Shown piece after piece: positions 1-38,335 of a DNA stretch of 38,335 nt (positions are counted from its first letter, which is position 1; every line of letters starts with the position of its first letter). The DNA comes from Rhodospirillaceae bacterium (GTDB lineage Bacteria > Pseudomonadota > Alphaproteobacteria > UBA8366). The position numbers and the translations under genes were made by a program. Under the pieces are notes generated by a model. It had not been told where the DNA came from, searched no databases, and saw only the letters and a list, made by a program, of their open reading frames with translations. The stretch is taken from contig PAZH01000045.1 of the NCBI GenBank assembly GCA_002716125.1, forward strand, positions 1 through 38,335, in the 5' to 3' direction.

Positions 1-2
1 AG

Positions 3-1307
3 ACGCCGGAATGGGCGGCGGAAATCTGCGGCATTCCGGCGGAGACGATACGCCGCCTGGCCATCGAATTCGGTTCGATGAAACCGGCGGCGCTGCATTG
101 CGGATATGCGCCGGGTCGGACACTGCACGGCGAGCAGTTCCACCGCGCCGCGTATGCGCTGGCGGCGATGACGGGGAACATCGGCATCGTGGGCGGCAAC
201 TCCGGCGTGAGCAATGGGGCGACCGGGCGTTATGGCATCGGGTCCTTGCCGGCAGGTAAAAATCCGATTGATTCGCCAATCTCCTCGCCGCTGCTTGCGG
301 ATTGCTTGGAGAAAGGCTCGGCTGGCGGCTACCCCGACATCAAGCTGATTTACTCGATGGCGGGTGACATCTTCAACCAAGCGCCGAATACGGGAAAAAC
401 CATAAAGGCGCTCGACAATGTGGAATTCATCGTCGGTCAGGACCACTTTCTCACACCAACGACACGTTATGCCGACATTGTGCTGCCCGCGACCACATTC
501 TGGGAACGGAACGACGTCCATACACCGTGGGCGGGTGCCGGGCACTACGCCATTTTCATGAAACAGGCACTCGAGCCGATGTACGAGTGCCGCAACGATA
601 TCGATATTCTGGCCGATTTGGCAGAACGCGTGGGCCTCGAAGGTTACAATGACAAATCGGAGCTGGAGTGGCTCAAGGACTTCACGAAATCCCGGGTCGA
701 TGATTTCGACGCATTTATGGAAGAAGGTGTCGCGCGCTTCCCCGCTCCGGAAGACGCGGTCGCCTTTGCGAAGCAGATTCGCGATCCGGAGAACCACAAG
801 TTCTCCACACCTTCGGGTAAGATCGAAATCTATTCGACGGACCTTGGCGTGAATCCCGACCCCTTCGATCTCGGAGAGATTTCCGCGATACCGAAATGGG
901 TGCCGCATATCGAAACCAGCGACGACTACCCACTCAGTATGCTGAGCTCAAAGTCGCGCGCGCGCACGCATTCAATTCACGGCAATCAGGAGAAGCTGAA
1001 CCGGGTCGATCCTGACGACGTTTGGGTGCATCCGGATGATGCGGTGAGCCGTGGTATCCAAGACGGCCAGCCCGTGCGGGTCGAAAGCGCTTACGGCGCC
1101 ACGATCTTGCCCGTCCGCGTGACCGAGGACATCGCACACGGCTGTGTCTCCATGAAGGAAGGCCGTTGGTTTACGCCGGATGCGGACGGTGTCGATCGCG
1201 AAGGTGCCGCCAATTCGGTCACTCGGGATTTCTCGTCCGCCTGCGGTGCTACGACCTATAACACTGCTTTCGTCGAGGTTCGCCCGGTCAATCCGGGACC
1301 GATGTAG
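3..1307 (+). CDS. Molybdopterin-dependent oxidoreductase, DMSO reductase family (5' truncated by window)
   Basis: The reading frame is open from the window edge (TPEWAAEICG...) to TAG at 1305-1307, giving 434 visible residues of a C-terminal half; the iron-sulfur site and the molybdenum ligand lie upstream of the window. The segment HGEQFHRAAYALAAMTGNIG, the stretch DHFLTPTTRYADIVLPATTF followed by ERND, and the C-terminal dinucleotide-binding domain (HSIHGNQEKLNRVDPDDVWV) are characteristic of the catalytic subunit of DMSO reductase-type bis-MGD enzymes, nearest to DmsA-like proteins. The substrate cannot be told from this part. No electron-transfer subunit follows: the next gene is convergent, 23 bp away. 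Molybdenum-cofactor genes occur about 30 kb downstream (31328-33832). Family is secure, substrate unknown. Confidence 0.9.
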   Translation, partial: TPEWAAEICGIPAETIRRLAIEFGSMKPAALHCGYAPGRTLHGEQFHRAAYALAAMTGNIGIVGGNSGVSNGATGRYGIGSLPAGKNPIDSPISSPLLADCLEKGSAGGYPDIKLIYSMAGDIFNQAPNTGKTIKALDNVEFIVGQDHFLTPTTRYADIVLPATTFWERNDVHTPWAGAGHYAIFMKQALEPMYECRNDIDILADLAERVGLEGYNDKSELEWLKDFTKSRVDDFDAFMEEGVARFPAPEDAVAFAKQIRDPENHKFSTPSGKIEIYSTDLGVNPDPFDLGEISAIPKWVPHIETSDDYPLSMLSSKSRARTHSIHGNQEKLNRVDPDDVWVHPDDAVSRGIQDGQPVRVESAYGATILPVRVTEDIAHGCVSMKEGRWFTPDADGVDREGAANSVTRDFSSACGATTYNTAFVEVRPVNPGPM

Positions 1308-1319
1308 CCCATCTTAGGT

Positions 1320-1345
1320 GGCGGGCGAGATTAAATTTCGCCCCG
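1320..1345. other. Inverted repeat between convergent genes
   Basis: GCGGGCGA and TCGCCCCGC, separated by about eight bases, pair with one bulged C. It spans the CoA-transferase stop and the gap after the oxidoreductase. No T-run follows on either strand. It may act as a weak bidirectional terminator. Confidence 0.3.
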
Positions 1346-2560
1346 CTCCCGCATTGCTTTGACCTCGTCGGCTTCGATTCCGAGCCATTCGCCGTAGACG
1401 TCTTCGTTGTTGCCGCCGTGCAAAGGCGCAGGGCGAATCGGCACGTGGCTGCCCGACATCTGCAGCGGCCATCCAGCCACCGTGACCTTACCGCGTTCCG
1501 GTTGCTCGATTTCCTGCATCATGCCGCGTGAAAGGAAATCCTCGTCGCGGATCAGTTCATGCGTGTTGTAGACCGCACCGCAGGGCACTTTCTCGCCGGC
1601 GATGGCTTCCATGACCTCGGTCTTGGTGTGTTGCATGGTCCAATCGGTAATGGCTTGGTCCACTTCGTCCTTGTGCTCGAACCGGAGGTCGCCGCTCGCC
1701 ATGCGCGGATCGTCGGCCAAATCTTCACGACCGATGACCTTGCAGAGGCGCTTCCAATGCTCCTCGTTCCCACGGGAGCAGAAGATATAGGCGTAATCGT
1801 CGAGACCGCCCGGCTTGCAGGGGTAAAGGCCGCCGGGTGCTGTGCCGGAGACACCGTTGCCGCCGCGCGGCATGACGTCGTCGCGAGCGGCTTGGCGGCT
1901 CATCGGCGTGCGGCAGTAGTTCAGCATGGCGTCGCGCATCGCGATCTGGATGTGCTGGCCTTTGCCGGTTGTAACGCGCTGGAACAGGGCGGCGATAATC
2001 CCCATTGCCGTCAGCATGCCTGTGCCGGTGTCACCGACGGTGGAGCCTGGACGGATCGGCGGTTCATCCGGCATGCCATTGATTCCCATGGTTCCGCCGG
2101 TCGCTTGTGCGATCATGTCGAAGGAAAGGTAGTCCGCATATTTACTATCCTGCGCGAACCCTTTCACTTGCGCGAAGATGATCCGCGGGTTGATTTCTTG
2201 CAAGCGCGGCCAGTCGAAACCGAGCCGGGCAAATGTGCCGGGTGCCATGTTCTCGATGACGACGTCGGCTTGTTCAAGCATTTGCGTCAAAAGCGCCTTA
2301 CCTGCATCCGTCTTGAGGTTGCAGGTCACCGCGCGCTTGTTGAGATTGTAATAGACGAAGTATGTCGAATCGACGCCAGGCATGTCAGTGAAGCCCCAGC
2401 GGCCGGGCTCGCCCCGCTTTGGCTCTTCGACCTTCACCACGTCGGCGCCGAGCCATGCAAGTGCTTCGGTGCAGGACGGGCCGGCTTCGAATTGCGTCAG
2501 GTCGACGACTTTTATGCCGTTTAGCGCGGCGGGCATGTCGGTTGTCATCATGTCGTTCAT
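1331..2560 (-). CDS. Class III (CaiB/BaiF) CoA-transferase, formyl-CoA transferase-like
   Basis: 409 residues. The protein follows formyl-CoA:oxalate CoA-transferase closely from LNGIKVVDLTQFEAGPSCTE onward, with GADVVKVE, the segment ENMAPGTFARLGF, and the catalytic aspartate at about residue 177 in GSTVGDTGTG. Enzymes of this family move CoA between carboxylic acids through a glutamyl/aspartyl-CoA mixed anhydride in the cytoplasm. The glycine-rich loop that is GGGGQ in E. coli YfdW reads SGTAPGG here (about 238-244), so the substrate may differ from oxalate. I chose ATG 2560 because GGGAGA stands 6 nt upstream; an upstream in-frame start at 2596 lacks this. The gene is divergent from the selenoprotein gene at 2662 and convergent with the oxidoreductase. 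Confidence 0.88.
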   Translation of the reverse strand: MNDMMTTDMPAALNGIKVVDLTQFEAGPSCTEALAWLGADVVKVEEPKRGEPGRWGFTDMPGVDSTYFVYYNLNKRAVTCNLKTDAGKALLTQMLEQADVVIENMAPGTFARLGFDWPRLQEINPRIIFAQVKGFAQDSKYADYLSFDMIAQATGGTMGINGMPDEPPIRPGSTVGDTGTGMLTAMGIIAALFQRVTTGKGQHIQIAMRDAMLNYCRTPMSRQAARDDVMPRGGNGVSGTAPGGLYPCKPGGLDDYAYIFCSRGNEEHWKRLCKVIGREDLADDPRMASGDLRFEHKDEVDQAITDWTMQHTKTEVMEAIAGEKVPCGAVYNTHELIRDEDFLSRGMMQEIEQPERGKVTVAGWPLQMSGSHVPIRPAPLHGGNNEDVYGEWLGIEADEVKAMRERGEI

Positions 2561-2661
2561 GGCGGGTCTCCCTATGGGCATCCAAGCGCGATACAATCGT
2601 TGTTCTCAATCGATATAACGTGTCTCCGCCATTTGGCGATTCCGAAAGTGAGTCTTCTGTC

Positions 2662-3735
2662 ATGTCCGAAATCGACTACAAATCGTCAAACTATGAAATA
2701 CGTGCGGATTTGGAGGCGGCGCATCAACGGGCTTGGGCGGCGTTGGCGAAGCCGGGGACCTGGTTGACCGGCGCGGAACGGATCGCTGTTGCACGCGAGA
2801 CCCGCCACGCCCCCGATTGCGAGTTGTGTCAACGTCAAAACGCCGCGTTATCCCCCTCGGCGGTGGAGGGTACGCATGATTCCTTAACCGATCTCCCTGC
2901 TGCCTACGTGGAGATCATTCACCGTGTGACAAACGATCCGACGCGTTTATCCAAGTCCTGGTTCGAGGGTGTCATCGCGTCCGGTTTGGCGGAAACGGTC
3001 TATGTCGAGATTGTTGCGGTGATTGGAATCGTGCATTCGGTGGATGTTTTTTGCCGTACGCTCGACATCTCTGCGCCGGCGTTGCCTGCGCCCGTTTCAG
3101 GTCAACCCACCCGTATTCGGCCGGTCGGTGCAAAACATCTTGATCACTGGGTTGCCACATTGGCGCCGGAAGACCTGACGCCGGGCGATGCCGATATCTA
3201 TGCCGACAGCAACGCAGCAAACATTTATCGCGCGCTCAGCTTGGTGCCCGACGAAGTGCGTACCTTCCGCGACCTGGATGACCATCTGTATTTGCCGGCG
3301 AACGATATCTTCGATATAGAAACCGATTATCGTGCCATCAGTCATGCGCAGATCGAATTGATTGCCGGCCGGGTCTCTGCGAACAACCAGTGTTTATATT
3401 GAGCGACTAGTCATGCCGTGCTGCTCCGTGCGAGCGGCGAACACGATAATGTCGATTACGATCTCGCCGCTCTGAAGAATGGGACCGGCGGCGGTGTCGA
3501 AGACGGTGAACTCTTGATCCGTTTCGTGGATACGGTGATGGACCTCAATGCGGAAGCGCCTGCCGTGGATAGGGCAGAAATCCGAGATGTTCTTGGCGAA
3601 GCCGCGCTTGTCGATATCGCCGCCGTCATTGCGACGTTCGAAGCGACGGATCGCATCGCCGATGCGACAGGAACGCCGCTGGAGGACTACAAGGAAGCGG
3701 CGACCGTCGCGCTGAGAAAAGAAATTGGTTTCTAA
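2662..3735 (+). CDS. AhpD/CMD-like selenoprotein; in-frame UGA (Sec247) at 3400-3402
   Basis: From ATG 2662 the frame runs 246 codons to TGA 3400-3402, then stays open for 110 more codons to TAA 3733-3735. Read through, the junction is QC-L-Y-U-A-T-S-H, exactly the AhpD redox motif Cys-x-x-Cys-x-x-x-His with selenocysteine at the second cysteine (Cys244, Sec247, His251). AhpD/carboxymuconolactone-decarboxylase (CMD) folds use this pair for thiol peroxidase or reductase chemistry. The protein (357 residues) has two CMD-like halves; the first carries Cys53-x-x-Cys56 without the histidine. The downstream part has no credible start of its own: only GTG 3418, without a Shine-Dalgarno sequence. A SECIS-like hairpin lies at 3419-3439. 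Cysteine and selenocysteine forms of AhpD-like proteins are known; the exact substrate is not. The 3' end overlaps ychF by 4 bp. Confidence 0.85.
3419..3439 (+). promoter_or_regulatory. Candidate bacterial SECIS hairpin of the AhpD-like selenoprotein gene
   Basis: An 8-bp stem (TGCTGCTC 3419-3426 with GAGCGGCG 3432-3439, two G-U wobbles) closes a five-base loop CGUGC. The loop begins 24 nt after the UGA and has G at its second position, followed by U. This fits the known bacterial SECIS pattern (loop about 16-37 nt after UGA, G in the first two loop bases, GU as in E. coli fdhF). SelB binding is inferred. Confidence 0.7.
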
Positions 3736-4832
3736 ACGTTGAAGCGGAACAAAATGACGTCGGCGTCTTGGACGGTGTAATCCCGGCCTTCGAGACGCAT
3801 CTTGCCGGTGTCTTTAGCGCCCTGCTCGCCGTTACATTCGATGAAATCGTCGTAGGAGATGGTTTCGGCGGCGATGAAGCCGCGCTCGAAATCAGTGTGA
3901 ATTTTCCCGGCCGCTGGTGCAGCGGTGGTGCCCGCCGCAACGGTCCAGGCGCGGCTTTCCTTCGGCCCGGAGGTAAAGAAGGTGATCAAATCGAGTAGGC
4001 TGTAGCCGGCGCGAATAACACGGTCTAAACCGGCTTCGGAAAGGCCAAGCGTTTCAAGATACTCGCGTTTCTCTTCCGCATCGCCGAGTTGCGCCACTTC
4101 GGCCTCGATGGCAGCGGAGACAATCACTGTGCCGGCGCCTTCGGCGGCGGCCATGGCAGCGACGGCTTCGGAATGTGCGTTGCCGTCGGCCGCGTTCTCT
4201 TCCTCGACATTACACGCATAGAGGACCGGCTTTGCCGTCAACAGGTTCAGTTGACGGAAGATCGCGCGGTCATTGTCGGCGATTTCGACGGTTCGTGCCG
4301 GTTTGCCATCGCGCAATGCAGACAGTACTGGCTCCATGACCGCGAATTGTTGTTTGGCTTCTTTTTCGCCGGATCGCGCCTTCTTCTCAATTGGATCGAT
4401 ACGGCGTTCCATGCTTTCCAAATCGGAGAGCAACAGCTCGGTCATCACGGTTTCGGCGTCGCGAACCGGATCGATCGAGCCTTCCACATGGGTGATGTTC
4501 TCGTCCTCGAAACAGCGCAAGACCATAACGATGGCGTCCACCTCGCGGATATTGCCCAGGAATTGATTGCCGAGTCCCTCGCCCTTGGACGCACCGCGGA
4601 CGAGGCCTGCGATGTCAACGAATTCGAGGAAGGTCGGCACCGTCTTGGCGGAAGCGGAGATTCCGCTGATCCGCTCCAGCCGTTCGTCCGGCACCGGCAC
4701 GCGGCCAACGTTCGGCTCGATCGTGCAGAACGGATAATTGGCTGCTTCGGCCGACACGGTCTCGGTCAGCGCATTGAACAGGGTCGATTTGCCGACATTC
4801 GGCAGACCGACGATACCGCAGTTAAATCCCAT
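3732..4832 (-). CDS. ychF: Redox-regulated ATPase / Obg-family P-loop protein YchF (OLA1)
   Basis: 366 residues, the usual YchF length. It opens with [20 protein letters not shown] (Walker [10 protein letters not shown]), followed by the switch region [18 protein letters not shown], the altered base motif NVEE that makes YchF prefer ATP over GTP, a coiled insertion, and a C-terminal TGS domain ending in [11 protein letters not shown]. YchF associates with ribosomes and the oxidative-stress response. ATG 4832 is chosen because it starts the conserved domain; the longer frame upstream lies within pth. Start and pth stop overlap by 11 bp, suggesting translational coupling. The stop overlaps the convergent selenoprotein gene by 4 bp, leaving no room for a separate terminator. 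Confidence 0.97.
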
Positions 4833-5457
4833 TCTCGTCGCTTTCTTCTGGAGTCGGTGGTTTTTTTTGTTCCGGTTTTGGCGGTGGCGGGTTGAGCGCC
4901 AAGGCAACCTTCGTCATGAAGGCGTTGTGGCGATCCGGATCTGCCAGCATATCGGCGGCATTCGCGATTGCGTCGACCAATTTTTGCAAATCTGCCTCCT
5001 CCGCTTTCGCGAAGTCGGAAAGAACATGCCCGTGGACCCTGGCTTTATCGCCGGGATGGCCGATACCGAGCCGCACCCGTGCGAAATCTTTGCCGATATG
5101 GGCGTCGATGCTGCGTAACCCGTTGTGACCAGCGTGACCGCCGCCTTGTTTGACGCGGATCTTGCCGAAGGCGAGATCCAATTCGTCGTGCAGGACAACG
5201 ACGTCGGTTGCATGGAGTTTGAAAAACCGAACAGCCTCGCCGACGGCGCGTCCGGACTCGTTCATAAAGGTGGTCGGCTTCATCGCCAAAACTTTCTCGC
5301 CGCCAAGACGCCCTTCGGCGGTCTGCGCCTGAAAGCGCCCGCGCCACGCGGCAAAGGAATGGCGGCGGACGATCTCGTCCACCGCCATAAACCCTATATT
5401 GTGGCGATTCTTTTCGTATTTGGGGCCAGGATTGCCCAGTCCCACGAGCAGAAGCAT
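4822..5457 (-). CDS. pth: Peptidyl-tRNA hydrolase
   Basis: 211 residues. The catalytic features are visible: Asn9 in GLGNPGPKY, His19 in NRHNIGF, and the aspartate in VVLHDELDL, followed by [12 protein letters not shown]. The enzyme releases peptides from peptidyl-tRNAs dropped by stalled ribosomes. The C-terminus has a proline- and lysine-rich tail (about 185-211, [11 protein letters not shown]...) longer than in E. coli Pth, and its coding sequence overlaps the ychF start. Located 12 bp after rplY, in the order prs-rplY-pth-ychF common in alphaproteobacteria, so it is probably cotranscribed with them. Confidence 0.97.
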
Positions 5458-5469
5458 GGGGTGCTCCGC

Positions 5470-6147
<678 letters not shown>

Positions 6148-6174
6148 CGTATCTCTCCTTAATCAGATTTATTG

Positions 6175-6205
6175 CCGGTGCGGCCTCCAGGGGTGCCGAC
6201 ACCGG
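6175..6205 (-). promoter_or_regulatory. Hairpin upstream of rplY
   Basis: CCGGTGCGGC (6175-6184) pairs with GCCG (6195-6198) and CACCGG (6200-6205): ten base pairs with one bulged base around a ten-base loop. On the transcribed minus strand it lies about 20 nt before the rplY Shine-Dalgarno sequence. No T-run follows on that strand, so it is not a standard terminator. A leader structure or RNase site is possible. Confidence 0.5.
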
Positions 6206-6213
6206 GATTCCAA

Positions 6214-6246
6214 ATTCGCCCGGGTGAATAGTGCCTTCCGGCGAAT
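6214..6246 (-). promoter_or_regulatory. Inverted repeat just after the prs stop codon
   Basis: ATTCGCC (6214-6220) and GGCGAAT (6240-6246) form a perfect 7-bp stem with a 19-base loop. It touches the prs stop codon. With the neighbouring hairpin it fills most of the prs-rplY gap. Function not visible; a 3' end stabiliser or processing site is a guess. Confidence 0.4.
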
Positions 6247-7181
6247 TAGTCAAACAGACTCGACACCGATTGCGAATTGCTGATCCGCAAGATCGCTTCC
6301 GCCAACAGCGGGGCAATGGTGATTTGTCGGATGTTTTGCGCGACCCGCACAGCTTCGGTCGCGAGGATACTGTCCGTGGTGACCATCATTTCGATGGGTG
6401 AGGAGGAGACCCGCGCCACGGCACCGCCTGACAGGACTCCGTGGGTTACATAGGCGCCAACTGAACTCGCGCCGGCTTCCTTGAGCGCGACCGCCGCATT
6501 GCAGAGCGTTCCCGCCGAATCCACAATGTCGTCGACCAGAATGCATCGCCGGCCATCCACGTCCCCGATAATGTTCATTACTTCGGAGACGCCGGCGCGC
6601 TCGCGGCGTTTATCGATGATCGCCAAGTCCGCGTCGATGCGCCGCGCGATCGCGCGGGCACGGACGACGCCGCCGACATCCGGGGAGACAATAACGGTCT
6701 CTTCACCGTCGTTGAAGGCTTCCTCCATATCGCGGCCAAAGACCGGTGCGGCATAGAGATTGTCCGTCGGAATGTCGAAAAAGCCTTGGATTTGGCCTGC
6801 ATGGAGGTCCATCGTCAGCACGCGATCGGCACCGGCGGTGGTGAGAAGATTGGCCACCAGTTTCGCGGAAATCGGCGTTCGCGGCCCGGTTCGACGGTCC
6901 TGCCGTGCATAGCCGAAATAAGGGATGACCGCAGTGATCCTTCGAGCGGAACTTCGCCGCATGGCGTCGATGGCGACCAACAGTTCCATCAAGTTGTCGT
7001 TTGCCGGATAACTCGTTGACTGAATGACGAACATATCTTCGCCACGCACGTTCTCGAGAATCTCGACAAAGACCTCCATATCGGAGAACCGTCGGACGGC
7101 GGCCTGAGTCAGTGGGACATTCAAATAAGCTGAAATTGCTTCCGCCAACGGGCGGTTGCTGTTGCAAGGTAGAATTTTCAT
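6246..7181 (-). CDS. prs: Ribose-phosphate pyrophosphokinase
   Basis: 311 residues, normal length for class I PRPP synthetase. It converts ribose 5-phosphate and ATP to PRPP for nucleotide, histidine and tryptophan synthesis. Visible motifs are the N-terminal region [20 protein letters not shown]-binding [11 protein letters not shown], metal-binding [23 protein letters not shown], and the PRPP loop [17 protein letters not shown]. First gene of the prs-rplY-pth-ychF group; it lies about 100 bp after the lipoprotein gene on the same strand. Confidence 0.98.
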
Positions 7182-7288
7182 GCAGAGCGTCTCCCAACGG
7201 CCGATGTCCGGCGCGCGTCTCTATAACAATGGTGTTACATCCTGTAAACGGCGACGATCCGGACTCGTAAAAATTGTCTTAAGAGGGG

Positions 7289-8200
7289 CTATTTGAGGTT
7301 GGATGGAACCTGCAGGCTATCGTTCCCTGAAGTCTCTAAACGTCGCATTGCTTCAAGGATTTGGCCGCGCATCGCGAGTACGATATCGAACGCCATAGCA
7401 CCCCATCGACCGGACAGCCGCCCCTTCGGAATTTTGTTCTGTTGTCTGAAGATCGCGACCTCTTTTTGCGCCGAATCGCGAATCGTCCAGACGAGCTTAA
7501 CCTGCTCCGTATCGTTCGAGACGGGAGAAACCTCGATTTTCCCATCGACAACCGCCAGTGCGGTCTCTATCGACTCACTATATCCGATGCCGGTTCGCGC
7601 TAAGACGGACTCAAACGCACGCCGAAGTGCCGTGGCGCCGTCACCCGGCGCGCCGGTGATTGTCCCCACGGCGATGGCCTTGCTGGCCTGAAGCGGCTTG
7701 GCGGGGCGGGGGTCGCCCGCGAGACGCGTGACAAGGTGTGGCAGAATTTCGTTTGCTAGATCGTCGACGATCGGCCAGGCGTTTCGCGCCAGATCGGCGA
7801 TCCTCACGCGTATGCGGCTTGATCGCCCGAGGATCTCCTGGCCATGCCGATCGGATAGCTGCCAGTCGACAACGACGTCGACGGACCCAGCAATCGAATT
7901 TTCGAGTTTATACCAGCCTTCCAATAGGTTCCCTGAATTCAGCACGCCCGTCGCGGTCGCAGGAATTTCGTGCTTGCCGAGGCGCCGCGCCAGCAAGCTT
8001 GCAAGCTGGGTCGCAACTTCGGGTGGGGCGTCGTAGATCGGTGCAACAACGACGCCGTGGCTGTCTTGAATCTGTAGGAGTGGATTGGCCAAGTCGCGGC
8101 TTCCGGGCTCGAACGGCCGCGGCAGCGGACCGCATCCGGCGGCCGCGATGAATGCGATTAGCGGTATCCAACGGAAACTAAATAAGGACACAGCAGACAA
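7289..8200 (-). CDS. Predicted lipoprotein of unknown function
   Basis: 303 residues. A hydrophobic leader (residues 11-22, WIPLIAFIAAAG) ends in a lipobox, AAGC, with Cys23 as the probable lipidation site, so the protein should be anchored in the envelope. The rest is soluble and shows no motif I recognise. The start is uncertain: TTG 8200 has AGGGA four bases upstream, while an in-frame GTG at 8191 is a second choice; both keep the leader. Same strand as pgeF, 49 bp after it. Its position downstream of lgt, the enzyme that lipidates such proteins, may be coincidental. Function not assigned. Confidence 0.75.
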   Translation of the reverse strand: MSAVSLFSFRWIPLIAFIAAAGCGPLPRPFEPGSRDLANPLLQIQDSHGVVVAPIYDAPPEVATQLASLLARRLGKHEIPATATGVLNSGNLLEGWYKLENSIAGSVDVVVDWQLSDRHGQEILGRSSRIRVRIADLARNAWPIVDDLANEILPHLVTRLAGDPRPAKPLQASKAIAVGTITGAPGDGATALRRAFESVLARTGIGYSESIETALAVVDGKIEVSPVSNDTEQVKLVWTIRDSAQKEVAIFRQQNKIPKGRLSGRWGAMAFDIVLAMRGQILEAMRRLETSGNDSLQVPSNLK

Positions 8201-8234
8201 GCGTCCCTATCAGTGTGAGCGCGACCAGTTGCAT
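8178..8234 (-). CDS. Possible small hydrophobic peptide, 18 residues
   Basis: Between pgeF and the lipoprotein gene there is a short frame, ATG 8234 to TAG 8178, encoding MQLVALTLIGTLVCCVLI, which is almost wholly hydrophobic. It overlaps the lipoprotein start in another frame. The ribosome-binding site is poor (GAGG is 13 nt upstream), so it may not be translated. Recorded because it fills the gap and is shaped like a membrane helix. Confidence 0.2.
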   Translation of the reverse strand: MQLVALTLIGTLVCCVLI

Positions 8235-8249
8235 GAGATACGGCACGCC

Positions 8250-9041
8250 TCAGTCACCTAATGAGATGATAGATAGGCCGCGGCCGTAATCCGGTTCGCG
8301 GCGATGCGTCGCTCGGCGGTAGCTAAAAAAACGCTCACTGTCTGCGCAGGTGTCCATGTCCAGATGCTCGATCGATCCGACGTCGGCCTTCTTTAGAATA
8401 TCGAGCACGCAGCCGGTCAGGTCGAACATATGACGGCCTTCGTTCACGGACGGTCGAAAGAATCGGGCATTCTCTGCGTCGACTTCAAGGAAGGGCGCGG
8501 GAAATTCCGGGCCGACTTCATAGGATGCCTGCGCGATGGCGGGACCGATGGCGGCGTGGGTATTTCTGCGGGATGCTCCCAAATCCTCCATCGCATCGAT
8601 CGTTGCGGTCAAAACGCCGACCAAAGTGCCTTTCCATCCGGAATGCGCGGCGCCAATCACGCCTGCGTCTGCATCGGCAAATAAAACCGGCACGCAGTCC
8701 GCAGTCATAATGCCGAGAACGTGTCCGGGTTCATTGGTCACCATGGCGTCGGCCTGCGGTGCGGCCTTGGGGTCCCAGTCGTCATTCGTGACATGAATAA
8801 CGGTTCTACCGTGCACTTGAAAAACGGTGTGAAGCGCGGCGGCGTCCCGATTGATCGATGCCATTGCGCGGCGCCGATTCTCTGCCACATTTTCCGTTTG
8901 ATCTTTAGAACCGAATCCGACGTTCAAGGATCCGTAGATACCGCCGCTGACACCGCCTTCACGCGTAAAGAAAGCATGCCGAATGTCGTCTAGGTCGCTT
9001 AAGTTTGTTGCTTCGATTCTAGGAACGGGCGTGTCGCTCAT
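8250..9041 (-). CDS. pgeF: Peptidoglycan editing factor PgeF (YfiH / multicopper laccase-like domain)
   Basis: 263 residues from ATG 9041. Conserved stretches are RHAFFTREGGVSGGIYGSLN, VFQVHGRTV, MTADCVPVLFAD and AAHSGWKGT; the Cys and His residues in these bind the metal and form the active site. PgeF-type proteins remove wrongly incorporated amino acids from cell-wall precursors, and relatives act on purine nucleosides. The start is chosen at MSDTPVPRIE, just before conserved sequence; a GTG at 9092 would add 17 residues but has no Shine-Dalgarno sequence. It follows the midA-like gene, in the lgt-midA-pgeF order common in alphaproteobacteria. Confidence 0.93.
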   Translation of the reverse strand: MSDTPVPRIEATNLSDLDDIRHAFFTREGGVSGGIYGSLNVGFGSKDQTENVAENRRRAMASINRDAAALHTVFQVHGRTVIHVTNDDWDPKAAPQADAMVTNEPGHVLGIMTADCVPVLFADADAGVIGAAHSGWKGTLVGVLTATIDAMEDLGASRRNTHAAIGPAIAQASYEVGPEFPAPFLEVDAENARFFRPSVNEGRHMFDLTGCVLDILKKADVGSIEHLDMDTCADSERFFSYRRATHRREPDYGRGLSIISLGD

Positions 9042-9104
9042 TCGCTCAGCTGCCTTTCCGGTATTCGATGACACAAACTGCCGTCTCTCCACCCGCCGAT
9101 CAAG

Positions 9105-10187
9105 TTAATGGTCGTCCTCGAACCCGGCGGGTGCCGGGCAGCCGTGTTGTGTGAGGGCCATAACTTTAAAAAGCGATCCCATTTCATTCTCGTCCGTTAG
9201 ACGATGGTATGCCGATTCGATGTCTCGTGATTGCGTATCGTCAGCGGATTTCGTCAAGGCGTCTCGGCGATGTACGATCCCAAGTCGTTTTAGCCATGCG
9301 CCTTGGTCGACCGGCCCGTGAACGGCTGCGATGCCGTCGACGGTGCGGGCCATCGCGCTGAAGTCAACATGTGCGGTGATGTCGGCTGAGCCCGGTGTGT
9401 CGAGGACATCGACAAACGCGTGTTGCCGAACGGCTTGCAGTGTGTCGCCTGGATGAGAGACCCGGTACCCGTAGTCGATGAAGAGCGCCGCCCCACCAAA
9501 ATCATGAATGTGGCGGCCAATTCCATTCGCAACGGCGATCGATGCTGGACTGATCTCAGCGATGCTGTTGTCAGGTGCATCGTTCAAATGGGGCGCCAGG
9601 AGTCCAGCGAGCTTGCTCTGCGATTTCTCCAGTACAAAGGTGAAGCTATCGCCGGACTGCGAAATCATGCGCTCGTGCCAGACGCCGTCACGTCGCACGA
9701 GCTGATGGATCGGCAGCGCATCGAAAAATTCGTTGGCCAGAAATATGGCCGGGCCGTCCGGAAGTGAATCGAAGCCGGCATGCCAAGTGACCTTGTGCGC
9801 GGCGAGCGTTTCCCGTTGGCGCGCCTGAAGGGTTGGGCTGGTTTCGACCAAGTTTATATCGGCCGCGTCTAAAAACCCGGGGATGCCGCGTCCCGCGCGC
9901 AAGGCATCCGCCATCAAAGTGCCTCGCCCCGGCCCCAACTCGACCAGCTTGAACGGCGTTGGATTGCCGATTTGTTGCCACGTCGCGGCGCACCAAAGAC
10001 CGATAAGCTCGCCAAACATCTGGCTAATTTCAGGGGCGGTAACGAAGTCGCCTTTGACACCGAATGGATCCTGCCGAAAGTAATATCCGAATTCCGGATG
10101 TCCGAGAGCGTCCGTCATATAGTCGGCAATGGTAATCGGGCCTTCGAGTGCGATACGCCGCCGCAAGAGGTCCGTCAGGTCGCTCAC
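9105..10187 (-). CDS. Class I SAM-dependent methyltransferase, MidA/NDUFAF7 family
   Basis: 360 residues. MTDALGHPEFGYYFRQDPFG, DFVTAPEISQMFGELIG, VELGPGRGTLMADALRA (SAM-binding glycine motif) and FLANEFFDALPIHQLV are hallmarks of the family of human NDUFAF7, which dimethylates an arginine in complex I subunit NDUFS2. In bacteria the target is less certain but may also be a complex I subunit. The start is GTG 10187: its GTGA overlaps the lgt stop codon, a classic coupling arrangement, and the protein then begins SDLTDLLRRR. Longer frames would reach into lgt. Confidence 0.92.
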   Translation of the reverse strand: MSDLTDLLRRRIALEGPITIADYMTDALGHPEFGYYFRQDPFGVKGDFVTAPEISQMFGELIGLWCAATWQQIGNPTPFKLVELGPGRGTLMADALRAGRGIPGFLDAADINLVETSPTLQARQRETLAAHKVTWHAGFDSLPDGPAIFLANEFFDALPIHQLVRRDGVWHERMISQSGDSFTFVLEKSQSKLAGLLAPHLNDAPDNSIAEISPASIAVANGIGRHIHDFGGAALFIDYGYRVSHPGDTLQAVRQHAFVDVLDTPGSADITAHVDFSAMARTVDGIAAVHGPVDQGAWLKRLGIVHRRDALTKSADDTQSRDIESAYHRLTDENEMGSLFKVMALTQHGCPAPAGFEDDH

Positions 10188-10981
10188 GCTTTTTCGACCG
10201 CCGGCCGGTTGCGGGCCCGCCAAACCATATACGCGCCGAACAGGACCATTGGAACGGACAACCACTGACCCCAAGTCGTTCCCCCAATGAGATAGCCGAT
10301 ATGCGCATCCGGCTCGCGGACAGTCTCGACGAGAATCCGCGAAATTCCGTATCCGGCAAGGAATGTGCCGAATATGGTGCCTGGTCGCGTGAGAGCGCGG
10401 TATTTCATAATTAATATCGCCGCCAGAGCGGTCAGTAGTAGGCCTTCGAGGCCGGCCTCATAAAGTTGGCTCGGATGGCGGGGAACCGGCCCGCCGCGCG
10501 GAAAGACAATGCCCCAGGGGACATCGGTTGTTCGCCCCCAGAGTTCTCCATTGATAAAATTCGCGATACGTCCGAAGAACAGTCCAATCGGTCCAACGGC
10601 CGAAATCAGATCGAAGAGCATCAGAATTTTGATGTTGCGGCGGCGCGCAAATAGATACGCGGCCAGTATCAGGCCCAACAGCCCGCCGTGGAAGGACATG
10701 CCGCCTTTCCACATTTGGAAAATCTCGGTGGGGTTCTCGACAAAATATGCCGGTTGATAAAACACCACATAGCCGAGCCGGCCGCCCAGAACGATTCCCA
10801 AGGTTGCCCAAACGAGATAATCGTCGAGCGCCGCGCGGCTGACGGCGTTCGGCGGAAATTTGGTGAGATAGAGGCTGTAGCGCCAGCCGAGCAGCAAGCC
10901 CGTGATATAGGCGAGCGCATACCAACGGATGGCCAACGGGCCGATTTGCAATGCGATGGGATCGATATTGGGGAATTCCAT
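10184..10981 (-). CDS. lgt: Phosphatidylglycerol-prolipoprotein diacylglyceryl transferase
   Basis: 265 residues with about seven membrane segments. Motifs are IRWYALAYITG, GGRLGYVVFY, GGMSFHGGLLG (with the essential His), the Lgt signature GRIANFINGELWGR, and RHPSQLYEAGLEG. Lgt moves diacylglycerol from phosphatidylglycerol to the lipobox cysteine of prolipoproteins in the inner membrane. ATG 10981 is chosen: AGGTGA is 6 nt upstream and contains the hldD stop codon. A TTG two codons further up is less likely. Confidence 0.97.
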   Translation of the reverse strand: MEFPNIDPIALQIGPLAIRWYALAYITGLLLGWRYSLYLTKFPPNAVSRAALDDYLVWATLGIVLGGRLGYVVFYQPAYFVENPTEIFQMWKGGMSFHGGLLGLILAAYLFARRRNIKILMLFDLISAVGPIGLFFGRIANFINGELWGRTTDVPWGIVFPRGGPVPRHPSQLYEAGLEGLLLTALAAILIMKYRALTRPGTIFGTFLAGYGISRILVETVREPDAHIGYLIGGTTWGQWLSVPMVLFGAYMVWRARNRPAVEKA

Positions 10982-10987
10982 TCGCAA

Positions 10988-11971
10988 TCACCTGTAGGGG
11001 TCGTTGGTTTGCAGGTATTCCTTGATATAGCGAGCGACCCCGTCCTCGAGCGAGGTAAAGGGTCGGTCATAGCCGGCATCCCGCAGACGCTCCATGCGCG
11101 CTTCGGTGAAGTATTGATAGTGCGCGCGGAGGCTTTCCGGCGTGTCGATAAAGTCGATGTCGGCGTTTCGGTCCATAGCGGCGAAGCAGGCTTTCGCGAG
11201 ATCGGCGAAGCTTCGCGCCGCCCCGGTACCGCAATTAAAGAGTCCTGAGACGCCCGGATTGTCGTAGAGCCAAAGCATGACATCGACGCAATCACCGACC
11301 CAGATGAAATCTCGCAGCTGTCCGCCGTCCTCGTAGTCGGGATGGTGTGATTTGAACAAACGCGCTTGGCCCGTCTCGTTGATTTGTTCAAACAGTTGCA
11401 CCGCGACCGAGCGTTGTCCGCCTTTGTGATACTCATTGGGACCATAGACATTGAAGAATTTCAATCCGGCCCATTGCGGCGGATGGCAACCCATTTTCGC
11501 CATTAACACCGCATCGAGGTCGAAGAGCTGTTTAGATTGCCCGTACCCGTTCAGCGGCGCGAGGGCGGCCAATGCGAGAGGGGTCGGGTCGTCGTCGAAG
11601 CCGCGCGCCCCATCGCCATACGTTGCGGCCGATGAGGCGTATATGAGGCGGCATTCCTGGGCGGCACACCAACGCCAAAGCGCGGTCGACAAGGTAACGT
11701 TGTTGTCGAGCAAGACATCCGGGTCCCGTTCGGTCGTCGCGGAAATGGCGCCAAGATGGAAAATCGACTCTGTCGTCGCCCCGTCGCTGTCGAGCCACTC
11801 GAGCAAACTTTCAGGCTCGATGATGCCCGCAATACTATGTTTTCCGAGGTTGAGGCGTTTCTCATCACTGTCGACACGGTCGCATATATAAACAGGCGAC
11901 GATTGACGTTCGGTCAAAGACGCAACGAGGTTTGAGCCGATAAATCCGGCGCCGCCGGTGACGAGAATCAT
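10988..11971 (-). CDS. hldD: ADP-glyceromanno-heptose 6-epimerase
   Basis: 327 residues from ATG 11971. It begins with the NAD(P)-binding MILVTGGAGFIGSNLV and contains FHLGAISATTE, YASSAATYG, the catalytic YGQSK, and FFNVYGPNEYHKGGQRSVA, typical of RfaD/HldD rather than general sugar epimerases. It interconverts ADP-D- and ADP-L-glycero-D-manno-heptose for the LPS inner core, which suggests that the organism makes heptose-containing LPS. The stop codon is part of the lgt Shine-Dalgarno sequence, so the two are coupled. The pairing with lgt is envelope-related. Confidence 0.96.
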   Translation of the reverse strand: MILVTGGAGFIGSNLVASLTERQSSPVYICDRVDSDEKRLNLGKHSIAGIIEPESLLEWLDSDGATTESIFHLGAISATTERDPDVLLDNNVTLSTALWRWCAAQECRLIYASSAATYGDGARGFDDDPTPLALAALAPLNGYGQSKQLFDLDAVLMAKMGCHPPQWAGLKFFNVYGPNEYHKGGQRSVAVQLFEQINETGQARLFKSHHPDYEDGGQLRDFIWVGDCVDVMLWLYDNPGVSGLFNCGTGAARSFADLAKACFAAMDRNADIDFIDTPESLRAHYQYFTEARMERLRDAGYDRPFTSLEDGVARYIKEYLQTNDPYR

Positions 11972-12027
11972 ACGCTTCTTATAGGCCGGGTGTCGGGATG
12001 GCGACAAGCGTTCCGATTTGTTTCCGT

Positions 12028-12606
12028 CTATGCGGCCTTTTTCGGTTTAACCGCGCCGGCTTTGGCGACGACATACGTATTTTCCTCGACATTGTAGTAA
12101 TGTCGATTGGCCGCATAGTTGCCGCCGACGATCGTGAGAATGAAAGTCTCTTCCTCCAAGGCGGTGAAGCTGTGAATCTCGGCCGGCGGTATGACCATAG
12201 CCAATTCCATAGGCTGGAAGATCTTGTCTTCAATCTGCTTCAGTTCGGCGTGACCGTCTTTGCTACCGTCATCCAGCCGGTCGTAGACGGAATGGTGCAA
12301 TCGGCCCTTTAGAATGATCAGGGCTTCCCAAATTCCATGATCATGCGGTGGCACGACCATGTCCTTCGGGAGCTGATCGAGGGTGATCGAAAGCTCGCCG
12401 TCGTAGTAAATGTACTTCGAATTATCGATGTGATTGCCGGGCCGTTTCGTGCCCAACTCGAAGAGATCATCGCGGGAGATAAACGGACGGGCGGCTTCAA
12501 GAAGATCCGAACGCAACCCTTCGAGATTTGTCCCGTTTCTTTCAATGGCCGCTCTGACGGCGTCGGCGCATTCGCGGATGGTGCACGGTTTTTCGTTTGT
12601 GGACAT
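12028..12606 (-). CDS. Cupin-fold metal-dependent protein, cysteine dioxygenase-like
   Basis: 192 residues. A double-stranded beta-helix protein with metal-binding His88 and His90 in VPPHDHGIWEALIIL, Glu94, and a later histidine, His145, in IPPAEIHSFTAL, the arrangement of cysteine-dioxygenase-like enzymes that use iron. The substrate could be a thiol, but this is inference. ATG 12606 has GGGGGAG at 8 nt, which decides the start over an in-frame site at 12639. The gene precedes hldD by 56 bp and is divergent from the SDR gene. The C-terminus is lysine-rich (AVKPKKAA). Confidence 0.75.
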   Translation of the reverse strand: MSTNEKPCTIRECADAVRAAIERNGTNLEGLRSDLLEAARPFISRDDLFELGTKRPGNHIDNSKYIYYDGELSITLDQLPKDMVVPPHDHGIWEALIILKGRLHHSVYDRLDDGSKDGHAELKQIEDKIFQPMELAMVIPPAEIHSFTALEEETFILTIVGGNYAANRHYYNVEENTYVVAKAGAVKPKKAA

Positions 12607-12746
12607 TAAATGTCTCCCCCAATCGATGAATCGGCTCAACTAGAAATATATACTCGCGCAGGCGTCGAGAAAGACTGCCGATGGACAAGCGATCGACCGG
12701 CACAATATCCATCGCACCGTTGTTTAGCCGATAGGGAGTACTGGTC

Positions 12747-13538
12747 TTGGAACTTTCGCTAAAAGAGAAATCCGTTTTGGTTACAGGGGGCAATCGGGGG
12801 ATCGGCCTCGCAATCGCCCTGGCTTTCGCGGATGAAGGGGCAAATGTGGCGATATGCGGTCGGGACCAAGCGGCTTTGGCCACTGCAAAATCTGCAATCG
12901 AAGAACGCGGCGTCAAAGCACATACAATTGCGGCCGACTTGTTTACGGCCGCGGGCTGCGAAGCTGCAATCAAAGAGACGGCGGACACTTTCGGGTCGTT
13001 CCATGTGCTGGTCAGCAATGCGTCGACGAATATCGGCGGGACGTTGGAGACGCTGACGGACGATCAAGCCATCGAGCGCGTTATGGGTAAAACGCTGGCT
13101 GCGATGCGGCTTTCCCGCGCGGCTTTGCCGCATCTTCGCGCCGCAGGCGGTGGGCGGATCATTTGTATCGGCGGCACAGCGGCTCGGACGCCCGGTAAGA
13201 CGTCGCTGCCGAGTGGCCTCGGCAATTCATCGCTCGTCAACTTCGTCAAACATTTCAGTAACGATGTCGGACCGGAGAACATCACGGTGAATGTCGTCCA
13301 CCCGCCCTTTACGAAGACCGATCGTTACCCCGCGCGGCTAGAGGCCCGTGCGGCGCAGCTTGGCGTCTCACTTGCGGAAGCCGAAGCGAGTTTCGCTGCC
13401 GACTTTCCGATCGGCCGGATCGTCGAACCGGCGGATATCGCCCCTATGGTGCTTTTTCTGGCCTCCCCGCACGCGGCCGCAATCACTGGACAAGCCATCG
13501 CCGTCGACGGCGGGTCGACGCAGATGGTAACCTACTGA
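12747..13538 (+). CDS. Short-chain dehydrogenase/reductase-like protein lacking the catalytic Ser-Tyr-Lys
   Basis: 263 residues, SDR fold. The cofactor motif TGGNRGIG (residues 13-20), VLVSNAST and the C-terminal ITGQAIAVDGGS are intact. The expected catalytic residues are not: the Ser position reads GG (142-143), and the YxxxK motif reads S156-G-L-G-N160. The protein may bind NAD(P) without classical SDR catalysis, or use other residues; some SDR subfamilies are naturally altered here. The start is TTG 12747, with AGGGAG 8 nt upstream and no ATG nearby. It is divergent from the cupin gene. Role unknown. Confidence 0.82.
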   Translation: MELSLKEKSVLVTGGNRGIGLAIALAFADEGANVAICGRDQAALATAKSAIEERGVKAHTIAADLFTAAGCEAAIKETADTFGSFHVLVSNASTNIGGTLETLTDDQAIERVMGKTLAAMRLSRAALPHLRAAGGGRIICIGGTAARTPGKTSLPSGLGNSSLVNFVKHFSNDVGPENITVNVVHPPFTKTDRYPARLEARAAQLGVSLAEAEASFAADFPIGRIVEPADIAPMVLFLASPHAAAITGQAIAVDGGSTQMVTY

Positions 13539-13611
13539 GCCGGATTCTGTTGTAGGGGGACGGCGGACTCCTTATATCGAAACTACACGCCGCCCTTTAA
13601 GGAATATGCGC

Positions 13612-13920
13612 ATGCAGTCTGAGAACAAACTCTTCGACGATCTTGCCCGTGTCGCGTCGGGTGCCGCCGGCGCCCTAGCGGGTGCGCGCGCGGAATTGGA
13701 GGAAGTCTTTCGGCAACGGATCGAACGGTTTCTCTCTGAGGCGGACATGGTGCCGAGAGACGAGTTTGAAGCGATCAAGGCCGTCGCAGTGAAGGCGCGC
13801 GAATCACAAGATGCATTGGAGCGCCGTGTCGAAGCGTTGGAAGCTGAGATCGCGGCGCTAAAGAAACCGGCGAAGCGGCGTAGCCCGGCGGAGAAGACGT
13901 CTCAAAAATCCAGCAATTAG
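13612..13920 (+). CDS. UbiK-like accessory factor (BMFP family)
   Basis: 102 residues. NKLFDDLARVASGAAGALAG followed by a helical region with RQRIERFLSEADMVPRDEFE and a long coiled coil (ALERRVEALEAEIAALKK) matches the BMFP/UbiK family. UbiK helps ubiquinone synthesis under aerobic conditions in E. coli; related proteins have membrane-fusogenic activity. ATG 13612 is preferred over ATG 13606 because AAGGA lies 8 nt before it but only 2 nt before the other. The tail is Lys/Ser-rich. It is followed by a 236-bp gap and ybjN. Confidence 0.88.
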   Translation: MQSENKLFDDLARVASGAAGALAGARAELEEVFRQRIERFLSEADMVPRDEFEAIKAVAVKARESQDALERRVEALEAEIAALKKPAKRRSPAEKTSQKSSN

Positions 13921-13957
13921 AATAGGTTTCAGCCTAATTTCTCGCTATTTTATATTT

Positions 13958-13975
13958 TCTTCCGCACGCGGAAGA
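13958..13975 (+). other. Hairpin 3' of the ubiK-like gene
   Basis: TCTTCCG (13958-13964) and CGGAAGA (13969-13975) pair perfectly around the tetraloop CACG. It starts 38 bases after the stop codon. No T-run follows on either strand, so an intrinsic terminator is doubtful. The rest of the 236-bp gap (13921-14156) holds three GANTC sites and an imperfect inverted repeat, TCCACC at 14033 with GGTGGA at 14051. Confidence 0.4.
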
Positions 13976-14156
13976 TATCCGCTTGCGTCCCGAGTCTCTC
14001 TTCTGGCAATCTAAATCTAGTGGGTAGCGCAGTCCACCTCACAACATATCGGTGGAAGGTGGATTTCGTGGGGCGACTCATGATCGGTGAAGATGTCGGC
14101 TCGAATAGGCCGTATTGCGCTGATCGGTGCGATCGAATTAGGGGAGTCTTGGTTTT

Positions 14157-14660
14157 ATGACGATAGCGCCACTCGATATTGACGCTGCTGCCAACAATCC
14201 CTTGGATATTCTGGAAGAATTGGTGGTCGCCAACGAATGGCCATTCGACCGGTCCGGGCCCGATGAAATGGTAGTCGAAGCGACTGGCCGCTGGTGCGAC
14301 TACAGAATGTTCTTCGTCTGGCGCGAAGACGTGCACGCGCTCTATTTTACCTGCGCCTTCGATATGCGAATAGCGGAAAACCGTCGAAGCGAGATTACCG
14401 ACCTGCTGGCCCTCGTGAACGAAAAGCTTTGGCTTGGTCATTTCGACCTTTGCTCTGACGACAATATGCCGATGTTTCGGCACACGTTACTGACCCGCGG
14501 TTGGCAAAGATTGAGTGTTGAGCAACTCGAGGACTTGGTCGATATTGCGCTCTGCGAAAGCGAACGGTTTTATCCGGCCTTTCAATTTGTTATTTGGGCC
14601 GGACATTCACCGCACGACGCCATGTCGATGGCGATTATGGATACCGTCGGCGAAGCTTAA
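14157..14660 (+). CDS. YbjN domain-containing protein
   Basis: 167 residues, matching the alphaproteobacterial YbjN-domain group: DIDAAANNPLDILEELVVAN, VEATGRWCDYRMFFVWRED, EKLWLGHFDLCSDDNMPMFR. YbjN proteins resemble type III secretion chaperones in fold and have been linked to motility and stress phenotypes; the molecular role is not established. ATG 14157 is preceded by GGGGAG. It lies 12 bp before proC, a pairing often seen in this class, so the two are probably cotranscribed. Confidence 0.88.
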   Translation: MTIAPLDIDAAANNPLDILEELVVANEWPFDRSGPDEMVVEATGRWCDYRMFFVWREDVHALYFTCAFDMRIAENRRSEITDLLALVNEKLWLGHFDLCSDDNMPMFRHTLLTRGWQRLSVEQLEDLVDIALCESERFYPAFQFVIWAGHSPHDAMSMAIMDTVGEA

Positions 14661-14672
14661 GAGAGCTACATC

Positions 14673-15491
14673 ATGAAAATGTCACGCCCCCTATTATTGA
14701 TAGGTTGCGGAAAAATGGGCAGCGCGATGCTGTCCGGATGGTTGGAAAGCGGCATCGCGGGTGGCGGTGTCCATGTGGTCGAACCCATGGGTGCGCCTGC
14801 TGAATTTGATGGCGTCGCCGACGTCAATGTTGTTGCCGATGTGGCCGCGTTACCGGCGGATCTTAACCCAGAAGTCGTGGTCTTCGCCGTGAAGCCACAG
14901 CAGATGGATGACGTCGCGCCCGGCTATCAGAAATATGTCGGCGCCGAAACCGCCTTTCTGTCCATCGCGGCCGGTAAGGATATCGCTTATTTCCAGAGCA
15001 ACCTGGGAGACGGCGCGGCTATCGTCCGGGCAATGCCGAACACGCCGGCCGCCATCGGTCAGGGCATTACGGTTTGCTGCAGCAATGCGGCGGCCAGCGA
15101 CGATCAGCGCGAGCTTTGCCGATCGCTTCTCGCCGCGACGGGCGAAGCGGTGGTTGTCGACGATGAAGGTTTGATCGATGCGGTGACCGCTGTGTCAGGC
15201 GGCGGGCCGGCTTATGTTTTCCTGCTGATCGAGTGTCTTGCGGCGGCTGGCGTTGCGGCGGGTTTACCGGCGGACCTATCCGATCGATTGGCGCTGATCA
15301 CGGTCGCCGGTTCGGGTCAGTTGGCATTGGCGAGCGAAGAGCCGCCCGCGACACTTCGCGAGAATGTAACCAGCCCCGGCGGCACGACATTGGAAGCGCT
15401 GAAAATCTTGATGGCGGATGATGGGCTTGCGCCGCTGATGACCCGGGCGATTGCGGCCGCAACCGAACGGAGCCGCGAGCTCGCAGGTTAA
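14673..15491 (+). CDS. proC: Pyrroline-5-carboxylate reductase
   Basis: 272 residues, standard length. It makes L-proline from 1-pyrroline-5-carboxylate with NAD(P)H. Visible are the Rossmann motif LLIGCGKMGSAM, VVFAVKPQQM, VRAMPNTPAAIGQG and the C-terminal signature TAVSGGGPAYVFLLIE, with NVTSPGGTTLEAL. Start at MKMSRPLLL, 12 bp after the ybjN-like gene. The TetR gene begins 58 bp later on the same strand. Confidence 0.98.
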   Translation: MKMSRPLLLIGCGKMGSAMLSGWLESGIAGGGVHVVEPMGAPAEFDGVADVNVVADVAALPADLNPEVVVFAVKPQQMDDVAPGYQKYVGAETAFLSIAAGKDIAYFQSNLGDGAAIVRAMPNTPAAIGQGITVCCSNAAASDDQRELCRSLLAATGEAVVVDDEGLIDAVTAVSGGGPAYVFLLIECLAAAGVAAGLPADLSDRLALITVAGSGQLALASEEPPATLRENVTSPGGTTLEALKILMADDGLAPLMTRAIAAATERSRELAG

Positions 15492-15549
15492 ATCGCGCGT
15501 CGCAACAGCACGTTGCCTCGTCGCCGCAAAGACGGATAATGGCGGCGCT

Positions 15550-16191
15550 ATGAACGCCAAGAATGTAGACACGCGCGCGCAAGTTCTGACGGCTGCAATG
15601 GAACTTGCGTCCAGCGGACGCTGGGCGCAGATATCGTTATCGGATATTGCGCGCGCAGCCGATATCGACCTTTCGGAACTTCGAGCGTTGTTTCCGAGTA
15701 AATCGGCAATTCTGGCAGCTTACTTCGCCGATATCGACCGCCGTGTCCTCTCGCAGGATTATGGATTTGAGGCGGAAGACACGCCGCGGGACCGCTTGTT
15801 TGAAGTTTTGATGAGCCGCTTTGACGCGTTGACGCCGCATCGTATGGCGGTCGATGCGTTCAGCCGCGACTTGCCCGCGGACCCGATTGGCGCCTTATGC
15901 CTTTTCCCGACCGCACTTACTTCGATGATTTGGATGTTGGAAGCAGCGGGTATTTCGTCGTCGGGTCCCTTTGGTTTGCTCCGGGCAAAAGGTCTCTTAG
16001 CGGTGTGGCTGACAACGGAACGCGTTTGGCTTGGCGACGATAGTCCTGACCTCGGCCCAACAATGGCGGCGCTGGACCGAAACTTGCGGCGGGCTGAAAA
16101 GTTTGCCATCCAACTCGACCGGTTCGACCGGCTGGAAGCGACGAAATTCAATGATGAGGGTGGCCTTAAGGCGTCACCCGAAACCGACTAA
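15550..16191 (+). CDS. TetR-family transcriptional regulator
   Basis: 213 residues. The N-terminal helix-turn-helix (about 8-55) is seen in VLTAAMELASSGRWAQISLSDIA, continuing through DIDLSELRALFPSKSAILAAYF. The rest is a helical ligand-binding domain with no recognisable specificity. ATG 15550 is chosen as the start because the helix-turn-helix begins just after it; a frame opening at 15451 would read into proC. Located between proC and the csaA-like gene on the same strand; the regulated genes cannot be told from the sequence. Confidence 0.88.
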   Translation: MNAKNVDTRAQVLTAAMELASSGRWAQISLSDIARAADIDLSELRALFPSKSAILAAYFADIDRRVLSQDYGFEAEDTPRDRLFEVLMSRFDALTPHRMAVDAFSRDLPADPIGALCLFPTALTSMIWMLEAAGISSSGPFGLLRAKGLLAVWLTTERVWLGDDSPDLGPTMAALDRNLRRAEKFAIQLDRFDRLEATKFNDEGGLKASPETD

Positions 16192-16216
16192 GAATCGACG
16201 GTAAGGAGAGACAGTT

Positions 16217-16579
16217 ATGGCGGTTATAGAATTCGATCCCTCCGAGCCGATAGAGTTCGGAGATTTCGCGAAAGTCGATATACGGGTCGGTACGATCGTG
16301 CGTGCGGAACCTTATCCGGAAGCCCGCAAACCGGCGATCAAAGTTTGGGTCGATTTCGGTCCTGAGATCGGAGAGCGAAAAACGTCCGCGCAATTGACCC
16401 GACACTACACCCCAGAGAGTTTGCCGGGTCGGCAAGTCGCCGCTGTTATCAACTTTCCACCAAAGCAGATCGGAAAGTTCATGTCAGAGATACTCGTTTT
16501 GGGATTTCCCGATGCCGAAGGTGAGGTTGTGCTGGTTGCGCCGGACCAATCGATTCCGAACGGCGGGCGCCTCTACTAA
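16217..16579 (+). CDS. CsaA-like tRNA-binding protein
   Basis: 120 residues, made of a single OB-fold tRNA-binding domain as in CsaA and the C-terminal domain of methionyl-tRNA synthetase: FAKVDIRVGTIVRAEPYPEA, KVWVDFGPEIG, QLTRHYTPESLPGRQVAAVI, FPPKQIGKFMSEILVLG. CsaA has been described as a secretion-related chaperone that binds tRNA. GGAGAGACAG precedes the ATG. Only 4 bp separate its stop from that of the convergent histidine kinase gene. Confidence 0.92.
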   Translation: MAVIEFDPSEPIEFGDFAKVDIRVGTIVRAEPYPEARKPAIKVWVDFGPEIGERKTSAQLTRHYTPESLPGRQVAAVINFPPKQIGKFMSEILVLGFPDAEGEVVLVAPDQSIPNGGRLY

Positions 16580-16583
16580 GGCG

Positions 16584-17909
16584 CTATTGCGGTAACCGTA
16601 TGCGGGCGCGAAGCCCGCCTTGCGTCGATTCGTCGAGTTCGATATCGCCGCCATGTGCACGTGCGATGTCTCGCGCGATCGCTAAACCTAGACCGTTCCC
16701 ACCTGTATCGGGATTCCGCGATTCGTCGAGCCGATAGAACGGCCGAAAGACATTCTGGCGTTCGGCCTCGGGGATGCCGGGTCCGTCGTCGTCGATCGTG
16801 ATTTCAACAGCATTGCGCCGCTTTCCGGTCCGAATCCAGATATGCTCACCATATCGGCTGGCGTTTGCGATCAGATTGTTCAGGCATCTGCCAAATGCGG
16901 TGGGTTTTAAGATAAGAACAGTTTCTTCCTCGATATGCAGATCGATTTCGGTGCCATTTCGCTTCCAAGCGCCGACCGCTTCTGTAACCAATTCCGAAAG
17001 CGACATTTCGACACCCTTCTCGTCGCCCTCGCCGCGCGCGAACGTGAGATAGCCTTCGATCATGTTCTCCATATCGGACAGATCGGACTTGAGCTCTTCG
17101 ATCTCCGGCGATTCCGGCACCATTGCGAGTTGCAGCTTCATCCGCGTGAGCGGTGTCCGCAGATCGTGACTTACACCGGATAGCATGTCGGTTCGCTGCC
17201 GAATCTGACGGTTAATCCGTTCACGCATGCGATTGAAGGCGGTTGCGGCGAGCCGGACCTCCGATGCGCCTTGTATTCGGAAGTCCTGACTCATTTCGCC
17301 GCCCTTCCCGAAGGCGTCCGCCGCTTGGGCCAACCGCCGGATCGGTCGAACTTGGTTGCGCATGAAGATTGAGGCGACAGCGAAGAGGACAAGTGAAGTG
17401 CCGACCATCCAAAGGATAAAAATATAGGTCGTCGAGCTAAACAGGCGTTTCCCTGGAACGACGATGGTGAGTATGCCTTCCGCCTGTTGGATATCGATTA
17501 CCACCCTGGTCTTGAAGGATGACGTATCGAGCATGAAGGGTTTTCGAACCCGTTCTTGCAGCGCATGCGCCATGGTCGAATCCAAGATACCGCCATACGA
17601 AGCTTGACGGTTTGGCAGAATTTGATTTGGCCGAAGGATAATCTGCAAACCCTTGTGCCGGCGTGCGCGGGCGAACAATTCCGCGCGCGCCTTCTCGCTC
17701 ATATCAGGGCTCATTTCTTCAAGAATCCAGGCGATATCGCCCGCGATCGAGCTCGCCAGCCGTCGCGTGATCGTGTCCCAGTGACGGTCGAAGAAGATCC
17801 AGGTCGAGACGACCTGCAACAATATGAGCGGGGTAATGATGATCATTAACGACCGGCCGAAGAGAGACTTCGGCAAAAACCGTTTGATCATTTGGCTTGG
17901 CCGGGCCAT
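16584..17909 (-). CDS. EnvZ-type sensor histidine kinase
   Basis: 441 residues. Two membrane segments (about 21-40 and 162-183) enclose a roughly 120-residue periplasmic domain. These are followed by HAMP, the dimerisation/phosphoacceptor motif SGVSHDLRTPLTRMKLQL with His248, and an ATPase domain with N box NLIANASRYG, G1 IDDDGPGIP and G2 GNGLGLAIARDIARAHGG. SHDLRTPLTRM is typical of the EnvZ group, which senses osmotic or envelope stress; the signal here is unknown. The kinase gene starts 5 bp after the response regulator stop. ATG 17909 is used; ATG 17891 is a possible alternative. Confidence 0.95.
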   Translation of the reverse strand: MARPSQMIKRFLPKSLFGRSLMIIITPLILLQVVSTWIFFDRHWDTITRRLASSIAGDIAWILEEMSPDMSEKARAELFARARRHKGLQIILRPNQILPNRQASYGGILDSTMAHALQERVRKPFMLDTSSFKTRVVIDIQQAEGILTIVVPGKRLFSSTTYIFILWMVGTSLVLFAVASIFMRNQVRPIRRLAQAADAFGKGGEMSQDFRIQGASEVRLAATAFNRMRERINRQIRQRTDMLSGVSHDLRTPLTRMKLQLAMVPESPEIEELKSDLSDMENMIEGYLTFARGEGDEKGVEMSLSELVTEAVGAWKRNGTEIDLHIEEETVLILKPTAFGRCLNNLIANASRYGEHIWIRTGKRRNAVEITIDDDGPGIPEAERQNVFRPFYRLDESRNPDTGGNGLGLAIARDIARAHGGDIELDESTQGGLRARIRLPQ

Positions 17910-17914
17910 CGCGG

Positions 17915-18601
17915 TCAGTCCGGCCGCAATACGTAACCGCGTCCGCGAACCGTCTGCAGATAGCGGGGCACGCGCGGATCCGGTTCAATTTTTCGCCGCA
18001 GCCGTGTGACCTGGACATCGATCGCGCGCTCGCCGCCTTCGATATTGCAAAGCGCTGTCAATTCGTCCCGGCTGAGCACTTCGCCAGCGACGGCGGCAAG
18101 TGCCGACAACAATCCCGCTTCGGCGCTTGTCAGCCGAAGGGGTTGTCCGTCCACCGTCATAACCTCTCGCGCCGGATCGTATTCCGCACGGCCGAGACGA
18201 ACGCTTTCGGGCTGCGTTTCGGTATTCTCTAGCCGGCGCAGAATTGTCCGAATGCGCAGCAGCAGTTCTCTTGGTTCGAACGGTTTCGCAAGATAGTCGT
18301 CGACGCCGGCTTCCAAGCCGTCGATGCGGGCGTCAACTTCCCCCATCGCCGTCAACATGAGAATCGGCACCGGATTAGAGGGGCGCAAATTGTGGACGAA
18401 ATCGAGACCGCTCTCGCCCGGCATCATCCGATCCAAGACGATGAGATCGAATTGAAGACCGGCCATTCGATCACGTGCCTCGCCAGCGTCGGCCGCCACG
18501 GTGACGCGAAACTCATTGTCAGATAGATATTTCCGCAAGAGTTCGCGAAGACGCGTATCATCATCGACGACAAGGATGTGCGGCATTTCTCCGAGCGGCA
18601 C
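17915..18601 (-). CDS. OmpR-family response regulator
   Basis: 228 residues: receiver domain with acidic pair Asp13-Asp14, phosphoacceptor Asp57 in LIVLDRMMPGESG, and the conserved lysine in LAKPFEPRELLLRI, then an OmpR-type winged-helix domain (LTSAEAGLLSAL ... ERAIDVQVTRLRRKIEPDPR). It pairs with the adjacent kinase. GTG 18601 is chosen as start because AAGGAG lies 8 nt upstream; an internal ATG five codons later has GGAG too close. The marR gene lies upstream on the same strand, 50 bp away. Confidence 0.95.
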   Translation of the reverse strand: MPLGEMPHILVVDDDTRLRELLRKYLSDNEFRVTVAADAGEARDRMAGLQFDLIVLDRMMPGESGLDFVHNLRPSNPVPILMLTAMGEVDARIDGLEAGVDDYLAKPFEPRELLLRIRTILRRLENTETQPESVRLGRAEYDPAREVMTVDGQPLRLTSAEAGLLSALAAVAGEVLSRDELTALCNIEGGERAIDVQVTRLRRKIEPDPRVPRYLQTVRGRGYVLRPD

Positions 18602-18651
18602 TCGTTTAACTCCTTACTGCGCGCCTCACCGGATTTGGGGCGATCGCGACT

Positions 18652-19149
18652 TTACTCGAATCGGTTTCTGTCCTCGTTGCTCGTCATAACGCCTAAAAGG
18701 ACATCGCGAAATCCAACCACCGCTTTTTCGTCTACGGCTGAGAAAGCCGCGGCGATGCGTTGGCGTTGATTCTCTGTCAGGCGTTCTTCGAGCATTCTTC
18801 CCTTTTCCGTCAACTGGAGCAATCTCTGACGCCGATCTTGTTTGCCGGGGCTCTGGGAGACAAATCCCTCACGGATGAGTTGGCCGAGGACGCGATTGAG
18901 GCTTTGCTTCGTAATCCGCAAAATCCCAAGCAGATTGGAGACCGTCTGATTCGGATGCCGTCCGATAAAATAGATGGCTCTGTGGTGCGCTCGTCCGAAC
19001 CCGAACTCGCGCAAAATCTCATCTGGACCGGATGTGAAATCGCGATAAGCAAAAAACAACATTTCGATTGCTTGGCGCAACGCTTCGTCTTCCGCGCGCG
19101 TTCTTTTTTTATGAGAAGGCGGTAAATTTTTTGAATTTATGTCAGTCAT
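18652..19149 (-). CDS. MarR-family transcriptional regulator
   Basis: 165 residues, winged helix-turn-helix with RAHHRAIYFIGRHPNQTVSN, LLGILRITKQSLNRVLGQLI, REGFVSQSPGKQDRRQRLLQ and LTEKGRMLEE, all classical MarR segments. ATG 19149 starts the protein; there is no clear Shine-Dalgarno sequence. The start codon lies at the centre of a 21-bp palindrome (19138-19158), a plausible autoregulatory operator. It is divergent from ilvE and upstream of the two-component pair, so it could control any of these; a direct link to ilvE is inference. Confidence 0.92.
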   Translation of the reverse strand: MTDINSKNLPPSHKKRTRAEDEALRQAIEMLFFAYRDFTSGPDEILREFGFGRAHHRAIYFIGRHPNQTVSNLLGILRITKQSLNRVLGQLIREGFVSQSPGKQDRRQRLLQLTEKGRMLEERLTENQRQRIAAAFSAVDEKAVVGFRDVLLGVMTSNEDRNRFE

Positions 19150-19158
19150 GTTGACATA
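19138..19158. promoter_or_regulatory. Palindrome over the marR start codon, candidate operator
   Basis: Arms TATGTCA (19138-19144) and TGACATA (19152-19158) are perfectly complementary with a 7-base spacer. The centre is at 19148, inside the marR start codon. The size suits a dimeric MarR protein. A TTGACA hexamer at 19151-19156 could also be a -35 element facing ilvE, with no good -10 after it. Confidence 0.4.
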
Positions 19159-19192
19159 TATGCCTGGAACTGTTACACCGCGCAACCTTGAT

Positions 19193-19207
19193 CGACATGA
19201 AGTGTCG
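19193..19207. promoter_or_regulatory. Short dyad in the ilvE upstream region
   Basis: CGACA (19193-19197) and TGTCG (19203-19207) are a perfect inverted repeat with a 5-base spacer, about 85 bp before ilvE. A weak promoter (TTGATC then TTTATA at 17 bp) overlaps it. Possibly an operator; evidence is modest. Confidence 0.25.
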
Positions 19208-19292
19208 TATTTTATAAGCGATATGTAATATCGTGAACGTTAGTATCTAGGCCGCGACATAAAATATCGCGGCGAACGCAGGAGCAAGTGAG

Positions 19293-20204
19293 ATGGAAGA
19301 ACCTTTTGACAATCGTCCGGGTGCAATCTGGTACGACGGAGAAATGGTGCCGTGGCAAGATGCCAAGCTTCATGTCTTGAACCATGCGCTTCATTATGCG
19401 TCCGCGGTATTCGAAGGTATTCGTTGCTATGGCGGTAATATTTTCGAGCTGCGCCAACACACGGAGCGCTTGCTCGAGGGTGCGAAGACGATGGATTTCG
19501 AAATCCCGTTTTCTGCCGACGAGATTGATGCAGCCTGTAACGAGTTGCTTCAGAAGAACGGCATTGAAGATGGCTATATCCGCCCGATCGCCTGGCGCGG
19601 TCCCGGAATGATGGGCGTCTCCGCTCAGAATTCCGGCGTTCACATGGCGATTGCGGCATGGGAGTGGCCAGCCTATTTCTCGCCAGAAGCCCGCATGCAG
19701 GGCATTCGGATGAAATGGGGCAAATGGCGCCGTCCCGATCCGGCGACAATTCCCTGTAAAACCAAGGCGGCGGGCCTCTACATGATCTGTACGCTGTCGA
19801 AGCATGATGCGGAGAAGGACGGTTATTCGGACGCGCTCATGCTCGATTACCGCGGCTATATCGCTGAGGCGACGGGTGCGAACATTTTCCTTTTGATGAG
19901 TGACGGTAAGCTTCACACGCCGACGCCGGACTGCTTCCTCGACGGGATCACCAAGCGGACGGTGATGAAACTAGCCGAGGCGCGCGGGCTTGAAATCGTC
20001 GAACGCCATATCAAACCCGAAGAGCTCGCCGATGCGAGTGAGGTTTTCCTGACGGGCACAGCTGTGGAAGTGACCCCTGTCTCCGAGATCGGTGAGTATA
20101 AGTTTACACCGGGTGAGACAACAAAACTGCTGATGCAGGACTACGATGCATTGGTTATGCGTCAGGATGACCGCACGGCGTTGGTGAGCACCAGCGCCGC
20201 GTAA
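19293..20204 (+). CDS. ilvE: Branched-chain amino acid aminotransferase
   Basis: 303 residues, class IV PLP-dependent aminotransferase. LNHALHYASAVFEGIRCYGG, GYIRPIAWRG and the PLP-lysine region PCKTKAAGLY (probably Lys158), then GYIAEATGANIF and ASEVFLTGTAVEVTPVSEI, follow IlvE. It makes or degrades leucine, isoleucine and valine with 2-oxoglutarate/glutamate. AGGAG precedes ATG 19293. It is divergent from marR, with a regulatory-looking gap, and heads a plus-strand run with the phosphoesterase (32 bp) and the GrdB-like selenoprotein (70 bp). Confidence 0.95.
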   Translation: MEEPFDNRPGAIWYDGEMVPWQDAKLHVLNHALHYASAVFEGIRCYGGNIFELRQHTERLLEGAKTMDFEIPFSADEIDAACNELLQKNGIEDGYIRPIAWRGPGMMGVSAQNSGVHMAIAAWEWPAYFSPEARMQGIRMKWGKWRRPDPATIPCKTKAAGLYMICTLSKHDAEKDGYSDALMLDYRGYIAEATGANIFLLMSDGKLHTPTPDCFLDGITKRTVMKLAEARGLEIVERHIKPEELADASEVFLTGTAVEVTPVSEIGEYKFTPGETTKLLMQDYDALVMRQDDRTALVSTSAA

Positions 20205-20236
20205 TTCGGCGCAGCTTGCAAGCAGGGGAGGTTGGT

Positions 20237-21022
20237 ATGAGCGGGAAGGAAATGCGCCTCCTGCATCTGACCGACCTCCACATGCGCCACGCGCTGGCCG
20301 GTACGGCGGATCGAACGGAACGGCTCTCGCGCGATATACCGGCAAACCTCGAACGTGTTGGGAAACGGTTGGAAGACTGGTCGCCCGACGTCATCGTCAT
20401 GACCGGCGATCTGCTCGATGTACCGGACGAAGTCGTGGACGGCTCCCTCCGGGAGACCGATCCTGCCGGCTATCAACAATCGGTGGAAGAATCGGCCGCC
20501 GACTACCGGTGGATGCGCGAGTGGTTGGAAGCGACGGGGCGTGACTGGCTGGTCATTCCAGGCAACCATGACCATCGCGGTGCGTTTCATGAGGTGTTTG
20601 GGGCCGCGCTCCCTGACGATCGTATCAATGGATGGCGGTTTGTCGGGTTCGACGACGATCTGGATGAGAAGCGGGCGCCCTTTCGGCCGGCGGGTGAAGT
20701 GTCTCGGTTTATTGAAGCTTTAGAGGCGGAAACGACATCGGAGCCGCAAGTTCAACTGCAGCACTATATCTTGCGGCCCCGCGTCTTTCGGCGATCCCTT
20801 TATAGCCATAGGCCCGAATCTGGCATTGTGGACGGTATCGAGCAGAGCGGCGTCGTCAGATGTGCGCTTTCCGGTCATTTCCATCCGGGTGCGCTATGCC
20901 GGAATGAAAAAGGGATCACCTATTCGACGGCGCCGGCATTTTGCGAACGTCCCTTCCCCGTCCGCCTGATCGACTTCGATCGGTGGTCCGTTACGGATGT
21001 ACAAGACCGCACACTGGATTGA
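20237..21022 (+). CDS. Calcineurin-like metallophosphoesterase
   Basis: 261 residues. The metal-binding series is complete: Asp13-x-His15 in HLTDLHM, TGDLLD, PGNHDHR and SGHFHPG. The family hydrolyses phosphodiesters such as cyclic nucleotides with two metal ions; the closest general type is the CpdA/Icc class III phosphodiesterase, but the sequence between motifs differs, so the substrate is open. GGGGAGG 6 nt before ATG 20237 fixes the start over an earlier in-frame codon. Situated between ilvE and the GrdB-like selenoprotein gene, on the same strand. Confidence 0.88.
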   Translation: MSGKEMRLLHLTDLHMRHALAGTADRTERLSRDIPANLERVGKRLEDWSPDVIVMTGDLLDVPDEVVDGSLRETDPAGYQQSVEESAADYRWMREWLEATGRDWLVIPGNHDHRGAFHEVFGAALPDDRINGWRFVGFDDDLDEKRAPFRPAGEVSRFIEALEAETTSEPQVQLQHYILRPRVFRRSLYSHRPESGIVDGIEQSGVVRCALSGHFHPGALCRNEKGITYSTAPAFCERPFPVRLIDFDRWSVTDVQDRTLD

Positions 21023-21092
21023 TACAGCTGGTCAAAGCGACCCGGGCCGTTAGAATCTTCGATAACAAACTCACTTCAATCTTGGAGCCCTA

Positions 21093-22331
21093 ATGGTTCG
21101 TCTAAGCGATCTCGCGCAAGCTGAGCGCGACCACCTTATCAATCTTCCGTGTCCAACATTCGACACACAACCTTGGGCGGAAGGCCCCCCAATTTCGGAG
21201 CGACGTGTCGCGGTCATTTCGACAGCGGGTCTCCAAAGGCGCGACGATCGACCGTTCTCTCGCGGCGATGCGGATTATCGCGTCTTCCACCGGGATACCC
21301 CGCCAGACGAAATCGTCATGAGCCACATATCGGTCAATTTCGACCGGAGTGGTTTTCAACAAGATCTCAATGTCGTTTTCCCGGTGGAGCGCCTAAAAGA
21401 AATGGCCGCGGACGGCGAAATCGGATCGGTCGCCGATTTTGGCTATTCCTTCATGGGTGCGACGGATCCGGAACAAATGGAGCCGCTCGTACGTGAAATC
21501 GCCGGTTTCCTAAAGGAAGATCAGGTCAATGCGGTCTTACTGGCCCCCGTCTGACCCAACTGTACCCGCGCCGTGAGCGCATTGGGACATTTTTTGGAAG
21601 CGGAAGGCCTACCGACAACGCAAATCAGCCTGGTTCGCATGCACACCGAAGTTATCCAGCCGCCAAGGGCACTATGGGTGCCGTTCGAGTTAGGTCGGCC
21701 ATTCGGTACACCGGGCGAAGCGGCGTTTCAACGGCGCGTAATTTCGGCAGCGCTTGCCTTGTTCGAAAGAGCGAGCGGTCCGGTCCTGGAAGACTTTCCG
21801 GAAGACGCGCCAGGTGAAGCGCCTTCGGACACAGAGGGATGGTCTTGTCCGGTCGCTCTCGGTGCACCGCCGGCGGCGGATGCGGAGGTCGGCAGTCTGG
21901 AAGCGGCTCTGTTGCAGGAGTTTCATAAATTGCGGCCATGGTACGATGTGGCGTGCCAAGCCCGGGATGGCCGTACGACCGTTGGGGCCTCGCAGATGGC
22001 GATTGACGACCTTGTTCCATTTGTTGCGGGGTTTCTCGACTCCCCGTGGCCGGATAACCCACGGGACGATATCCCCATTGGGGACGCATTTAAGTACGCG
22101 ACGGAAGACTTAAAAGGCGTCTATCTCGAAGCCGCCGCCGCCCAGCCGGGTCGCAAGGCCGGTATCGCCGAACTCGACGATTGGTTTTGGCAGGAGACGG
22201 CTTTGGCCCAGGTTTATATCGCCCTGCGGTCCAGCTTGAAGGACTGCGACGATCAATTGCTGAGTCAAATCAGCGCCCGGAATCTTATCCCGGGCGCTGT
22301 ATTGGAGAAGTTATCGGCGGCTGCAAATTGA
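21093..22331 (+). CDS. GrdB-like (glycine/sarcosine/betaine reductase selenoprotein B family) selenoprotein; in-frame UGA (Sec154) at 21552-21554
   Basis: From ATG 21093 (GGAG 5 nt upstream) the frame runs 153 codons to TGA 21552-21554, then stays open for 258 codons to TGA 22331. The junction reads LLAPV-U-PNCTRAVSALGH, a Sec-x-x-Cys redox motif. Before it, ERRVAVISTAGLQRR, VNFDRSGFQQDLNVVFP and GSVADFGYSFMGATDP match the proteobacterial branch of the selenoprotein B family, in which relatives have Cys at this place. After the motif the same family continues: LEAEGLPTTQISLVR and RALWVPFELGRPFG. The full protein is 412 residues. The downstream part alone would have to begin at GTG 21573 without a Shine-Dalgarno sequence. 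In Clostridia GrdB cleaves glycine-type substrates; here no other Grd/Prd subunits are nearby, so the reaction is unknown. Confidence 0.87.
21565..21586 (+). promoter_or_regulatory. Candidate bacterial SECIS hairpin of the GrdB-like selenoprotein gene
   Basis: GCGC (21568-21571) pairs with GCGC (21577-21580) around the loop CGUGA; CCC (21565-21567) may extend the stem to GGG (21584-21586) across a three-base bulge. The loop starts 17 nt after the UGA and its second base is G, followed by U, as in known bacterial SECIS elements. The core loop CGUG is the same as in the hairpin at 3419-3439. Confidence 0.65.
22271..22299 (+). other. Strong hairpin near the 3' end of the GrdB-like gene
   Basis: CAGCGCCCGG (22271-22280) and CCGGGCGCTG (22290-22299) form ten perfect base pairs around a nine-base loop, inside the coding region, 32 bases before the stop. 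No T-run follows. It may protect the mRNA 3' end or slow convergent transcription from ridA; this is inference. Confidence 0.45.
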
Positions 22332-22344
22332 CCGTCCGGCAATT

Positions 22345-22695
22345 CTAGTCGAGTGCCGCTCGAACGATGATCTCGACTTTAAAGTCGGGGTGGGCGAGCG
22401 GCACTTGGCCGCAGGCGCGGGTCGGCGGGTTGGCCGGATCGATCCAAGCGTCCCAGACAGCGTTCATGTCGTTGAACAATGCCATATCGCTGATCCATAT
22501 CTCAGCACAAAGTAGCTTTGATTTATCGGCGCCGACCTCGGCCAAATAGCCGTCGATCTTTGCGAGGACTTGCTGTGTTTGGGTCGCGATATCTGCAGAC
22601 CTGTCGTCGCCGACGATACCGGCAAGGTAAACGGTGTCGTTGTGAACGACGATTTGGCTCATACGAGGTCCGGAGTGGCGGCGTTGAATCGTCAT
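22345..22695 (-). CDS. RidA/YjgF/UK114 family protein
   Basis: 116 residues. HSGPRMSQIVVHNDTVYLAG, the middle helix QTQQVLAKIDGYLAEVGADKSK, and PPTRACGQVPLAHPDFKVEI (with the conserved Arg that binds the substrate carboxylate) match the family. RidA proteins deaminate reactive enamine/imine intermediates from PLP enzymes, which fits the nearby aminotransferase only loosely. ATG 22695 with AGGGAG at 7 nt is preferred over a start at 22728. Stop lies 13 bp from the convergent GrdB-like gene. Confidence 0.9.
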   Translation of the reverse strand: MTIQRRHSGPRMSQIVVHNDTVYLAGIVGDDRSADIATQTQQVLAKIDGYLAEVGADKSKLLCAEIWISDMALFNDMNAVWDAWIDPANPPTRACGQVPLAHPDFKVEIIVRAALD

Positions 22696-22720
22696 GTCGA
22701 TGCTCCCTTGGAGTGTGTTA

Positions 22721-22739
22721 TTGGACAAAGATTGTCTAA
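22721..22739. promoter_or_regulatory. Operator-like dyad upstream of ridA
   Basis: TTGGACAA (22721-22728) and TTGTCTAA (22732-22739) are inverted repeats with one mismatch, separated by AGA. The site is 26 bp upstream of the ridA start, in the divergent region with the GGDEF-EAL gene. It is sized like a repressor or activator site. Which protein would bind is unknown. Confidence 0.35.
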
Positions 22740-22815
22740 TTTCTAAGACGAAGTTCTACGCCGAGAAATTAACCAAATCTATACGATTTCGCTGCTCTAC
22801 TTGAGAAAGAAGTTC

Positions 22816-22860
22816 CTTATGGTGTGCCGAACGCTGTTCGGAGGGGAAATATACCATAAG
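22816..22860 (+). promoter_or_regulatory. Nested hairpin in the leader of the GGDEF-EAL gene
   Basis: An outer stem CTTATGGT (22816-22823) with ACCATAAG (22853-22860) is perfect over 8 bp and encloses an inner stem CCGAAC (22827-22832) with GTTCGG (22836-22841) on a three-base loop. The structure ends 28 bp before ATG 22889. It does not match the c-di-GMP riboswitch consensus that I know. A cis-acting RNA element or a DNA dyad are both possible. Confidence 0.5.
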
Positions 22861-22888
22861 AAATAAAGACTTACGGGCGAGCGGGGAA

Positions 22889-24949
22889 ATGACTCCAGAC
22901 GGGAACATTCAATTCGATGGGGAGCCGGCCGATTATTTTTCCTTAAATCCGATGCCGGTCATCATTTTATCTTCAAATGCATTTATCCAGTACCGCAATG
23001 AAGCTGCGGTTAAATGGATCGATTCGAAACCGGAAGCCACGCGTGAAGCCGACCTTCGAAATATTCGGCAAATGGCGGCGAGCGTCCTTAAGTCCGGCAC
23101 GTCGGGCGAAGTGCAGATCGGCCCGCCAGAGGACTGCACATGTTTCATGGTTGTGCCAGAGAAACACAGTGGCACGGTCTGCTTTCAAGCCATGCCGGCA
23201 TCGTCGCAAGATGTGCGTCCGAAAACGACCCCAGTCGCTTCGACCGATTCGGCTGAACATTTCCATGATGGGTTTCGCAGCCTGATCGAGAACTCTCTGC
23301 AGGGCATACTGATCCACCGGGATTGGCAGCCGATATTCGCGAATGATGCACTCGCACGGATCTTTGGGTATCCCGAGGCAAATGCGATTCTCGAACTGGA
23401 TAATGTTCGCGAGCTTTACGCCGAACACGAACGCGACCGTCTAAAGATGTTCAATAAGACGCGGCTGGCCGGTGGCGAGGTCCCGGAGATCTATGAATTT
23501 GAAGCGCTTCGAGCGGACGGCACATCCATCTGGATTCAGACAACAGTCCGGGTCGTCAATTGGAACGGAGAGCGGGCGACGCAACACTGGTTCATAGACG
23601 TTACGGAACGCAAGAGAGCCGAACAACGCCTTGCTCGATTGGCCAGTTACGACGTCTTAACCGGATTGGCGAACAGGGCCATGTTCCAAAGCGAACTGCG
23701 TCAATCGATTGCGCAAGTTGGGCGGACGGGCGGCATCGGCGCGCTCATTCTACTCGATCTCGATAATTTTAAGGACGTCAACGATTCGCATTGCCATCCG
23801 GCTGGCGACACGCTTTTGAAGCGCGTCGCTCAGCGTTTGGTGTCGCGGATCCGCGAGACCGATTTTGTTGCGCGCCTTGGCGGCGATGAATTTGCGATCG
23901 TCGCGAACAACCTCAAAAGTGCGAACGATGCGGCCGCGATCGCTGAAATGGTCAAGGATGCGTTGGCGAATTCGATCGAATTGGACGGTACCGACACATT
24001 CACGAAAGCGAGTTTCGGCATAACGATGTTCCCAGAGGACTCGTCTGATCCGGACGTTTTGTTGAAGAACGCCGACATGGCGCTCTATCACGCCAAGAAT
24101 GCGGGCAGGGGCAGGTTCGCGTTCTATAACGCCGATCTTAACGCGCAAGCCATTCGACGTAAGGACCTTGAGACAGCCCTCCGGATGGCCGTCACCGACG
24201 ACATCGGGTTGTATCTGAAGTACCAGCCGAAAGTCGATATTGTTCAGGGTGAAGTGGTTGGTGTGGAAGCGCTCTTACGTTGGAGCCATGAAACGTATGG
24301 TGAGATTTCACCTGTGGAATTCATCCCCATTGCCGAGACTTCGGGATTAATCGTCGAGATTGGGGATTGGGTTCTGCGAAAATCTTGCGAACAGATCCTA
24401 AAGTGGCAGACCTTGGGTCTTCCACCGGTACCGATCGCTGTGAATTTATCGGCCGTGCAGTTCAAGCGCACGGACTTGGTCGAAGCGGTCGGTAAGTTGA
24501 TCGGCGAATTTCAAATCGAACCGTCGTGGCTTGAGCTAGAGATCACCGAAAGCATGATTATGGACAATGTGGAGGAGACGGTCGCGGCCCTCCATGGTTT
24601 GCACGATATCGGCGTCAGTCTTGCGATCGACGATTTTGGAACCGGTCACTCTTCTCTGGCCTATCTTAAGCGGTTCCCGATGGACAAACTGAAGATCGAC
24701 CGCTCTTTCGTGAACGATGTCGTCGACGACGCGGCAATCGCGCAGATTATTATCAATCTCGCAAAACAACTGAATTTATCAGTCATTGCAGAGGGCGTCG
24801 AAAACGTTCCCCAGCTTGAGTTTCTCAGGCAGAATGGCTGTGCCGTTGTTCAGGGATACCATTTCGCGCCACCGATTGATCCGATGGCATTCGTCGACTG
24901 GTATGTCGAGAAAAAATGTGCGCCGGGGGCACTCAAGACGCCTCGATAA
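22889..24949 (+). CDS. PAS-GGDEF-EAL protein, c-di-GMP turnover enzyme
   Basis: 686 residues, no membrane segment or signal peptide, so probably cytoplasmic. Residues 1-115 form a poorly conserved sensory region. A PAS domain (about 130-245) ends in DVTERKRAEQRL. The GGDEF domain has the active-site motif GGDEF at 331-335 and an intact inhibitory site RETD five residues before it. The EAL domain has EALLRW (EAL 460-462), ELEITESM, IDDFGTGHSSL, VIAEGVE and QGYHF, so catalytic and metal-binding residues are all present. Both diguanylate cyclase and phosphodiesterase activities are therefore possible. It starts at ATG 22889 after GGGG. A nested hairpin lies in its leader. Confidence 0.95.
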   Translation: MTPDGNIQFDGEPADYFSLNPMPVIILSSNAFIQYRNEAAVKWIDSKPEATREADLRNIRQMAASVLKSGTSGEVQIGPPEDCTCFMVVPEKHSGTVCFQAMPASSQDVRPKTTPVASTDSAEHFHDGFRSLIENSLQGILIHRDWQPIFANDALARIFGYPEANAILELDNVRELYAEHERDRLKMFNKTRLAGGEVPEIYEFEALRADGTSIWIQTTVRVVNWNGERATQHWFIDVTERKRAEQRLARLASYDVLTGLANRAMFQSELRQSIAQVGRTGGIGALILLDLDNFKDVNDSHCHPAGDTLLKRVAQRLVSRIRETDFVARLGGDEFAIVANNLKSANDAAAIAEMVKDALANSIELDGTDTFTKASFGITMFPEDSSDPDVLLKNADMALYHAKNAGRGRFAFYNADLNAQAIRRKDLETALRMAVTDDIGLYLKYQPKVDIVQGEVVGVEALLRWSHETYGEISPVEFIPIAETSGLIVEIGDWVLRKSCEQILKWQTLGLPPVPIAVNLSAVQFKRTDLVEAVGKLIGEFQIEPSWLELEITESMIMDNVEETVAALHGLHDIGVSLAIDDFGTGHSSLAYLKRFPMDKLKIDRSFVNDVVDDAAIAQIIINLAKQLNLSVIAEGVENVPQLEFLRQNGCAVVQGYHFAPPIDPMAFVDWYVEKKCAPGALKTPR

Positions 24950-25032
24950 CGGGAAATATTTATTCTGCTTAACCTTAGGCTGCGCCTCGTATAGTATGGA
25001 CAGGTAGTCGAATTTCACCTTTGGGGGGTGCA

Positions 25033-25887
25033 GTGAAGACGATACTGGTCCCGTTAGAGGAAAGCGATGTGCTACCCTCTATCCTTGAATCGGCGCTTAT
25101 CGTGGCGAAGCGATTCGATAGTTATATCGAAGGTCTGTACGAACAGCCGGGTCTGACCGAAGTGGTGGTCGCCGGCGAAGGACTGGGTGTGACGCCGCCG
25201 GATCTTGTTGAAACCTTTCAGCAGCAGGAAAAAGAACGCGCGGTCCGTGCGCACGAGCTGTTCGAAGCGTTCATGAAAGAAAAGGGCGTTCCGCTGAACG
25301 GCGGCGGAGATCCTCAAGGGCACGCGACGGCGGGTTGGGTTGAAGAAGATATCCCAGGCCGCGACCTCGTCGGAAACCGCGGACGTCTCTTCGATCTCAT
25401 CGTAGTCGGACGGCCCATTCGCAGCTCGGCAACGCCGACAATGAGCTTATTGGAAGCGGCCTTGTTCGAGACCGGCCGGCCGATTCTAATCGCCCCGCCA
25501 AAAGCGCCGACGGAACTGGCGAAGAATGTCGTTATCTCTTGGAACGGGAGTTACGAGACACCGCGCTGTATTACCTTTGCGATGCCGCTATTGCAAAGCG
25601 CTGAGAAAGTAACGGTCCTACAAGTCGAAGAGGGTATGGTCCCAGGACCTTCTGCGAACGATGCCACAATTCATTTGCGTCGAAACGGAATCGCGGCGGA
25701 AGCGCTGAATGTCGAAGCGGGTCGTCGGACCGCGGGTGAGGCGGTACTGGAAGAATCCGAAAGATTGGGAGCGGATTTATTGGTGAAGGGCGCCTATACG
25801 CGAAGCCGCATCCGCCAAATGATCTTCGGCGGTATCACCAGCCATATATTGGACGCGGCGGAGATACCCGTCCTGATGTGTCACTGA
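25033..25887 (+). CDS. Tandem universal stress protein (UspA domain)
   Basis: 284 residues, about twice the size of a single Usp domain. The first half begins with KTILVPLEESDVLPSILESA; the second carries NVVISWNGSYETPRCITFAM and ends in KGAYTRSRIRQMIFGGITSH, LDAAEIPVLMCH. The C-terminal ATP-type motif is only partly conserved. GTG 25033, preceded by GGGGGG, is chosen over TTG 25021. Usp proteins help in starvation and other stresses; partners are unknown. A short gap (83 bp) with a TATAGT hexamer separates it from the GGDEF-EAL gene. Its 3' end overlaps the convergent glycosyltransferase gene by 7 bp. Confidence 0.88.
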   Translation: MKTILVPLEESDVLPSILESALIVAKRFDSYIEGLYEQPGLTEVVVAGEGLGVTPPDLVETFQQQEKERAVRAHELFEAFMKEKGVPLNGGGDPQGHATAGWVEEDIPGRDLVGNRGRLFDLIVVGRPIRSSATPTMSLLEAALFETGRPILIAPPKAPTELAKNVVISWNGSYETPRCITFAMPLLQSAEKVTVLQVEEGMVPGPSANDATIHLRRNGIAAEALNVEAGRRTAGEAVLEESERLGADLLVKGAYTRSRIRQMIFGGITSHILDAAEIPVLMCH

Positions 25888-28127
25888 TCGGCGCACCACC
25901 GGGTCCAAAAATCGCGATACAATATCTCGACGGCGGCGACGTATTGTTTGGGATCCGCGACTGGCGATTCCGCAACCTGTTGGCGCATTGAGGACCGTAG
26001 CTGGACAAGCCGTTCGGTGTCTTCACCAAGTCGCATCGCGATTTCGATATACTCATCTTCCGTTTTCGCGATCAGATCAGGTAATCCGATGGCGGTAAGT
26101 GCGGAAGCGGCGATACGCCCCGCGATGGTCTCCCCAACCAGAGCGATAACTGGAACGCCCATCCATAATGCGTCGGCCGTGCTAATGCCACCGCCGTGCG
26201 GAAACGGATCGAGCATGATGTCGACCAAACTGTGTTTCTCCAAATGAACCATTTGCGGGTCCGCGCCAAGGAGCGTGATTCGGTCTTCATCTATGTCCAT
26301 CGCTTGGATTCTTTCTTCGAATCCGGCACGGACTTTCGGCCGATCGAGCGCCTGGCTCTTAATCAGGAGGCGTGCGGTTGATGAGCGTTTCAACAGACGC
26401 GACCATACCGCAAGCGTTCCGTCGCTGATCTTCTCGAGCCGATTGAAACTGCCGAAAGTGATGTATCCATTCCGGCGAAAGGGTGCGTCCACAACTTCAG
26501 GCGCGGGCTGCGGTGGGTAGTAGGGGATGTGGCTCGGCAAATACCGCACTTCTTCGGCGTATAAGCCGGTCTCCGACGCGGGCACGACGACCGGGTCACT
26601 TAAAAAATAATCGATTGCCTCGAGACCGGTACCGGCCGCATGGCCCCAGGCGGTCACCTGAACGGGCGCGGGTTTCCGCGCGAAGACCGGCAATCTATTA
26701 CCGGCCGAATGCCCAGACAGATCCACGAGAATATCGATTTTGTCCGCACGAATGGCCTCAGCCAATTGCGAGTCGTTCAGGCGCCGACAGTCTTGCCATC
26801 CGGTGGCGGCGGCGCGGAATGATTCGGTCCAATCATCCGACGTCAAATTGACCGAGTAGCAATAAATTTCGAACGCGTCGCGATCATAGGACATTATCAT
26901 CGGCCCAAAACCGTTCGCCGCCGAGTGCCGCCGGAAGTCGGCGGAAACATAGCCGATCCGCAGCTTACGGTTCGGATCCGGGTTGTTATCATGCGGCTGT
27001 ATGGCGGCGGCGAGAGGGGCCGCGTGCAATTCTTGCCAGCGTTTTCTCTCAGCTTGATGGTCGGCGACGCCGTAGTTTGGGTTGAAATCGAGGGTAAAGA
27101 TCAAATTGCTGTGGGCTGTCGCGTGGGTCGGATCGAGCTCGACAACGCGGCGATAGCAGGCTTCCGCTTCTTCGTTCGCGCCCTGGCCACGAATGGAGAC
27201 ACCGAGATTATTATGCGCCTCCGCCAAATCGGGCGCGATTTCGACGGCCCGGCGGGCGAATTTTTCGCTTTCCTCCAGTCGTTCCAGTAAATTCAGTCCG
27301 GCCGAAAGGTTCACCAAAGCCTGAGCGTGATCGGGCTCGAGCGTTACAGCGCGTTCGAGTGTCGCGACGGCTTCGTCGAGTTCGAGGAGCTCGATCAAGA
27401 CGCTGCCTAGATTTTGATGTGCGTTGGCGTAATCCGGCTTAAGGGCGATGGCTTGACGCAATTGAGTTGCGGCGTCCTCAAGGTTTCCCAACCCCTTCAT
27501 CACATTCCCAAGATTGTTATGGGCTTCCGGCGATTGAGGGTCGAGTTCGACTGCATGTCGCAACGATACGGCAGATTCTTCGAGCCGGCCGAGTTGTTCC
27601 AGGACGATACCGATATTGCCGTGAATTGCCGAGTTATTCGGCTCCAGGTTCGCGGCCGCCCGATACGAGGCCAAAGCTTCTTCTTGACGACCGGCTTGTT
27701 CGAGGACACCACCAAGGTTGTTATGCGCCGCCGCATGTGTCGGCAGGATATCAATGGCGCGACGCAACACGATATCGGCTTCTTCCAGCCGTCCGGCCTG
27801 CCAAAGCAGATTGCCGAGGTTGTTGTGTATGTCGACCGAATCGTTCTTCGCAGCAGCGGCCTGCTGGAGCAACTCTATCCCACTGCCGAGGTCGCCCATC
27901 TGGGCCATCGCGACGCCTTTCAAATGTAACGCGTCCGGTTGTTGCGGTAGGGCGGTTAAAATTTGGTCGTAACTTGCAATCGCTTGATCGAGCTGACCGG
28001 CGCCATGCTGCGCCATGGCATTTTGAAAAATAGCTTCGAGGTCAGCTTGTTTCGCGGAATCGGTTTGCGGCTTACCGGCTGCCTTCTTGGCTTGCTGCGC
28101 CGCGCGGCGTCTTTGCTGTCTACTCAT
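25881..28127 (-). CDS. TPR-containing O-GlcNAc-transferase-like (GT41) glycosyltransferase, larger copy
   Basis: 748 residues. A basic N-terminus (MSRQQRRRAAQQAKK) precedes about nine to ten tetratricopeptide repeats to about residue 370 (for example AHNNLGVSIRGQGANEEAEA). The catalytic part begins at KLRIGYVSADFRRHSAANGF and includes ILVDLSGHSAGNRLPVFARK, QVTAWGHAAGTGLEAIDYFL, YITFGSFNRLEKIS and DIMLDPFPHGGGISTADALW, all typical of GT41. Bacterial members glycosylate proteins; the target is unknown. ATG 28127 overlaps the stop of the upstream paralog (ATGAGTAG), so the two are coupled. The 3' end overlaps the convergent Usp gene. Confidence 0.92.
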   Translation of the reverse strand: MSRQQRRRAAQQAKKAAGKPQTDSAKQADLEAIFQNAMAQHGAGQLDQAIASYDQILTALPQQPDALHLKGVAMAQMGDLGSGIELLQQAAAAKNDSVDIHNNLGNLLWQAGRLEEADIVLRRAIDILPTHAAAHNNLGGVLEQAGRQEEALASYRAAANLEPNNSAIHGNIGIVLEQLGRLEESAVSLRHAVELDPQSPEAHNNLGNVMKGLGNLEDAATQLRQAIALKPDYANAHQNLGSVLIELLELDEAVATLERAVTLEPDHAQALVNLSAGLNLLERLEESEKFARRAVEIAPDLAEAHNNLGVSIRGQGANEEAEACYRRVVELDPTHATAHSNLIFTLDFNPNYGVADHQAERKRWQELHAAPLAAAIQPHDNNPDPNRKLRIGYVSADFRRHSAANGFGPMIMSYDRDAFEIYCYSVNLTSDDWTESFRAAATGWQDCRRLNDSQLAEAIRADKIDILVDLSGHSAGNRLPVFARKPAPVQVTAWGHAAGTGLEAIDYFLSDPVVVPASETGLYAEEVRYLPSHIPYYPPQPAPEVVDAPFRRNGYITFGSFNRLEKISDGTLAVWSRLLKRSSTARLLIKSQALDRPKVRAGFEERIQAMDIDEDRITLLGADPQMVHLEKHSLVDIMLDPFPHGGGISTADALWMGVPVIALVGETIAGRIAASALTAIGLPDLIAKTEDEYIEIAMRLGEDTERLVQLRSSMRQQVAESPVADPKQYVAAVEILYRDFWTRWCADQ

Positions 28128-29943
28128 TGCGGCTACACCATGCATGCCACATGCGGCGGTAGTGTCCTTCCACCTCGCGTGCATAGAGTTTCGAATTCGC
28201 TAAGGGCCGGGATGAAATTTGGTCCCTTAAGCTATCTCTCAATGCGGCGAGTCGTGTCGGCTCCGATGCGAGTGTAATTGCGCAGTCGAAGTAGCCGTCC
28301 GCGTCTTCCTGAACCCATTCTTCACATCCGCTGGCGGTGAGGATTGATGCGGCGATACGGCTCGCCGGTGTGTGCCCACGAAGGGAAACAACAGGGACAC
28401 CCATCCAAAGAGTTTCGAGTGTCGTTATTCCACCGTTGTTTGGGAAAGGATCGAGTGCAATATCGATCTCCCTCAATGTCTCGATGTGCTCAAACCAGCT
28501 ACTTCGACCCCGCGTCGTAACGCGTTCATCCTCGATACCGTGTTCGACGAGGCGCGAGCGCAATTGTCGGGTGACACCCTTGTCGTCTAGGGCCCCGCTC
28601 TTGAGTAAGAGGCGAGACGCTGGAACAGCCTCTAGAACTCGTGACCAAACGCGTATCGTTTCGTCGCTCAGCTTTTCGATACGGTTGAGGCAGCCGAACG
28701 TAATATATCCGTTGGAGCTCAGAGGCAGCGGCGATACGTCGGGTGCAGCGTCCGTCGGCGCATAGCAAATGGCACATGAAAGTTCGATGACTTCCTCGGT
28801 GCAATGCACAGCATCAGTCTGGGGGATCGTTGTCGCATCCGCCAGGAGGTAGTCCATCGCTCGCGTACCAGTCCCCGTACAATGTCCCCAGGCGGACACT
28901 TGAATTGGAGCCGGTCGGCGCGCGAATGCCAGTAGCTTATTGCCGGCTGAGTGCCCTGATAGATCGACAAGGATATCGATCTTGTCGTGACGAATCATAT
29001 CCGCGATCTGTGAATCCGGTTTGCCCCAGGATGGGCGCCATTGGTCCGCAGCGGTTTCGAAGTTTTCCGTCACAATATCGCGGCGCGCGGAGGTCATGTA
29101 GCAATAGGCTTCGAACGCTTCTCGGTCGCGTTCCAGTATCACGGGGCCAAATGAGAACGCTGCCGAATGATTTCGAAAGTCTCCGGAAACATAACCGATA
29201 CGGAGTTTACGGTCGGGGTCGCGATCGATTGCGAAATGAGGTACACCAACGCTCAACGGGTCGGCGAACCGTTCCGCCCAGCGGCGCCTCTCCGCTTGTT
29301 GCATCTCGAAACTGACAGATGCGTTGAAATCGAGCGCAAATATCAGATTGCTATGGGCACGTTCGTAATCCGGATTGATCGACAAGGCCTTACGGAACGC
29401 GGCTTCCGCACCGTCCAAGTCACCGCGTCGGCGCAATATCGAACCAAGATTGCTATACGATTCAAAATTACGTGGCTGTAGCTTCAGTGCGCGGCGCACC
29501 GACGTTTCAGCTTCGTCGATCCGGCCGCCGCCCAATAACAAAGTCGCCAGATTGCTGTGCGCTAACGCGTAGTTCCGGTCGAGGCGTATGGCCTTGCGAA
29601 AGGCTTTCTCGGCGCGTTCATTGTCGCCTGCGTTTAACAAGACATTGGCAAGGTTACCGTGAAAGATGGGTGCGTTTGGCCGGAGCGACACCGCCTCGTT
29701 TAACATCGTCAGGGCTTCTTCCGTTTGCCCTTGTTGAAAGGCCAGTAGTCCGCGGTAGTGCAGTGCATCCGCATTGCGCGGGTTCTCGTTTAAGAGTTGG
29801 TCGTAGACCGCCTGCGCTTCAGCGAATTGTCCCGCTTGATGCGCCCGACGCCCGGCATCAAACCGGGGGTCGGACTGGCTTTGCTGCGAACCGTCGTTCT
29901 GCTTGTTGGCGCGGGCGGCGCGTCGGCGTTGCTGGCGGTTCAT
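28120..29943 (-). CDS. TPR-containing O-GlcNAc-transferase-like (GT41) glycosyltransferase, smaller copy
   Basis: 607 residues, paralog of the next gene. The same kind of basic N-terminus (MNRQQRRRAARANK) is followed by about six TPRs to about residue 200 and a GT41 catalytic part: KLRIGYVSGDFRNHSAAFSF, ILVDLSGHSAGNKLLAFARR, QVSAWGHCTGTGTRAMDYLL, YITFGCLNRIEKLS, DIALDPFPNNGGITTLETLW. The two proteins share domain order and motifs but differ in TPR number, which suggests duplication and different partners. It begins 7 bp after the Fe-alcohol dehydrogenase stop and overlaps the larger copy by 8 bp. Confidence 0.92.
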   Translation of the reverse strand: MNRQQRRRAARANKQNDGSQQSQSDPRFDAGRRAHQAGQFAEAQAVYDQLLNENPRNADALHYRGLLAFQQGQTEEALTMLNEAVSLRPNAPIFHGNLANVLLNAGDNERAEKAFRKAIRLDRNYALAHSNLATLLLGGGRIDEAETSVRRALKLQPRNFESYSNLGSILRRRGDLDGAEAAFRKALSINPDYERAHSNLIFALDFNASVSFEMQQAERRRWAERFADPLSVGVPHFAIDRDPDRKLRIGYVSGDFRNHSAAFSFGPVILERDREAFEAYCYMTSARRDIVTENFETAADQWRPSWGKPDSQIADMIRHDKIDILVDLSGHSAGNKLLAFARRPAPIQVSAWGHCTGTGTRAMDYLLADATTIPQTDAVHCTEEVIELSCAICYAPTDAAPDVSPLPLSSNGYITFGCLNRIEKLSDETIRVWSRVLEAVPASRLLLKSGALDDKGVTRQLRSRLVEHGIEDERVTTRGRSSWFEHIETLREIDIALDPFPNNGGITTLETLWMGVPVVSLRGHTPASRIAASILTASGCEEWVQEDADGYFDCAITLASEPTRLAALRDSLRDQISSRPLANSKLYAREVEGHYRRMWHAWCSRNE

Positions 29944-29950
29944 GCGGCGA

Positions 29951-31123
29951 TTACCAAGCCATCTCTAAAATTTCGACGACCTGTGCGGGGTCCGTGATCT
30001 TTCGCGGGTTGCTCGGGATCCATCGGTCATGCATCGAGGCCGCAGCGATCTCTTGAAATTGATCCTGCTTTACGCCGACATCGCGCAAGCGCGTCGGCAT
30101 CCCGAGGTCTGAAATCAATTCGCCGATGACCTGCGACGCGGGCTCACCTGGTCGCCCTAAGGTTTCGCTCACCACAGTTTGCTGTTCGTCGTTGACGCCT
30201 TCGTTCCAGGCGAGGACGCTCGGCAACATGACACAAGACGTATATCCGTGGGGCACGTCGGCGACACCGCCCAGCATATGTCCAATACCGTGACTGGCCC
30301 CCTTCTTCACGCCGGCAGCTCCGCCAATCATCGACATCCATGCGCCGGTCTGACAATTCAGCCGGGCGTCGAGGTCGTCCGGATTGGCCTTCGATTTGGG
30401 TAATCCGTCGGCCAATAGCCGAAGCGCATGGCGTGCCGTCCCTTCGACATACGGCTGCAGATTGATGGAACATAAATCTTCGACAACATGGTCGACGGCG
30501 CGTATGCCGGTCGACAACCAAAGCCACTCGGGCGTGTGTAGACAGATGGCGGGGTCCAGAATAACGACCACGGGTGCCAGTAAGGGGTGGCGGAACATCT
30601 GCTTTACGTGCCGGCGTGAGTCGGTACAGCCAGCGCCCGCGCTAAACTCACCAGCTGACAGTGTTGTCGGTACGAAAATCGATCGTACGGTAGGCACCTT
30701 GGATGGCGGTTGCACGGCCGTCCCGTCCGGATTGCTGACCCAGCGGAGCGGGTCGAGTTCTTCGTACTCGCTAACGTCATTCGCGAGGCAGAAAGAAACC
30801 ATCTTTGCGGCATCCGTGGGCGTGCCGCCGCCGATCGTCAGGATCAAATCCGCCTGAACCGCGCGCGCTTCCGCGGTTGCGGCGATCACGTCGTCTCGTT
30901 GTACGTGCGGGCGCAACCGATCAAAGACACCGGCGATTTTGCCCTTCATCGTGGCACGGAGATCCTCGATACATTGTGTCTCTCGGCTGATTGTACCGCT
31001 GGCGAGGATGAAGATACGTTCGACCGAAAGTCGGTCGGCTTCCTTTTGGACCGCTTCGATGAAAGGTTCGCCGAATACGATTCGGTCGATGCTTGGATAG
31101 TTAAATATGCCTGTTTGCGGCAT
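29951..31123 (-). CDS. Iron-containing alcohol dehydrogenase family protein (maleylacetate reductase-like)
   Basis: 390 residues. The nucleotide-binding motif ILTIGGGTPTDAAKMVSF, FVPTTLSAGEFSAGAG, and metal-site residues in GIRAVDHVVED and GASHGIGHMLGGVADVPHGY place it in the Fe-dependent type III alcohol dehydrogenase family. The metal ligands (Asp and His residues) look intact. TLSAGEFSAGAG resembles maleylacetate-reductase-like members, but the substrate cannot be told. Same strand as DUF4169 (21 bp) and the glycosyltransferase genes (7 bp). It may have nothing in common functionally with its neighbours. Confidence 0.85.
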   Translation of the reverse strand: MPQTGIFNYPSIDRIVFGEPFIEAVQKEADRLSVERIFILASGTISRETQCIEDLRATMKGKIAGVFDRLRPHVQRDDVIAATAEARAVQADLILTIGGGTPTDAAKMVSFCLANDVSEYEELDPLRWVSNPDGTAVQPPSKVPTVRSIFVPTTLSAGEFSAGAGCTDSRRHVKQMFRHPLLAPVVVILDPAICLHTPEWLWLSTGIRAVDHVVEDLCSINLQPYVEGTARHALRLLADGLPKSKANPDDLDARLNCQTGAWMSMIGGAAGVKKGASHGIGHMLGGVADVPHGYTSCVMLPSVLAWNEGVNDEQQTVVSETLGRPGEPASQVIGELISDLGMPTRLRDVGVKQDQFQEIAAASMHDRWIPSNPRKITDPAQVVEILEMAW

Positions 31124-31144
31124 TCTGTTCCCTCGCGGAAGTCT

Positions 31145-31327
31145 TTAGCTTTCGTCGTCGATCTGGCTGCCGTCCAGGTGCTCTTTACGCTGCCGGTCTT
31201 CCATTTTATCGCGCGCTATTTCCGTCTTAGTGCGACCGTGCTTCTGGCGGTTCGCTTCCGCCTTCGCGGTTTTTTCCACGCGTTTTCGCTGTTTGCGATA
31301 GGCCCGAAGATTGACAACGTCGCCCAT
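31145..31327 (-). CDS. DUF4169 family small basic protein
   Basis: 60 residues, highly charged: VVNLRAYRKQRKRVEKTAKA followed by RQKHGRTKTEIARDK. This matches the DUF4169 family, small proteins found mostly in alphaproteobacteria, of unknown function. Its ATG follows the moaE stop codon directly, so translation is likely coupled. No membrane segment or cysteines are visible. Confidence 0.85.
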   Translation of the reverse strand: MGDVVNLRAYRKQRKRVEKTAKAEANRQKHGRTKTEIARDKMEDRQRKEHLDGSQIDDES

Positions 31328-31804
31328 CTACTCAGCCGCATCCCGATGGTCGCGTTCCCAGCGTTCTGCCGCGCGATCGTCCGTTTCCTTCGCTTCTACC
31401 CATTGCGCGCCCAATTGGTCCGATTCTTCGAGCTTCCAGAACGGGGCCTTCGTTTTGAGCCAATCGATTAAAAAGGCGCAGGCGTCGAACGCCTCTTGGC
31501 GGTGGGCGCTCGCGGTCGCGACCAAAACGATCCGATCGCCCGGTTCAAGCCGTCCGTAGCGGTGGACGATAAGACTGGCCTCCAAGTCCCAACGCTCGTT
31601 CGCCTCCGCTTCGATTTCCCGCAGCATCTTCTCGGTCATGCCGGGGTAATGCTCCAAGGTCATAGCCTTGAGGGCGTCGTCTCCGCCGAGGTCCCGGACC
31701 AGCCCGACAAAGCTGACCATACCGCCAATATCCGTATTGCCGTCGGTCAAAGCCGCCAATTCGCCGCCGATATCAAAATCTTCCGATTGGACTTTGACAC
31801 TCAT
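31328..31804 (-). CDS. moaE: Molybdopterin synthase catalytic subunit
   Basis: 158 residues. Motifs are GGMVSFVGLVRD, LEHYPGMTEKMLREI, IVHRYGRLEPGDRIVLVATA, HRQEAFDACAFLIDWLKTKA, and the catalytic lysine segment PFWKLEE. MoaE holds the precursor Z while MoaD delivers sulfur to make molybdopterin. It begins 3 bp after moaD. With moaD, moeA and mobB it serves molybdenum enzymes such as the oxidoreductase at the left end of the window. Confidence 0.97.
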   Translation of the reverse strand: MSVKVQSEDFDIGGELAALTDGNTDIGGMVSFVGLVRDLGGDDALKAMTLEHYPGMTEKMLREIEAEANERWDLEASLIVHRYGRLEPGDRIVLVATASAHRQEAFDACAFLIDWLKTKAPFWKLEESDQLGAQWVEAKETDDRAAERWERDHRDAAE

Positions 31805-31807
31805 AGG

Positions 31808-32059
31808 CTAACCCCCTGTCATTGGCGGAAAGATCGCGACTTCGTCGCCTTGGGCGACGGGGGCGTCTAATTCGGCGAATTCCTGGTTTACGGCAACGCG
31901 GATCGAAGCGAAATCGGCCAAAGCGTCGGCAAAATTGGAATTCCGCTCTTTCAGCCAATCGAGTAGGCCGGCAACGTCCGAAATTTCCGGCGGCATTTCC
32001 ACGTCTTCCGCATCTATTCCGGTTTTTTGCCGTAACCAGGCAAAGTAAAGAATCTTCAT
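31808..32059 (-). CDS. moaD: Molybdopterin synthase sulfur carrier subunit
   Basis: 83 residues, ubiquitin-like fold. It begins MKILYFAWLRQKTGIDAE and ends in EVAIFPPMTGG, with the C-terminal Gly-Gly that is thiocarboxylated and inserted in MoaE. The start codon overlaps the moeA stop (ATGA), and moaE follows after 3 bp. Confidence 0.97.
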   Translation of the reverse strand: MKILYFAWLRQKTGIDAEDVEMPPEISDVAGLLDWLKERNSNFADALADFASIRVAVNQEFAELDAPVAQGDEVAIFPPMTGG

Positions 32060-33324
32060 CCGAGAACCTCACTAAAGGGCAGGAAGTCGACGGTCGAACC
32101 GGCTTCGAGTTCGGTCATATCTTCCGGCAATTCGACCAGGCCGTCCGCACCCACGAGCGACGATAAAACGCCGGCGCCGCTGGCACCATATTTTTGCGCG
32201 CGGGCCGTTCCGTCCCGCGTGTCTTCGAGCCGGGCGCGAACATACTCCCGGCGGTCGAGTTTCTTCTTATGAGAAAACCCTGCCGTCACGCGATAGACCG
32301 CTGGCGAGATTTCAGTCGCCCCGCCGAGACGCAACACCAAGGGTCGTCCGATCAGCAAGAACGTGACCATCGCCGCGACGGGGTTGCCGGGGAGACCAAT
32401 AAATGCCGCGCTTCGATCGCCGGCGTGAACCTGTCCAAGAGAGACAGGGCGGCCTGGCTTAATCGCGAGACGCCAAAAATGGAGGTTCCCGTTGTCGGAT
32501 ACTGCTTTTCCGACGTGATCTTCTTCGCCCACCGACATACCGCCGCTCGTGACGAGCACGTCATGTGTTCTCGCGGCCTTTCGGATCGCTTCGGCGATTT
32601 TCTCGGGACTGTCCGGCAGGATACCAAGATCATCGACAACGCAGCCAAGGCGTTCCAATGCAGACATAGTGGTATAGCGGTTCGAATCGTAGATCTTGCC
32701 GGCGGCCAGCGTGTCGCCGGGTTCGCCAACTTCGTCGCCTGTCGAAAATATTGCGACATGGACTTTCTCGAACACTTGTAATTCGGCGCGTCCGACGGCC
32801 GCCGCGAGCCCGACTTCCTGCGGGCGCAGACGCAGACCCGATTTTAAAATGGTCCGGCCTTTCGTCACGTCTTCGCCGGCGGCACGGCAATTCGCACCTT
32901 GCTTGATCCCGGGCGCGATGGTGACGACGCCATCCGCTTCGCTGCAATCTTCTTGCATCATAACGGTGTCTGGTCCGGCCGGCATGGGAGCGCCGGTAAA
33001 TATCCGAATTGCCTCGCCGCGATTGGCCGCGCGGCCGAGCGGATGTCCGGCGGCGGCGCGGCCGCCAATCGGGAGAGTTGTGGCTGCAGACGGATCAAGA
33101 TCCTCGAAAAATACGGCGTAACCGTCGACAGCCGAATTTGCGTGCGGTGGTACGTCAACCGGTGAGACGATATCCTCCGCCAATATTCGGCCGACAGCGG
33201 CGCGAAGCGGCACGGTCGTCACGTCGGTAACCGGCGTGATCCTATCGGACAGAATCGTCAGCGCTTCCGACGTCGTGATCAGCCGGTCCGCCCCCGAAAA
33301 GCAATCGTCACTCAGTTGCGCCAT
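32056..33324 (-). CDS. moeA: Molybdopterin molybdenumtransferase
   Basis: 422 residues, the usual MoeA size. VDVPPHANSAVDGYAVFFED, IFTGAPMPAGPDTVMMQEDC, ILKSGLRLRPQEVGLAAAVG, STGDEVGEPGD, VTSGGMSVGEEDHVG and GLPGNPVAAMVTF are classical. MoeA inserts molybdate into adenylated molybdopterin. It overlaps mobB by 17 bp at the start and moaD by 4 bp at the end. The insertion of moeA and mobB between pgsA and moaD makes this Moco cluster larger than the usual pgsA-moaD-moaE group. Confidence 0.97.
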   Translation of the reverse strand: MAQLSDDCFSGADRLITTSEALTILSDRITPVTDVTTVPLRAAVGRILAEDIVSPVDVPPHANSAVDGYAVFFEDLDPSAATTLPIGGRAAAGHPLGRAANRGEAIRIFTGAPMPAGPDTVMMQEDCSEADGVVTIAPGIKQGANCRAAGEDVTKGRTILKSGLRLRPQEVGLAAAVGRAELQVFEKVHVAIFSTGDEVGEPGDTLAAGKIYDSNRYTTMSALERLGCVVDDLGILPDSPEKIAEAIRKAARTHDVLVTSGGMSVGEEDHVGKAVSDNGNLHFWRLAIKPGRPVSLGQVHAGDRSAAFIGLPGNPVAAMVTFLLIGRPLVLRLGGATEISPAVYRVTAGFSHKKKLDRREYVRARLEDTRDGTARAQKYGASGAGVLSSLVGADGLVELPEDMTELEAGSTVDFLPFSEVLG

Positions 33325-33832
33325 CTTTTGCCGTCTCGCCCAAGCCGCAATGCGATGCGATAAACGCGGCGATCATGGAAATATCGCCAAGATCGAGCAC
33401 CGGACATCTAATATTGGTTAGTGCGGCATCGCTTGCAATTGCCACGATACTCTCGTCCTCATTCGCCAGCAGCGGTTTACCAACGGAAGGTCGGTGAACT
33501 TCCAGTTTATCATGGGGATAGCTCTTGAATCCTTCGATAAGGAGTAGGTCGACCGGCGACATGCGCGAAATCAATGTGTCGACATCTGGCTCACCTTCGC
33601 CGCGATTCTCGTGCATCAATGCCCATCGATCGACAGAGGTCACCATGACTTCCGTGGCGCCCGCACGGCGATGTTCGTAGGAATCCTTGCCGGGCGTATC
33701 GATATCGAAGCGGTGATGCGCATGCTTGATGGTGGAAACGGTCAGGCCCAGCTGTGTGAGTTCGGGGATCAAACCGACCAAGAGCGTCGTCTTGCCGCTA
33801 CCACTCCATCCCGCGAGTCCAAAAATTTTCAT
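33308..33832 (-). CDS. mobB: Molybdopterin-guanine dinucleotide biosynthesis adapter protein
   Basis: 174 residues. Walker A GWSGSGKTTLL near the start, TVSTIKHAHHRFDIDTPGKD, SYEHRRAGATEVMV and LLLIEGFKSYPHDKLEVHR match MobB, a GTP-binding helper for making the bis-MGD form of the cofactor. That form is the one needed by DMSO-reductase-type enzymes such as that at 3-1307. No mobA is seen in the window. It is 12 bp after pgsA. Confidence 0.95.
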   Translation of the reverse strand: MKIFGLAGWSGSGKTTLLVGLIPELTQLGLTVSTIKHAHHRFDIDTPGKDSYEHRRAGATEVMVTSVDRWALMHENRGEGEPDVDTLISRMSPVDLLLIEGFKSYPHDKLEVHRPSVGKPLLANEDESIVAIASDAALTNIRCPVLDLGDISMIAAFIASHCGLGETAKDGATE

Positions 33833-33844
33833 ATGCGGTTCGCG

Positions 33845-34453
33845 TTATTCCGCGCCGCTCGGCGACTTGGTGTCTGGTCGAGAGCTCGCCAAGTTTCGTT
33901 TGTCTTCGCGCATGTGCTGCAATCCGATCACAAGATAATCGTAGCCCGTGATGAGCGTCAGCGCGGCGGCGGCCCAGAGCCCAATCTCACCGATCAACAC
34001 GGAGGGTATCCAAGCCGGCGCCGAGGTGCCGACAATGAGAAAGCCCAGAGCGAACATTTGTATTGTTGTTTTCCATTTCGCGAGCTTGCTGACGGGTAAA
34101 CCTTCGCGGAGGCCAGCCAGAAACTCCCGCAGCCCTGACACCAAGATTTCTCGGCATAGAATGACGACGGCGGCGAGGATCGCGGCGCCTTCAATCTGAC
34201 CAAAGGCGCAGAGCATGAGAATGACGGACGCGATCAGAAGCTTATCGGCCACCGGGTCGAGAAATCGGCCGAACCGCGAGATCTCGCCCCTTGTGCGGGC
34301 GAGGTAACCGTCGAAGAAGTCCGTAATACAGGCAGCGGCATAGAGGCCGAGCGTAACCCATCGCGGCCAATCGCCCTCAAGCCAAAACAAACCGATGATC
34401 GGCAGGATGACGAGGATTCGTGAAAGCGTCAGAACGTTCGGTAACGTGATCAT
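33845..34453 (-). CDS. pgsA: CDP-diacylglycerol-glycerol-3-phosphate 3-phosphatidyltransferase
   Basis: 202 residues, several membrane segments. The CDP-alcohol phosphotransferase signature is visible: Asp residues in CITDFFDGYLARTRGEISRF followed by GRFLDPVADKLL. It makes phosphatidylglycerolphosphate, the precursor of phosphatidylglycerol, which is also the lipid donor for Lgt. ATG 34453 (MITLPNVLTLSRIL) is preferred; a GTG at 34480 has no Shine-Dalgarno sequence. The C-terminal tail after about 185 is hydrophilic. Located 70 bp after uvrC. Confidence 0.95.
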   Translation of the reverse strand: MITLPNVLTLSRILVILPIIGLFWLEGDWPRWVTLGLYAAACITDFFDGYLARTRGEISRFGRFLDPVADKLLIASVILMLCAFGQIEGAAILAAVVILCREILVSGLREFLAGLREGLPVSKLAKWKTTIQMFALGFLIVGTSAPAWIPSVLIGEIGLWAAAALTLITGYDYLVIGLQHMREDKRNLASSRPDTKSPSGAE

Positions 34454-34523
34454 CTCATTCTCAAGCGCAGCAAATCCCACCAGACAAATGATGGAATATC
34501 TGGGTTACGCCGTGGCGAAGATA

Positions 34524-36425
34524 CTACTGATCTTCGTGAAAGTGGCCATAAATTTTCTGCGCAACGCCCCGGCTAATGCCTTCCACGGCTTCAAGGTCGG
34601 TCAACCCCGCGCGGGCAACGCTTTGCGCTGATCCGAAATGCAGAAGAAGCGCTTTTTTCCGTTTCGCGCCGATTCCGGAGATCTCGTCGAGCGGTGAGGC
34701 CGAAATGTTCTTGGCGCGCCGGGCCCGGTGACTTCCGATGGCGAAGCGGTGCGCTTCGTCCCGCAACCGTTGTAAGAAATAGAGGACGGGGTCGCGTGGC
34801 TCGAGCATCATTGGTGATCGTCCCGTCCGATACAGATGTTCCCGGCCAGCGTTTCGCTCGGGACCTTTGGCAATAGCCAGCAAGGCGACGTCGTCCACGC
34901 CTAACTCTGCAAAGACTTCCTCTGCGATGGTGAGCTGACCCCGCCCGCCATCAATGATGACAAGATCCGGCCAAGTGCCGGTTTCGCGGTCCGGGTCTTC
35001 TTTGAGCGCCCGGGTGAAGCGCCGCGTGAGGACTTCGCGCATCATGGCGTAATCGTCACCCGCTGCGTCTTTCGATTTGATGTTGAACTTTCGATAACTG
35101 TTCTTCTCGAACCCGTTCAATCCAGAGACCACCATACCGCCGACCGCGTTGGAGCCTTGGATATGCGAGTTGTCGTAAATTTCGATACGCTCAGGCGCCC
35201 CATCGAGGTCCAAGCGGTCTGCCAAATCTTCCATAAGCCGTCGATGCGACGCGCTTTCCGCCATGCGCCGCGTCAGCGCGTCCCGGGCATTCGTCGCGGC
35301 ATGATCCACTGCTCTCTTCTTCGCCCCGCGCTTCGGCACCAAGAGATCGACTCGCCGTTCGGCGCGGATCGTCAGCGCTTCGGCGATCAGATTTCGCTGC
35401 GCCGGGGTGTGGCTGAGGAACACTTGGCGCAGCGGCGGATGTTTCTCATAAAACTGTCCCAGGAAGGCCGCGATCAAGTCTGCTGCATCCAGCCCTTTGG
35501 TCTGGCTTGGGAAATACGCGCGGTTACCGTAATTGCGGCCGGCGCGAAAAAAGAAAACTTGGATACAGACCTGGCCACCTTCCTCGTGAAGCGCGACGAC
35601 ATCGGCCTCATCCAGACCGGCCAGATTGATATCTTGATGTGCCTGTACCTGGGTCAATGCGCGAATACGGTCGCGGATTGCGGCCGCTTGTTCGAACGCG
35701 AGTTCCTCGCTCGCCGCTTGCATCTGAGTCGCCAGGTCTTCTTGAACCTTGGTGCTCCGGCCCGCGAGAAAAGCGCGGGACTGATCGACGAGCGCTTTGT
35801 AGTCCTCTGTTGAAATTCGATCGACGCAAGGGGCGCTGCAGCGTTTGATTTGATATTGGAGGCACGGACGGCTCCGCGTCTGAAAGATCGTATCGGCACA
35901 GTTTCGAAGCAGGAATGCGCGCTGCAAGGCGGTGATTGTTCGATTGACGGCCCCGACGGTCGCGAATGGCCCGAAGTAGTTGCCTTTGCGTTTACGGGCC
36001 CCGCGGTGTTTGACGATCTGCGGGAAATCATGGTCGCCGGTGATCAGGATATAGGGAAACGACTTATCGTCTCGCAGCAAGACATTATAGCGCGGCCGAA
36101 GTTGATTGATGAGGTTCGCTTCAAGGAGCAGGGCTTCCACTTCCGTATGCGTGGTGACGAACTCCATCGACACCGTCTCGGCGATCATCCGCTGCAACCG
36201 GTATGGTTGTTTCGCCGGGTGCGTATAGTTGGCGACCCGCTTCTTCAGATTGCGCGCTTTTCCCACATACAGCGCGTCGCCGCGTTTGTTGAGCATTCGA
36301 TAGACACCCGGCGCGCCCGGTAAGGTCGCGAGGTAACCACGAATGGTCTCCGCCCCGGTTGCGATGCTGCCGCCTGTCGCGACGGCTGGTTCGGCAGGGC
36401 GGCGTTGCTTGGGATTGTTCGTCAT
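34524..36425 (-). CDS. uvrC: UvrABC excinuclease subunit C
   Basis: 633 residues. GIY-YIG domain at the start ([30 protein letters not shown]), a cysteine-rich stretch ([17 protein letters not shown]), a UVR helix pair (about 225-260), the RNase H-like second nuclease domain ([37 protein letters not shown]), and HhH motifs at the end ([36 protein letters not shown]). UvrC makes both incisions in nucleotide excision repair. ATG 36425 is chosen; the frame continues 60 codons upstream, but that part is AT-rich and unlike UvrC. TATAAT lies 6 bp before the ATG, so the mRNA may be leaderless. Confidence 0.96.
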
Positions 36426-36859
36426 GAGTGCATTATAAGCAAAAGTTCCAAAATTAGACTGCTGAGAATGAAATTTCGCCACAATTTCTGCGGCGTAATC
36501 CACGATCCGGCGTTCTATCCACGAAACTTGTGGATAACCTTGTTGATAGCTTGCCGATTCGACGCGCGGGCCCCGGATACGCTTGATCTTTTCCTGTTTG
36601 CACAAAAAATGAGCAAAATAAATAAGGCTTTGATAAATAAGAAAAAAAGTTATGCGACTTCGTTACAGCTTGTTCACATTTAAGAGTGGTACGATCTAAA
36701 ACAACGACTCGACGGGCGACTCGGCTGCTGTGCACAACTCGGGCGATTCGGAAGATCAAGAATACTTATTTTTTAATTACTTGGAGCAAATATTTCGCTG
36801 CAAATGGGAGCGTAACAGGTCGATATCACGTTGGTTTGTCGAAATACCGTCAAGCGAAT
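36426..36859. other. AT-rich intergenic region with DnaA-box-like sites
   Basis: This is the longest non-coding stretch in the window. It has a perfect DnaA box (TTATCCACA on the minus strand) at 36529-36537. Looser matches occur at 36495 (TAATCCACG), 36515 (CTATCCACG), 36596 (GTTTGCACA), 36670 (TTGTTCACA) and 36730 (TTGTGCACA on the minus strand). A run of about 55 bases at 36601-36655 is almost all A and T. GATCTTTTCCTGT at 36585-36597 agrees at 11 of 13 bases with the E. coli unwinding 13-mer. Four GANTC sites are present. The uvrC promoter lies at the left end. This could be a replication origin or a DnaA-controlled promoter region. Confidence 0.45.
36432..36437 (-). promoter_or_regulatory. 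Consensus -10 element of uvrC
   Basis: TATAAT on the minus strand ends 6 bases before the A of the uvrC ATG, and no Shine-Dalgarno sequence fits in between. The expected transcription start is at or next to the start codon. No good -35 is seen; TGCT before the hexamer may help. Confidence 0.5.
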
Positions 36860-37282
36860 TTATTGCTCATTTTGGCTTTCTCTCGCGACGGCATACCGGA
36901 GTACCATGTCCCGCAGTGTGACGATCCCCAGAAGGTTCTGATCGCCATCTAAAACGATCGCGCGGGACAGTTTGAAACGATTGATCAGGTTGATGGCGTA
37001 GCGGATATCCATGTTCGGGTGGACCGATATGATCGGCTTTCGCATGATCTCGTAAACGTTGACTCGGTCGAAGGACAAGTTCTTGGTGACGACCTGATCC
37101 GAGATATCGGTGATGGCGATAACACCGTATTCGTCGTCCGCATCCCGCCGGTCCACAATGAGTGAACTGAATCCGTATTCCTTCATCTGATTCATCGCTT
37201 CCCGCACAGAAGCGAGGCTATCGATCGTGCGAACGTCGCGCGTCATGACTTCACGGACTTTGATCTTCGGTTCTTGTTTCAT
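36860..37282 (-). CDS. Protein with a tandem pair of CBS domains
   Basis: 140 residues, nothing but two CBS domains: VREVMTRDVRTIDSLASVRE, then GVIAITDISDQVV; and VYEIMRKPIISVHPNMDIRY, then LGIVTLRDMVLRY. Such Bateman modules bind adenine nucleotides or similar ligands and control partner proteins. ATG 37282 overlaps the stop codon of the P-II-like gene by 4 bp, so both are made together, probably for one system with the DUF1538 membrane protein. No catalytic domain is fused. Confidence 0.9.
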   Translation of the reverse strand: MKQEPKIKVREVMTRDVRTIDSLASVREAMNQMKEYGFSSLIVDRRDADDEYGVIAITDISDQVVTKNLSFDRVNVYEIMRKPIISVHPNMDIRYAINLINRFKLSRAIVLDGDQNLLGIVTLRDMVLRYAVARESQNEQ

Positions 37283-37629
37283 AGTTGTTCCTCGATCTCT
37301 TCGGTCAGAACCTTCAATTGCGATTGCAATCCGACAGCGTCTTCGATCGCAATTTGGAATGCGATGCCGCTCCCGGGTTTTTGGTCGAACTCTCCGGCTT
37401 TCGCAATAGTCTCCAAAATCTCCCGGCTCATTTGTTCGACGACGAGAAACATCAAAAGGTCGCGGTGCCCGGCGATCTCGAGTCCAAGGAATGTTTTCTC
37501 CGGTGTGATTCCTTCGCCGCGGGCGCTCGTGACGACCGTCGCGCCCGTGGCGCCGGCTTCCCGAGCGGCGTCCAGAATGTTCTCCGTATGGTGGTCGTCG
37601 ACCAAAGCCATGATCAATTTAAACCTCAT
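37279..37629 (-). CDS. P-II-like signalling protein
   Basis: 116 residues, close to GlnB/GlnK size. MRFKLIMALVDDHHTENILD, AAREAGATGATVVTSARGEG, HRDLLMFLVVEQMSREILET and KPGSGIAFQIAIEDAVGL follow the ferredoxin-like P-II fold, but the T-loop region lacks the GlnB uridylylation-site sequence and the B-loop (KPGSG) differs. It is thus a P-II-like protein rather than GlnB. It starts 1 bp after the DUF1538 stop (GGAGAATGAG as Shine-Dalgarno). A role in controlling that membrane protein is inferred from the operon. Confidence 0.8.
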   Translation of the reverse strand: MRFKLIMALVDDHHTENILDAAREAGATGATVVTSARGEGITPEKTFLGLEIAGHRDLLMFLVVEQMSREILETIAKAGEFDQKPGSGIAFQIAIEDAVGLQSQLKVLTEEIEEQL

Positions 37630-37630
37630 C

Positions 37631-38335
37631 TCATTCTCCTTTCTCCAAACGCTGGCGCCGCCGTCGGCGCCAGCTGGAAATCTGCCCGTAGGCCAAAACC
37701 GACATCATCGGAAACAGACTGGCGAAGGCGATCAGCCCGAACCCGTCGATAACCGTATTGCGGCCGGGGATAGTCGATGCGAGACCGAGTCCCAATGCGG
37801 TCACTAAGGGAACGGTGACGGTCGACGTCGTCACCCCGCCCGAGTCGTAGGCCAGGGGGACGAGATCCTTGTTGGCGTAGATGGTCTGAAAGACCACGAT
37901 GACGTAGCCCGCAGCGATGTAAAAATGTAGAGGCGTGCCGGTCACGATTCGGAACGCGCCGAGCGATACGCCGATGGCGACACCCAGCGCGACGGTCAGG
38001 CGCAAGCCCCAAACGGAGATCGCTCCACCGGAAACGGAACTCGCTTTCAGCGCGACGGCGATCAGCGACGGTTCGGCGATTGTGGTCGCGAATCCGATGG
38101 CGGCGGCAAACGCGTAAACCCAGAGGTAGTCGCTCCAGGTGAGCGCTGCAGCGCTCTTGCCGCCCCCGACAAATGTCGGGTCGGTTAATTGTTTCGCCAT
38201 AATATCGCCAAGCGGGAACAAGGCTTCTTCCAAACCGACGAGGAACAATGCGAGGCCCACAAGCACGTACGCAAAGCCGACGAGGAGCCGACCTAAATTG
38301 GGCGGGCGCTCCCTGAGGACCGCGAATTGAAAAAA
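37631..38335 (-). CDS. DUF1538 integral membrane protein (5' truncated by window)
   Basis: 234 visible residues; the frame stays open to the window edge (FFQFAVLRERPPNLGRLLVG then FAYVLVGLALFLVG), so the true start is beyond it. About six membrane segments, with GLEEALFPLG, AAAIGFATTIAEPSLIAVAL, LALGVAIGVSLG and DSGGVTTSTVTVPLVTALGL, the repeated conserved stretches of DUF1538. The family is thought to be a transporter-like membrane protein, but its substrate is not known to me. It is directly followed by a P-II-like and a CBS protein, a layout like other nucleotide-gated transporter systems. Confidence 0.85.
   Translation of the reverse strand, partial: FFQFAVLRERPPNLGRLLVGFAYVLVGLALFLVGLEEALFPLGDIMAKQLTDPTFVGGGKSAAALTWSDYLWVYAFAAAIGFATTIAEPSLIAVALKASSVSGGAISVWGLRLTVALGVAIGVSLGAFRIVTGTPLHFYIAAGYVIVVFQTIYANKDLVPLAYDSGGVTTSTVTVPLVTALGLGLASTIPGRNTVIDGFGLIAFASLFPMMSVLAYGQISSWRRRRRQRLEKGE

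Follow-up and report, generated by a model that had tools for sequence, protein, structure and literature searches.

In the D-proline and glycine reductase systems (Prd and Grd), a carbonyl polarises a carbon-nitrogen bond and a selenolate attacks the alpha carbon. Selenoproteins carrying the name 'proline reductase' are among the commonest in ocean surveys. In the passages available to us, the Sargasso Sea study of 2005 counts 42 'proline reductase (PrdB)' selenoproteins with a UxxC motif and gives them a proline reductase function (PMC1088965), the Global Ocean Sampling study of 2008 counts 235 PrdB UxxC selenoproteins under pfam07355 (PMC2398784), and a later marine study attributes 6.4% of selenoprotein genes to proline reductase (PMC9402790). 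Excerpts from broader work list five proline reductases in 2006 (PMC1794560) and, in a 2016 survey, proline reductase in 110 organisms together with selenocysteine (Sec) in many aerobes (PMC5029168), while excerpts from reviews of 2022 and 2026 equate PrdB with TIGR04483 and UxxC (PMC9312934, PMC13188914). A further described relative, FarB, is a GrdB-like selenoprotein predicted to attack the carbon-fluorine bond of fluoroacetate, with a partner, FarE, that lacks the pyruvoyl site (excerpts of PMC10838667; in part PMC12366334). The portions seen of PMC12013277 and PMC1914089 held nothing bearing on this point. Since the marine surveys count UxxC 'PrdB' selenoproteins, the broad family is already in print; for the long form analyzed here, its additional domain and its missing partner, our literature search found no published description.

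The window, that is, the whole 38,335-nucleotide stretch of Rhodospirillaceae DNA that was analyzed, contains one such long-form gene with the following features.

21084..21087, + strand: GGAG, a likely ribosome-binding site, 5 bases 5' of the ATG at 21093
21093..22331, + strand: PrdB-like selenoprotein gene, long form, 412 residues with UGA as codon 154, translated with TGA as U, homologs extending across the TGA
21189..21782, + strand: redox module homologous to PrdB and GrdB, residues 33–230 (TIGR04483 over 33–224, PF07355 over 77–151; alpha/beta model built with Cys in place of Sec)
21552..21554, + strand: in-frame UGA, predicted selenocysteine U154 (TGA in 86/86 long-form copies, Cys in Cys-form homologs)
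21561..21563, + strand: Cys157 of UPNC, predicted resolving cysteine (UxxC in 85/86 long-form copies)
21566..21582, + strand: SECIS-like hairpin region, four pairs (21568–21571 with 21577–21580), loop GU at 21573–21574
21894..22328, + strand: C-terminal all-helical domain, residues 268–412, no Pfam family

The reading frame comprises 153 codons from the ATG at 21093, the TGA at 21552–21554, 258 further codons and a terminal TGA at 22329–22331, and the junction reads LLAPV-U154-P-N-C157-TRAV. Both the 258-codon continuation and a redox motif with Cys157 at the junction had been described in the original prediction, and translation confirmed them at these positions. An open frame beyond a TGA is no proof in itself: elsewhere in the window, the same scan found 38 more TGAs flanked on either side by stretches of at least 60 open codons. 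Homology across the TGA lifts the UGA reading above chance: the codon is TGA in every long-form copy compared, and Cys homologs are undivided proteins that read straight through this place.

A protein search with the window protein gave at least 3047 matches. Among the 120 listed, 113 are gene calls that start after the UGA and so cover only what follows it (229–271 residues), and six span it with Cys. The last, P0017, is a 348-residue relative that spans the place of the UGA but lacks exactly the stretch around the UxxC motif, perhaps because the gene call jumped over the stop. A second search, started from a Cys form, gave 290 matches, those listed being mostly undivided proteins of about 405–445 residues. 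Together, 123 proteins were examined (117 newly listed and the six above); CxxC occupies the UGA place in all 122 that cover it, the remaining protein, P0230, being a fragment that stops short. In P0238, the CPNC is followed by A. The expectation that relatives would carry Cys thus holds for these homologs but not for the nearest relatives, which carry Sec.

A survey that took a single genome from each species yielded 418 confirmed relatives. The 86 long-form copies come from the best 80 of the 418 loci plus the two other long loci of the window's own genome; Cys forms are under-represented among these 80, since the ranking favours sequences near the query. Cys lies three codons after the TGA in 85 of the 86 copies, and the remaining copy has one inserted residue. 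Within the order to which the window genome belongs, 25 of 43 genomes contain the family, with 1–11 matches per positive genome, mostly as several diverged copies. Near-full-length long copies in the order, counted by eye with the window included, have an internal TGA in 50 of 51 cases and none in one; two of the 50 also have a TAA or TAG, and one has a second TGA. The genomes of this survey may overlap with those of the one-per-species scan.

The genome, an assembly of 4.78 Mb in 89 contigs with a completeness of 87.6%, encodes the selenocysteine pathway: SelB (454 bits, over its cut-off) with SelA directly before it (528 bits), SelD (312 bits) and a tRNA-Sec with anticodon TCA. In three other loci (L042, L060, L072), the long gene is preceded on the same strand by a SelD gene over the NCBIfam cut-off, 16–77 bp upstream; L104 has an oxidoreductase/SelD-related fusion 87 bp upstream, and L072 also has SelB (431 bits) 3.4 kb upstream. 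The four loci do not form one clade. The window gene is almost certainly a selenoprotein gene with Sec inserted at UGA 154, as predicted from these comparisons. Neither of the findings that the original prediction named as refuting it, close homologs split into two genes or a genome lacking the selenocysteine pathway, turned up.

Of 91 TGA segments, one was dropped for an N, and the hairpin behind the UGA was compared in the remaining 90 distinct ones, with positions counted from the T of the TGA as 0. Core pairs 17–27, 18–26 and 19–25 form in 89, 89 and 90 of the 90 segments, and outer pairs 14–30 and 15–29 in 81 and 84, both being broken in the window. The other pairs tried form less often (13–31 in 5, 16–28 in 35 and 20–24 in 63). 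When the partner strand is slid by 1–3 bases, pairing over all eight pairs tried drops from 74% to 29–58%. The loop GU is conserved and the pairs show two-sided changes between long and short forms, although part of this conservation comes from Arg and Val codons that are themselves conserved. Compared with shuffled sequences, the region after the UGA shows no lowered folding energy, and the energy of the hairpin itself is ordinary.

As to family, the window protein passes the Pfam gathering cut-off of PF07355 (31.2 bits over residues 77–151; cut-off 22) and misses all five Prd/Grd NCBIfam cut-offs. Its best NCBIfam model is TIGR04483 (PrdB), at 90.6 bits and E 1e-25 over residues 33–224, under the cut-off of 300; the Grd models follow with 44.3 bits for TIGR01918 (cut-off 65.45) and 34.7, 46.6 and 55.1 bits for the GrdB/F/H models (cut-offs 602.2, 800 and 775). 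A control PrdB encoded beside PF09338 matches in G101 scores 326.3 bits with TIGR04483. Control GrdB sequences from G064 and G017 score 374 and 233 bits with TIGR01918, and 95.9 and 81.9 bits with the PrdB model. The window protein therefore comes no closer to PrdB than the GrdB sequences do, and it is farther from GrdB; judged by sequence, it is a third branch. Residues D84, D91, N93, P97, Sec/Cys154, C157, E169, G172 and R192 are common to the control PrdB, and also to the two GrdB sequences except for N93 in one row. P155 is replaced by G in PrdB and both GrdB sequences, UPxC corresponding to UGTC. The label 'GrdB-like' given in the original prediction was right as to the selenoprotein B superfamily with UxxC, but too narrow for a protein whose best model is PrdB, which falls under all specific cut-offs in a branch of its own and which has an additional C-terminal domain.

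A quick tree (short search, rooted on one PrdB and two GrdB sequences, and carrying a long-branch warning) has a branch with support 99 that sets the long forms, both Sec and Cys (113 rows), apart from five short forms. In this tree, 24 of the 26 Cys rows form one clade, and the other two, P0004 and P0005, fall among the Sec rows.

The frame of the control PrdB ends about where the shared module ends. The additional domain of the window protein, of about 145 residues, gave a confident predicted model of seven helices, and a PDB comparison of this model found no convincing match. In the predicted model of the redox module, which resembles a Rossmann fold and was built with Cys for Sec, the residue 154 motif follows a strand and stands just before a helix.

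Classical Prd and Grd systems involve a pyruvoyl partner subunit of the GrdE/PrdA family (PF09338), and the genome has no PF09338 match. A single absence is weak, since the assembly is 87.6% complete. As a positive control, PF09338 was run on the class to which a Clostridiales locus (L094) belongs and matched in 6 of 59 genomes there, none of these matches being in the genome of L094 itself. Across the window's order, it exceeds its cut-off in one genome of 43, G017, where it lies beside a classical GrdB with UGTC (L120, contig C421); the same genome also has many long and short forms. Sub-threshold matches of 20 bits occur in two other genomes of the order (L121 at G035:C2 and L122 at G034:C5), inside a 595-codon frame with one TGA. 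The PrdA model TIGR04480 and the GrdA model PF04723 likewise found nothing in the genome, but neither matched anywhere searched, so these two nulls come with no positive control. A haem-copper oxidase (549 bits) makes respiration with oxygen likely. The original description of an aerobe-type protein is supported by the oxidase, and its suggestion that the other Grd subunits are lacking is supported, as to the GrdE/PrdA partner family, by the PF09338 result. We consider that the window protein probably acts stand-alone, with no pyruvoyl partner.

Seven family members are present in the genome, three long (the window gene and those on C23 and C67) and four short; the codon is TGA in six and TGC in one short copy. 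The six outside the window (L023–L028) lie on contigs C23, C67 (two), C38, C9 and C10. TauD genes occur within 2.5 kb of three of them (L023, L024, L028), one being 36 bp downstream, and L024 and L025 have a luciferase-like monooxygenase gene within 1.1 kb. In L030, L031, L052 and L068, two long-form genes stand in tandem, which suggests a possible hetero-oligomer. The window gene itself has two immediate neighbours.

20216..21022, + strand: calcineurin-like phosphoesterase gene (PF00149), 70 bp before the ATG
22345..22728, - strand: Rid-family gene (PF01042), convergent and downstream

Two further members have a PF00149 phosphoesterase gene in front of them, directly before the long copy of L105 (L105:3-659) and at a distance of 396 bp from the short copy that the window's own genome has in L026 (L026:8803-9678); with three family members, the cases are too few to tell a link from chance. 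A Pfam scan of immediate same-strand neighbours, 45 upstream and 40 downstream, revealed no general family. In seven loci, the long form has a class III CoA-transferase gene no more than 130 bp upstream, and in five of these also a 2-hydroxyacid dehydrogenase gene within 36 bp downstream. This neighbourhood counts as one event, because the seven loci form one clade (support 100). A CoA-transferase gene also adjoins two short own-genome copies; neither it nor TauD is found beside the window gene. In their wider flanks, the window gene and the closest relative, L048, both have genes for a tRNA-binding protein, for a GGDEF-EAL-like protein and for a histidine kinase paired with a response regulator. 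Elsewhere in the window are two adjacent TPR plus glycosyltransferase-41 genes with a 65-base overlap (25881–29943, - strand), and molybdenum cofactor genes (MoaE, MoeA and MobB families) with the C-terminal part of a DMSO-reductase-family enzyme (31328–33832, - strand, and 78–1307, + strand).

The reading we favour is a stand-alone selenol reductase, a PrdB homolog with a C-terminal helical domain, Sec at the UGA and no pyruvoyl partner, acting by a carbon-bond mechanism inferred from its relatives. We give this combination about an even chance, and carbon-bond cleavage, taken separately, seems to us just as evenly balanced. The selenolate of Sec154, just before the helix, would attack an activated carbon beside a carbonyl and displace a substituent; Cys157 would resolve the selenium-carbon adduct to a selenenylsulfide, from which a thioredoxin-type thiol system could restore the selenol. 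The C-terminal helical domain might supply the substrate pocket, which is the job of the partner subunit in Prd and Grd. The substrate would be an organic acid or CoA ester with another leaving group and probably not a plain amino acid, since without PrdA or GrdE no Schiff base can form by the known route. Retention of the selenol module without a partner points to an already activated substrate, as in the case of FarB, and the CoA-transferase and 2-hydroxyacid dehydrogenase neighbours are a possible hint at the substrate class. We therefore infer a reaction different from those of the Prd and Grd reductases, as the original prediction had proposed. A more far-reaching version is tentative and, to our mind, somewhat less probable: the long form would be an enzyme family of its own, of single-protein, pyruvoyl-independent selenol reductases built from a PrdB-like module and a helical domain not classified before. 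Respiring bacteria would have amplified it to several copies per genome, each specialised in the reductive removal of an alpha substituent from its own organic acid or acyl-CoA, and ocean counts of 'proline reductase' would then largely represent something else.

The strongest competitor, though rather unlikely, is a general thiol redox protein, such as a disulfide, peroxide or methionine-sulfoxide type reductase, that uses a thioredoxin-like UxxC with no cleavage of a carbon bond. The modeled position of UxxC, after a strand and before a helix, resembles that of thiol redox motifs, the motif is UPxC in place of the UGTC of Prd and Grd, no general pathway neighbour is found, and one marine survey, in the passage seen, places PrdB among thiol-dependent redox selenoproteins (PMC2398784). 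Nevertheless, the homologs of the module are substrate-binding reductase subunits, many of its residues outside the motif recur in PrdB, and several diverged copies per genome in varied catabolic surroundings suit substrate-specific enzymes better.

A role beside oxygenases, in which the protein reduces or protects the product or active site of TauD-family 2-oxoglutarate dioxygenases, appears improbable. Three Cys long forms (P0148, P0149, P0150) are fused to a complete TauD/TfdA dioxygenase domain, and TauD genes lie near three own-genome copies as described above. However, the fusion occurs in only 3 of 120 relatives listed, the TauD neighbour at 36 bp is not clearly of the fused type, and TauD accounts for one of the 40 immediate downstream neighbours. 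Among 87 loci, TauD genes number five near and five farther (13.0 versus 6.2 per Mb), too few to judge.

We regard as very unlikely the proposal that the protein is a genuine, if unusual, D-proline, glycine or betaine reductase subunit, its partner being encoded in sequence that the incomplete assembly lacks. Kinship and the incomplete assembly speak for it, as does the name 'D-proline reductase (dithiol) PrdB' that JGI gives to some relatives; yet the partner family exceeds its cut-off in a single genome of the order, compared with 25 of 43 that have the family of the window protein, and in that genome it stands beside a separate classical GrdB. Finally, we give almost no credence to a true stop or a sequencing error at the UGA, since, despite the unremarkable hairpin energy and the 38 chance readthrough frames, TGA recurs at the same codon in all 86 copies from many assemblies, with full Sec machinery and undivided Cys forms.

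The amino-acid fermentation implied by the name 'proline reductase' makes little sense for a protein with no partner subunit in a cell with a terminal oxidase. If the long form is a partner-free reductase, a large set of genes at present recorded as halves (113 of the 120 matches listed) would merge into a single enzyme family whose substrates can be tested, and respiring bacteria would share in a reductive chemistry that has mostly been associated with anaerobes.

Among described systems, the 'PrdB' selenoproteins of the Sargasso Sea and Global Ocean Sampling studies are similarly marine and possess UxxC; the passages seen mention neither a C-terminal domain nor an absent partner. Selenoprotein B of glycine, sarcosine and betaine reductases (PF07355, TIGR01918) shares UxxC and the broad PF07355 family, whereas the window protein falls under the cut-offs of TIGR01918 and the three specific Grd models and aligns to the C-terminal half of the models only. 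FarB of Synergistota resembles it in being a Sec protein of GrdB-like type, with a predicted substrate that is not an amine (PMC10838667, in the part seen). In contrast to the window protein, FarB is anaerobic, has the partner FarE and is predicted to feed GrdA and GrdC; it can serve only as a partial model, because it lacks the CxxC residues and still has FarE. Compared with the PrdB of D-proline reductase, the window protein scores 90.6 bits against a cut-off of 300, has UPxC for UGTC and about 180 further residues, and comes from an assembly in which no PrdA was found, but the two are homologous over residues 33–224 and carry Sec in a UxxC motif at the same place.
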